Part shown: piece after piece, positions 1-64,000 of the stretch
Numbering within the stretch: position 1 is the stretch's first letter
Layout of the letters: each line of letters opens with the position of its first letter
Source: Pezicula radicicola
Taxonomy: Eukaryota; Ascomycota; Leotiomycetes; Helotiales; Dermateaceae
DNA length: 64,000 nt
Assembly: GCA_003008705.1 (NCBI GenBank)
Contig: PDUO01000005.1
Coordinates: 1,553,997 to 1,617,996 of the forward strand
Reading direction: 5' to 3'
Program-made: the position numbers and the translations under genes
The notes under the pieces: model-generated
The model's input: only the letters and a program-made list of their open reading frames with translations
Database searches by the model: none
What the model was told of the DNA's origin: nothing

Positions 1-1137
1 TGGGTTAGTTGGGGGGTTTTTTGGTTGTGCGGGAAAGGAGGTGGGAGGGTAACGAACGGATTGGAAAAGAGTTAGGAAGACAACGATTTTGATGGCGAGG
101 AATTTTAGGAAGGGACTATGTATTGCTAGTTCGCTTTTGAATTGAAGGTAGAGTTGTAAGAGGCAGAACATTGCGAAACCTAGGGATTGGCCTTGGATTT
201 GTGTTACCTGTTTGGTAAGTTTGGTTAATGGACTTTCTCTGATTAGATAAGGGCATATGGGGGGTTGACTTACCCAGATGTGAGCGAATTTTATACTGTT
301 GGATGTTGCGCAGTATGTTTCTGTTGCTTCGGTGATGAAGGTTATGAATGTGAGAAGTGCTTTGACGATACAATATTGGAATACACAAATCCAAATGATC
401 TACTCAAAATATCAATCAGTATTAACTCTTCAATCTCATTCCCTAATTTCCTCAAATAAAAGTTGAGGGTTGAAAAAAAAAAAACATACCATAAATAAAG
501 TCAATCCACTTCTGGGTGTTCTAAACCATCCCTTCTCACCTCGACTCTTCTTCGGCATCCAACTAAGCGGCGGAGCCCAAGGTCTCGGTTTAACAGTTAA
601 CAGTTTTGCTCGTAGTTCTTCCATTGTTGGGGCTAGGTAACTGCAGAGGAGCATGAAGAATGCGGCTAGGACCAATGCTTCGTAGAAGAGGTGAGAGGCT
701 TCGAGGTAGACGTGTGCATGGTAGTATTTTATTGAGAGGGTTGCTGTTATGCTGTAGATTGGGATCATGAAGAGGATTCGGAGGATTCTAGGGTTGGTTA
801 TTGTTAGGTTACTTTCGTGTGTTGTTTTTGTATTGGAAGTGGTGGAGTTTTTGAATGGGAGATGGATGATGGTGTAACGGTGTAATGGTAGATGAATACT
901 TACTGCTTTTGCTGGCTGGGTTTCGTGTAGTTGGTTGCATGGCGGAAAATTAGGTAGGCAGAGAAGATGCTTGCTACAACTGTGAAGACGCTGGCTAGAT
1001 AGATGCTGAGTTCGAAGAATGTGAATGAACCATATAGCTCCTCTTCGATCACTATGAGTCTGTTAGTAGATATCTACAAGAAACAGAAGGTTGGACTCAC
1101 GAGGTGCATCCAGCAACGTATTATTGCACTTAGACAT
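1..1137 (-). CDS. OST-alpha / TMEM184 (DUF300) family membrane protein, 3' end beyond window
   Basis: The five exons I can follow are 1137-1101, 1051-904, 811-490, 399-274 and 207 to the edge, and all phases agree. The protein begins MSKCNNTLLDAPLIEEELYG. Family landmarks are a first membrane helix, then RHATNYTKPSQQ, then ILRILFMIPIYS, a long helix after HLFYEALVL, SGLTLFM joined to IIWICVFQYC, ITEATETYC and KFLAIKIVVFL. These match the organic-solute-transporter-alpha/TMEM184 fold of seven membrane helices; fungal members are mostly uncharacterised and probably sit in the plasma or vacuolar membrane. The ATG at 1137 is the first Met after an in-frame stop. The cytosolic tail lies outside the window. 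Family assignment is firm; substrate is unknown. Confidence 0.85.
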
Positions 1138-2048
1138 CTTGAAGATCACCAGGCCTCATCAAAGGCTACTATCGATCTAGAAGAAGCTCTCACAAACACG
1201 GCAATTCAAGCCGTTTAATCTTTTCGAAGAATAAACTGTTAGAATTTCTCAAATAGTAGTAGAAACACAATGCACATACCTAGATTAAGGAGGGAATTAG
1301 ACTGATTTGTACTGACAACAGCGAGAAAGCCTCGGAACATAGCACAGCCTTTTTTTTACAAGGGATAAAGAGAGACAACGAGTCATAAAAGGGGAATCCA
1401 TCATGTGGAGATGCACTAGTTGAAAATCAATCGCATGGACGATCTCGTTTTGAACACTCTTTGTTTCTGGCCTGGCGTGTTGAAACGCTCATTGTGGGAA
1501 AGGAGAACGCCCGGGTGGTCGCAGACCATATTTTAGACCAGACGAACTTCGAACACAATACCTAGCGAATTATCCTTGGCTTGTGCAGCTGTCATGCAAC
1601 ATTTAAAAGCCGTTGATTTCCAGATTGGGTTATCAGTTCGTATGTTAGCAGGTGGATTTGTGAGGCTGTGTTTAAAATGATCCTTTTAATTTCTAGACGA
1701 TGGCGCTGGCTTTGTTTACGTCGGGACTGGGGTTTTGAATGGTGGTTGGTTGTAGGTTGGAGGTGCAAAGTAGCTTTAAAGTACCTTTGTCGCCAAGGGA
1801 TTGGCTGCATGGTTCAAACAGTGACGAAAATTTACCGAGGCGCTCCTCGTAGATTATCTGAATGCGGTAAGGTGCGAGACATGCTACGTGGCGCATAAAT
1901 GTTTACTTTTTATTAGAGGGCTTCTTCTGCTATGAATACCGGAATGTTCTTTATCTATATATCTATATCATTCCGAGGCCTCCCTAAGGTAAAGTTTTGT
2001 TCTAGGATATCCATTACGAATATAGGGATTAATGAATTCCTTCGGAGG
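1138..2048. other. Intergenic, promoter side of the OST-alpha-like gene
   Basis: No supportable gene is seen. Short open frames at 1592-1898 occur on both strands and cancel each other out. Nothing resembling a tRNA or a repeat was recognised. Confidence 0.6.
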
Positions 2049-2211
2049 ACCGTGAAATTTGCCTTTTAAGAGATCATTTTCAATTGGGCCGTGTATTAAG
2101 TGAGTTACTTGAAATAAGTAGGCTACTTAGAACAAGTTACCCAAATCGAGTTGGTTAGTCATGTCAAGTGAGCTACTCAAAATGATCTCTTAAGAAGCAA
2201 TTGGCACAGTA
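2049..2211. mobile_element. MITE-like element, copy A (terminal inverted repeats)
   Basis: The left end reads ACCGTG then AATTTGCCTTTTAAGAGATC. The right end, reverse-complemented, reads TACTGTGCCAATTGC and then TTAAGAGATCATTTT. Between the ends lie several copies of the GTGAGTTACT / GAGCTACTCA motif. Two better-preserved relatives are at 45168-45303 and 60151-60270. It has no coding capacity, so it would depend on a transposase elsewhere. The ends have diverged here and no target-site duplication could be fixed. Confidence 0.6.
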
Positions 2212-2686
2212 CAGGTACTACTTTTTTGTTACTGATACAGCACAAGCTTTACTTGGTTGCAAAGTCTGCCAAAGAGTAAACCTGGAAGCGAGGTCTCTAA
2301 AGCAAGTCAATTAATTAAATCCAACAGTTTAAGTTCAACTGAGTAGCTACAATCAAGTTCAAGTGAGTGAATAATTTTGGATTTTTTGACATAGTCACAT
2401 AATAGGGAGTACATTCCAGAGGGAACATTTTTCAGTTTCTAATCCATATAGAACAAGAACTCTTAATCCCGTCCTTCAGCTCTTACATCAAGTTGAAGTC
2501 AGCTTTAATGCATCCAGATTCTAACCAATGAGAATAAACCAGAGGTAAATCTACCCTGTATTATAGTGAAGTCTGCGGTCCGATACCAACATTTCTCCGA
2601 GGGTAGGTTTGACAGTACGAGACAAAAGGATGGAGTGGTTTCGAGGCTTGCATTTAGACACCGCCCCTTCCATCGCAATTCGTTAA
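2212..2686. other. Intergenic with degenerate copies of the GAGTTACTCA motif
   Basis: Diverged copies of the dispersed motif are seen around 2330-2375 (AACTGAGTAGCTAC and CAAGTGAGTGAATAA). No gene is seen. Confidence 0.45.
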
Positions 2687-3250
2687 TCCCTCAAGGATTA
2701 CAAACTTAAACAATGGGGTTTCGTCATCTATCGCTGTACCTACAGTTCTCAAGAAAAATGGGCCATTTTCATGTCTGTTGTTAAGGAACATGTACAGGAA
2801 TACCTTGAAGCCAGAGAGATGAGTGATTTGTTCGATACTATTGCGTGGACTATTATCGAGGACGAATCCCTAGATAAAGCTAGTATTCTAGGGATAAACC
2901 AGAGGTTCGCGGAATGGATGAAGAAAGAAGGAAGAGAGGAGAGTGTAGAGAGTTTTGTAAATGATGCGAAGGCAAGGGAAGATGAGGGATACTATTTTAC
3001 GGTGGTTAGGCAGGATAATCTTGAGTTGTCGGAGGAGAATAAAGGGAAAGATGAAGGGAATGAAGAGGATGAAGAGGAGATGGACGAAGAGATGGACGAA
3101 GATGATCGTGCTAGGGATTAGGAGTTTTTCAAGAAGAGATTTAAAGCTGATGTCCTTGTTAGGCTATATGCTGCTCTCCTTGACAGCAATTGTTGGTATA
3201 ATATGTATGTTCCTGAGTCAGGAGTTACTGATTTGTGGTTGTATATTTGA
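2687..3250 (+). pseudogene. Decayed member of a conserved fungal hypothetical family
   Basis: One frame starts after a stop at 2684-2686 and encodes WGFVIYRCTYSSQEKWAIFM, then a helical stretch with EDESLDKASILGINQRFAEW, an acidic run rich in Glu and Asp, and then a TAG stop at 3119-3121. The same frame continues after that stop with RLYAALLDSNCWYNMYVPES and ends at 3248-3250. The WGFVIYR motif at the start, the ESLDKA...RFAEW middle and the YVPESGV-like end are typical of a large family of fungal proteins of unknown function. There is no Met before the WGF motif and one internal stop, so I call it a pseudogene. An intron removing the stop is possible, but I see no good sites. The first usable Met is at 2771. 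Confidence 0.55.
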
Positions 3251-3821
3251 CGGCTTGTTAGATCAAATCTATTAGTAGATTTTTATATCTTTGGGTATCT
3301 CTCTCATGTCGATGACAGTTATTTCTTGATTGATGTTTGTTTTATCCAACCCTGGGACTATTGCTGGCACCTAGGTTGGATGATGAAAACTGGTCCAAGC
3401 TGTGAATACTGGAGCAACTGAGATGGCACCACCGGCAGTTTCGCAAGGCTATGTTGTTTTCAAGTTAAGGTAAAAAGATTTTCGGTGTATTAAGACATAT
3501 CTTAGAGGCTGAGGAAGTGCAGATGGAAGTTGAAAGCTGGTTATTGTTATTGGAACATTGAGCTACATAGATAGTTATAATTAGAGGATAATAAAGAAAA
3601 GAAAACCAATTTCTCTTAACATTCTAATAACACCCTTCTAACCAATATGCTATCAAAAGTATCTTACGTACAAAGGAAAATTGTCCCCAGTGCGAGTCCG
3701 CAAAAACAAAACATCAATTCCTCCTTCTTCTAACCCTTGTTGTAGTCCACCTATTCATTACCATGACCAATCCTGCCCATCCCTCCACCGCCCGTCCTTC
3801 TTCTGCAATATTTTAGATCTC
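3251..3821. other. Intergenic between convergent genes
   Basis: This stretch lies between the 3' ends of the decayed gene and the RTA1-like gene. No gene or structured repeat is recognised. Confidence 0.6.
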
Positions 3822-4822
3822 TTACTTCGGAGCTAATCGTTCTTCATCCATAGTAGTCCTCCCCTCAGGAATAATCTCATACATCTGGAAAACCTTCATA
3901 GCAGCCCTCCCCCCGTTCAAAATGGCATTAAGCTCACTAGGATGAACAACATTAAAAAGAACCGTAACAATAAACATCATCGTCCCATCAAAAATATAAA
4001 TCAAATACTCATTCGACTGCAAATATCCATTTCTTCCCTGTATATACTCAGCCAGTCTAAAGATCGATCGAACCAGGATAAGAACAGTTCCAGCGTAGAT
4101 ACTTAGGAGGTGTTTTTTCCAGGGGATATCTGGGGATAGTGATTTTGAGGTGGGGTTTTTGTTGAGTCGTGTGTGGAATATGTAGGATGTGAAGACGAAG
4201 AGTCCGAAGAAGAGAATTTGGACTATTAGTCCTGCAACCAGGATCTTTTCACCGAGCTTTACTTGGGAGGAACTTTTTCCGGCCATCATTCCACCACCTA
4301 CATATATATTAGCCTCATACTCTGTTCAAATTACGGTACAATCTGTACTTGCCTCCGGCTTGAGCAAGGAAAGAAACAACATCTCCAAGCACAAAGGTTC
4401 TAGTGAGTCTCGTCTTTCGAACAGGTGATAATGCTTCTCCCTCCGTTATAGAAATGATTCTGCCGAGAATCATATAGATGGTAGCAGCGAAGAAGGATGG
4501 CCCGAGAAGGAGAAGTAGATTTTGAACGATGAAGGGTGGAAGTGTCCAGTCTGGAGTTTCGTTTGCTGAGACTGCGCGTCCGGCATATCCAATCCATTCA
4601 ACTGGTGAAGAAATAGATGTCAGTATAACTGGGGTCAAAGGAGTTGGCGTTTTGTAATTACTTACAGAAGCCGCCTATGATGAAGGAGATAAGAAACCAT
4701 GCTTTTGTTCTTGTCATTTGATATACGTGGATCATTGTCGTTATGAAGAATATGACAATGAAGATGACGGCTGCTACCATGGAAGGATCATAGTGGTAAT
4801 ACTTGAATTTTTCTTCTGCCAT
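3822..4822 (-). CDS. RTA1-like seven-helix membrane protein
   Basis: The exons are 4822-4666, 4601-4353 and 4297-3822, giving 293 residues. The family signature is complete: FFEWIGYAGRAVS, WTLPPFIVQNLLLLLGPSFF, IYMILGRII, FVLGDVVSFLAQAGGGG, LGEKILVAGLIVQILFFG, RSIFRLAEYIQGRNGYL and NEYLIYIFDGTMMF followed by HPSE. RTA1 proteins are fungal plasma-membrane or ER proteins tied to resistance to 7-aminocholesterol and to lipid transport or sphingoid-base sensitivity. The second intron only restores the conserved QAGGGGMM motif if it uses a GC donor (GCAAGT) at 4352. The start at 4822 gives the usual short lumenal N-terminus MAEEKFKYYHYDPS. The specific ligand cannot be read from sequence. Confidence 0.92.
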
Positions 4823-6105
4823 TTTGTGCGTAGACGAGTGACTTGTTTTGGAGGGAAAGAGCTAAGGAGATAATGAAGTAGCGAAGTGAATCATGAGATG
4901 AACGATTAATTGAAGGATAGAAAAGAAAGATATAGATGAGATTATACTTACAATTACGAAGTAGATAGGAGGCTTAGCTCTAACCGTGTGCGAAGTTACC
5001 TTATTTCGTACTTCTCGTTGTTTTCACGTCAGTCTCCACTTTGTATACGCCTGGGCGATTATCAGTCCGTCCTGTCATAAACCAAGGGAACCATTGAAGC
5101 TTCGAGAATAAATTTAGCGAAGAAAGCTAAAGACGTAAACGTAAACGAGAACGAGGCCGGTAGCCGATACGGCGCGTACGGAGGAGTATTATCTAACAAC
5201 ACAGCAACCGCTGAGTATAAAAACACAGCCTCGAGATACTTGGACGCCAAGTTAAAGTGCCTACACTAAAACAAGCAAAACAAAGTCCATCCTTTTAATT
5301 ATGCTTCACTTTAAAGGAAATACCGAGGAACTTGTACAGCTTTTACTTCTCCTCTCAGCATTGGCAAACTTGCTTAAATTACACCGTATATGTGCCTCGC
5401 ACTTCTCGTTGATTTCCATATTGAGACAATTACGAACACCAAGCGCACGGCTTACTGTCTCCGCCGATTTCGACCGTATATGATGCCAAACTAAAGATAT
5501 TTATTAGAGGCGCAGCTACCTTAGCTTCCTTTGCTGTTCATACCGTCCTACATAAATTATTCATTTGTCTTGGTTGCTTCGAAGATCATGCTTCAGACTT
5601 CTCGTGATCCTATTTCCAAGCACTCAGAATGGAGACTCCTAATATGTGTGCACTACTATTGATTTTTTCTGCAGCCCATGTGTCGTATATGCCATCGACC
5701 TCATCGCTTGAAGGTAGGTTAGATTTATATAGGAACTTAGCACACAAATCAAAAGAGTTGCTCAAGTTCAAATTAAGCTATTTACTTAAACAGAGTCTGG
5801 TATTCAAAGTAAGTGAGCTATCAATCGCTTAAAGTCACGACTCTGGGAGAATTCGCGTGATCTATCTCAGATATCCTTTTCAGCACCGTATGTGCAGTAC
5901 CAGGAGCCAAAATGGAGATATCCCATGAATGACTGCTTAATCATAAGTAATAAGCTAAATACCTTCCTAGAAGATTTAGTTCGACTTGCTTTAGAACCAT
6001 TTGTGGCTTGCCTTTCCCATGGCTAACAGCCTCGGAATTTGAACGGACAAAATTTGACACATCCGGCTCCGGAAACTTGATGTAACGTACAAATGCTTAT
6101 ATACA
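4823..6105. other. Intergenic
   Basis: No supported gene. Two near-repeated phrases (GTGCGAAGTTACCTTATTTCGTACTTCTCG near 4988 and similar CTCGCACTTCTCGTTG near 5396) suggest local duplication. Degenerate TCAAAGTAAGTGAGCTATC motifs occur at 5745-5825. Confidence 0.5.
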
Positions 6106-6223
6106 TACGAAGGACAAGTTCATTTGTATTGAGCCTGGTCCAAGCGTTTCCGCTCACAAATCAATCCATTTCACAGCCAAAACGCTTGGACCAGGCTCAA
6201 TACAAATGAACTTGTCCTTCGTA
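6106..6223. repeat. Perfect 44-bp inverted repeat with 30-nt loop
   Basis: The left arm 6106-6149 and right arm 6180-6223 are exact reverse complements (left arm starts TACGAAGGACAAGTTC, ends GGTCCAAGCGTTT), separated by 6150-6179. Outside the arms the symmetry resumes after a gap: CTTGATGTAACGTAC on the left at about 6078 matches the reverse complement of GTACGTCGAATCAAG on the right with three mismatches. Transcription in either direction would give a long hairpin. A short open frame on the plus strand (6206-6418) begins inside the right arm, but nothing supports it as a gene. Confidence 0.9.
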
Positions 6224-8094
6224 CAGTACGTCGAATCAAGCAAACAACCAATCACCCCCAAGAGATCATCCAGATCCCGAAACAATACATTTAAAGTTCT
6301 ACAGTTTCAGATCATTGTCCTCGCACACCTCGCTTATTTCTACTTCGGGTCCGGTAATGTGGATTACCGGTGTGGTGGTACTTGTGCAAGTGATTCTGAG
6401 CTTAAATGGATCACCTAACCCACATTTTACGATTCCTTACGACTGGTAGGTGGGTGAGGTGGTCGTGCTCTTACGGGTTACGGTACGGTTTTCAGTTAGT
6501 CATGCGATTTTTGATATGGGGGTTCTGATGTGTTCTTTCATCTGAACTTTTCCGTATTCGGATCTTGGAAACTTGGTGAGATTATAAAACTGGGATGATT
6601 TTCCAGCTACTTTTCCCCACTTTCTTTTGTTGCGAAGAAAACTATAGTATTCTGCTCTGAAGAAGTAATATCAAGTCTTGCGGATTTAAATGTTTCTTGT
6701 TAGACAATGAGAGCGGAATAGAAGATCAGAGCTGTTTCGTACCATACACTTTAAAGTATACGGCCTGAGAGAGAAAATCTTTACAGAACACCACAAATTA
6801 GTTTCTGTATCACACAGATCCATACCAAGACACGAGGGAATATTAGAAAGAAGAAAAGAAAGGTCTCATCGAGGAGCTGTGCGCTATGGAACAACTATCT
6901 ATTGGTGTTTATAGATTCCCGGAGGCATACCACATTATCAACAGCTTGTTGTGTATACAGAACCTTCGATGTTGAAATTAAAGCCTTTTAACTAGTTTCG
7001 TATTATATCTCACTGACAGCACTCTGTATAATGACAGCAGCAAGCCTATCTATAAATAATTTCAATGGGAAATGTATGCGAGGGCCAATGCAATACCTCG
7101 CTCTTTACAGTAGTACCGTAACTCCGCTCTGGATATTCTACCGGCCTTCTCTCAGTTAAAGAGTCCACTTGTATTCATCCACCAGTTTCTGGTCATAGAA
7201 AGCAAAGCATGCTACAGCTTTAAGCTTAGTATATCTAGCTTCTTCGTCCCAAATGAAGTAATATAGATTAAGATTCGTGGCCGTACCTAGATATAGAGCT
7301 CCTTGTCGAACTGTTACCTACATTTCTGGTAAGTATACTTTTCTAATTTCAAGAATCACTAATCTTTTGCCAGTTTCTAATTACAATATTAGGTTCCAAG
7401 AGGGGCACAATTATGCGATTTTTCCACCGCTCTTCTTCGTCTGTATTCTCGAATACCTAAAGCCCTTCACAGAGGTTGCCACCATTTAAAAGTTAGATGG
7501 TCAAAATTGTAGGGCGACAAAAAGTGATCGATTATCCCCTCTATGCTTTAATGCGGGACCCTTCAAATGTAGCTTTTTCTTCACTAAAATTCTGCAATGT
7601 TTTTAATATCACATCCTTTGGGTTAACTGTCAGACTAAGGTACAGGGTATCTATCAGTGACCCTTGTTTGTTTTACTTTTGAAGGTGGTTACATTATTAC
7701 TCTTTTACAATGGAATAATGGTGATGAAGAAATATATATAGGTAAGCGTATATAATCCCTCTAGCGAGCTCCAACAATGGATGGAAACCACTCCATTTGC
7801 CTACTCTTTCGAGCTAGCGATCAATCGAGAGAGAGAGAGAAGTTTCGAAACCGCCCCCACCGCCCCCCATTTTGTTTGGAAAAAGGTAGAAAGAAAAACT
7901 TAAAGATAGGTAGATTTTTTCGATGCTTTTCAAAGCCGCTTAGTGAATAGCAATTATTACCTTTTGCCCGCGTTCCATTTCCTCGTCGATTTTGCTATTC
8001 TCAAGTCCCTCAATAAAGCATTGCCCTATATACTTGTAATGTCTGGTTTCGAGTCCATCAACTGAGATAGGTTTTTCTGCAAGAATTGCCATAA
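6224..8094. other. Long non-coding stretch
   Basis: No reading frame resembles a known protein. A short GA run is at about 7820-7842. The stretch looks like ordinary AT-leaning intergenic DNA and carries the 3' flank of the cullin-HET gene. Confidence 0.5.
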
Positions 8095-11000
8095 TTAATA
8101 AAGATGAATTTTAGTTTGCGTGTATCCTCGGGACTCACCAGATAAGGAGCTATGACTTCCACTATAGCCGGATTCCGACCGTTTTCGCTCGAAATATTGA
8201 TGCGCATGGTTGATAGGCAATCCTTCAGGTGTGCTATAGGGACGTAGGACATGGATAGATTCTGGCGCATCCGCAATGAAACATAGGACATCATGACTTC
8301 TATATGATTCTGGCAATAAAAGATCTCTTTTTTGAATGCGAGAAGATATGTCGTCATTGGTAATATGGGCATGATGCTTAGAGTTTTGTTGTGTTGGTTC
8401 TGTGTTGTCCTGAGTAAAATCTATTGGGACTCCTATACAGCCAAGGACGGATCCATCGAACAACCAAACACGGTTGCTACTAAGATTATGAGACCACGTG
8501 TTGCTTGTTTGTTCCCTGGAGTCCGGCTTTAGACTGTTTAAAACGACATTCCTCAAGTATTGGCTCTGGTGGTCTGGCGTCATAATTTTCCAGTTTGGGG
8601 CCCAAGATGCTATCGTCTCGTGGGAAGATGTCTCGGTCGAGTTCGATTGGCTAGGAATAATCAAATTTGTATGCCTTTCTTCGAGTTCTATATCCTCGAC
8701 AAATGAAAGAAGCCTTAACCCAGCAATCTCGTCAATTAAGTACCGAGCAAATCCCTCATATACGGTTTTGCAACTACTTGCGTAGTCAACCATCTTGTCA
8801 AGATGAGGCACCGAGACTATTTTAGTATGAGCAAAGAGCATATCTCGTGGGTCACTGACCCCAAGGCCTCGACGAAATTGGAGGACTTTTAAGAGATAAT
8901 GATCTCTCTCTTGAATACCAAGGGTGCTTTGGCGAGCTGACCGAAGGTCTTCCATTTCGGACAGAAGTAGAAGTCCTCTGAATGCGTTTTTGTGTTCCTC
9001 ATCTGTATTGATATTGGCAAGGTGGGACTCCAGTGTCTCTTGAGCATCGGTTGGGCCCGTATAATGCTGTAAAGCCTCGAGATACTCGCTGGCAGTTCGA
9101 CTATGTGGAACAGAGTCCCACGAAGACACTGCCAGCCATTTTTGGACGTCCAAATCACTGTTCAGGTTGGCGTCTTCGAAATAATCCTTTACTGTCCGAT
9201 CTCCTTGTCCATGGGATCCATCTTCCGTGTCGGATACTTTGAGATCCAGAATTTTACAAATACTGTCCCAACTTTCGCATTTACGTCCACATTGGACTAG
9301 TGGGTTAGGTGAAGTGATCAGTTCTTGAAGAACCCAAATCCTCGTGAACCATGGATGGCTCAAAATGGGTCTTACAAATGACTTCACATGCGTGGCTGAA
9401 CGTGAAGTTATGCGCGACTTCCAAAGACCATATGTCAACGGAGCGTAATCGAAAAGATAGATGATCGTCTTCGCTGCACACGAATATATGGAAGCCATTT
9501 GACGAACTTGGTGTGTTCGTTCTACTATATCTTGTTGATTGATACTTATTGCGTCAGCCCACAGATACACCACTTGCTCATCAGGGCGTGGACGTATATT
9601 GTGAAGAGCAGAGTTTAGGCTGACGGTAATAGAAAGCGGTTTGCCATCAACTATGACCATTGTGGTGTTGGTGCTATCTCCCCATACGTATGAGAGTGCC
9701 GTATATCGGTAACCGTGGCTGCTTCTGCATGCGCTCAGGGTTGTGTGAATGAGTTTGTACTCATTGCAGGTCTCTCCAGGCCACAACTCAATAAGCCGTA
9801 TTTCATCAGGTTCCTTAAGTGGTTTGTAAATGCCCTGCTGCTTGTCCACTGTTCTAAGTGGCAGGTATTCCGGTACTGTGTTAGAGGGAAATTGGCCAGT
9901 TTCAGAGTCATCACTGATCACTGATTTCCTTTCCGTGGCCTCCCAGAATCTTTCCTGTCCATTTGACATGTTATGTCGCTGTGGAAGCCCGGCCCCAAGG
10001 TATGAGAATTCTTCTCCCTCCCCTCGCTCTAGATACTCTTTCTCGAGCAAGATGTCTATGTTCTTCTTGATATCGGCGACTTTCAATGGAAAACGAGTTT
10101 TGACTTGCTGGATGGTCTCTTGAACGATATTGGTATACTTCATCTTCTTGCGAGATTTCATAATCCGGACGATGGTGGACTAGTAATTGTTAATGTCAAT
10201 GGTAAGTCAGAAATTTAGTTGGGGAAAAAAAAAGGGACATACTTGAGTGAGTAGGCTCCGATCCTCCTCAATCCTCTTTTGAAAATGCTCGACTTCTTGC
10301 TTCTGCTCTGATTTCAACGCGATATTCAGATTGATCTTGATCTTCTTGCTCTTGAAGTTCATGTTCAATGAGAATTTGTTGCCCTTCTGAAATGTAGCCT
10401 CTTTAGGCTCTGATACAAGAACATTGGCTGTTAGCAATATTTGGAGAGTCGGATCAAGGATTTTCTTGTTTAAAGAGGTGGTATCGAAGATTTTCTCATA
10501 ATCGATGATATCTTCGTTGTTGAAAAGCAGTAGGATTGCCATTTGATAGGTGGAGACTTGGAAGGTGTACGGGATTTTGGAGCTTTTGATGTAAGTAGCA
10601 CACATCTCACCCTTGCAGAGGTGCCATAGCCAAGTAAGCTTGCGGCCATTGTGCATATCAACATAGTAGCTTTGAAAACGCTCGGTAATCTTAAAAATTT
10701 CTGCCGGGGGAGTGAAGAAGGTTCTTGGAGGGCCAAGAGGCCAGGAGCCTGTATCCAAAATAGCAAAGCTAAGATCATTCGGTTGCTTCTTATCGTCAAC
10801 ATCAAACGTCTTATCTTGGAATGCTTTGAACTCGGCCTTGAGCGGTTTTGAGGTCTGAATATCTTGGAACATACGCCGGAGCTTGTTGGTGTACTCAAAG
10901 CCGCATGCTACATTCAACTTGCTGATCATGCTGGTTTCAGCATCATCTGATAAGGAGTTTTCATATAGCATGCGTTTGCCTAGCATTCGAGCATAGAAAT

Positions 11001-12586
11001 CCTTGAAAATATCCTTGTCCTCTACATAATTGAAGACAGTCATGACCTCAGTGAGCTTATTTTCCAGCTCGAACTCATCAGGAGCCTTTGTGCCCTTCCT
11101 AAGTAGAGTATGAACGTATTTTGCAAGCAGTTCGGCTGATCGGCCGGAGCCAGGCTCACTAATTTTGTTGGCGTTGACAAATTCGCGGCACGCATTGTCA
11201 AGGGATCGAAGAAATTCAGGTTTTCCAGCGAAGGCAACATTGGCCAGGTGATGATAACGGACATAGACCCCAAGTAAAGCATCAACGTAGGTCTTAAGGT
11301 CAACGTTCTCGCCAGATGAAGCAACTCTGTCCACAGCAGCCAGACCAGTTTTCCGAACGTGAGTTTCGAACGTCTGTCTTAGGGAATCTAGGCCTCCATG
11401 TATAAGTGAAAACAAGCGGAATATACAAGCAAGATCCTCTTCACGATCGCCGTCCAGTAGAACTTGGAACTCATTGTGAAGGATAGAGTGATCGTTGAGA
11501 AGGACTTCTAGAGAGGTTCCCATATATATCCTCATGGTACTAGGATGTAGATAGAGTCCGACCCTTTCCTTGTCTTTTTCCAGGCCAGATTCTACCTTCT
11601 TTATGTACTCTACCACACTATCCTCTGTCATGAAACGTTGAGACTCGGTTTTCCAGTATTCTTTAGTAGCGGCAATAAAGGGCCTCTCAAAGTAGAATAC
11701 GTAAATACCAAGGGTCTTGTGGCTGTAATTATCGTCCAGACTGAGAGAGACGAGCATTTCAACAATGCTTTTAACATGGGCGTGTTCGATTGTCTGACCA
11801 TTTCGCTGTTTCTCAATCAAATTCAGTACCCCTGATGTGACCTTCTCTTGAGTTGCCATAAAAAAGTCCTCCTTCCAACGGACCAAGTGAAGCGTGTAGA
11901 CATCATAGATCGGTTTCTTTCCTTCCTCTATCTCTCGCTTGATCCAATGACGATTTAGGTAGCGGAATAAGTGATTGACATATTTAGCAGCAGTGGTATA
12001 CCGATGCCATTCTCGAATGTAGAATTTTAAAAAGACTTCTTCGGAGTGACCTTTAGAGGCACGGTAGACGTCTTGAAGGTGATTAGTCAGGTACTGTGAG
12101 AGGAGCGCGTAAAGTTCTCCTCCACGTAAGTGTTCTAGATTAGATTACATAGTATTAGATACTGAAAAAGAATTTCTGCATAATAAGGTCTTAAATATAG
12201 ACTTCCAACAATACCTCCTCTGTGCCTACGAGGCTCTAGTGAATGGCAAAAGTTATGCACCGCACTATAGAGGTGTTAGCAGCCGCATAAATTACAGAGC
12301 TACGGTGTCTTTACACATAAGCATTCATATACTATGTCGCCGTCAGTAACGAAATCAAAAGGGAAGTTGGGCTAGCTTTACGAACCATCTCCATGGACAC
12401 ACTTTGGTACAAATCCTTCATAAGTTTCTCGATAAATCTTTCCAAGAAGTCCCATCTGTAAATAGCCCCCGTTAGTGAGTTCTCAAGCTTCATATCACTG
12501 CGATAGCAAGAGTCGTGGGAGTCAAAATCTCACGTAGCTTCGACATCATTCCCATCTGGCAGCTCTGGAGGCATGGCAGGCGGCAT
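8095..12586 (-). CDS. Cullin-1-like protein fused in frame to a HET domain
   Basis: Exons are 12586-12534, 12455-12386, 12275 (or 12264)-12215, 12134-10243 and 10179-8095, for about 1386 residues. Residues 1-755 are a full-length cullin: TWDFLERFIEKL at the N-terminus, YTLHLVRWKEDFF, DIFKDFYARMLGKRML, SDDAETSMISKLNVACGFEY, GRKLTWLWHLCKGEM, PYTFQVSTYQMAILLLFN, LNIALKSEQKQE, then the NEDD8-acceptor site IVRIMKSRKKMKY (Lys codon 10158-10156) and the winged helix ending EKEYLERGEGEEFSYLGA. Cullins normally stop there. Here the same exon reads on through a linker into a HET domain at about 849-990, with YTALSYVWGD, YLWADAISINQQDIVERTHQ, MASIYSCAAKTII and HPWFTRIWVLQELI. Cullin-1 scaffolds SCF ubiquitin ligases; HET domains trigger heterokaryon-incompatibility cell death. 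The cullin part is diverged, so a paralogue is likely. The exon 2-3 junction lacks a proper acceptor (see findings). Confidence 0.85.
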
Positions 12587-13822
12587 TATGCTTGAAATCA
12601 CAGCAGATAAGGCTTAGGGTGCTGGGACTCTGCGGGGGAATGAAGACAAGTGGGAGCGTCAAAGCTGGGGGGATAAGCGAAGAGGTCTGCGAGGCTACTG
12701 TGTTTGAAGGATATAAACGCAAAGAAGAAAGGAGAATGAAGTGGCAATATAAGGCCTGACAGCACTGCAATCTCGGCAGCTGCAATATGACTTTCAGATG
12801 CACGTCGTCCAAACTAACATCGAGTAATCAAGGGTCTGAGTGGCTCAAACAGAAAGCGGTCGCGTTGGGCAGAATTCCCATGGAAGAAGCAACGATGCTA
12901 TACGAAGTATACGTCTGCATTGATACCCAACAGCCTCATTGCACAGCTTTGTCGCAAAGCCACCGCCAACCTTTACAGCGATAGCTAAGCAGACTGCTAG
13001 AGCCTTGTGTCACAATGTGACGACTTACTCTGCGGGAATCATTTCGCGCAGATCAATCACCAATACAGTAAATAAATTAGTGTTTACTACCTTTATAATA
13101 TTATTAATAAAAGAAGTTTTAGTATTTGTCATATTATCTAAGGTAAGGAACTTTGATAACGCTAAAATGTCAAGGGAGGGGGTTTGTTATTGTAATAAAT
13201 ACATAGCTAGACTACTAGAGATATACCTACTAATTTTAAGAAAGAAGAGAGCTAGATTATCATTAATAAATTATAACGTTCCATTTCTCCGACAGAGTGC
13301 GTAGTAATAATTATATTGTTTATCTAGGGTAACTTTGCTAATGTTTTAACCTGAAAAGAAGATTGTTCTTTGTGTATATTGCATGTAGATATAACTCTAT
13401 CAAATAATAAATCAAACATTTTAGAAATACATAACGATCCAACAAAAGAGATTTAATTCAAGGCACAATAAGTTAAGTAATTTCATCTCCGAACCTCTGA
13501 GTCTCTATATCTCTACTAGCTGCTGTTAGTTAAACACAGAAGCTGTCTACACGAACAGGTTACACTCCATCCTAGCTGATCTCATGTCTACTTTCGCACT
13601 TTTAAAGGAGTTTAACTTCTTGGAAAATCTACATGTGCTTCTTTGCCCTATACATACATATAAGTCTAAGATAAGGCTATCAAGGATTAATTTTACTAAT
13701 GGTTGATTCACTTCAAATTTAATAACAAGAGCTTAGGCTATAACAACAAGTCTTAAGTAACCGAATTAATCTACTCTAGAGTATACTCCTAAAGGAATTT
13801 TCAAAATTTGCGATAATCGAAA

Positions 13823-13865
13823 GAGACATTATATTATACGTACTAGACGTAGGTGTATACATACA
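13823..13865. repeat. Direct repeat, copy 1
   Basis: It starts GAGACATTATATTATACGTA and continues with C, a short spacer and ACGTAGGTGTATAC. A second copy begins at 14664. The shared GTAC/GTACGT core is itself palindromic. Confidence 0.6.
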
Positions 13866-14663
13866 AAGTTCAGGCTGTAATACCGAGGTCCTGTTGATTC
13901 TACGAAGAAAATAACTAGAAGGTAGGTAGATAATTTGTTAGTTAAGTCTTATGTTGAATGGGCACAATATAGACAGCAATAGGTGGTGGCAATAGTAGTG
14001 GATTTTATGTTCTGTGTGGAAGCTAGAGTGTCAGTACTTATAGTAGTAGGACGATCACATGACTATTTCTATATTCACTGAATTTAACATCTTATTACCT
14101 AGTTCTATAGAAGATATTTTAATATTTGTATTATTATAGAGTAAGTAGAGAGGAATTTGTTAAACTAGTAATACTAAACTTCCAAGTCTCTAAGTCTTAG
14201 CTAGTAGTAGAGGCATAGAGCCTGCTTACTCAATGACAACAAATATTTCCCACTATTAACAAAATTTTAGCTAAGTTTTTACTTTAGGTTGTAGACTATA
14301 TTAAGTCTTCTCTCTAGTTTTTTTGCTTTGAGCGAGTGCTCAATCGGTGCTTACAAATACTTTTTCACCCTACAGTTCTCCTTTAGATCCTGTTGCTGCT
14401 GATAATAATGATGATTGATGACATTGTTTGTGTTGATTTGTTAATTAAACTGATAGCCTCCGTTTCCACATTACGTAAGAGGCATCTTCCATTCCCATCC
14501 CCAGTTTATGTATCCTCACCAGGTTAGCTTTTCTGAATGACATGAATTTCCTTATATGCTTAACTGTCTCAGCGTGTATCATCTCGCAGAAAGTTTCAGA
14601 CTTAATGGAAGTGGATTATACTGCCTAGTACATTTTTGAAATTTGTGTTAATGTTAATCCAAC

Positions 14664-14706
14664 GAGACATTATATTATACGTACAGTACGTAGGTGTGTA
14701 TGTATA
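14664..14706. repeat. Direct repeat, copy 2
   Basis: This matches 13823-13865 with a few differences (GTACAGTACGTAGGTGTGTA in the second half). The pair is 841 bp apart in the same orientation and could be ends of an eroded element or a dispersed motif. Confidence 0.6.
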
Positions 14707-14797
14707 AATACTCCTAGACTACCTCAATGATTCAAAATGACTTTGACGAGTCCATCAGAAATAGAACCATACGGAGTATTCCCCCCCTTCCTCCACC

Positions 14798-16835
14798 CTA
14801 CCTCCCCCAAATACTCTTCGCAAACTCACTAATAAAATTAATCCCCTCTGCCCTCCAAGTATCCTCCTCAACAAAACTCGACCACCCCTCCCCATCCGCC
14901 GTAAAAACAATATTACTACCCACACCACCCCCCTCCGTAGCATTATAAACTGGCCAAGCTGTCACATTCTCAAGCCCATTGGCATTAGGATCAAGTTTGG
15001 TAATAAATCCAACCCAACTTCCACTAATCTGAGAGGCCAAATTCCTAAACGCAGTTTGCTTTTCGGGCTCTGTAGAATTGGGGAATGGAGATGTGACGTA
15101 ACCGAGACCGGCAACATTGTCGAATACGAAGGCTACTTCTTGGAAATGTGTTGCTCCTATGTACTCAGGTACTCCGTTTACGGTTACGTCGAAACGGTAG
15201 GAGTAACTTGGGACTCCGAAGTTGGACCAGGCTATGTTTGAGGCGCGTCGTGGTCCGTGGACTAATAGATCTGCGAAGAAGGAGAAGGAACGCCGGGCTT
15301 GGAGACCGAGGAATGCTGAAAGGGGGTTTGAGGGGGTTAGGAGTTCTGGATAGGTTGTGAGGGAGGGGTCGCCTATTGCTTGGATGTTGGGATAGAGGTA
15401 GGAAACCAGGGTGTTGGCGAAGGTAGAGAGGGTTGAAGGGTAGGTTGTTTTGTTTATAGCTGCTGTGAAGTCGGCGTCGCTGTGGAGGTAGGCGATGTTA
15501 GTATTTTCAATGGAGAAAGGAATGCTCGTTTTGAATAAGGAAATACTTGATTAACATACCTGGAAACATTATAAACACCAAAAGCACTGCCCTCGTCAGT
15601 ATTAGTGCCAATAAGCAATGGAACCTTGACGAAGTTTCCCTCGCTGAGTTGATCGGATGGGTAGGTAGCCACGAAATCCCCATCAATCATGGGAGCGAAA
15701 GGTGTGCTAGAAGTATTGAAAAGATCATTTAGCGTAGAGAAAGGTAGTGCTCGAAAGCAAGAGAGTGTATCCGTGGCAGTTGCACATGATGTGTTGGCAA
15801 TAAGACTGTCGTACGAAGTCTGATAAGCCGTGCCGTTGTAGCCCCCGGGTATACTGGAAGCGAAGAATTGGACAGCTGGACCGCCAGATTCGGCGATTGC
15901 GCCACGAAAGAGACCATCATCTCGTCCTGAGTGGTATTGTTAGCATTCACAGTGTAGATTGAAGAGAATCTTCAGACAGATTCATACCATTGTAAGCCAG
16001 CAGGTGTGCACCAACGCTCAAACCTCCAGCACTCTCTCCCCAAATGGTGACTTTTGTTGGATCGCCCCCAAAGGCGGCAATATTCTCTTGAACCCAATGC
16101 AGAGCAAGTCTTTGATCCCTGTATCCTAGATTTGTAGCTCCACCTTCCAAAGCTTCTTTGCCTCCCAAGAATCCCCATCCGCTCAGTCTGTATTGAATAC
16201 TCACAGCAATCATTGGTGTACCAAGATCAACGCTATTTTGGACGATGTAGCTAAGATTATAGCGCTCATCATTAGTTCCACCTTCGTAAAGTCCTCCACC
16301 ATGAATCCAGACAGCTACTGGGAGACCAGTATCTGAGGTGGTGGGCTTGATGACATTGAGGTAAAGACAGTCCTCAGAAAGCACGTGAGCACTGTCAGGT
16401 GGATTGATCCCCGTGTTGTAGGTGTCATCAGTACCATAGCCCACACACATTGAAGGGTAGTCGACTGCAGACTTTGAATCTGACCAAGAGGTGTTTAATG
16501 GGAGAGGAACACGGAAACGGAGGTCATCCACAGGGGGCTGAGATATATGAGTATTCAGGGGCTAGATATGACATGAGGTGAGGGATTACTCACAAGAGCA
16601 TAAGGGAGACCAAGAAAGTAGTCTTGATTGTACTCATCGCTGTGAACTCCGGAGTAGGTTCCATTCTTGACCGTGACAGTCGGAGCCGAGGCGCGGGTTC
16701 TCAACCCATATTCAGGGACCTATAGATGGAAGGTTAGTAAGGTACGTCCTTCCTAGGGGGAGAATGAAAACTCACTGTAGGTGAGGCTACGCAAAAGCCA
16801 GCTGTAAGCAGCAAACAAGCAATTGAGGCGAACAT
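14798..16835 (-). CDS. Secreted type-B carboxylesterase / lipase
   Basis: The exons are 16835-16776, 16719-16594, 16537-15988, 15926-15560 and 15479-14798, giving 594 residues in phase throughout. The first exon encodes a signal peptide (MFASIACLLLTAGFCVAS). The alpha/beta-hydrolase core follows: VNGTYSGV-like entry, LPYALPPVDDLRFR, SEDCLYLNVIKP, VAVWIHGGGLYEGG (oxyanion hole), and the nucleophile elbow TIWGESAGGLSVG, then RGAIAESGGPAVQ. The acid residue falls near NTDEGSAFGVYN and the histidine near GATHFQEVAFVF. Enzymes of this family hydrolyse carboxylic esters outside the cell. Several Asn-X-Ser/Thr sites fit secretion. Substrate is not predictable. The C-terminus ends close to a C-rich stretch at about 14780. 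Confidence 0.93.
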
Positions 16836-17907
16836 GATGAGCCGATGCAAGAGGCCAGAGAGTACTTCACTTCGTCAATCCTGATTCCTCAACCACATCC
16901 ACGGGGTTAATGGTCCCATTTATATCATAATTTCACGCACCCCAAGCTCTTACTTCAGCCCATATTGCACACCATATTGTCTCCCTACCCCACAATTCTA
17001 TACGGCCTTTCCTTTTCATAGTGGACGGCCTTTCGGCGTTATTGTATTGTATCCGTGGTTCTTCCGTCCTGATAAACTTCGGATCGGGGGCAAGTTCTCG
17101 AAGAATACCTAGTACTTGGAGGTTGGTTGTAGGTCGATTGGAGGTCGATGGTAGGTCAATTGCTATAGGCTGACGCTCGTGGCATCGGCCCAGGAAAAGT
17201 TTTAGAGCCGATGGACTGGTGGTATGTCAGGTGTTGTTCGTCGGCTGCAAGATCTTTATCCCACAGTGCGGGGCTCCTCTGGGGTACGAAGTGTAAGAAG
17301 TGGGGTCGATTGATTGATATGCATACTGTCGTATTCCCCCAGACTTAACCCGAAGGTGGTCGCAATTATCTCGTCACAATTTCCATTCTCCTTTGTTCCT
17401 CCGTAGTCTGACAAACACATTCGGCCCTTTTGCTAAAGAGTGGGAGAACGGTAGTTGTGGACGGTAGTTGTATAGTGCTACAGTATTAATTGTCAGCAAT
17501 CTGTGCTACAACGTGGTTGAGAAATCTATGGGACAGTACAGTACCTTTCGTACCTCTGGGAGAGAGCCGACCGAGGGAACCTGGAATGGAAGAAAATTGG
17601 CATATAAAATTAGCCGAGGTTAGGGACTCTTACCAGGAGCATGCTAAGGTCGAAGCTTTATCCATCACGTGGACCTCTAAATCCAATCAACAGGCTGATT
17701 CAATGCAGGTACCCGCAGAAATGTAAACGTGTCCAACGTGGTCGACGAACAGGGCAAGAAAAGTAAGCATTTTCCTCATCGATTGACTTTACTCCCATGA
17801 TGCTTGACCGTCCCTATATAACACACACAGCTATCCAATGCACGATTCTTGTCCGATCCATCCTGAACTCCCTCTCTAGACATGTCGTTTATATATATCG
17901 CTATTCA
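16836..17907. other. Intergenic upstream of the carboxylesterase
   Basis: Around 17118-17160 there are short imperfect repeats of GGTTGGTTGTAGGTCGAT / GGAGGTCGATGGTAGGTC. A plus-strand open frame at 17490-17726 has no recognisable similarity and is not called. Confidence 0.5.
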
Positions 17908-19402
17908 TTAATCCAACACCTCCGCTTCGTCCCAATCACTATCCTCTATCACCGTAACCAACGAATTCTTCCCATGTGCGGGTTCATAGGAACGACCCTT
18001 TGTAGATGCAGCTTGTGATGGCGCGGCGCTAGCAATCGAACCCGTATCTGACTCATCGGAGGCATCCCTTTCAAAATCCAGATAGCTGTCTCCAAGTTCG
18101 GGATTCAGTCTCTGGAGCTCGCGTAATTCTGCCTCAATCTGCTCCTCGAGCTCTTCATCTGATGGTTCAGAGTCGTCATCTGCAGCCTGTGATGCACTTA
18201 TTTCTTTCGTCTTCCTAGCTCTTTTCACTTTGAGCAGCTTCTCTGTCTCCTTCTGCCCTCGCATTCGCAAAGTTAGCTCTTTTACAACATCTATCCACCG
18301 AATTTTACTCTTGCATGCTGGACAAGTGCCATCGGTAGGGACCAGCGCATCTATGTCATCGTCATTATCAAGAAAGTGCGTACTCAAACATGTGAGATGT
18401 GTGACCGAATTGCAATCTCCAGACGGGCAAATTGCATAAAGACCACCGTCGTGCTCCAGCTCAATGTTGCAAATGCTACAGGAGCCCTCCTGTTCAAAAT
18501 CCACAATTGATTTGGCTTTCTCTACGTGCGACTTTTGGTTGGCATAATCGACGGAAAGCGCATCAATGCCATAATTCAACTTCGTCCTCCTCGTGCCCGG
18601 GCTTCCAGGTTCTTGCACGCTACCACCCTTCAGTTTCCTCCTCTTGGTATCTGGGCCTGGCGGCGCTTCTACTGCAGTCACACTAGTCTTAGGAGGAAAA
18701 TCGGTAATGATTTGGATGGATTCTGGCAAGGCTGCAGGAGATTCTTCCATCCATTTCTGCCATGATTTGTGGACGTCTCGATTGAAGAAACGAATTTCCA
18801 GTGGCCAGCGCGCAAAGGAAGGCATGCGCAGTAGAAGGTGGAGATTTGAAAGGCCGGAGCTGAGAGTTAGGCGTGGCCGTTTTGCGTGGCCGGACTTTTT
18901 CTTTGCCGTTGCTATGGATATTCGAGATTCCGCAGGTATATGAGTCGATATGTGGGGGTTCTGCCATGCCCATCTGGAACTTTCTTAGCATGCGCAATAT
19001 TATCCTGCAAATGAAAGAAGTAGTTATGAAATACAGGAGAAAGGGATATCAGATTATATCAGGTTGGGTTTCTGCAGTTCTATGTAGGCACGTGACATAA
19101 TTGAAACTCACTCAAACTGCAATGCAGCAATATGACTTGGGAAACCTGTCACAATACAACCCATCTCCCATGGCCTCAGGCCCTTCCTACTTGTTCTAAC
19201 GGCCCCTCCTTTGGAAAGACCATTGTGTTGTCTAAGTCGCCTCACTGTTGATGTCAGCAGTTGAATTGGGTTTGACGCGTTTAAATAGGCGCGCCGTACC
19301 TGGATTGGGAGTGGAGCCGATATAGTAGGCGCCAGTCTTGCTCACAGTCGAGCGAAGAAAGTAACAACAATAAAAGGAGGGGATGGGCCGATCGAGTGGC
19401 AT
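17908..19402 (-). CDS. SLX1: SLX1 structure-specific endonuclease catalytic subunit
   Basis: The exons are 19402-19300, 19244-19112 and 18973-17908 (433 residues). The N-terminus is a GIY-YIG nuclease: [67 protein letters not shown] and [12 protein letters not shown]. The C-terminal zinc finger of RING/PHD type is [24 protein letters not shown] and [12 protein letters not shown]. Slx1 with Slx4 cuts branched DNA such as Holliday junctions and flaps in the nucleus. The tail is acidic and ends [12 protein letters not shown]. The gene is complete and sits head to head, about 1.5 kb apart, with the KDM5 gene. The identification is secure from the two paired domains. Confidence 0.95.
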
Positions 19403-20939
19403 GGAGTTGACCTTATTTGTTGTGTTGGAGTTGGAGTAGTAAGAGGAGAGAGGCTATTCGAGGAGTCTAGACGACAAGGCTAGCGCCAAGGATTCCAGTA
19501 GCGCATCCTGCTGAGCTGAGGTCCTGAATTAGGCATAGTGACGTACCCGGCTCAAAGGAGACAGCCACGCTTCAGCGACCAACTCTCAGCTACCGTACGA
19601 GTACACATTATTTCTGGCCTTCGTGGAATTATCCCGATCAGATTACCTACCAGATTACTACCTACGGTAGCGACCTTATATCAATTGAGTGGCTCCTATG
19701 ATGCTGTAGAGTGAGGCGCAATTGTTCGTAGGTGTAATTTGAGGGCAGATTCGCCACCTCACTCATCTCGACTCAGCCTGGTCACCATACCGATTGAGAT
19801 GCACTGAATACCTCGAGAGGTAAGATGGAAAATTAGCTGTGTTACATCGTGTCGAGGCTCTGTCAAATATAACTTTTTCGTCAGCATTGTGATAGCGTTT
19901 GTTCGTCGAATGTTGTTCTGTACTGCCTGCACTTCTGGAAATCCACTTACGGCCCTTTCGGATGAACCTGTGGTCTTTCAGTTCAACATTGTCCAGAAAA
20001 TCCGGACATACGAGTACAGCATCATCAAAGGAGGGTATCTGCACATCGGTTGGGACGAACATACTCCCCAAATTCTTGTCAGCATCGTGTCTCTGCTCTC
20101 CATCCGGACGTCGCCGTCGTCTCCTGATGCTACTGCTGGATTAAGCATACACAGACAAAGATCCTAGCTCCAAAACTGCACATTTGGACGTCACATCGCG
20201 TTGATTGGACGGTTAGACGTGATGTGGAGCTCGATAGTCGATATGGGCCCCTGCCAGGATGTGCAATATCAAAAGATGCGCAAAGCCCTGCGGCATTCAT
20301 GAGTCGCCCAACGTCTGGCTTGGAGGACAGAGAACAGGCTCAGGACACTCGTCGAGACCATGTAGTAAATAGAATATGATTTCCGACTGCGACCATGCAA
20401 TCGACTGTCGCATATATCGTGATGCGAGCAAGGTTTTGCTTGGTGTTAAAAATGCGACCATTTCTCACCTTTTTCACTAGTCAGGTTTGGTTAGACAGGC
20501 GAATCTGGAGCCATGCCGCAGGTGTTGCACTTCCGTACCGTAGGTACCTAGGAAAGCCCGCACACACTCCACCCTTCTTCTTCCATGCTTCGATACATAC
20601 TCCGTACACCTTTCTCGTCTACACATACCATCTTCCCATAGCGACCACCTTCCCGACGGGAACCAAAATACTTCACGTCCGCTGACAATTCTCTGTGTAA
20701 TGCTGCATGATATGCTTTAGACATTTCCGCTTGCGCCTGCGTTCATCCTGTCGACCAAGAGGAGGGTGTGAGTGAGTGAGCCAGCGAGGAGAGGGGAGAC
20801 AGACCTTTCGACGTCGAGGAGCTGCCTGGCCTGCCTTCAGTCCTTGATTGCACACCATTCGATGTCGACCATATAGAGATACATCATCTGCGAATTCTTT
20901 ACACCGTTCCCTTGACATACGCTCACTGGGTCCGCCAAT
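19403..20939. other. Divergent intergenic region between SLX1 and KDM5 genes
   Basis: This must hold both promoters. Several short open frames exist but none resembles a protein. Pyrimidine-rich tracts lie near 20580-20640. The long 5' leader is common for fungal chromatin regulators. Confidence 0.5.
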
Positions 20940-23900
20940 ATGGTTCAAGTACCGATGAGCCTGGGGGCTTCGGCCAGCACCACGACATTACGAGCCTCAC
21001 CAGCGGGTGCGACAGCCAGCAACAATGCATCAACTCGAGGAAAGCCTACGACGAATGGCAATCCAGCCTCGGCACCGCTGCCACTCAGTGCCTTGCACTC
21101 AGCACCTCTGGACCTGCGAAGCGTTGAGATGAGAGGAGCGCCCACAGCTACGCGGGAGACCACGAAGAGAATACGACCGCATGGATTGTTGGAGGCGCCC
21201 ACGTACCGACCTACGGAGGCGGAATTCAAGGATCCATACGAATATATCAAGAAGATCGCTCCAGAGGCGTCGCAATTTGGAATTTGCAAAGTTATTCCGC
21301 CTGAGTCGTGGAAGCCAGACTTTGCCGTCGACACCGAGGTACGTTCAGCCCTAGGAACTGATCTCTTTCTTGGAATACTTCCATGGCCGTCGGCGAAGGA
21401 AGTTATATACCACGTCCCATATATTGTTCCACTTAGACTCTGCAACTGACCGATAGTAGCGTTTTCACTTTCGTACAAGAAAGCAGGAGCTGAACCAGGT
21501 CGAAGGAGGTACGTGGATATACTCATCTGGTGATCGCATTGCGCAAGGCAGCAAATGCTAAACATCACAATTAGGCACACGAGCGAATTTAGCATACCTG
21601 GATCAACTGGTGAAGTTCCACAAGCAACATGGCACTAATCTCAATCGATTTCCGAGTGTCGACAAGCGCCCTCTCGATTTATACAAACTCAAGAAGTCAG
21701 TCGAAGCCAGAGGCGGATTTGAGAAGGTCTGCAAGCTCAAGAAGTGGGCTGAGATTGGTCGAGACTTGGGATACAGTGGGAAGATCATGTCCTCGCTGTC
21801 GACCTCACTCAAAAACTCGTATCAGAGATGGCTCTACCCATTTGAGCAATATCTTGCAGTGGCCAAACCTGGTGTTCACCAACAATTGGAGTTCGAGTAT
21901 GGAGGACCTCTCACTCCTTCTCCAGCAAACTCACCGCTGAAGAGGTCACATCAACATACGCCATCAAGTCTCCGCGGTGACTCGCCAGCAGTAAATGCGT
22001 CAAATGCTCTTAATGACCGCATGAGGGATGAATTTGAGAACAATGTGATGAAGAATTTTACACAACTTGATGCTCCCTCCCATGCGCCACCTCCTCGTCC
22101 ACAACCACAGCCAAGCACGTCAGGCTTCACTCCAGTCAACGCTGGAGGTTTTACGCCTGTCAATGCTGCACCTGCATCCTTCACGCCTGTCAACATACCT
22201 AGACGTGACCGGGAAGAGAGCAGCTTTACCAGTACTCCTCCACGGCGGGCTTTTGACAGTCCTATGTCTTCATCCAAGAATACGCCGGAGTATCGTCCTT
22301 CTCATCTCAGCCAGCAAGCCATCACCAACGGTTTCACATCCAATCCGCTTTTAAAGAGACAGATGAGCCATGAAAGTATGGATTCACGACGAGACAGTCA
22401 GCCGCCTGAGCAGGCTTCGGAAGGGGAAAATACAGGACGACGGAGTAAACGTCTCAAAAAAGGTATGTCAGCCACATTGAAATGCGATGCGCAACAAAAC
22501 AATTATTTCGCGCAAAGTTGCACAGATGCGGTGCGCATCGCATGAAGCTCAGCCTTTGCCCGCATCTGCCCATCTCCAGGATTATTTATTAGTGTCCTTT
22601 CCAGAATCCTGTCCCGTGTTTCGATTGGCGATGAAGATCCGCCGCTAACTGACCCCTGTAGATACGGTCCCGACTGTGGCTGGTTCGCACATGTCCTTAT
22701 TTCGACCTCAACCACCACGGATACCAGGCGATGGCTCGTCAGTACCAGGAGAGGTAAGTAAATTCAAGCAAGTAAATAGTGATAATATTTTTAACCACCA
22801 TCAACAGAAGTGCGAGTCGTGTGGTAAGAAGGAAGACAAAGAGAAATTCCTCATATGCGACAACTGTGATTATGGCTACCACATGTATTGTCTCGACCCT
22901 CCTGTCGCACATAAACCTGACTACGATTGGTACTGTCCGAGATGCCTTGTGGGCGATGGCCAGTTTGGATTTGACGATGGTGGAATCTACTCACTCAAGC
23001 AGTTCCAGGAGAAGGCGGCAGATTTCAAAGAGGGTTATTTCCAGAACAAGATGCCTTTCGATCCGGTGCTAAACTGTCCTCGACCTGTTACTGAAGACGA
23101 CGTCGAACGAGAATTTTGGAGACTTGTTTCTAGTATTGAGGAGACAGTTGAGGTTGAGTATGGCGCAGACATCCATTCGACTACTCACGGCAGTGGTTTC
23201 CCAACCATGGAGAGGAACCCACTAGACCCCTACTCCACTGACCCCTGGAATCTAAACATCATGCCATTACACGGAGAGTCATTATTCAAGCATGTCAAGC
23301 GCGAGATTTCTGGTATGACTGTCCCTTGGCTATACGTCGGAATGGTCTTCTCTACTTTCTGTTGGCATAATGAGGACCACTATGCGTACTCAGCAAACTA
23401 TCAGCATTTCGGATCCACGAAGACATGGTACGGTGTACCTGGTGGAGACGCCGAGAAATTCGAGAAGGCGATGAGAGAAACAGTGCCGGAGCTTTTCGAA
23501 ACCCAACCTGATCTTCTTTTCCAACTAGTCACCTTGTCAACACCCGAAGACTTGAAGAAAGCAGATGTCAAAATCTATGCCCTTGATCAGAGAGCTGGAC
23601 AATTTGTCATCACCTTCCCTCAAGCATACCATGCAGGGTTCAACCATGGCTTCAACTTCAATGAGGCGGTCAATTTTGCGCCAAAAGACTGGGAGCCTTT
23701 TGGCGCTGCTGGAGTAGAACGCTTGCAACAATTTAGACGACAGCCTTGTTTCTCTCACGACGAACTTCTCTTGACTGCAGCAGAGGGTGTCACCACAGGA
23801 GGCTTTACCATCCAGACGGCCAAATGGCTCGCCCCAGCTCTTGAGCGCCTCCGAGACCGTGAAACAGCGCAGAGAGAAATGTTCCTGGCCAAACATACTG

Positions 23901-26735
23901 AACATGCCCATAAAGCGACTGATCCAGAGCACCCGTGCGTGGTTTTGGACGATATTGAGGATGCAGGTCCTCGCTGTGCCATGACATATATTCTCGATAA
24001 AGAAGATGTAGCCGAGGATGAGTATACATGCGTATATTGCAAAGCTTACACATACGTCTCGAGGTTCAAGTGTAATCGAACTGGCAAAGTCATGTGTCTA
24101 CTCCATGCCGGTAGCCATGAGTGTTGTGTCACGCCAGAGAACGAACGATATGCCGGCACCAATCATACATTACACTACCGACGCACTGAGGACGATCTTA
24201 CAGCCACATACCAGAAAGTCGCTGACAAAGCTCATCTCCCCGAACAATGGGAAGAAAAGGTTGACAAGACTCTCGAGGAAGAAGCGACTCCAGCCTTGAA
24301 AACTCTACGGACGCTTTTAAACGAAGGCGAGCGCATCCCTTATGATTTACCGTCGCTTCCTGTGCTCAAAGCCTTTGTGGAACGCTGCAACGAATGGGTG
24401 GACGAAGCTACAAACTACATTGTCCGGAAGCAGCAGAACCGCCGAAAGAGTGAGAAGGCATGGCGCAAGGGTAGTAAGGCCGCCGAACAAGAAGAAAAGG
24501 ACCGCGAGCATCGGAAGGTTGAGAATGTCAAGAAGCTGTTGAGGGAAGCAGACAGGATTGGATTCGATTGTCCGGAGATTACTCAACTACGCGAACGTGC
24601 TGAGGCGATTGACAATTTCCAACACAGTGCTGTCAAAGCCATAGAAAACGTTGTCCTCCGCTCAACACAAGACTTCGAAGAACTTCTTGAAACTGGTAGA
24701 AGTTTCAACGTCGATATACCTGAGATCGAGAAGCTCGAGCAAATCATGCAGCAGATGAAGTGGAATGATCGTGCCAGGGAAAACCGAGGAAAGTTTCTCA
24801 CTCTGGATGAAGTTAGCGGGATGATCGAGGAGGGCAGCAAGCTTCACATTCCAGAGTACAACGACTATCTGAATTACTACAAGGAACAGAGAGCTTCTGG
24901 TATGACCTGGGAAGCAAAGGCTAAAGAGCTGATGAACGCCGAAATGGTACATTATCCACAACTAGAGGCTTTGTCTGCTCAGGCCCAAGCGGCAGCTCTT
25001 CCTGTGGCACCGGAAACCCTTGCTGCTGTAGACCAAATTTTGAACAAGCAGCGAGAGGCACATCGACAGATCATTTCGTTGGTCGAAGGAAGCCGAGAAG
25101 AGGATTACTCAAAGCGGCCAAAGTATTCAGAAGTCCGCGAAACAATGGAACGCCTTACAGAGCTGAATAGTAAGCCCAATGGCACTTTGGACTTGGAAAA
25201 GGAACAAAAGCGTCACGAGGACTGGATGCGCAAAGGCAAGAAGCTATTTGGGAAAGCAAATGCACCGTTGCATATTCTCAAATCACACATGGAGTATGTT
25301 CTCGAACGTAACAATGATTGCTTTGATACTGCTCAGGATAAGCCGAGACTCCCTGCAGAGCCAGCATCCCGAGAGCAGAGTCCTGTGCCTGAAGGATCGA
25401 ACGAGAAGATGCATACTTGGGAGGATCCTCGCTTCCGGGAAGTGTTCTGCATATGCCGTCGTGTTGAAGCCGGAATGATGATCGAGTGCGAGCTTTGTCA
25501 TGAATGGTTCGTTGGCTTGTTTACTCTGCTTCCCTCTACTTTAGCATACTGATATCTATAGGTACCACGGTAAATGTTTGAAGATTGCTCGTGGCAAAGT
25601 CAAGGACGATGATAAATACACCTGTCCCATCTGTGATTGGCGCATACGAATTCCTCGAGACGCTGCCCGACCGAAGCTGGAAGATCTCCAGGCTTGGCAA
25701 GACGAGATCCAAAATCTTCCTTTTCAACCAGACGAAGAGGATATCCTGAGTCAGATCATTGAGCAAGCACAGAATTTCCGTGCACATGTTGCTCCTTTCT
25801 GTAATCCACTCATGGCGACAGCTGATGAATCAGAAACCCAACGATTTTACCTACGCAAGATCGAAGGTGCTGAGATCCTTCTCGCTTATGAAACTAACTT
25901 CTTCCGTCAAGAACTACACAAGTGGTCACCTGTGGCACCTGAGCCGCCGCCAATTCTAGATGCTTCCAAATCTACTCGCAAACCACGCCCTACAAAGCTC
26001 CAAAAGATGATGGCAGCACATGGTGTTGACGATCCAAATGCACTTCCTCAACATCTCCGGACGAAAGCGCATACCTTCAATAAGAGGAAGTCCTCTGAGC
26101 CATCTGGTCATCCCCAACCTCTCCAACCCCGTGAGCAATATGGACGATCTGATTCTGGCACTCCTACCTCGCAGACTTTCTCTGCACACGGCCATCCTCC
26201 TCATCCATCTCTTAACTACGCTCCAAACCAAGAGCCTCATCCGCACTTCACTATGTCCGGACCTAATCCCCAGATGCCAAGTCCAGCATTTGCTCATGCT
26301 TATCTACACAACTCTGCCGGTGGTGCCAACCCTGCCTTGCACAGTCCGGGGTTCCCCGGCACTCCAGGTTCATCGCAACCAACAATGGGTACCTTTGGAC
26401 GAATGGACAATCGTCTAGATCCCCCTCTGCATCGAGGTCCTCTTGATAGTCCCGGTTTAGGGGGCTCCTTCTCACTAAATAATGAGTCACGAAACCCGTC
26501 GCTTTTGGATCCCTCATTGGATCCTGCTCTGGGACCTTCGGTGGCTCCTGGTGGCAGTCAGGAATTTGACAACATGATCAATGATTCATCTGACAACAAG
26601 ATTCGGGCGATGGGCTCGTCAATGTGGAAGCCGGAGATAGACTCGCACAACTCAGAGCGCGAACGCGAGCGTGAAAATTCGGAACAACAGGATGAAGAGG
26701 CCATGTCATTGTTTTTCAACGATAACGGCCCCTAA
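20940..26735 (+). CDS. KDM5/JARID1-type histone H3K4 demethylase
   Basis: The exons are 20940-21338, 21460-21508, 21575-22462, 22662-22753, 22808-25506 and 25562-26735 (1766 residues; phases agree). Domains in order are: JmjN at about 86-127 ([20 protein letters not shown]), ARID at about 150-243, a first PHD finger at about 477-526 ([19 protein letters not shown]), JmjC at about 627-760 with the iron ligands in CWHNEDH and the HAGFNHGFN motif, C5HC2 zinc finger at about 883-935, PLU-1 helical region, and a second PHD finger beginning [18 protein letters not shown]. This is the full KDM5/Lid2 layout, which removes methyl groups from H3K4me2/3 in chromatin. The C-terminus is disordered and Pro/His/Ser rich. 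The linker after ARID has three FTPVN repeats. The intron at 22754-22807 is 54 nt without a stop, so retention would add 18 residues just before PHD1. Confidence 0.95.
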
Positions 26736-27663
26736 GCCCCAGATACTTACGATGGAAATGCATCGAACACGAGGATGGTGACGAGAAAATTACGAGGCGT
26801 TATTTGTTTGAGTGTAATTATTGCATTGTTTGTTGATATTTATGGGGTGGGGCAAGTGGAGATGGGGAGTTAGCTTAACTGCTTTACTGCATATGGTGGT
26901 GGACGGTGGCTTTCGGAGTTTTAATCCCTGATATATTGCTCTGCGTTTCATGGATGGGGCATTTGCTGGCGCTTGCTGGCTCGGAGGCATGAGCTTCCCT
27001 GTACAATGTACACCATGTTTGTTATTATTCTGAGCTACTATGTACTAGCTACTATGCATACAACCTTTAGAGCCGAACCTAGATAGCTGACAGAACAAAA
27101 GCCTTGCTATTACTAGATTATCTTGTGCTTGTAGTCTGATTATAGAGTGAGAGTAAAAGTTGTGGTTTCAGCAAAACACCATGGAATTGTTCCAACTATT
27201 ATACCCATAAAGCTAGATTTCCGCAAGATGGCCATGGTTCCCATGAGTTGGCTGATAGGGTTGATATACGTGAGATGTAACGACTTTTTAATATGTCGAC
27301 CCAACTAATATCTAGGATTGATAAATAAATTCTCAGTTTGAAGATTCTCAATCGCCTCCACTTGAACAGGTATCTTACTTGAGTAACTCGCTTAACAGGG
27401 CTAACACACTGACTTGTCTTGACGGGTGTACACTTACTTGACTTGTTTTGGGTAACTCACTTGATTTAGCAACTTATTAACCAGCTAAACTATCTAAAAA
27501 GGAATGTAGAATTCTCCGACTATAAAAAGCCCTAATACCCCCCTTTTCCTCGTAGTTCCCTTCCAAATCCGCGCAAGTGCTCCCCTCCCCCTATATCTAC
27601 AAAAAGAAACCCCTGTATTTCCCTCTCAAAGATACGTGAAAAGAACAATTCCCAACCCAAAAT
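26736..27663. other. Intergenic between convergent genes, with GAGTAACTC motif array
   Basis: The motif array lies at about 27360-27490 (CTTGAGTAACTCGCTTAAC, GGGTAACTCACTTGATTTAG and variants). No gene is seen. The first 300 bases are probably the 3' UTR of the demethylase gene. Confidence 0.55.
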
Positions 27664-29250
27664 TCAAGAATCAAAGACGGGTCCAAAAGCAGGTACACCA
27701 CGACTCTCCATCCCATAAACAAGCATCTTCGTAACCTTCGGATTACTGATAACAAAAACAGCCTCGGCACCACTCTCCATATACAACTGCCAAGTCAAAG
27801 CCAACATATCAGGTCTCCCCAATTTCTTCGTATCCCAAATCAATGCCTCAGAATCACATTCTTTAACCGTCTCCAAAATCTCCTTCCCATATGTCTCCTC
27901 CGGGAAAGTAGTTGACCACAAAACACGACATTCAGGTTTCTTTTTATTGTGTAAAGCTAAGAGATTAAGACAAGGACCAATACCAGAACCGGTTGTTACG
28001 ACTACGATTTTGCGGAACATGAGGGACATGTATAGAACTCCTCGAGTTGGTTGTCCTTTCGTCCAATAGGAATCCCGAGGTTGTAAGATGGTTTTTGATG
28101 TCCAATCTCCTGCTTTGGCTATAATTACTGAATTTGTACTTCCACCTACGGGTGTTTTGTCTACAAAACAAGCGAAGGAATGCCATTCGCTTAATGGAGA
28201 ATCACTTAGACGAATCGTATAAAATTCTTCGATGTTGGCTTTTAAATGTAGACGGACTGCTCGTGAGGATAGTGGTTCGGATATCGTAGGTAATTTTCGT
28301 AATCGCAATCCTGGTGTCCATGGTAAGAGTGTATGAATTGTATTTGCCAAGATCAAATAGAATGATGGGAGTGTGGTGAGTACTTCCGTCATTGTTCTTC
28401 CTGTTCTTTTGCCTAAATCCTTAGCCAGTAGGAGGATTAAGGTCCAGAAGAAAATCGTAGTTATCCATCCTGCGAAGCGGTGCGTACGTTCAAATGCATT
28501 ATGACATCTTCTTCTCATCCATGGCATTGCAAAGATTACAATACCTAGAAATAACATAACTATAACATATGCTAGGCTTAAAACCCGGACATCTTTGAAT
28601 GATCCGGATGCTGCTAGCGTTGTTAGGTAGCCTGTTAGGTAGATTAACCAGAGGACTGAACAGGTGGAAGCTCCGCTATGTAATCCTCCGAATTCATAGA
28701 CTTTTGCTATTTTTTGTCGGATGAGGAGCGGTGTTGACCAAGGTACTAGGACGCAGGCTTCACAGAGTAGATTGATGATATAATCTTGTCGGATCGCTGT
28801 TGCTACGAATAGATTTGCTGATGCTGCTGTTGCTAGGTTGAATATCCGTGCGCTCATTGTTTCAGGGGTGAGCTGGAGGTAGATAAATGCTGAGAAGTTT
28901 GCTAGCCAGACTGTTGAGAATATGCGTCGGTATACACTGAATATGACATGGCGAAGTAGACGGGGTCCTCGGTGACGTTTTTGCTTTTTCTCAGGGGGAA
29001 GGGGAAAGGTTATTTTTGGTGGTGTTGATGAATCTCTTGTTTTCACTTCTTGAACGGTGATTGATGCGTTTTCTGACAATGTTGTGGTGTATGCTGTTGA
29101 TTCGTCTTTGTCGATTGATGATTTTGAGGTCGTAGCAGGGTTGGTGTGGATGGTATCATTGGTTTGAGTGACCGTAACTTCAAGAGGTGGGTGTTGGTGT
29201 TCCATGGCTTCAGATTCAATTATGTATGATGAACTTTGTGGTACATTCAT
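27664..29250 (-). CDS. TmpA-like membrane flavin/NAD(P)-binding protein
   Basis: This is a single exon of 528 residues. The N-terminal 100 residues are Ser/Thr rich and end in a basic patch (EKKQKRHRGPRLLR). About six membrane helices follow, including WLANFSAFIYLQL, CSVLWLIYLTGYLTTLAA, VIVMLFLGIVIFAMP and ITTIFFWTLILLLAK. The C-terminal half resembles a ferredoxin-reductase fold with the nucleotide-binding motif VVTTGSGIGPCLNLLAL. This arrangement fits the fungal TmpA family, known from Aspergillus nidulans as a plasma-membrane protein needed for normal conidiation signalling. The family call comes from general layout and is not certain; a ferric-reductase-related protein is the main alternative. 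The alternative start is the Met 15 codons in. A 38-bp minisatellite lies just upstream. Confidence 0.65.
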   Translation of the reverse strand: MNVPQSSSYIIESEAMEHQHPPLEVTVTQTNDTIHTNPATTSKSSIDKDESTAYTTTLSENASITVQEVKTRDSSTPPKITFPLPPEKKQKRHRGPRLLRHVIFSVYRRIFSTVWLANFSAFIYLQLTPETMSARIFNLATAASANLFVATAIRQDYIINLLCEACVLVPWSTPLLIRQKIAKVYEFGGLHSGASTCSVLWLIYLTGYLTTLAASGSFKDVRVLSLAYVIVMLFLGIVIFAMPWMRRRCHNAFERTHRFAGWITTIFFWTLILLLAKDLGKRTGRTMTEVLTTLPSFYLILANTIHTLLPWTPGLRLRKLPTISEPLSSRAVRLHLKANIEEFYTIRLSDSPLSEWHSFACFVDKTPVGGSTNSVIIAKAGDWTSKTILQPRDSYWTKGQPTRGVLYMSLMFRKIVVVTTGSGIGPCLNLLALHNKKKPECRVLWSTTFPEETYGKEILETVKECDSEALIWDTKKLGRPDMLALTWQLYMESGAEAVFVISNPKVTKMLVYGMESRGVPAFGPVFDS

Positions 29251-29380
29251 ATAATGACTTGGTCAAGACTGGTAGATTAGGCGAAGAGAGTTTAGAATAT
29301 TTTCTTTTCCCTTCGACCCAAATCGTACGTCTATTATACCTGCTGTAAAAGATATTAGTTGGTGGGTAAGGCATAGAATG

Positions 29381-29775
29381 AGAAAGATGTCGTCAACGAG
29401 ATGGAGGGTACGGTACCGAATGTGAAATATATCGTCAATCGGAGGATGTGGTACAGACTAAGTAAGATATCGTCGATCAGAGGATAAGGAATATGTCGGC
29501 GATTGGAGGATGAGCTATAGAACGTGGAGGATGTAGTGTAGTCCGTTAGAGAATGGACTATGGAATGATGAAAAATATGTCGTCAATCGGAGAATAAGCA
29601 ACGGAATGTAGAGGATGTAGTATCGTCCGTTAGAGAATATCTTATAGAATGAAGAAAATGGTGTCAACTGGAGGAAGAGTTGCAGAATGTGAAAGATGTC
29701 GTCAGTTCGAGGATTACTTATAGAATGAAGAAGATGTCGGCAATGTAAGCATGACATACAGAATGATCTTGCCAT
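29381..29775. repeat. Imperfect minisatellite, unit about 38 bp, about ten units
   Basis: The recurring phrase is GATGTCGTCAATCGGAGGAT followed by AAG..TATAGAATG.AGAA, repeated from 29381 to about 29775 with substitutions and small gaps. It lies 130-525 bp upstream of the TmpA-like start codon. The minus strand is open for 86 codons (29775-29515) as a product of the repetition; I do not regard that as a gene. Confidence 0.8.
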
Positions 29776-32700
29776 TTTCCCGGTTCAATCAAAATTTCTG
29801 CACCTGGTCAAAGATAAATACCTTCTGGATATGGATATAAGTCTTCTTGGCTACAATATTTCATATGCAGTTGACTTGCAACTCCGATTGGGGAGATTTC
29901 GCCATGGAGTTTTGTAGCATTGCATGAGTTGAAGATAAATCTCACCAGCATGAACTCACGAACTTGTTTATTAATTACAATAGTATATTAATAATAATAG
30001 AACAATTGTTTGAATTAGTAAATACGTACGTATTTCTTTTTCTTCTTTTTTTTAAAAAAAAAAATATCACCAGTATCTGAATAGCAAAGTTGAACACGAG
30101 CACTTACTCAAGTAAGCGAATAAATGCATGCAACACAGTTGAAATATTGGACAGCGCGTCCATATAAATTAGAGATAATAATAGACTTCAATGTAATTAA
30201 GAATAACTCAGTAGTGAAATCTTGGATCTATAAAAACTGAAAAACTTCTGGTACGATGTAGGTACTGCTACGTGACTATAGTCGGGCATTTATTTGTGTC
30301 CGGTGCTTTCACTTATTTAAATTCAGTAATTCACTTGATTTAAGTAACTTATTTGGCTGGGGTAGCATCAATTAATTGCACACTGTAAATTACAGTTTAT
30401 ATATTTTGTGCGAAAGTCTTTGAAAAATGTTCTAACATGGGCAATTGCTAACCTTTCACTTTCGATTTATAAAGGAGAATTTTCTATTAAAAGCTCCGGT
30501 TTCCATGTTCTGAGGGTGTGCGGTGTTGCATATGTGGAGTAGAAAAGCCTGCAGTTGAAAGTCCCCATTAAGCTATTGCATATGAAGATAAGATGAAATC
30601 CTGCACGCCAGAGGCGTCATATCTACTATTGATGAAAGGACAACCTACGATTACCACACTCAACAACATCTATATCTCGAATTGGCAACTCATAGAAAGA
30701 TGGTGCGGTAGTTTTTCGGTATCTCATGGCTCGGTATCTTTCTCATGGCTCAGTATCTTTCTCATGGCTCGGCATCTTTCTCATTGCTCGGTATCTTTCC
30801 CAAGGCTCGGGGTCTCTATCATGGCTATGAATCCTTCCTAATAAGAAGAGAGCATTGGCGGGTTGCACTTCCAACCCTGCGCACTACCTAGTACTAACGC
30901 AACCTCAACAAAGAAGGAGCAATGTACAAGTTATCTGAGTCGAAGTGTGATTATGTGATAGGGTGATACCAGCACTCGCGGACATGTGGTACAGTTAAAT
31001 CTACTAAGGTTCAAAAAGTACATACCTCCGTATTACATACGGTAGCATCGGTTACTGCCGAAGTGTGCCTAGCTGGTACGCCGCAATAGTGCGGGTTGAG
31101 CCTATGACAAGCAGGACTCAAGAGCTACATCGAAGGTGCGTGGGGGTCAAGCGATTGCGCTATTAAAATGCCAAGTTGATGAAGTAGGAAAGTCCTAAAC
31201 TGCCGAAGTGAACATAGAAAGTACCAAGTGCCGGAGCGGAGGTTGTTTTCGGAGCGAACAGATCAAGCATGTGCGGCCCCGGACTCATGCAACGAAGCTT
31301 TTGATCCTTCGAAGAACGTGAACTTTTTTGGTGTAGAGATAGAAAATGTGGTTGGGTAAATGGTCTCTTAGTGGATCTGGATCGTTCGATGTTCTGCATG
31401 ACATCGGACAGTTTTGCCAGGTGTCGATACTGTCGAGTTGTCCGGATTCGGCATGATCCCGTGAAAGGAAGGCAGCGAATTGTGGTCCTATTTAGAATGC
31501 TAAATGATTACGAGTGAAGTGGCCAGATCGGAGGTTTTGTACGAGGACTAGGGCCAAGCATTACTAAGCGAAGAATGATCACCTGACTGGTCCCCCCTTT
31601 TTTTGGTCGAGGGCTACACTTAGCAGACACTTACTATTCAGACGTTACTGAATTTAATCTAGTAGGCCACAATTCTTACAGCTTCAATGAATTCTTATAG
31701 GAGTTTTACCGCAATCTATTATTGTTCATTATTCTCCTAATGTATTTGCTCTGTAAGCAATACCGATCCATAATGTATTCTATAGAAACTAGGATATGTT
31801 CCGCAGAATTCGACACCCTGCACATCAATATCCATAGAACCGACTTAATTTAGCGAGTTGAGATAACAAGCTTGATTCGGATTACAAACTCAATTTAAGT
31901 AACTTACTCGATTTAGGCAACTCACTTATTAAACAAAGCTTGTAGCTTGAAAGCAGAGCAACCTGATTCATCGGCTAGGGCCTATCGCATTAAGCTTTAT
32001 CTCTTATCGGCGTCTTACTCTCTACTTAGGCAAGTCAGTCTTACAATTTAACTCGCTTGATTTTATCAAATTGCGGAACATGAAGAACAATAATAGTGGA
32101 AAAGGAAGGCAAAACTTCGAAATCGTGGTCTAAGAATAGTTGCATTGTAGTCACCAAGTTCTACGGAATCGAGGTCTGGTTTTGACCTCAGGCATGCTAC
32201 TAAATGGAATCGGGAATAGTACCAAAAAATCCACCTCCTATTCAACAGTACCTCCATAGTCCTAGCACAAAGAAGTTTCTAAACTCTGAAACTACCTCTT
32301 ATTTAAAAAATTGCTCTACTAATAATGGTATCTGTTTAGATGATTTATTTTGTAGCTCGCTAGCCTCGTTTTTAATACTACTGGTCTATAATTATTTCCT
32401 GTTGATACGCTGTTCTTATAAGGAGAATAGATGGGTTAGGACTAAGAAGCCTTTAGGTAAAATTACGTTTTAGGAGTTCTAGTGGAGTTGCAGTTACACC
32501 AGCACTTGAAGGGGGAGATATTGAAGCCTGTGTTATAGCTGTAATTCGGTGTAGAAGGAGCAACGTGTATACAGACTTTTGAAGATTTGTACTAACGAGC
32601 TAGTGAACTTGGGCAAAATAAGTCCCTTTTAAATAATCCATTGAATCAGAGTAACGGACATCGTAGGTTACTTCGCATAAAAAAACTAATTAACTTGAGT

Positions 32701-32832
32701 AGTGGAGTTCATTTAAAGTTCAACACACTTTGGCAAGGTATTTAAGAAATTTAGCCGTTCATAAACTCGTCGAGATAAATTTTATTCCACTCCAACTACC
32801 AACTCTCTCAGGATAGTGGAGAAAACAATAGA
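29776..32832. other. Three-kilobase gene-free stretch
   Basis: It contains the 19-bp tandem array at 30716-30825 and motif arrays of the GAGTTACTCA type at about 30310-30350, 31860-31925, 32040-32060 and 32690-32720. The region 32080-32470 is partly open on the plus strand but has no recognised similarity and could be an eroded element. Confidence 0.5.
30716..30825. repeat. Tandem repeat, exact 19-bp period
   Basis: Five full units start at 30731, 30750, 30769, 30788 and 30807, after a shortened 15-bp unit at 30716. The consensus is TCGGTATCTTTCTCATGGC, with zero to six substitutions per unit and no length change. Confidence 0.92.
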
Positions 32833-33854
32833 TTAATTACTATCTAACTCAGATATATGCCTTGGTATCTGGTGTGCAAATCTGTGTGCATCTTTGTATG
32901 GTAGTTCAGATATTCCGTTATGGGGCAACTCGGATGTATCGTAGGGCCCTCTCGTTCCCCCAAGCTCATGTGATCTCTCAGTTGGTGAATATAGCCGCGC
33001 AGATGTATATTTTGATTTCCTTCCACGGTACAAGATGATCGAGAGTAGAACGATTACTATCACCCCCAACGATATTCCAACACCCATTCCTGCAGCCGCT
33101 CCAGTTGATAGCCCATGTTTCGGAACTTGTGTAGCTGTTTGAGATGTTGCTGATGTCGTTGCACCTGTAGTGGCACTTGTAGTAGCACTTGTAGTGGCGC
33201 TTGTAGTGGTAGTCGGCAAATCGGAGCTCTGCCAATTTATCTGGATTAAAGGGGCGAGCAGAGTATAGGTGGTGATGACCGTTGATTCTGTCGTTAAAGG
33301 GAGTGTGTAGTATTGAGGACTAACTATCGACCCCGATTGACAGGATGCGATAGGAAACGTGGTAGAGGTTGCAATAGAGATGCAGGTTTGTGCTCCACCA
33401 TTTTTGCATGAATAGCCGCTATTATGTCAAGTTAGTTTTGAATTGTTAACATTAAAGAACCACTTCAGGGGAATCTGTACCTGGGACAACATCCTACAGC
33501 TGTCTCACCACTTAGCATACTATACTGCACAGGCCAATTGGAGACAACGCCTGCTGTAGCAGAGCAAGCAGATGTTGATCCACTGGGACATATTAGACCT
33601 GGTGAATAAAAGCCCCATCCCAAGAGTGGCGGTATAGGTGTTGTAACTGTGTTGCTGCCCCTCGGAGGCCAACATGCTGTATTGTCTTCAACACCAAAAG
33701 TAGTGGCCCCACTGACGCTGCTGCTGAAGCATCTTTGCGCTTGCCAGGCATTATCGCAGGTGTTGCAACTCCCTATTGGGGTTATACAAGTAGGTGCTGC
33801 TGTAAATGTGGCTGTTAACGGTCCGAGGATTGTGCGAGGTTGATTTGTGGACAT
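32833..33854 (-). CDS. Single-pass membrane protein with Cys-rich outer domain and Ser/Thr stalk
   Basis: The exons are 33854-33481 and 33418-32833 (319 residues). The N-terminal half has about ten cysteines (SCNTCDNAW, RCFSSS, ACWPPRGS, LICPSGSTSAC, VGCCPSGYSC, QTCIS). A Thr/Ser/Ala-repeat stalk (TTSATTSATTGATTSATS) leads to a single membrane helix AGMGVGISLGVIVIVLLSII and a basic then Ser/Pro-rich cytoplasmic tail with RHISELDSN at the end. This matches a common group of fungal surface proteins that look like wall sensors or receptors. I see no clear signal peptide after MSTNQPRTILG, which is usual for the group, so the topology is inferred from the stalk and basic stop-transfer side. Function unknown. 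Confidence 0.75.
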
Positions 33855-34756
33855 TGTGATAGACTGAAGTGTGGTAAGATATCTGGCGTTTATAGACAAG
33901 ATGTGAAGTTCATGTGGAGTAGGGATTAAAGACAAAACATGACCATTCCAGCGATTTCTCTGAACTCGGCAGCGTTATGTAGCTGAGTCCTGCTTACGCC
34001 CCCAAATGCAGTTGTACGGCGCGGTTATGGAATGCTAGATAGGGGCAGTTTGGGTCTTTTTCAGCCTTAACCAGTTACACTAGTAAACCAACCACTCCAC
34101 TCATAAAATCACATCAAACATGTCTGTAGATATTACGAAACGATCCTGCAATTTTACTCTGCGTTTATATCAAAGCGCATTGGCCAGTCTTTTGGCATTC
34201 AGAGGCTTGCAGTTGCTGGTAAACTAGGGGATGACAATAGAGCAATGGCTAGCCCTATGTTGTTGGCGGCTAAGTCTGAAGATCATACAGTATAATCCTA
34301 TTGGTCATACCCCTGTTTGCGTATACGGTAGCCCAAAGAAGGCTTACTTTCAAAGATCCTAGATATCCATTGGCGAGTAACATACCTCACATTAAAAAGT
34401 AAAAAAAACGGCCAATGGTTTTTGAAAAGAAGCGGAGTTTAACAGATATTCGATCCTAATACCTCCGTAGCCTTGCAGAAGTGTCGATGTTTTATTGTTA
34501 GAGCTGTATGTAGACCAGGGTCTATGTAGAGAGGCATAGTCTAGATTTAGAAAGGGAAAAAGAATAGTAGATAAGTTCTAACCTTCTCGATTCCTGTTGA
34601 AATTCGAATCTTCCACTGAGCTTCTTCAACGAACTAAAGTCAATTGATACATGGTAAGATCAGAATCTGATTTCGGAAAACTATCTGTGCGAAAGTGTTC
34701 AGATGCATCGCTTGATTTCACAAAATCCATCGCTAACTATTAACCCCTTCGGGTGA
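33855..34756. other. Intergenic
   Basis: No gene or repeat is recognised. The sequence is AT-leaning and holds the promoter of the single-pass membrane protein gene. Confidence 0.5.
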
Positions 34757-35277
34757 GTTAGTGCCCGTTTGGTTGCGCTATGCCCAGACGAAAAGGCCCA
34801 TTCGAAAGCCACAAATCAATTAGAGACATTTAAAAGTTTCGATTCCGTTAATTGCCTTAGTGTTTAGCTGCCTGTGAATAGAATAATTCAGAAAATATAG
34901 TTATACAACAGTTCATAAATCAGTTATATAAAACAAATTATATGTCAAAGCGGGTCTAAGCAAAGGGTCTAAGCAACAAGCCCTCTCTTACGACTGGGGC
35001 TCTTACTCCCTTCTTACCTTCTAGAATCTCTCTAGCTTTCGAAAATAGCTTTAAAATTAGTTTGAGTTGTGATTTATGAAAGGTACTAGATTTTAAATGT
35101 ACCTTCAAGGTATATTCATTGCTAGGTACATTTTTGGTGGCAGAGATCTAGTACTGTACAAATCAAATTTCATTATTCATATGGTACGCTGCTTTGACAC
35201 CAAACGCGAAACTATAAGCACTAGGCATTTCAGCCCATTGAAATGGTACAGAACTATGCAACCAAACGGGCCCTAAC
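34757..35277. mobile_element. MITE-like element, about 520 bp with 20-bp inverted ends
   Basis: The left end 34757-34776 reads GTTAGTGCCCGTTTGGTTGC, and the right end 35258-35277 is its reverse complement with one mismatch. There is no reading frame of note inside. The CCCGTTTGGTT core resembles ends seen in PIF/Harbinger-type (Tourist) MITEs. The outermost triplets are TTA on the left and TAA on the right, which is compatible with a TWA target but not an exact duplication. The right end stops 18 bp from the stop codon of the Zn2Cys6 gene. Confidence 0.65.
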
Positions 35278-35295
35278 TTCCTCAAGCCAAGTGTG

Positions 35296-37987
35296 CTACT
35301 CAAAACCAGGATCTTCAAGAGCCCAAAGCTGCGTGTCAAATGCGGACAAGTCGGCAGCGGCAAACAATTCTCCTAGACCCGAATCATTCTCAAGCGAGCT
35401 CCCTTGACGTGTACCATGCAAAAAGTCTCCAAAGAAATCGTCGAGAAGGGTCTCGTTTTCATTCGAGATCCTCGTGGTCTCAATGTTGGGTGCGTCATTA
35501 GCTATTTGATTTGGCCTATTCGAAACACCATGTGGCTGTGGTGATATTCCATTGTGTAGCCTCGTCTTCTCAGTACCTTTCTTTTTCACCTGGCAGTCTT
35601 CATGAGACACAACTCGACTAGATGCGAACGAGTCATATTTTTGGTGTGATGTATTAGGCTGCGTATGCTTTGATTTCTTGGTAGGTCTAAATGATCCATG
35701 TGAGAAGTCTCGAGTCGTTTGAGGTCCTTCAACGCGCTTCTTAGGGTTATGGGAGCGTAATGGCGTGTTGTTTGCGGACCGGTTCTCGCAGGAGCATTTT
35801 TTGTAATATCCGCGTTGTACGAGGACTGTGAATTCAAGGTACTCTTCGACAATGCCCCTGCACTTCTTTGCACCTTCCCATGAGTCCTCCAGAAATGTGA
35901 GAGTCTGCAAAGCCAGCTGCACATCAAGAACGGTATTGCTTATATAGTTCGGATCTTCTGAAGTTCGAATACATTGTAACAAGATGATCGCGCAAACGAA
36001 GATATTCTGGCCATGTAAAACACGATAATGGCCCTTATTTACGTTCTTCAGGAAATCGAAAGATCCACGGATACAGTCGGTAGCTACCTTTGCACACCTT
36101 GTTTGCGCTTGGGAGCTCTCGGGTGGTGATTGGCGATGTGGGTGTGGCATAAATACTCGATAGAGTGCGATGACTGCAGAGTAGTAAGATGATAAGAAAA
36201 TATGCTTTTCTGAAAGAAGTCTGCCATGTGTCGCGTTTTTGACAACCTGCGGTACACGCTCCTTCGCCCACGTCTGTAACGACGAGTTTAGTTCTCGGAT
36301 TTTAGCTCGAATTTCTTCGTGCTTTGCTGATTCTCGCCATCCGGAAGCATTTTTAACTGAGTTGACGGTTTTAATAATAAAGCCAAGAATTTTGTACAGG
36401 TGGATAAGCGTCACAAATGCTGAAGGTTCCTCTGGGAATTCGACGTCGCAATCAGTGTTGTCAATGGCAAGCGGCCGTCCTAGTGCTGTGCAGAGCTGTC
36501 TTTCGAGAACGTAGAGACACCACCAAATGTAACGACGTTCACTTTGTTCCCTCAATGGAAGGTGCAGCCGTGTAGGGGATCTCTGTATTTATGTTAGCTG
36601 TGTCAATGTGACAAAAGATGGGTTGAACTACGTGAAGGCCAATATCTTGTCCAAGCCTTATTGCTCTACCATTCATGACCCATGCTTCTGCTTGGCTTCC
36701 AGTCTCGGCTAAATACATGCTGAGCAGGCCGAACGCAATAATATTGTCTTTCGGTTGACTTCCCTTTTCTCTCGTTGCTGGATAGTTTGAATAATGGCTT
36801 GCCAACTTGTAGAAATAGGGACCGAGTGATTTCTCCGAGTACTTTCCGTCCAAGTCTTCAAAAGTGGCATGGCCTTGAGGGACTAGTGGTGTAGCAGCGG
36901 CCAACGCCGAGAAGAAGATAGCTGCGTATCCATGATCTATGCTGCTACCACTAACAAAGCGGTCGTAAATAGCCCATAAAGCAGTTTCTGAAATTATGGG
37001 AAATATGGGAAAGAGTTCCTTATTGTAAATCTCAAATAAGACCTGTACTAACTTGCGAGGAGGTAGAGCATACTGAGGGGCAGTTTGCACTATTAACGAG
37101 GTCGTTTCTTCGTGGTCTGGTGTAGCTTGGCTGGTTAAAAATGTTTCCCCTGTCTCATATCCTTTTCTTTTCAGACCTGTATTGATACGCCGTCGTAGTC
37201 CAACGCATCTGTCGACAATATATGCTGTTGAGCCAAGACCAACATATCTACTCAGCATCAGTTACCATCGGCAAATACAGAAAAAGTAAAGCGAAACGCT
37301 CTGACCTGAATAGTCCATTCACATCTGTGACAAGCTCACCGAATTCGTCTGAGTAACAACAATGGTGCAACCCTGGTTCTTCATTTGAAGCGTACCGATC
37401 GTCTTCTTCGACCAAGTATTCTTCATTTGTGTTTCCTACTTGCTCATGTTCAAGACTATAATACGCTCCTGCTTCAAGAGCATTCCGTTGGGGGTTAGAT
37501 AGAACTGGGGATATTGCTTGTTCATTTGTGTCGCTAGCTCGTACGGTCTGTATCTCTACCTGAGTGGGCCCTTTCTCACCAGCTTGATGAACGACTGATT
37601 TGTTACTATTAAGCTGATCCAATATTTGCTGAAGAAGGCGTTCCATGGATACCACACGACTTTCAAATGCATTTCCCATGGAAGTGACACGCTTCTCAAG
37701 TCTTTCGGCATTGCTTTCTAGGAGTAAGCAAAACTTCCAAGTGACTGGCCAAAAGATAACCGATTGTTAGGAAGCATTGAAATAACATACTCTTGGCCTA
37801 TGAGCCTGACACTGGTACCAGTTCCTGGGTACACGCAGATGGTACCGCAAGAAGCGCATCTATAGCATGGCTCTTCACCATTACATTTTATCTTCTTTTT
37901 CCGGCATAAGTCACATGCCCGGCGAACTCGTTGTCGATCCTGTGATGGATGATTGGATATCGACTTTGCCACGGCTTGAGTATCCAT
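35296..37987 (-). CDS. Zn2Cys6 fungal transcription factor
   Basis: The exons are 37987-37791, 37713-37306, 37247-36632 and 36582-35296 (835 residues). The first intron end is my choice of an AAAG acceptor because it keeps the frame; the nearby TAG acceptor does not. The N-terminal binuclear cluster is ACDLCRKKKIKC followed by CYRCASCGTIC, preceded by basic residues RQRVRR. A heptad-like segment (ERLEKRVTSM...MERLLQQILDQL) suits dimerisation. The fungal-specific regulatory domain spans roughly residues 250-550, with LFPIFPIISE, AEAWVMNGRAIRLGQDIGLH and RRYIWWCLYVLERQLCTALG. The tail is acidic (LLDDFFGDFL, LGELFAAADLSAFD). Such proteins bind CGG triplets in nuclear DNA. Divergent transcription from the 2OG oxygenase gene suggests it regulates that gene. 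Confidence 0.9.
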
Positions 37988-38473
37988 ATCGGCACTACCG
38001 ATTCATGTATGGTTGACATTCGATAGCCTCGCAGAAGAGTTTGTAACAATCAGTGACACAGAATTTGACCTATTTCTTCACTATCCACACTTATGGCCCT
38101 GGGTATTCGGGAATCTAACCGGTATCCCGAGATAAGCCAGACCTAGTGCTTGGGTCGCTTAGCGGATTCTCGTCGCGGGGAACTCGACTCGCGAATCGTG
38201 TTCCGCTGTACATGTGAGAGTGGGATTGTGTATGATCTCCTATCTAGTCCGCAGTTTTAGCTTAACACGCTGCGCGGAGAGATTCTCAATGTACAGGGGC
38301 ATAATCCGATGTATTCCTTGGCGGATAGAATATTGTCTACCTAGAATTTGAAGACTATTAGCTGATCTTACTATCCAATCTTCAGTATTTAAAGGTGTAA
38401 ATTGTGCCTAATTTCTCTATTCATAATTCTCAACAAATCTAGCAGAACTTTGTGGAATCTAATCAACATCAAA
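37988..38473. promoter_or_regulatory. Shared divergent promoter, with a CGG-N8-CCG candidate site
   Basis: This 486-bp region separates the start codons of the Zn2Cys6 gene and the 2OG oxygenase gene. At 38108-38121 there is an inverted CGG/CCG pair with 8-bp spacing, the kind of site bound by Zn2Cys6 dimers. A TATTTAAAG near 38385 may serve the oxygenase. Binding is inference only. Confidence 0.4.
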
Positions 38474-39666
38474 ATGGCCGATCGAGTTGTGCCAGCTATC
38501 TCCCTCAAAGGTCTTACGTTTTGCTATATTCATTGTGTTTGCATAAGCTAATAGCAATCGACAGACTTCGAAAACAGAAAGGAGCAAATTACTCAGCAGC
38601 TCGTTGACGCAGCTGAGACTGCTGGCTTCTTAACCTTAGTTGACCATGGGATTTCTATTGAGGAGATCGAGGCACAATTTGCCATCTCCAAGGCCTTCTT
38701 TGATCTTCCTCCGGAAGTGAAAGGCAAGACCCCTTACCATATTGAAAATAATAATGGATGGGAGTACAAGGTGACTATTCCTTTAATCACACAGCTTGTT
38801 CGGCACAAAGTCTTACATCTGCAGGCTCAAACTCGTCCTCTCACTGGTGTTGATCAAAAGGAGTCTCTTTGGCTCCAGCCAAATTCGGAATGGCCAAGCG
38901 ATGGAGACGTTCCCAATTTCCGGACCACCACTAAGACTTTCATGTCCAAGTGCGCAAAGATTTCTGAACAACTCTGTATGTTGATCGCTACAATGTCATA
39001 GAATTAAAACATTGGAGATGGAACTAAGATTGTTTTTAACGTAGTATACTGCTTTGGTGTAGCTCTTGGCTTCCCAGAAGATTATTTCAAGACAGCTATG
39101 GATGTTGCGAAACCTGACTGCATTACACAACTTCGATTTCTTCACTACCCCCCTGCTTCAGAAAGTGAAGTTGGAACTTGGAGGGCTGGAACACATACGG
39201 ACATTGGTTGCCTCACTTTGTTATTTCAGAGAAACGGAGAGGATGGGTTAGAGATCTGCCCCGGCAGAGAAACCCATACCAGTAATGCTATTGGAGATTC
39301 TTTCTTTCCTCTTCCCGCCAAAACTGGACCTATCGTAGTCAATATTGGTGATATGCTAAGTAAGTTGTTATTCGACGCGTGCCGCAATTCTTGCTAACTG
39401 TTATTCCTCTCCAGTGGCCTGGTCGGATGATCGCCTCAAGGCAAACTTTCATAGAGTGCGCGCTAAGGATATCGGCAAATCTTCTACCTCCCGTTATTCG
39501 ATTGCCTACTTCAATCAGGGCAGAGAAGACTTCGTCTTTCAAGGACCTAAGAAGAAGTAGTAGGTATTCTACTCATATCAACGAACTTTGTAAACTAAAT
39601 TTTACTAGTCCTCCCATGACTTGCGGCGAGTACTTCCACAAGTACGTTCAGGTACAATTTGGGTAA
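38474..39666 (+). CDS. 2-oxoglutarate/Fe(II)-dependent oxygenase, isopenicillin N synthase-like
   Basis: The exons are 38474-38510, 38565-38770, 38825-38975, 39045-39359, 39415-39559 and 39609-39666 (303 residues, in phase). The N-terminal DIOX_N segment includes DAAETAGFLTLVDHGI and AFFDLPPEVKGK. The iron site is HTD (THTDIGCLTLLFQ) with the distal histidine in KANFHRVRA, and the 2-oxoglutarate-binding Arg-x-Ser in SSTSRYSIAYF. Partner phrases QLRFLHYPP and VVNIGDML are typical of the family. Reactions include hydroxylation, desaturation and ring closure of small molecules. The last intron is needed to reach the conserved PPMTCGEYFHKYV end; without it a TAG stops the protein 18 residues early. 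It is transcribed away from the Zn2Cys6 gene and toward the FAD monooxygenase gene. Confidence 0.9.
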
Positions 39667-40448
39667 GAAGATGTTACAGCTTCTGAGTTTACTGGTAGTT
39701 CGTCTAACCCATATTTATACAGAGACTCCCAAAACAAGAAGGATTCCAAGATGCACCCACAGCAGCCTGCCTTTGTTTCTGTGGAAACATAAGTTTTTCA
39801 AAAGGGTGGAACCGGGTGTCTTCGTTTATAGTAGCTATATTCTCCGGACGATGTGTATTTTGGGAGCGAGTCAAGAGACAGAAGACAATTCGAGCAATAT
39901 ATGACCATATTTCTATATGATCAGTTACCACAGATAAACGAGATATAGGGACTATGAATTCATATGGGTTAATTTAAGTGAGACTGTGTAGTGAATGGAG
40001 GTTTACAAAATGTCAAGGTCATGCTTTTCACTGGAAAGACCTGGCTCAAAATCGAAGAACCTTTCTATAACCACAACCGCTTGTGCTTGAGACCCACGTG
40101 TTGAAGATGCATATATACTATAATGCGACTTGTTCCTAATTTCCCACTCGAAATCCTAGTCAAATACGGATTTTTTAAGTTATTACGGCAATTCCCTACC
40201 ACGAACCGACCATCGTAAGCGAGCTATGGTTGATGGAATCACTGCACGAGTGAATTACAGACATCAAGTAAACACCCAACTCGAGTGAGTCGGCCAAATC
40301 TATCTGTAATAGTTGTAATGCCATATCAATCATTATACAGATCGCCGCAGTATACAAACTTATGTTATATGCTGGTGGTTTCTACATACTGATGCCGACC
40401 CTGAAAATTTTTCTCAGTCATTAAAGGGACGTATATCTCTACCAGATA
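39667..40448. other. Intergenic between convergent oxygenase genes
   Basis: No gene is seen. One AACTCGAGTGAGTCGG variant of the dispersed motif occurs near 40278. Confidence 0.5.
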
Positions 40449-41761
40449 TCAATGGACTGTCATCTTGTAAAGCTTTGAAGTCATGGGCGCCACGCATGCT
40501 TTCCTACTAAGTAACACGCCATGTTGACTACGCTGTCTGAGATCCTTCTCGTATTCTAGAATTGCTTGAGTTTGAGACATTTCCCCTTGACTCATAGCAA
40601 TTATCTTCTCAGCTAGACGTGCAGCATCAGTAATGCCATAGTTTGCCGCTTCTCCCCGGTCTATATAATCACCAGTGTCAGCCATGTCACAAGGGATTTC
40701 ATAGGCCACTATTTGAAAGAGGTTTATCTTACACATAGTCATTGCATGTGCTGCATCCCCGGCCAAGGTTATACGACCATCAAAATTTGGCCATTCAAGG
40801 CAAGGCCAATCCTGTAGCTTGATCTCTATTGCTTCGCTGCCTTCCGGGATTTCATTGACCATAGTACTAATTGGCGCAGCCATAGTCGAACAAAGCTCTC
40901 TCATTTTCTGAAGTCTGTCCGCGGAGGTCGTTGGTATATTGATCTCCCCATCTTGAGGCTTCCATGAGATACAACACTGTGCTTGGAAATATGGATTTGA
41001 TGAACCAACACTGCCATTTGTCTCAGGGGTAGAAACGGTAGAGTAAAACATGTATACTCCAGAATCTGGATGAGATCCTTGAAACGCTAGGGGATCAATT
41101 TTCTGAATAGGTACGGCTTGAGCAGGCGACAGAGGCACAATCACGCCAAGAAATCGAAAAGGGAGCTGTTGAAGTCCTCCTGTCTGCGGACAGAGAAATC
41201 TCCTCGTTGATGAATTGGACCCATCACAACCAACGACAAGCTTGGTCTTAAAGTTAAACCCGTCTTGCAAAGTTACTTTGGCACCTACTTTGTCGTCATC
41301 GAAATTGATACTGCTTATTTTGGAAGCCCAACGGACTTTCACATCTTTTGCGAGCAGTTTTCTGAGACCTTCACGGCGAACTCGTAGCCTTTCGGGATAT
41401 GCAGGGACAAGGTATCTCCTTTCTAAAGTTTCTAGGTTTAGATACTTGTAATGGTCAGGATCCTTTTTGGACATTTCCATGTCCACTGTGATAGAGTCAA
41501 GGTCATCGAAGATTTCTCGAGGGATGCACTGCTTGAGATCAGGCGTTGCCCATTGGAGGGTAATGCCCCAACCATTTCCCCTTTCATCGAGACTACCATC
41601 GCGCTCCAAAACCTGATATGAAACACCATTCTGCATTGTGTTAGAACCTCAAAAAAACTATACATGTGTCCAATCTAACTTGCCTGATGTAACGCATGAG
41701 CCAAAGTTAGGCCAACAACACCTGCACCAATTATAACTACATCAACTTCTTCTGTAGTCAT
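40449..41761 (-). CDS. FAD-dependent monooxygenase, salicylate-hydroxylase-like
   Basis: The exons are 41761-41684, 41630-40733 and 40660-40449 (395 residues). Motifs are the Rossmann GxGxxG (VVIIGAGVVGLTLAHAL), the acidic end of the fold (VLERDGSLDERGNGWG), the middle DG motif (LVVGCDGSNSSTRR) and the FAD-ribityl motif GDAAHAMTMYRGEAAN. Class A flavin monooxygenases of this type hydroxylate aromatic or related small molecules with NAD(P)H and oxygen. The first intron needs a GC donor (CAG followed by GCAAGT) to give LHQNGVSYQVLERD. The second intron (72 nt) has no stop, and only its removal restores GDAAHAMTMYRGEAAN. The C-terminus is short, with no membrane tail. It is likely part of a small cluster with the 2OG oxygenase and the Zn2Cys6 regulator. 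Confidence 0.9.
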
Positions 41762-43069
41762 TGTGAACAACACACTTAATTTGACTAGCTCACGTATCGT
41801 AGATACTTCGCGGTTCGGCAAGGGATTTATGAAATTGGGCGATTCATGAACTCGTAGGCACACCTGACTTACAGTGCGGCTGTTTTCTCTCCTAGGTACG
41901 ATGCAGTGCCAGTCGCAGATAATTAGTACTTTGTACGTTTAACTAGGTAGATTTCACATGGGTGTTTCTCGCTTAATACTATTATGATTAGGTAGGAAAG
42001 TTGGTTGAATCAGTACTATCCCACAGCCACAGTCTACCACTTTTCATATTGCCTATGATACTGGATATACAGGATATAGGCAGTGCTAGAGTGAACTCGT
42101 CTTTGACCTAGCTACCATAGGTAGGTTATATCAAGTAGAAGACGAGTAATCACTTTTGAATTACTTAAATCAAATATTTTAGAGTCCCTATGATTGTCAT
42201 AGGACGTTAATTCAAGGTTTCTTGAAATGCTACAAAACAGCTAGATTGAACACTCTCAGACATCTTGCTCTGCCCGTTCTGTTGCCCATGGAAAACAGTC
42301 AATGTACATAGAGAAGTTAATTTTTCCAAGTTCTAGATTGTAGATGTTGTTTATTGTCGATGAGTAGAAACTCACTTCGGCAAAGAAGCTCTCGCTCTCC
42401 TTTGGGTAGCACGTGATTTGGATATGATAAGCGAGCGTAGCCCCTGAACGTTCTTGGGGCGAAGCGTGGGGGTCAACCTCTGGTCCAAGAGCCTGCTGTT
42501 TGGTGAAGTCAGTGTTCTAAAAGTCGAACATGAAATGCATCTAAATCATGTTTTGAATCAGCAGTTGGAACCTATTGCTAATCATTACTACAAAGCATAA
42601 GTCGTTCGACGCTCGAGTTTACAAATCAGATGTGCATAATTTGCCTTCCAACCTTAGCTTTGGGTTCTTACTCGTAATTGTTCGATTCTGAGCTGTCACA
42701 TCCAATTTTCTTAGTATTTCAGCTAATAGTAGCATCTGCCCATCAAAAATCTTCTGAGTTCTTCTGCTCCAAACTGCGGCTTCTAACGAAACCGGGAAAT
42801 ATCGGGGTTTGAATATCCACCCCCAAGCGTTTCTACTGGATCACCTGATGCAAGAAACATGCCACTTTCTGAACCCACTAGCTTACTTCAGCATGATTCG
42901 TTAACACATGCAGCTTTGATTGAAACGGATATATACGTTGGTGTCTGATTTTTTTTTTCTTGCTGTTATCTCATCACACAAACAACTACACCATTACAAG
43001 CCACATCGAAAATCATCCAAACAACTTCATTCATCTACCGTACATACATCAGTTACTACATTCTCCATC
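41762..43069. other. Intergenic, containing an orphan exon
   Basis: Apart from the exon-like segment at 42376-42516 no gene is supported. TATA-like ATATATACG at about 42930 may belong to the gene starting at 43070. Confidence 0.5.
42376..42516 (-). pseudogene. Orphan exon of a small unknown protein
   Basis: A 47-codon open stretch is bounded by an acceptor (CTTTTAG) and a donor (GTGAGT). It reads ALGPEVDPHASPQERSGATL then AYHIQITCYPKESESFFAE, a composition that looks strongly protein-like. The start AYHIQI...ESFFAE resembles the first strand and helix of dimeric alpha/beta-barrel (ABM-type) monooxygenases, but I cannot place it firmly. I found no matching start exon upstream, and the downstream frames are not convincing, so it may be a gene remnant. 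Confidence 0.35.
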
Positions 43070-44364
43070 ATGACGTCAGTCTCATTGCAAACCTTAGCTA
43101 ATGAGATCGATCTCCTCTTTGCGGACTACACCAATATCGAAGATGCATTCTTTTGCCTCTCCGCAGTATCGGGCTACAAAAATGTTCACGATGCCCCACA
43201 ATCCGTCCAGGATGCCGAGTCCGACATCACATATCTACAAAGCACACTCAATATCATCGAAAAGTTATTTAGCGCTGAAAAACACACATTTAACTTGCCG
43301 AATCCGAAAGAGTATGTTTCAAATGCAAGAAAACAGAAAGATAAGGGACTAATTCAGTTTAAAATAGTATTTTGAGTCTTCACGCCATTACTATTCCACT
43401 AGAAACAAATCTTAATGATCTTCACACCACACTCCAAACATGGCCAAACCCACCAACAGTCCAAGCGACTGAACTCTTCGATACGATGCACAGCCGTGCA
43501 GTGAGAGATCTTGGAAAGCGTATTCGAGAGTCCCAACTGAAATTTGCGGTCTGGTTAAGTGAAAGTTCAACATTACCTTCCTCGCTAGATGCTGGTCTTG
43601 AGGCTGTTTCTGAGACCACTCCGAATGAGCATGTAGAGTATGTGGAACTCGAGAATGCGAATGAGACGACGTGGATGAAGCTGAATGAGCTGCTGAAAAC
43701 GATGCCAGCTACCCTTCGTCTCAGTCATCTTGTGAAGAAATTAGAGGAATTGATCCTTGTTACATCGAAATCACAGCTTCCAAGGTTGGTGGGCTTCAAT
43801 GACGATGTTAAGCAAATTCAGGACGTTGTAAAAATGTTGGATCAGAGATTACTGGTCGAAAATCATTTTGCCACAGCAGTCAGAGATGAAATGTGAGCTC
43901 CTTCCTTTCTGTTCCTGCTCTCAATTCAAATTTTGAGTGGAACTTTTAAAATTGAAAATTAGCTGACTGAATTCGTCTCAATTAGACACAGAATAGTAGA
44001 CATCGAGATAAAACTTCTCCTACACGAGCTCAAAGTCCTTCCGTCACATTCCCAGAGAAACAGCCCAGTTGAGCCGCCAGAGTCAAATGAACACCCGTAT
44101 GAAGAATCACCCATTCATCATTTTCTGAAAGATCATCAAGTAATTTTCGGCATGATCTTGGTATTTTTGGCAGGTGTTAGAGAGACGCAAGGGAAAGAAG
44201 AGCATGGGGAGAAGGTAGTGGTTAGAGATGAGGGAAATGAAGAGGTGGAAATTCTCAGAGATGAGATGTACGAGAATGCTGTTGCTGCTATCTTGGAAAG
44301 AATTGCTGTGCATTCTGGAGCGGCTAATAGTTGGTTCGAAGTGCAAAGGCGTGTTGGAAAGTAG
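43070..44364 (+). CDS. Unknown helical fungal protein
   Basis: The exons are 43070-43311, 43368-43892 and 43986-44364, giving 381 residues in phase with strong donor sites (GTATGT, GTGAGC). I do not recognise a domain. The predicted protein is rich in amphipathic helices, with segments such as LANEIDLLFADYTNIEDAFF, NLNDLHTTLQTWPNPP, MKLNELLKTMPATLRLSHLV and MLDQRLLVENHF. It ends in an acidic, charged helix (GNEEVEILRDEM). A short hydrophobic stretch VIFGMILVFLAGV near residue 295 could be a membrane anchor or a buried helix. The start at 43070 follows a C/A-rich leader. An in-frame Met 50 codons upstream (42920) is possible but would translate leader-like sequence. Confidence 0.7.
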
Positions 44365-45167
44365 ATTGGGATTCAATCTCGATTCCCACCTGTTTATACC
44401 CCGTGATTAGATAAATTGTATATTGGCGTCTTCATAGAAAAAAACCTATATTTTTCAAGATAATGCGTTTTTTTATTAGGTTAGCTATTTAATATGAGTA
44501 ACTACCATTTACTAAGGGTATCTATCATAGAAGCTGGATGTGCACAGCTAGTTAGATGAGATTAAAGAGAAACAGAGATGGCAGTAGCTAGTATGTTAGA
44601 TGTGGGTCGTGATGAAGTCCAAGTGAGTTACTCAAAGTAAGTGAATTAGTACTCCTTAACGTAAGCACTATTATCCTCTTAAATATAATCACGTAGCAGA
44701 GGCTTCATTCTACAGAAAGTTTCTAGTTTCTATAGCCTAGTACGTCGTAGAAGAGAGATATTTATAGTTAAGAATTTGCTACTAAATTTATGGGGAAATG
44801 CTAACATTGCATTTATATCTTAGGAATTAACTAAAAAGTAAGCTGGCATTGACACATCCTTATTATAATTCATTTTGCAGGTAATAAAGAAACTAGTTTA
44901 CGACGAAAAACAAGGGTTGTTTCAGTTCGAGAAAACTATGAAAAGAACCCATAATAGTGTATTATAAACAGTGCGAGCACCTGTACTTTTAAGTAGGTTA
45001 CGTTAGAGGTTGTTATTAGAATCTGTACTATTAAGAAGTTATAGCCTGGCTTTACCTGAAATATGCAAAATATGTTGTATGAGTTGAAGTGATTCAAAAT
45101 CTCCTAGAGACACAATTAATCCCACTTAGCCTAGCAGCAAAAATAATAATGACACTCTAATGCAAAC
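44365..45167. other. Intergenic
   Basis: One CAAGTGAGTTACTCAAAG motif pair lies at about 44620-44645. No gene is seen. Confidence 0.5.
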
Positions 45168-45303
45168 TACTGTATGAATTGGTTTATAAGAGATCATTTT
45201 AAATGGATGTCTGTTCATATAGATGGACCCGAGCAACTCAATTGATTTGGGGCAACTCACTTACACTAATCAAAATGATCTCTATAAACCAATTTGTACG
45301 GTA
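45168..45303. mobile_element. MITE-like element, copy B (best preserved)
   Basis: The left end is TACTGTATGAATTGG then TTTATAAGAGATCATTTT. The right end, reverse-complemented, is TACCGTACAAATTGG then TTTATAGAGATCATTTT, so the inverted ends span about 34 bp with few differences. TA flanks both sides and may be a target duplication, as in Tc1/mariner-type elements. Internal sequence holds GAGCAACTCAATTG and GGCAACTCACTTAC motifs. There is no coding capacity. Confidence 0.8.
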
Positions 45304-45562
45304 AAGCTAAGGGTTTCCAAGTGATCATCAAGCTTTCCTACTCTCCTGTTGCTTCTTTCAAGCACCCGTTCTAGATAGAGCTGAACTAACGAAGTCTGGG
45401 AATTTCCCAAGCATATGGGTATTGCTTTCTAGCGAGTACGGTATAGCTTTTTTGATCATCGGTTAAAGTCGCACTATTAAACATAGATAACAAATATAAT
45501 GCCCTGAACCTTTTCTCAATTCCATTGAAAGTTTTGCTATAGCTGTATTTGCTCTTCTGTGA

Positions 45563-46380
45563 TTATGCTCGAGGCTCTGCAATCATACCATAAATAATAA
45601 TGCCCTCCCCACCAGGCACCCGATTTCCAGTTCTATCTATCTTACCTTCCCCTATCACCACTTCTTCCACAACTTGGAAGCCGAAATGGATATAGACATC
45701 GCGTGCATGCTCATTAATTGCTTCCACCCAAGTAGGGAGGCCTGCCTCTTGCGCTTGCTGGATATATGGCTCAAACAGAGCACGAATTGCGCCTAGAAAG
45801 ATATAATCAATATAAGAGATTTCAAAATTGACGTTTCATAAAAAAGTAAATGTTTTGGAACTCACCTGGCTCGTTTCTCTCTGGATGTCTTCCTAACAAA
45901 TTCAAATACCAATATTGACGATCTCCCAAGTGCTTCTTCTTCGCTTGGGAGAACCTTTCAAAATACTCGTTTGTCGGAGGAGAAAGCGCACTTCGATCCG
46001 GTAATGGTATCTTCACTCCCGGTGGTACCCTGCGCATCACATCAACACAATCTTCTTTATGGAACCATCACAACTCGGCATTGAAGTACCCGTAAGTACT
46101 CAAGTTGAAAGTGGAACATAACCTACCATACCGCAACTGCTGCCCAATTCCCAGCTTCAACTAGAAGCGCACCATTCATTGCTTTACTTATGATACCAGA
46201 AAGGAAATATTTGGCACGACGGTCTACACTGATTTCCGCGTCATTTGGTAAAGAGTCTGTGTAGAGGGTCACGGCTCGGTTAAGGGCGTCACCAGCAAAA
46301 GCGGCGCCAATGACATTTGCTAGACGTTCTGCATATTCTTGGCCGCCAACTGTAATGATTGGTAAATTGCTGGATGGCAT
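45563..46380 (-). CDS. GNAT-family N-acetyltransferase
   Basis: The exons are 46380-46127, 46029-45866 and 45792-45563 (215 residues). The layout matches fungal GNAT proteins: an N-terminal strand and helix (YAERLANVIGAAFAGDALNR), then AVAVWVPPGVKIPLPDR, HLGDRQYWYLNLLGRHPERN, GAIRALFEPYIQQAQEAGLP (the acetyl-CoA-binding region) and TWVEAINEHARDVYIHFGFQ with the closing EEVVIGEG and GIIIYGMIAEPR. The NEHARDVYIHFGF phrase is the classic helix and strand before the acyl-CoA exit. These enzymes acetylate amines on small molecules or proteins. The acceptor is unknown. Confidence 0.85.
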
Positions 46381-47019
46381 GGCACTACGGTCAGCATAAA
46401 TATGAACCACACAATGATACAGTTATGTTGGAGGAAAATGCATCTGGCACGGTTGTTGGTTACGGCCCAATATTTTTTGACTCTTTGGTGGCGTGCTTCA
46501 AGCAGCTCAGCACGTTATCGGGCCCTCCCAATAATGAAGTGGCAACCGAACAAGGGGTTCAATATATCTTTCTCGTTGCTACAGCGCAATATAGAGACGT
46601 CAAAAATATCTTAGAAAACCCAGTTACTTTTTAAACCAGTGATATCGTATCAATAACTTCAAACCCGTCTCTACCAAAGAAGTCTTCTCCATACAAAATG
46701 CCGAATGCTGGTTCGAAGTTTGATTGCGTTAATGCTTCTTCATCAATCCACACCACTGTCCCCCACTAATGCAAAAAAACAGAGAAGAAGTCTGAGCAAA
46801 AGAACCACCTTAGGAAACTCTCGTCAAGCTAAATACACGGAGATGGCGAAAGACATGGTGGCGATGAGGAATTAGCGAGAGAATAACCTGTGGCTCAGAG
46901 TGGAACTTCAAGCTGGAGAACGACCATCACTGTGCATGCATATATAAACTCGTCCTAGCTGCTGTAGGCAGCTCATTTTGGAAGATATCTGTAATAAATA
47001 TTTTAATTTCGTTTAGACA
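46381..47019. other. Divergent intergenic region between GNAT and permease genes
   Basis: A plus-strand frame at 46359-46634 overlaps the GNAT start and is not supported. The minus strand carries an exon-like fragment at 46631-46765. TATATAAAC near 46940 may be the permease TATA element. Confidence 0.5.
46631..46765 (-). pseudogene. Orphan terminal exon of an unknown protein
   Basis: After an acceptor (TGCATTAG) the frame gives WGTVVWIDEEALTQSNFEPA, then FGILYGEDFFGRDGFEVIDT and a stop (44 codons). It looks like the conserved C-terminal end of a protein family, but I cannot name it. A possible short first exon (MSFAIS at about 46856) with a GTGTAT donor exists and would make only a 50-residue peptide. 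It is most likely a leftover of a lost gene. Confidence 0.35.
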
Positions 47020-49140
47020 ATGCCAGCAGAAATCCATTCCGGAAGTTCTTCTGGGATATCATTTGATCCAGAATCGAGACATGTCAGCGAGAAACAAACT
47101 TTTCAAGTTCATGACTTGGAAAGATCCGAAAGAAATGAAGAGGTCAATCGTGATATTTCAGGAGACATTATTGATGACGGATTGCGTAGAGGTTTGAAAG
47201 GAAGACACTTTGTCCTTATTTCGCTTGGAAGTATTATAGGGCCCGGTTGCTTTTGGGGGCTTGGATATGCAATATACCTCTCTGGACCGCTCGGCTCGCT
47301 TTTAGGCTTTGCAATTGTGGGTGAGTGATCTTTCTGAATTTATATTTGAGTAACTCACTTATCTGCTCGCTTGTCACTACAGGTTTTGCTGTCTGGGCTT
47401 TGATGCAAAGCCTCGGTGAAGTAACGACACTATTTCCCATTCACGGAGGATTCATTGAGGTATGTATTCATTCTGCAAAGCTAAAACATACAAACATGAA
47501 CTAATTCTGTACAATTGCAGCATGCAGGCCGGTTTGTTGATCCTGCTTTCAGCTTCGCCGTCGCGTATCTCTACTATCTGATGTGGAGCGTTTTTCTGGC
47601 ATCAGGTCTGTTAATCTTCTACTCCTCTAGTCATTCATCTCCTTATTCAAGGCGACAAACGCCGAAGATAAGAGCTATTCCACCATTTTGGTTCGATCAC
47701 TCATACATTGCTAGATTGGAACTCGGCAGTGCTTGTGCTCCGCTATTGGATTTCCGAAGAGACGGTTCCATCCTGGGCATGGTGCATCATCTTCTGGGCG
47801 TTCTTCTCCGTAATGACGACCCTTGGTGTGGTCGTTTACGGGGAGTTGGAATACTTCTTTGGAATGTTCAAATTTCTCTCTTTAGTTGTATTATTCTTCA
47901 TCTCGATCCTTGCTAATGTGGGAGCTTTTGGAAATGGATATGTTGGGTTCCGTTATTGGACTGCACCTACTGGTATTTGAGTTCTATTCAAACATTTCTA
48001 GATCCCTTTCTAATAGCAATAGGGCCAATAATACACGGAATAAATGGTTTCGGGCAAGTCTTCGTCCTTGCTGCTGCATATTACGTAGGAACAGAGATTG
48101 TTTCACTAGCAGCTGCCGAGTCGAAAAACCCCCAAAGGGATGTTCCAAGGGTAATTGCGCTCACATTCGTATCTTGAATATAAGAAACTAACTATTAGTG
48201 ACTTTCAGGGTACCAATTCTATCGTATACCGAATACTTTTTGTCTTCATTGGAATGACATTTTTCCAAGGCTTGATATGCCCTTCAGATGCTCCCCAGCT
48301 CCTTACAGCAGACTCTGTTGTAGCATCTTCCCCATTTACCATCGGTTTTGAGCTAGCTGGCTGGAAAAGTGCTGGGCACTTTGTTAATGCTATTATTATC
48401 GTTGCGTTCATCTCAGCAGGAAACGGTGTGGTCTATGTTCAATCAAGAACACTTTTTTCTCTTGCAAAGACTGGTAGAGCTCCAAAGATTTTTAGTATCA
48501 CAACAAAAAGAGGAGGTATGAGCAACACCAATCTAGAAGGCTGAATTCTGCTTACAATGACCAGTTCCTTGGGTTGCTATTTTGACCTCTAACCTCTGGG
48601 GTTTCCTCTCTCTAATGAATCGAAAACTTACCGCAGGTGCAGTATTTTCATACATCACCTCAGTAGGAGGCACCGCAGCTTACATTGCTTGGATCGCAAT
48701 CATCTTCACACATCTGCGTATCCGAGCTGCCGCTACCCGTCAGGGAATTGACTACAAAACATTTCCATTTAAAGCTTTTGGGAGCATATGGATTTATCGA
48801 TTCAATTTAATTTTCAACATTTTCCTGTTGCTTATTCAAGGCTTTACGGTTTTTGAGAATCCATTTAATTGGAGGTCATTTATTGCGTCATATATCACTA
48901 TTCCTACATTTTTTCTTCTCTTTTTTGGATTCAAATTCTGGTTTAAGACGAAATGGTAATTTCCCCGGGTGATAAAAACTACCATTAAAGTCTTATGATA
49001 AACTAATTTTCTAAATCTTTAGGGTTGGCCTTGACGAAATCGACTTTTCGGATCGCAGGGAGTGGGTTGCTGATAGTGTACTGGTCACGGAGAAGCAGCA
49101 ATCGCTAAGGAGCAAAATATGGGCGTTGGCTCGAGACTGA
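47020..49140 (+). CDS. Amino-acid permease (APC superfamily, YAT type)
   Basis: The eight exons are 47020-47320, 47383-47459, 47521-47605, 47715-47972, 48023-48150, 48209-48515, 48565-48955 and 49023-49140, totalling 554 residues. The signature LRRGLKGRHFVLISLGSIIG opens helix 1, followed by LMQSLGEVTTLFPIHGGFIE, MWSVFLASDWNSAVLVLRYW, GFGQVFVLAAAYYVGTEIVS, AAAESKNPQRDVPR, FISAGNGVVYVQSRTLFSLA and a late KTFPFKAFGSIW loop. This is the proton-coupled yeast amino-acid transporter group of the plasma membrane, with about twelve helices. It is somewhat unusual in reading GPGCF in helix 1, where GTGLF is typical. The first intron contains one GAGTAACTCACTT copy of the dispersed motif. The substrate is not predictable. 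Confidence 0.9.
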
Positions 49141-49781
49141 ATGATGATTCGGTAGCTAGATACCCATGTGGAAGGAGTTTTAAGTAAAAGTTAAACTTGA
49201 AGCTAGGAGTTTAAATAGAGGATAATTGATATTGTTATATAGTAGTGAAATGGCCTTCCAGCATCCTTTGCTTTTTCTAGGGGAAATTTTAGAGCCATGA
49301 TGAATTACAGGGAGGCGGGTGCGATTGGAAGTTCAGGATCCTTAGGCAAGTAAAGTTTTGAGCCATCTGAAACTACGAGGTTGTACGAATAATATAACGT
49401 CGGAATCTCGGCATCGATATAAAGCATATCCAATTTCTGTCTTTGAACTTGAACTGTTGCTGCTATCTCTTGGTCCGTTATACCGCCGTGTAACTGTCGG
49501 GTTAACTAGAAACGCTACAATGCCAGCAAAATTACGTACATATTTAGCGAAATCGACCGAATCGACGGCCCAAATGAGTGGTATTATTGCAATTAATTTA
49601 TCAGCATTAAATTATTACCTATTGAATTCGAGACTGGGATGAATCTTACTTAAGTGAGTGTGCTGCGGATAATCACCCACAACCACCTGCATTGTCTCTT
49701 CTGTTCCTTCTTCCTGCTCAGAATCTTACCTAGTCAATTGAAACCTTACATTGCAGTGACCCGATCCTATTCCTGAGCCCT
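49141..49781. other. Intergenic
   Basis: A plus-strand open stretch (49358-49642) has no similarity I recognise. One ACTTAAGTGAGTGTG variant is at about 49650. Confidence 0.5.
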
Positions 49782-50831
49782 ATGTTCCTAACAATGAGCG
49801 AACATCGTAGAATCCGTATTCTCATTATAGGCGCAGGGTCTATGGGCATTGTCACTGGTTATCATCTCAGTCTCGCTGGAGTCGACGTGACATTTCTCGT
49901 TCGCCCACATCGCGCCGAGGTATTAGAGCGTCCTCAGATACTCTATTGCTACGATGATAACAAGTTGAAGGAGTATAAGGACTATACTTACTTCACTGAT
50001 CCGTCGGAGATGATTGGTGCGAACTACGACTATATTGTGATTACACTCGATGGCGCCTCTTTGCGGAATGAGATCGGTCAGAGCCTGGTAAAGATGATAG
50101 GGGAGGCTGCTGTACGCCGGACAGATAACAACACAAATATGAAAGTCATTCTCGGCAGCGTGTTCCTCAATTTGCGACCTTGGTTCCTGCAGGTCTCTGG
50201 CCTTACGGACGAGCAAGTAACCAACGGCTATCTCGGTACTCACGCCTACCCAACCAAAGCCGTAACTCTACCATTGTATGCCCCGACAGACCCGGAACTG
50301 ATCACAAAAGCAGATCTTGCCTACACCGACCGCCTCGGCCAGGGCTTCATCCTCGATGACAGTTCTCCTGCCGTTGCGAATTCTTTTATGGAAATCTACA
50401 ACGCTAATGGAGTTTCGCATTGTGTCGTTATGCCTTCGTTGGAATGCGCTGTACGCGTCAACCCCATGTTCGCTGTATTTGCAGCATGTCAGCTGATGGA
50501 CTGGCCCAAATTCCAGGACATTGGCAGCAAAGGAGAGCCGTGGAGCCTTGCAGTAGCGGCCGTAAAGGAAATCCAAGGGCTCAGCATTCATGGGGACCAG
50601 GGTCAGCAGGCGGCGAGAGAGACGACTGAGGCTGGGCTTGCCGCATCACTGGCGGCCTGGGAGAAACAAATGCTTCCACTCGACTTGCAAGCCTTCAACC
50701 GCTTCCGTCATGGTAACAAGGTCAACGCTCAGGACAGTGAGCTTCTGCACGCCTGCCTTTCCTATGGCGAAGCTGAAGAGAAGCCAATGTCTGCGCTTAA
50801 GGAGTTGCTCCGGCGCGTTAAAGATCGTTAA
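49782..50831 (+). CDS. Ketopantoate reductase (ApbA/PanE)-like oxidoreductase
   Basis: This is one uninterrupted frame of 349 residues. The N-terminus has the NADP Rossmann motif ILIIGAGSMGIVTGYHLSLA then VTFLVRPHRAEVL, and DYIVITLDG, as in the ApbA family. The C-terminal helical part (NPMFAVFAACQLMDW, PWSLAVAAVKEIQGLSIHG, NRFRHGNKVNAQD) fits the catalytic half; the NRFRHGNKVNAQD stretch is where PanE has its catalytic and binding residues. Fungi use one member for pantothenate synthesis, but many paralogues act on other keto acids, so the substrate is open. The gene is intronless and visibly richer in G+C than its neighbours. The start could be Met 49782 or 49794. Confidence 0.85.
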   Translation: MFLTMSEHRRIRILIIGAGSMGIVTGYHLSLAGVDVTFLVRPHRAEVLERPQILYCYDDNKLKEYKDYTYFTDPSEMIGANYDYIVITLDGASLRNEIGQSLVKMIGEAAVRRTDNNTNMKVILGSVFLNLRPWFLQVSGLTDEQVTNGYLGTHAYPTKAVTLPLYAPTDPELITKADLAYTDRLGQGFILDDSSPAVANSFMEIYNANGVSHCVVMPSLECAVRVNPMFAVFAACQLMDWPKFQDIGSKGEPWSLAVAAVKEIQGLSIHGDQGQQAARETTEAGLAASLAAWEKQMLPLDLQAFNRFRHGNKVNAQDSELLHACLSYGEAEEKPMSALKELLRRVKDR

Positions 50832-51560
50832 GTGATCACTGCGTGATGAAGGTGCTTCCCTCTGTAAAGTATAAGTGGTTTTTAAGTTTTGGCTGCCTCT
50901 TGATAGTTATAGCTATATTCTATATAAAGTTAATATCATAGCAAGATTCTCTATCCTAGGCTCTTACCTCCATAATACTAGACTTTAAATGAGAGGATAA
51001 TAGTTACATAGGTACAGAGTAACTGACTTAGTTGTCATAACTTACTTAAATTAAATTTGAGTAATTGATATTATTTGGGTAACTTACTAGTGTATGAACC
51101 TCAAAGAGTGTAATTTACTGTACTATTATATGACTAGACGCTTCCGCCCAGTAGAGCTTGTTTAGATCATGTAAAAGAATGACAAACTACCTAGACAGTG
51201 AAAACAAAACTATCTCAATATCTTAATTTCTTTTTTGTTGTTACAGAAGTGTACAATGTTACTATATACAGAGGAGGAACTATACCCGATTCTTCGAGGA
51301 TGCAGAAGATTTACCTTCACGCACGCCGATTTATCGGCATGTTAGACTCAGCACAGATTAAAACAACAACAGCTCGGGAGCAAAGATGGAATTGGGACAT
51401 ACTCATACCTAAATGCGGATGTTTTATTTCTGTTTTCTTGATGCGGCAAGTGAGTTTAGTTGCCTAGCCCTATAAAGTTTTTACACAAGATTTATAACAT
51501 ATCGGTCTATTTCCTTACTTTCCAAACCTGTATTTTCCTTCACGAGGCTATCAGAAATGT
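50832..51560. other. Intergenic between convergent genes
   Basis: A motif array of the GAGTAACT / AACTTACTTAAATTAAATTTG type lies at about 51018-51100. No gene is supported. Confidence 0.5.
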
Positions 51561-52903
51561 TCAAGCCTCATATCCAGTTCTCCCATCAACGACCCCAAAT
51601 GCACCGCCACCGCGACCAAACATGCTCTTTAGATCCCTTACAACGGCCTCGGGTTGCTCAAAAGCCGCAAAATGACCACCCTTTTCGTTATCACTTTCAA
51701 AAACAACATTCCCAAGCCCCCTTGCCCATATCTTTGGAAGAACATACAAATCCCTCGGAAAATGCGCCAATCCCAGCTTAACATCGCTAATCCAGTTCAT
51801 GGCAGCGTGTGTAGAGAAACGGTCCTTCTCGTGCGTTGCTTCGTAATAGATTCTCAATGACGCAGTTGGACCGGGGGTTGAGAAGAGATAAAGGCTTATC
51901 CAAGTCAATATCTCGTCGTCGGTGAAGGGATATGAGTCTGTCCAGTCATGTAGCTTCTCATATATCCAAGCCAGAAGTCCGACCGGGCTGTCAGCTAGTG
52001 AATAACTGAGGGTTTGTGGCTTGGTACTTTGAATTGAATTGTATCCAAAACCTGACGACTCGAACCATTTACTGCGATCTAAGCCTTTCTTTTCTTTCTC
52101 GGAATACGGGGTTATGGCGTGTTGCAGGGCTAGGAGTGGAGACTTCGTGACTGTTGGTTGGGACGGAACAATCATGTTGAGGTGAGAAGCTTTACAGGAT
52201 TTTGGGTAGAGACGTCCCATAGTTCTGGTAATCCACCATCCCCAGTCCCCAGCTTGTGTCACTAATTTTACTCTTAGTTATGATCTTTCAATAATTAGAG
52301 ATGGAATCGAGCCACGATGAAATATAGTTCTTACCATATTGATCATACCCGAGCTTAAGCATTAGCTTGTGACAAGTCTCGGCGTACTGTGGTACCGCAA
52401 ACCCTTTTTGCTTAACAGCCTGCGAAAATCCAAAATTTGGAAGTGAAGGTGCCACAATATGAAAAGCCGGTTCCCCTTCCTTCCTTTCTGCAAGAAGTGG
52501 TAGCAACTTCTCGACTTCGTGGAAAGTTCCCGGCCCTATATTATATCAGTTTTATCACGTTTTGAGAATGGAAATTCCACTCACATCCATGTACGAAGAG
52601 TAAAGGTATCGCATTTTTAACGTGGCTTATTTGATGAACAAAGTGAATATCCAGCTCTCCATAATCGTCAACAGAAACATGGGTTGTGAATTGGGGCAGT
52701 TCATTCAACTTGTCTTCGTGGATCTGCCAGTTATATTTCGTGCGCCAGTAATTTACAAGGCGCTTCATGTCGGCTAAGGGTGTACCATAGTCCCAATCTG
52801 AATCTGTGAGCTCGTCAGGGAATGTTGCCAAGGCCAGCTTTTGCTGGAGTGTTTCTTGTGCTGATTGGGGGACTGATATCTTGAAAGGGTGAATGTCTGC
52901 CAT
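51561..52903 (-). CDS. Epoxide hydrolase (EPHX1-like, with EHN domain)
   Basis: The exons are 52903-52585, 52535-52335 and 52261-51561 (406 residues). The N-terminal EHN domain begins [20 protein letters not shown] and includes [20 protein letters not shown] then YNWQ. The hydrolase part has the oxyanion motif HGWPGTF (split by the first intron), [11 protein letters not shown], the nucleophile in QAGDWGWW (Asp), the lid tyrosine region [11 protein letters not shown] and the histidine in [11 protein letters not shown]. Epoxide hydrolases of this type open epoxides to diols in detoxification or secondary metabolism. There is no N-terminal membrane anchor, unlike mammalian EPHX1, so the enzyme is probably soluble. 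Confidence 0.93.
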
Positions 52904-53898
52904 TTTAATTTGCAATGAATAGTAGAACTTGAGGTAATAGAGTTTGCGGAATAATTTGTGGTGAGATACAGTTTCCACGGTAACTTATGTGACAGTAGGT
53001 TGCTTTTTATCATGAGGGCGAAGCGACGTCATTACGCCTTGGTGCGCCCTTCCGACTATTAGTCACGTGTCATACAGTCAATACAGGTTGGAAATCAACG
53101 TGACTGTTTATTTTTGAAGTCCTTAAACTAGGCTTTTACTGCACTAGAAGTCGGCGTGTCATAGAGCTAAGTATGCGGAGTTAGTTTAACAGAAGATTAG
53201 CTACCTAAATGAGACAAGTTACTCAAAAGAAGTAGTTTGCTGAAATTGAGTGAGTTACTCAACTCAAATACAGATGGATTGGTAGTAATTACTTAAATTG
53301 AATAGCGGTAGATGATTCAAATCAAGTGAGTTACTCAAATTTAAGTAAGTCATTCGAAGGAGGCAGGTCACTTAGCCAGCACAAGCGCCGAGATGTTTTA
53401 GTTACGAGTAAGCATCGCTTAATTAGTACTCTAACTCCACGAACTTTCCTCATACAAACGACAATGTCTAATGTAAGGTAGCGAGAACATCCCCTGTAGT
53501 AAATTAGACAATGATTTTAAACCGATTAAAACCACTTTGATATTCTTCTCGGCTCTCCAATGTCCAATTTCTAATCTGCCTGTAGAATTGGTTCTTACCC
53601 CGCAGAACCCCACTTTCTGAATTTCTCCGTCAGTATGCAAACCCCGCGATCGACACTTACAAGCTCCATAAAGCTAAGCTTGATGAAGGAGGCAATGATT
53701 GTAAACTATGATCTGCTAGTCCTAGGCCATCCGGTATTCAGATTCAGATTTCTCTTCTATAGAATAGCGACAGGAAAAGTTTCCGTGAAATACAGGCACT
53801 ACTACGTGGCTATATTCATCCACTTGTTTAATTTGAGTAATTTACTTGTTTTGAGTAACTTAATCCAAATACTCGATTTATATGTCTCTTGATAAATA
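52904..53898. other. Intergenic with the densest array of the GAGTTACTCA motif
   Basis: Between 53205 and 53365 at least six units follow each other (ACAAGTTACTCAAAAG, GAGTGAGTTACTCAACTC, AAGTGAGTTACTCAAATT, AAGTAAGTCATTCG). A further group sits at 53825-53870, immediately before the fucosidase start codon. Confidence 0.65.
53205..53365. repeat. Array of TGAGTTACTCA-type near-palindromes
   Basis: Units of about 15-20 bp share the 11-bp core TGAGTTACTCA, which is a palindrome apart from its middle base. Units occur in both orientations with irregular spacing. Similar arrays occur in many other intergenic regions of this window and inside the MITE-like copies. Confidence 0.75.
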
Positions 53899-56298
53899 AT
53901 GAAGAAACTCTTCAGTGCGCTTATCCTCACCCTTGACTGTGGAAGGGCTGCAGCAAAATCATTTTGGTCCAATCTGCCGGCCGATTTTGGGGATATCATC
54001 AGAGAGGCTTACCCTATTGGCAATGGTAGACTTGCCGTACTTCCCAATGGCGAACCAGGCGTCGAGGCACTAAATCTCAACCTCGACTCGCTATGGACCG
54101 GTGGACCGTTCGAATCTGATAGCTACGCAGGAGGAAATCCATCGGAAGAAGTTTATTCTTTTCTTCCAGGTATCAGAGAATGGATCTTCCAAAATGCAAC
54201 TGGCAATGTCTCCAAGCTCCTTCATGATTATGAGAATTATGGGTCTTATTCGGTGCTTGCGAATTTGACTATTACCATAGCGAATGTTACGGGTAGCACT
54301 GGATATATGCGTTCTCTGGATTTGACCACAGGAATTCATACGACTAATTACACGGGCAGCGATGGGAACTTTTACGTTACAACGAGTTACTGCTCTTATC
54401 CGGACCAAGTCTGTGTTTATAACTTGTCTTGCAATTCAACGCTACCCGATATCAGTATTGGATTCCAGAATCTGCTAGTGGATGAGACGGTCCAAAATCT
54501 TACTTGTGGGGACAACTATGTCAGAATTGCTGGAAACCTTCAATCCGGCCCGCCTCTTGGTATGAGATATGATGCAGTAGCTCGATTGGTCTCAAGCGAA
54601 ACGATAAGTGCCTGCAATGGAACAGAAAATGGGACTATGATTGTTCCATCTAGTGTTGGCCTTCGGAGCTTCAGTATCGTCATTGGTGCCGGGTCAAACT
54701 ACGATCAAAAGAAAGGCAACAGTGCTAGTAACTACTCATTCCAGGGTGAGGATCCAGGAGACTCGGTAGAATTGGTCACGTCTACGGCAGCACAGCAACT
54801 AGAAAGCGATCTCCGAGGTGCTCATATCGAAGACTATTCCTCGCTCATCGGATCATTTTCTCTTGATCTTCCAGATACGAAGGGTAGCGCGCAGTGGAGG
54901 ACAGATCTGCTTATTTCACAGTATACAGTTATAGACCAGGATCCATACCTGGAAAGTCTTATGTTTGAATTTGGCCGCCATCTGTTCATCTCGTCTTCCA
55001 GGGAGAATTCACTTCCGGCAAATCTTCAAGGAAAGTGGAATTATCAGTCAGACCCAGCGTGGAGCGCTGACTACCACGCCAATATCAATCTACAAATGAA
55101 TTATTGGTTTGCTGACCAATTGGGACTTGGGAATCTCACAAAAGGTCTTTGGGACTACATCGAAGACACATGGATACCACGCGGAACTGAAACTGCTCAG
55201 CTTCTGTATGGAGCTCCAGGGTGGGTGGTGCACAATGAAATGAACATTTTTGGACACACAGGAATGAAAAATGGTTCTCAATGGGCAGATTATCCTGCTG
55301 CTGCTGCATGGTTAATGCAACATATCTGGGACCATTACGAATACTCCGGCAACCATACATGGTTCCAAATTCAAGGATATCCGATGATCAAAGGCGTAGC
55401 ACAATTTTGGCTCTCACAGCTACAACTAGATACTTATTTTAACGATGGCACCCTCGTGGTAAATCCATGCAACTCACCTGAACACGGCGTCACAACTTTT
55501 GGATGCACACACTTTCAACAGCTTATCTACCAGATATTTAGTTATGTAACCAAAGCGGAGTCACTTTTTCCAGACTCCGATGCAGATTTCTTAACCAACA
55601 TTACTATTGCACTCCAATCCTTAGATAAAGGCCTTCACATCGGCACCTGGAACGAGATAAAGGAATGGAAGATCCCAGACACCTACGGCTACGACTTCCA
55701 GAACGATACTCACCGCCATCTCTCTAACCTTTACGGCTGGTATCCGGGCTACTCTATCTCCTCATATGCTTCGGGGTACACAGAACCATCAATCCAATCC
55801 GCAGTAGCCAACACGCTCTATTCGCGTGGCATCGGCGGCGATGTAATAAATGGGCAAGCAAGCCAGGCAAATGCAGGATGGCAGAAAGTTTGGCGAGCAG
55901 CGTGCTGGGCGAGGTTGAATAATACGGAAAGAGCATATTTTGAGCTCAGGTTTACGATAATGAGTAATTTTGTGGAAAATGGGTTGAGTATGTATAGTGG
56001 GCATGATAAGCCGTTTCAGATCGATGCCAATTTTGGATACGTTGGCGCGGTGCTTAGTATGTTGGTTGTAGATCTACCGAATTTGGAGGACGGTAAAAGG
56101 ACAGTAGTGCTTGGACTAGCAATTCCACCGGCTTGGGCTGGTGGAAGTGTTAGGGGGTTAAGGTTAAGAGGTGGTGGAGTTGTAAGCTTTTCTTGGGATG
56201 ATAATGGTGTTGTTGATTCTATATTGGATGCGCAAAATACGGAGGGTGTAGTTTTGGTCAATGTGAAGGGCGACTTGCTTCATGACTCGTTAGAATAA
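53899..56298 (+). CDS. Secreted GH95 alpha-L-fucosidase
   Basis: This is a single exon of 799 residues. A short hydrophobic signal sequence (MKKLFSALILTLDCGRAAA) precedes the GH95 N-terminal beta domain, which opens IIREAYPIGNGRLAVLPNGE and NLNLDSLWTGGPF. The (alpha/alpha)6 barrel follows: NLQGKWNYQSDPAWSADYHA then NINLQMNYWF, VNPCNSPEHG and KPFQIDANFG. In the family, the Asn pair of the NINxxMNYW stretch, the Glu of SPEHG and the Asp of IDANFG are the catalytic residues; all are present. The enzyme removes alpha-1,2-linked fucose (or galactose in some relatives) from polysaccharides such as xyloglucan outside the cell. Many Asn-X-Ser/Thr sites fit secretion. It is intronless. Confidence 0.93.
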   Translation: MKKLFSALILTLDCGRAAAKSFWSNLPADFGDIIREAYPIGNGRLAVLPNGEPGVEALNLNLDSLWTGGPFESDSYAGGNPSEEVYSFLPGIREWIFQNATGNVSKLLHDYENYGSYSVLANLTITIANVTGSTGYMRSLDLTTGIHTTNYTGSDGNFYVTTSYCSYPDQVCVYNLSCNSTLPDISIGFQNLLVDETVQNLTCGDNYVRIAGNLQSGPPLGMRYDAVARLVSSETISACNGTENGTMIVPSSVGLRSFSIVIGAGSNYDQKKGNSASNYSFQGEDPGDSVELVTSTAAQQLESDLRGAHIEDYSSLIGSFSLDLPDTKGSAQWRTDLLISQYTVIDQDPYLESLMFEFGRHLFISSSRENSLPANLQGKWNYQSDPAWSADYHANINLQMNYWFADQLGLGNLTKGLWDYIEDTWIPRGTETAQLLYGAPGWVVHNEMNIFGHTGMKNGSQWADYPAAAAWLMQHIWDHYEYSGNHTWFQIQGYPMIKGVAQFWLSQLQLDTYFNDGTLVVNPCNSPEHGVTTFGCTHFQQLIYQIFSYVTKAESLFPDSDADFLTNITIALQSLDKGLHIGTWNEIKEWKIPDTYGYDFQNDTHRHLSNLYGWYPGYSISSYASGYTEPSIQSAVANTLYSRGIGGDVINGQASQANAGWQKVWRAACWARLNNTERAYFELRFTIMSNFVENGLSMYSGHDKPFQIDANFGYVGAVLSMLVVDLPNLEDGKRTVVLGLAIPPAWAGGSVRGLRLRGGGVVSFSWDDNGVVDSILDAQNTEGVVLVNVKGDLLHDSLE

Positions 56299-57195
56299 GT
56301 ACTTGGTAGGCTTTGTTAACCTCAATTAGACACAAAGCGCGTTTGTATAGGACTATGCCCACGAGGTAATTAATCAGTAAAATTTATAAATCCCTTGGCA
56401 AACTATAAAATACTTGACCAACATAGATTACTTATGTTAAATACATTACATAACACTGGAGCAACTCAAGTTAAGCGAGTTACCTAGTACGTTACTTAAG
56501 TGAAGTAAATTGCCCAGAAAGCGAATTCAGGATTGAAGTGAGTTAAGTTGCTCAATTTCATGAATTCAGGGACGAAATTAGATTAAACGAATCATGGGTT
56601 TCTCTGAACAGGGCCAAGTTAGGGAGTTATTTGAACTAACTGAATTGTTATTAAAGTGGTTCCTAAAGCCAAATCGGCAACTGAAGGAAGTAGGAAGAAG
56701 TCAAGTACAAGTACATATAATTCAGAAACTTCAAATTGCTAGCTAGGTTTGCTAAGAGCGATCTAGAAGATTAAATGCTTACAATATGAGAGAGCTTGAA
56801 CAATAATCAAAAAGGTGGGTTAAAAAGAAGTAGATTACCAACAACTTGCAAACACTTTTACTCAACAATTCATTTCAGAGGTTGAAACCTTAGTTAAGCT
56901 TAAACAGCTAATCTGTAAGAAGTTTCCGTGATTAGCAATAGCGTTACCTATATAGATTGCAAAGAAACGGGAATAAACCTAGTACCGCTAAATAATTTAG
57001 CGGATAATTAGTCAGCACAAGCACGCAAGCAGGTGAATAGGAGAAAGTAGCCCTGCTTCCTGCCGCATCCCTTCCCCCTACTCTATGGGCATACTTTGTT
57101 TCATGCGGAAGATAGCAGTTCGAGACCCAACCGAATTGTAACTATGACCTTGCTCTATCCGTGTACGTACTAGTCATTACCTCCCGGGACCTACT
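56299..57195. other. Intergenic with motif arrays
   Basis: GAGTTACCTAGTACGTTACTTAAG-like variants run from about 56420 to 56600. No gene is seen. Confidence 0.5.
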
Positions 57196-59094
57196 ATGCG
57201 TATTACAACACACGCCATGGACAAAGGGTTTGGAGCTCACGGAACCATTTTCCTCCACAGGAAACTTACTATCTTTAATCCTTTATTGAGAGACAAAACT
57301 GGGTCTCTGTTCCTGCACCGGCTAAGACCGCCGCAGCCCTCCCGCTGTCACTTGAGGTTTTATCATTCAGGACATGTAAAGGTCTCGACACCAGCAGATC
57401 GTGAGTGCTGTCCCCACTACCGCGCCCATTTCTTTTCGTTACTGATACGTACACAGGCCTCGATCCCCAGGCTTACACAAGTGGCCGGTGGCTTCGTCGT
57501 GACAAGCTGGAGCGTGATTCTCGCTACATTGCCTTTGACTTTGATGCCCTCTGCAAAAGAGTTGTCAAAGTATGTCCCGGGGCTCGTTCCATCGCGATCT
57601 ACGACAAGAAAGAAGGAGGATTCAATCGAGTCTTCATTTTCACCACTGACAACGGCAAACGCGTAATTGCAAGGCTACCCTTTAAGCTAGCAGGACCGCG
57701 TCGGCTGACCACCAATTCCGAAGTTGCTACTATCAAATATCGTAAGTTTATATCAACACATCTTCTTATGTACTTCACAGCGATTGACCATTATACACGT
57801 CTTAGTACAAACCAATACCAGCATCCCAATACCAAAAGTCCTAGAATGGAGCGATGATATAACTAATGCTATTGGTAGCGAATACATCATCATGGAACAC
57901 GCTGCTGGTGTCCAATTGCACGAGAGATGGCCAACTATGGCTGGACACCAACAGATCAGATGTATAGACGCTATCTATCAGAAGGCGAAAGAAATGGTTG
58001 ACCGCAAATTTCCCGCTTATGGAAGCTTATATTTTAATGATGCTCCTATCAGCTCCGCTTCGAAGCACCCTCTTGATCAGGAGTTCTGCATTGGGCCCCA
58101 TTGCGGAGCAATATACTGGGACTGCAATGTTGGCGAATCTCGATACTACCATAACATGAAACCCAACCAGGGACCATGTAAGCTATTTACCATTATTTCC
58201 CGCTTCGGCACAGAACAGGTCACCTAACAGATCACCACAGGGCCTGATATCATCTCATATTGTGATGGCCTCACTGATACTGGTCTCTCTAGGATTCCGC
58301 CGATTGATCCTATTCCTAAACCACCACAATATCATGGATCAGTTGAAGCTCACATTCGACTTCTTGAATCCGGTCGAGCTGTTCTTAAGGATATGTCTAA
58401 AGACAATCAAATTCAGGCCGCGGCCGTGCCCACATTGTTCCACCCAGATTTACACAAAAGAAACATTTTTGTTTCTGATGATAACCCTACTGTCATCACA
58501 GCTATCATAGACTGGCAATCGGCTAGTATCGAGCCAGCATTCTGGTATGCGGATGAGGTGCCAGACTTTGCACATCCTGTAGCTCATCCCTTAGTCGAAG
58601 ATCAACTTGAGTCTAACAGTGAGCTATGTAGCCAAGCATTCGAAGCCTGCACTCATTTTCTTGTTCCAAACCTCGCTCGACCCAGGATGATGGACGAATC
58701 CCTATTTCGACTGTTCCGCTATTGCTACAGGACCTGGCGAGATGGTGCCGTGGCTTTTCGCCATGAACTCATTAAAACCTCTCAACACTGGACAGACCTA
58801 GGTCTTGCCGGTTCGTGTCCTTTTCCCATGCCGAGTCCTACTGAATTGGCTGTTCATCAGAAGGAATACAAAAAATTTGAAGCGGCACAAGATCTGAGAG
58901 GTAATCTGGCAAACTTGCTGAATACTGCTTCGGATGGATGGGTACCGCCGGAGGACTGGGAGACAACAGAGACCGCTCACAGAGAGCTTTTCGATGGGAT
59001 ATTGAAAGCTGTATTAGCTAACGAGGATGCTGATGATGATGAACCTATAAAAACCGAATTAGATCTTAGAGAGATCTGGCCATTCGACCTTTGA
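57196..59094 (+). CDS. AIM9-like mitochondrial protein with aminoglycoside-phosphotransferase fold
   Basis: The exons are 57196-57400, 57457-57741, 57806-58177 and 58241-59094 (571 residues). The N-terminus is basic and lacks acids around HRLRPPQPSRCHLRFYHSG, as in mitochondrial targeting sequences. It leads to DPQAYTSGRWLRRDKLERDS, then KKEGGFNRVFIF (glycine loop region), RLPFKLAGP, ATIKYLQTNTSIPIPKVLEW, IGSEYIIMEHAAGVQLHERW, the catalytic loop LFHPDLHKRNIF (His-x-Asp-x4-Asn) and AIIDWQSASIEPAFWYAD (the DFG equivalent). This matches the fungal AIM9 (altered inheritance of mitochondria 9) group, large in filamentous fungi. The phosphate acceptor is not known. The paralogue count in fungi is high, so orthology to yeast AIM9 is not assured. 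Confidence 0.85.
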
Positions 59095-59329
59095 AAAGAT
59101 CTTCTGTTATAAAATAAGACTTTATGTCTAGTTGGTTAAAAATGTAGTAGGTATAGACTAGGTAGTAATGTCAATAGAAGTGTACGCTACTTACTACTCT
59201 TGTAGTTCTGCCATCTACTAAAAATTACTAAGCGTTAATGAAACCAAGTACATTACCCCTAAACCTCCTGCCTTGCTTTGCTTAGAAACGCAACATGGGC
59301 CTATCTTGGCTCATGATGAACTTATATGA

Positions 59330-60127
59330 GCATTTCTCCAGCATTTTATTTATATTTTTCAGTTTAGTCGCTGGCGGCTTGCCTCTAGTTTCATTAGCAA
59401 ACATTGGAGTTCTTTATATGTGGAAACCCCCCAAGACCCAAAAGATGAAATAAACTCCTCAGAGACTGTTGCACATTACCATCCTATATCTTCATCGCTT
59501 ACTTTACTGTCTCCCACCCGGCATATTACACAGACCGAGGCCTCCGAAACCAAAAGACCTCCTATTGTCTTTGGGGAGATCGTCCTTAAAACTGCATGCT
59601 ATCACCCATTTCTCGTCATCAAGGAAGTTCCAAACTGGCCCACCTCAGCAGGATTACTCTCAGGGTTCCAAGAACTCCCTTGGATCGTTATCAGCATAAC
59701 TACAGGTCTATACGGTGGCCTCCATGATACAGCTTGGTACGATCACTTCCCCAGCAAGGCTGAGCAAATTTTGTGGTGCACATCTTGCGTTATCATCGGT
59801 GCGTCAGGGATCCTGACCGGAATTGCGATTAGTATGGATCGATTGCCAAAGAAGCTTGGGTGGTGGAAGCCGTCGAACAATAAGAAATATCAAGAAAGCG
59901 CTATGTTATACTATTTCTGGGAACATGACCTGTCTTTTTGGGGCATTACATTTTGGGTAGTCGTTTTGTTCACTTTTTTGATTGTAGTAGTGCCAGCATT
60001 TTTAGCCGTCTTCTTTTATATTCCGGCGCGGTTATTTTTAGTAGTTGAGGCACTCATTAGTTTGAGGAACGCGCCGGTTGGGACTTATCTCACGCCAGAC
60101 TGGACACAGTGGATTCCCCATTTGTAG
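59330..60127 (+). CDS. C-terminal part of a fungal integral membrane protein, 5' end unresolved
   Basis: The frame is open from 59330 and encodes a polar stretch, then PPIVFGEIVLKTACYHPFLV, GFQELPWIVISITTGLYGGL (GGLHDTAW), a helix ILWCTSCVIIGASGILTG, another FWVVVLFTFLIVVVPAFLAV, and the ending YIPARLFLVVEALISLRNAP then WTQWIPHL. The YGGLHxxAWxxxFP turn and the ARLFLVVEALISLR...PHL end are common to a group of fungal membrane proteins of unknown role, which normally carry a longer N-terminal half. Here only 235 bp separate the open frame from the AIM9-like stop codon, so the gene is probably truncated. The Met at 59295 lies in another frame and could join only through an intron I cannot place. 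A TTTTCAG acceptor at 59362 is a candidate exon start. Confidence 0.5.
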   Translation, partial: AFLQHFIYIFQFSRWRLASSFISKHWSSLYVETPQDPKDEINSSETVAHYHPISSSLTLLSPTRHITQTEASETKRPPIVFGEIVLKTACYHPFLVIKEVPNWPTSAGLLSGFQELPWIVISITTGLYGGLHDTAWYDHFPSKAEQILWCTSCVIIGASGILTGIAISMDRLPKKLGWWKPSNNKKYQESAMLYYFWEHDLSFWGITFWVVVLFTFLIVVVPAFLAVFFYIPARLFLVVEALISLRNAPVGTYLTPDWTQWIPHL

Positions 60128-60150
60128 CTCTGGAATTGGAAATTGGTGGT

Positions 60151-60270
60151 TGCCGTACGAATTGATATATAAGAAATCATTTTAATTAGGAAAAGCGAGT
60201 TACTCAAATCAAGTGAGTTATCCAAGCTCGCCAAGTCAAAATGATCCCTTGTAAACCAATTCATACAGCA
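60151..60270. mobile_element. MITE-like element, copy C
   Basis: The left end is TGCCGTACGAATTGATATAT then AAGAAATCATTTT. The right end, reverse-complemented, is TGCTGTATGAATTGG then TTTACAAGGGATCATTTT. Inside are GCGAGTTACTCAAATCAAG and GTGAGTTATCCAAGC. It is the shortest of the three copies and lies about 20 bp past the stop codon of the truncated membrane protein. Confidence 0.75.
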
Positions 60271-60579
60271 TATAGTTTTTCATTATTACCTTGTATCTCG
60301 CTTATAGTTAGGCAGTATTTAATAGAAAATTACCCTGATTAGCCTTTCTATAGTCTATGCTGTCTTTGAGCTGAGCTTTGCACAGCAAAAATCTTTGACG
60401 TTATCTCTAAATCTCAAATATAACTGTATTGTGTTTCATATTCTGATTTAGAGGAAACCATCATAACCTAGTGTTAATCTGAGTAATTGATCTTACCATA
60501 TCTTCTCGATATCCATATTACAAAACAAGCTCTACGATTAAACCCCATGTTCCGATAACAGGACCGGCGTATAGTCTTT
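60271..60579. other. Intergenic
   Basis: Nothing recognisable apart from one CTGAGTAATTGATC variant near 60480. Confidence 0.5.
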
Positions 60580-61309
60580 CTACGCTGGATTTTGCAGTTG
60601 CGGAGGTAATGCTCGGGAAGCAACAGATAGGGAAAGCACAGTCGAGGAAGCACCAGTTGTCGTCCCTATACGTGAAGCCGACGAGGATCCAATAGGAGTA
60701 GTCGTGCTGCTGCCAGTGCGTATAGCAGTCGACGTGCTCGTCAGCACTATCCCAATCGCTCCACACAAAATTGTCGTTATCTGTCCGTTCGGCTCTGTAT
60801 ACAAACCAGTCTCGACATTACCGCTGCCTCCATATTGGTCCGTGTAATCGCCTGACAGGAACCGGTTAGTCTCTGGCTTATATTTACACAGTATTGATGC
60901 AGTTCGTCGAGAGTAGTATAGAGGTACACGTACCAGTGCTTATATCTAGACACAACAGCGACCCATATGTATACATGTAACACGTCTCGCTACCCGTGCA
61001 ACTGAGCATAGCACGGATTTTCAGCTTCCTTATATCGCCGAGGCAGCCGACGGCAGCACACTAGCATTGTTCCGCCATTGCGTAGCAAGATTGAAGACAA
61101 ATAGAATCATTACCACACGTCGTAACACAAGGGTCATCGTTGCAGGTTTGAAGACAGGCCGAATCATTTCTACACACTATACTGCAGTCATTGGAAGAGC
61201 CACTAGAAGAGTTGCCAGATGAGGACCAGGAGAGCGCGTTAGATTCTGTGCAGGTGAGAGCGATGCTGAAAGGGAGAATAGCGAGCAAAATGGCTATCAT
61301 AGACAGCAT
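60580..61309 (-). CDS. Small secreted protein with tandem CX3C modules and Ser/Thr-rich tail
   Basis: The exons are 61309-61062, 61001-60934 and 60851-60580 (195 residues, in phase). The signal peptide is MLSMIAILLAILPFSIA. A Ser/Gly stretch follows, then eight cysteines spaced C-x3-C-x5-C-x3-C-x4-C-x3-C-x5-C-x3-C, built from three related units (NDSACLQTC, NDDPCVTTC, NDSICLQSC). Next come CYCTGSETCYMYTYGSLLC then LDISTGDYTDQYGGSGNVET, a stretch I recall from other fungal secreted proteins, and a low-complexity Ser/Thr tail. I see no hydrophobic GPI-type end. Size, cysteine content and secretion make it an effector-like or surface-coat candidate; no function is known. The first intron donor (CTAGTGTGC) is weak but gives a coherent protein. 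Confidence 0.75.
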
Positions 61310-62700
61310 GGTTCACGGTGGAGGTGGAATAGTGGTAGATTAATAGGCAGCAAGATGAACAGTCTAGCTAAAGATGTAAAAGGTTTTGAAATGCGGAGAT
61401 TGAAAGACAGGATGATGTTGTAAGAAACCCCTTTCGAAATCTAGCGATAGCTCCTCTACTTTATTTGTACGCACACGAACTGACTCTCACCAAACTAACA
61501 GTAATCGAAAAGTGCAAAAAATTTAATTTACTTATCAATCTAAAATAGCCCGGTAGAGGCGTTGCACAGGCGGTTAAGCCAATGGGAGCCTATCCAAAAG
61601 GAGCCGCTCAGTAAACCTCGAATTCATCTGCCATCTTGGCACCAGCAGCCACGACTTTCTCATGGGTTCTTATTGGATTGAAAAGTTGGATAGCTTTAAA
61701 AACTTCACATGGCATTCAGCTGTGGCGTTTAAGGTGGCAAAAGGCGGCCTTGAAACATATGGGTGGTAGTCTAGTAGCTAGAAGTATGAAACCATAGTGT
61801 GTGCGAGCCCATTTTGTTTTTCGTACTTAGTATCACGCTGTGATATATCATTCTATGGGAAATTGCAAACACACACTCTAGGTCGTTTAGTTAAATGAGG
61901 CTGGAGATGAGCTTACTGCTTTAAGATCTTGGTAATACTCGGCGCTTCATATTTATCTCGCTTGCTTGATACACTAATCATTAGGCCTCGACAAGCAAAC
62001 TAGTCCCTAAGACTATTATCTGCTCATCTAGACGAATCACAACAGCTAACGCCTAAATTATTAATCCCTGCCTCAGTGCCTGTTAAAGCATCCAGGAATT
62101 ACACCTCAAATATCGCACGACTTTTGAACTGAGAATCCTAATTTCTATCCGCAATGTAAAAGTCTAGAGTTAATCCCAAGTATCTGCTCGTATATTCGCA
62201 TTTTGATCCTTTGGGGAGGTTCCGTCGCTTAATTTGGTAGGCTGCCGTTCGGGTCCATTTCCAGCCACATGCATCGCATCTCTTGCCATTTTGAATGGGC
62301 TTGCAGTAGTATCGGGTACTAGTACAATACTGTATTTCTAGGATCGCCGGCGAAAGGTACAACGTATTCCGCATCCTAAGATCCAGTGTCAAACCATCTT
62401 GGTAGAACTGTTTAATCTCCAACACATAAGACTGTTTGGGTTATTTTGATCCAACTAGGACAGGGTTAAGGAGACAATCTGGAATTTTAAGGCTACAGTG
62501 TCCAAGAAATTGCCGCCCGTAAGATAAGCCTACCGTTCAGAGATAAGGAGTACGATCCGTGCAGACCATATACATTCCTCGGGAATGTTCAAGACGAAGA
62601 GCCCCACTGGTTATCCCCGCTTTCTAGACTCACCTTCCGCCGGCTTCAAGAACCGTCGAATTGAAGGCATTCAGAGAATCCTAACCTTTAACTCTTCAAA
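61310..62700. other. Intergenic before the P450
   Basis: A minus-strand frame at 62138-62425 (95 codons, several Cys and Trp) is not recognisable and is left out. No repeat was found. Confidence 0.5.
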
Positions 62701-64000
62701 ATGTTCACCATTTTAAGTCTCTGGATTGAAGATTTAGCATCTGGAAAACCATTACCCACATTAGCTATTTCCTTCTGTTTTGGAGTCATTTTTCATCAGA
62801 CTATTCGACAGAAAGAGATTGACTATCAAATATGGAGACGTCTCTTAATTCATTTTCTCTCAAATCTAGCCTTATGCGTTTACTACAAAACTAACTGTTC
62901 GTTTACGCTCTTCGAATCTATTCGGATTACAACACTCGCCAGTTTTTCATTCAACTTCGGATTCGTAACGAGCATCGTCATATACAGATTATTTTTACAT
63001 CGTTTGAAGAAATTCCCGGGACCTATCTTCGCAAAAGTCTCTCGTTTCTATGCTACAGGACTTGCAGCGAGGAATGTACGGTATGCATTTGAAATAGAGA
63101 AATTACATCAGAAATATGGTGATTTTGTAAGAACTGGTAAATGCACCTACAATCTCTGAAATCTGCTTCGTACTTACCAAACAAACAGGGCCACGAGAAT
63201 TGTCAATCTTGAGAGCTTCAGCTATACCAGAAATCTATGGCCCGCAAACGGAGTGCAGAAAATCAACATGGTATAGCCAAGTTTCTGATGATGTGATGAA
63301 ATGCTCTTTGAACTCGAGTAGAGATTTCGAGGACCATAAACGTAGGAGAAGGGCTTGGGATCGAGGATTTAGTGTTAAGGGCAAGTCCAGTTCTATGCTG
63401 CGTTAGGGGCCATCTCTGACGATTCTTCTGTGACAGCACTTCAAACATACGAGCCACGTATAAAAACTAAAATAGATCTATTTATATCCAGAATGAAGGA
63501 GTTTTCCGGTTCACCGATCAATATCACTCAATGGAGTATGTTCTTCAACTTCGATACCATGGGAGCCGTTGGTTTCGGTAAAGAATTTCGCATGCTTGAT
63601 AACGGCGCCGAGCACCCAGCCATCAAGGGACTTCATGATCAAATGACGATACTTGGTATATTGAGCTCTGTTCCATGGTTACTGTCAATGCTAGGAGTTA
63701 TTCCAGGTTTAGCCGGTAGTTATGCACTATTTACTAAATGGTGTGCTGAGCAGGCTGAGCAGAAGGAGAAGGTAAGTATCAATTAGTGCGTATGGATAGT
63801 AAAACTAGACTAAAAAGCAACATAGGTATTTGATCCGGCGAAAGAACCTTCTGATATCTTTTCCTGGCTTCTAAAAGCCAAATTTGAGAATGATTCCTCA
63901 GCTTCTCGGGGTCAAGCTTTGGTCGAAGATAGTCGACTCATCATTATAGCTGGATCAGACACTACCGCATCGGCCCTCGCAAACTGTTTGTTTTTCCTAA
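62701..64000 (+). CDS. Cytochrome P450 monooxygenase, 3' end beyond window
   Basis: The exons are 62701-63136, 63189-63380, 63437-63771 and 63826 to the edge, all in phase. The N-terminus has two or three hydrophobic helices (LPTLAISFCFGVIF, ITTLASFSFNFGFVTSIVIY) that anchor it to the ER. P450 landmarks are FPGPIFAKVSRFY, LHQKYGDFVRTGPRELSI, IPEIYGPQTECRKSTWY, HKRRRRAWDRGFSVKALQTY then EPRI (C-helix region), and the I-helix oxygen-binding motif AGSDTTASAL at 63949-63978. The heme-binding cysteine lies outside. The second intron gives the conserved GFSVKALQTYEPR only with a GC donor at 63381. Fungal P450s of this layout act in secondary metabolism or xenobiotic oxidation; the substrate is not predictable. 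Confidence 0.92.

Follow-up and report, generated by a model that had tools for sequence, protein, structure and literature searches.

A second cullin-1 copy joined in one open frame to a HET domain in Pezicula radicicola, a possible integrated decoy

We analyzed 64,000 nt of the Pezicula radicicola genome (GCA_003008705.1, contig PDUO01000005.1, positions 1,553,997-1,617,996 of the forward strand), here called the window, and positions are given within it. On its minus strand the frame 8095-10179 is open over 694 codons. In a Pfam scan Cullin_Nedd8 (PF10557) matches residues 2-55 of this frame with 74.8 bits (cut-off 36.9) and HET (PF06985) matches residues 159-286 with 84.2 bits (cut-off 22.5). 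The cullin body (PF00888) is encoded one exon upstream and also scores above its cut-off. The original prediction had placed a NEDD8-acceptor motif, the cullin end FSYL and the HET motifs in one frame, and all of them lie where it put them (Table 1). The presence of a cullin-1 copy and a HET domain joined in one open frame is thus confirmed. The Pfam scan shows only cullin and HET families in exons 5 and 6, with neither NACHT nor NB-ARC.

The frame belongs to a predicted gene of seven exons at 7940-12586 on the minus strand, coding for 1,419 residues with an uninterrupted reading frame. A complete cullin-1-type protein takes up residues 1-755, a linker residues 756-809, and a HET protein the remainder. 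Splice sites for exons 1-4 were picked by their fit to the fungal cullin-1 N-terminus. The ordinary cullin-1 of the same genome, on contig C25, was modelled afterwards and has its introns in the same phases. The YMNAYV encoded in exon 3 lies within the region that binds Skp1 in other cullin-1s. The HET protein had been taken to end with the frame at 8095. The frame is indeed open to that point, but its end is probably an unspliced intron, given the donor and the further exon listed in Table 1. The product of exon 7 ends IIAIH, and several HET relatives end IxIH or IxLH.

Table 1. Features of the predicted fusion gene in the window, with two ankyrin-HET frames from other loci of the genome.
Feature	Position	Strand	Remarks
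Exon 1	12534..12586	minus	start codon at 12586; donor GTGAGA
Exon 2, cullin N-terminus	12386..12455	minus	unusual donor GTTCGT; length 70, equal to exon 2 of C25 cullin-1
Exon 3, encodes YMNAYV	12315..12331	minus	length 17, equal to exon 3 of C25 cullin-1
Exon 4, cullin N-terminus	12215..12264	minus	gene model, comparison with C25
Exon 5, cullin body PF00888	10243..12134	minus	559 bits; 57% identical to C25 cullin-1
Exon 6, single frame through the neddylation winged helix, the linker and the HET domain	8139..10179	minus	
Cullin_Nedd8 domain	10015..10176	minus	Pfam
NEDD8-acceptor lysine codon, K702 of the fusion	10156..10158	minus	in motif IVRIMKSRKK (motif placement)
FSYL	9997..10008	minus	where reference cullin-1 proteins end (YLA/YIA/YVA)
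Linker, about 54 residues	9835..9996	minus	predicted disordered
HET domain PF06985	9322..9705	minus	Pfam
YTALSYVWGD	9705-9676	minus	HET motif
ADAISINQQDIVER	9558-9517	minus	HET motif
WFTRIWVLQEL	9351-9319	minus	HET motif
Exon 7, HET protein C-terminus	7940..8076	minus	stop codon ends at 7940; donor GTGAGT at 8138
Ankyrin repeats then HET, one frame	L046:164-3901		1,245 codons
Ankyrin repeats then HET, one frame	L047:371-3571		1,067 codons

All 31 aligned reference fungal cullin-1 proteins have YLA, YIA or YVA as their C-terminal end. The fused copy does not end there; FSYL runs on into GAGLPQRHN. The canonical cullin-end position is free of a stop in all three frames of the minus strand, and in the other two frames the first stops come about 24 and about 7 codons past it. 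No single base-calling slip would therefore yield an ordinary YLA-stop end, and the concern that a sequencing error hides a stop near the cullin end finds little support. All 54 linker codons ahead of the HET start motif are free of stops as well, for which the probability by chance is 7%. As evidence this is no more than moderate, since a Met at 9969-9967, nine codons past the cullin end, could have started a separate HET gene. It is the only Met ahead of the HET domain usable in that way.

The original prediction held that this junction has neither a stop nor a donor. The first part stands and the second needs qualifying, as weak GT candidates exist. Seven GT sites between 10179 and 9700 carry at least four of the six donor letters; none falls between 10036 and 9921, and no strong one is near. 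A scan for hidden introns gave 12 candidates, four preserving the HET frame and eight breaking it. Three of the eight (donor 10036) would replace the last 14 or so cullin residues, and the other five (donors 9921 and 9914) would give an intact cullin that ends in a tail of 33-66 residues and lacks HET. The candidate donors score 4 or 5 of 6, no worse than four of the six donors in the seven-exon model, so alternative splice forms may occur. Read-through of exon 6 would be the simplest reading of the junction. The fusion is supported by the missing stop, the lack of a strong donor nearby, the completeness of both domains, the retained cullin introns and the ordinary cullin-1 elsewhere in the genome.

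The assembly comprises 61.0 Mb in 152 contigs. Cullin_Nedd8 is found at four places, namely in the fused copy, in the C25 cullin-1 and in two more distant cullins whose best-matching (C-terminal) parts share 32% identity with the fused copy. The C25 gene, which ends YLA-stop, is the second, ordinary cullin-1 for which a check of this genome had been proposed. The five cullin introns have identical phases (2, 0, 2, 1, 0) in the fused copy and in C25, suggesting the fused copy arrived as a gene with introns. As the ordinary cullin-1 is retained, the fused copy is an extra, a second copy and not the working cullin-1 of the fungus. In the C25 model the last intron (G000:C25:809145-809198, L041) starts with GC (GCAAGT), and the fused copy has GT there. 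Skp1 has one match over the cut-off in the genome and zf-rbx1 has several; for the HET family, with 150 of 302 candidates scored, there are at least 152 matches. A contaminated or mixed assembly is not supported, with a single Skp1 match, one full-length KDM5-like match plus five partial ones, and two more distant cullins beside the two cullin-1 types.

We placed the cullin half in a maximum likelihood tree of 33 rows, all cullin-1. The 31 references were picked from the fused copy's own matches and so lean towards its relatives; the rows include one leotiomycete other than this genome's copies and, to our knowledge, no sordariomycete. The fused copy falls inside fungal cullin-1 as sister to 12 Eurotiomycete cullin-1s (class confirmed by look-up for Thermoascus and Exophiala and taken as given for the remaining ten), with support of 100/98; its branch is long, at 1.55 changes per column. 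The C25 cullin-1 is sister to Lachnellula (Helotiales) with support of 100/100. The fused copy as a close paralogue of C25 was rejected as a joint clade (AU p 1.6e-5), and rejection of one clade holding the fused copy, C25 and Lachnellula was marginal (p 0.036).

Derived states were counted as well. At 22 columns with a Eurotiomycete-derived state, shared by at least 80% of the 12, the fused copy carries that state at 10, and each of 16 other Pezizomycotina at 0-3. When the state is required in all 12, the fused copy carries it at 8 of 14 columns, a count made without controls. It has the leotiomycete-derived state at 3 of 16 columns, with 0 to 4 of 16-18 in the controls. Judging from the tree and these states, the cullin half likely came from the Eurotiomycete side by horizontal transfer. 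The alternative is a very old duplicate lost elsewhere, which the tree set leaves room for because it holds only one other leotiomycete. The long branch of the fused copy likewise keeps a foreign origin at no more than likely.

The cullin half has changed at positions that other fungi keep. Across the columns invariant in the 31 references, the fused copy retains 175 of 217 (42 lost, 19%) and C25 retains 215 (two lost). Leave-one-out controls with 29 Pezizomycotina kept 96.9-100% of such columns. At columns invariant within the 12 Eurotiomycetes but variable elsewhere, the fused copy keeps 149 of 206, with 57 changed. For C25 and 17 other non-Eurotiomycete Pezizomycotina (chytrids apart), 97-100% of the all-invariant and 75-88% of the Eurotiomycete-invariant columns are kept. 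In the fused copy the two proportions, 175/217 and 149/206, hardly differ (p 0.051). Such a near-even spread of change suggests the fused cullin half is largely free of the usual cullin constraint. The frame has stayed open all the same, with 99 of the 423 columns invariant in the 12 Eurotiomycetes changed and no stop among them, where 99 random changes would bring 5.2-6.3 stops (P 0.002-0.006, a rough estimate from stops only). By region, 12 of 71 invariant columns have changed at residues 396-680, and 23 of 28 are kept at residues 681-755, the NEDD8-acceptor K702 included.

Over the roughly 534 variable columns, C25 and the fused copy differ from Lachnellula at 240 and 358, from Pycnora at 267 and 333, and from Thermoascus at 290 and 297, the last being equal. 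A confinement of the excess change to invariant positions was therefore rejected, as it holds for Thermoascus only and not for Lachnellula or Pycnora. A Fisher test of invariant against variable columns (p 6e-12) is confounded by variation among the references and was set aside. We read the cullin half as possibly released from normal duty yet kept as a protein, either bait-like or a fairly recent relaxed copy. With 42 of 217 invariant positions lost, a bait or a relaxed copy would be a better fit than a scaffold in full working order.

The HET half is a complete HET protein of about 650 residues with all three motif blocks. Its closest match is P0054, a stand-alone HET protein of the leotiomycete Pseudogymnoascus, with 29% identity over 92% (655-aa query; ranked among the best 120 of 179 matches listed). 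In the alignment the near-invariant Cys of the CINQ motif is replaced by Ser (SINQ), so HET-domain activity may be altered. Most stand-alone HET relatives in the alignment begin shortly ahead of the YxPL-like motif. We scanned ten HET frames of the genome, three chosen for length and seven from other loci, and two have ankyrin repeats ahead of the HET domain (Table 1). With this precedent, another module ahead of a HET domain is not alien to the genome.

We also looked for relatives of the whole fusion. The protein searches admit candidates of 0.55-1.75 times the query length only, so that just one query, residues 640-1400 of the fusion, could return full-length fusions. It returned 53 proteins, none with both a cullin and a HET domain in precomputed Pfam lists, in line with the original prediction, which knew of no described cullin-HET protein. 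No description of such a fusion was found among titles and abstract openings of open-licence PMC papers, and the two papers that mention both cullin and the HET domain describe none. Within these searches the cullin-HET architecture appears undescribed. With the cullin half as a 764-aa query, 7,996 candidates sharing most words were scored and the best match was only 61% identical (best 120 of 3,174 matches listed), so the matches listed include no close relative of the fused cullin with a length up to 1,337 residues.

Other joined domains were seen in the database proteins. P0042, P0043 and P0045, from three Aspergillus species, hold a cullin and PF11894 in one protein, and P0235 (Teloschistes) holds a cullin with PF13086/PF13087. 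Either merged gene models or genuine fusions of a cullin could explain these four. P0046 and P0047 (Coniosporium), each about 2,200 residues long, contain a HET domain and match PF13254 and PF00626 besides, being either HET with an unusual partner or a merged model.

The best explanation we can offer, held tentatively, is that the predicted 1,419-residue fusion acts as an integrated decoy in which cullin serves as bait and HET as the death switch. HET domains alone are enough to kill fungal cells, and the guarding of host proteins by fungal NLRs is a proposed model (PMC10197012, PMC12881547). Together with the ankyrin-HET precedent, these points suggest reading the two halves as bait and switch. 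We infer that the gene would be transcribed and that its cullin half would still bind some cullin partners (Skp1, RBX1, the NEDD8 machinery or CAND1) or, alternatively, would be bound by an invader's protein aimed at cullin-1. Such binding, forced removal of NEDD8 or other damage may cluster or release the HET domains, which could then trigger cell death. The fusion would in that case serve as a tripwire for attack on the SCF machinery.

The C25 cullin-1 would carry on the essential SCF work under the decoy reading, leaving the bait free to change. An ordinary copy of the bait protein, expected for an integrated decoy, is indeed present as C25. We know of no invader's protein that attacks fungal cullin-1. 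The weak cullin-type constraint on the fused copy may count against the decoy and would fit a relaxed copy too. Its excess change at variable columns, the Ser in the CINQ motif and the occurrence of the fusion in a single genome also weigh against the decoy. The wider idea of the original prediction, in which an SCF complex carries a tethered death domain that senses the state of the complex, seems plausible. It is modified by two findings, the probably foreign descent of the fused cullin as a second copy and its loss of invariant positions. A fuller scenario goes further, in which a cullin-1 taken from another fungal class was fused to HET and made into an immune sensor over the ubiquitin machinery, the first cullin-based receptor and one without an NLR. 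We regard this scenario as doubtful.

The fused cullin may instead still form an active SCF ligase, with its own HET half as the ubiquitination target, which would keep the protein scarce, so that a block of the ligase or of neddylation would lead to build-up and death. The conserved NEDD8 site and surroundings at residues 681-755 agree with this, as do the Skp1 and zf-rbx1 matches and a linker that is long and predicted flexible. The 42 altered invariant positions, including those at residues 396-680, and the weak cullin-type constraint argue the other way, making a self-restraining killer improbable, if still the strongest of the rivals to the decoy.

Next in rank, and unlikely, is a fusion of little use, with a spare cullin copy joined to a HET gene by rearrangement and now drifting, perhaps as an incompatibility locus. 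Drift would account for the long branch and for change spread nearly evenly over constrained and less constrained columns, and the flanks are somewhat AT-rich with short-repeat copies at about 2045-2212, 6105-6223 and 13946-14099. It sits poorly with the absence of stops among so many changes, with seven joinable exons over 1,419 codons and with a complete HET half.

We give a similarly low rating to an altered SCF scaffold, a working side-branch ligase whose HET half would be a docking module (through HET-HET contacts) and would not kill. The 19% of invariant positions lost from the cullin half speaks against such a scaffold; in its favour, the cullin domain and the neddylation domain are both whole and stand in the expected order. 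A review assigns an allorecognition role to only a small fraction of HET genes (PMC10197012), which with the at least 152 HET matches here makes other roles for HET possible. Against this, HET domains tested elsewhere cause death (PMC12881547).

Lower again in probability is a locus that makes two proteins, one from a cullin-like mRNA and one from an independent HET mRNA starting at the Met at 9969, which would share a frame through a recent accident. With that Met so close to the cullin end an accidental shared frame is not very improbable, the start would suit where most stand-alone HET relatives begin, and five of the candidate introns would leave a cullin without HET. An unspliced read of exon 6 gives the fusion all the same, as the cullin stop is absent in every frame, and the linker is open throughout. 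An assembly or base-calling error masking a break between two genes is very improbable, since a run of four G at the junction and the reliance on a single assembly are set against the lack of any frame that one slip could turn into YLA-stop and against the one Skp1 and one full-length KDM5-like match, which speak against a mixture.

The fusion resembles several known systems in part. Like fungal cullin-1 of the CulA and Cdc53/Pcu1 kind, it has whole cullin and neddylation domains, a NEDD8-acceptor Lys and the intron phases of the genome's ordinary cullin-1. Unlike them, it passes the YLA end by 664 further residues with a HET domain, besides its changed invariant positions. It shares with stand-alone HET proteins such as P0054 the complete HET protein and its three motif blocks, but in the fusion it forms the C-terminal half, behind a cullin and a linker of about 54 residues. 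In ankyrin-HET proteins and HET-NACHT-WD40 receptors of fungi the HET domain is also joined to another module; the fusion has no NACHT, WD40 or ankyrin match, and HET is joined in it to a housekeeping scaffold. Plant NLRs with integrated domains, or integrated decoys, likewise combine an immune signalling protein with an extra copy of some host protein whose ordinary copy persists; the fusion comes from a fungus, has no NB-ARC or LRR, and would act on a putative target.

A HET domain joined to a housekeeping protein suggests the input of a sensor outright. The fusion points to SCF and neddylation as a possible target for invaders of fungi. Neddylation can be blocked with a drug, and such a block could tie input and death output together in one experiment.

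The three short repeats that flank the fusion gene (2045-2212, 6105-6223 and 13946-14099) have many copies in the genome, and that at 6105-6223 has matches on both strands, as a palindromic miniature transposon would. Carriage by a Starship-type giant transposon is not supported. DUF3435, the Starship-type recombinase, has 36 matches in the genome and none on the contig of the fusion (C87). Most of the 36 contain stops, and together they suggest that giant transposons were once numerous in the genome. A telomere at the contig end was also rejected, as the last 9.8 kb hold no repeat array (TTAGGG four times and CCCTAA once). Elsewhere in the window, both on the plus strand, 22649-25552 encodes a JmjC/PLU-1 histone demethylase of the KDM5 type, the only full-length match in the genome, and 53896-56298 encodes a glycoside hydrolase family 95 protein of 800 codons.
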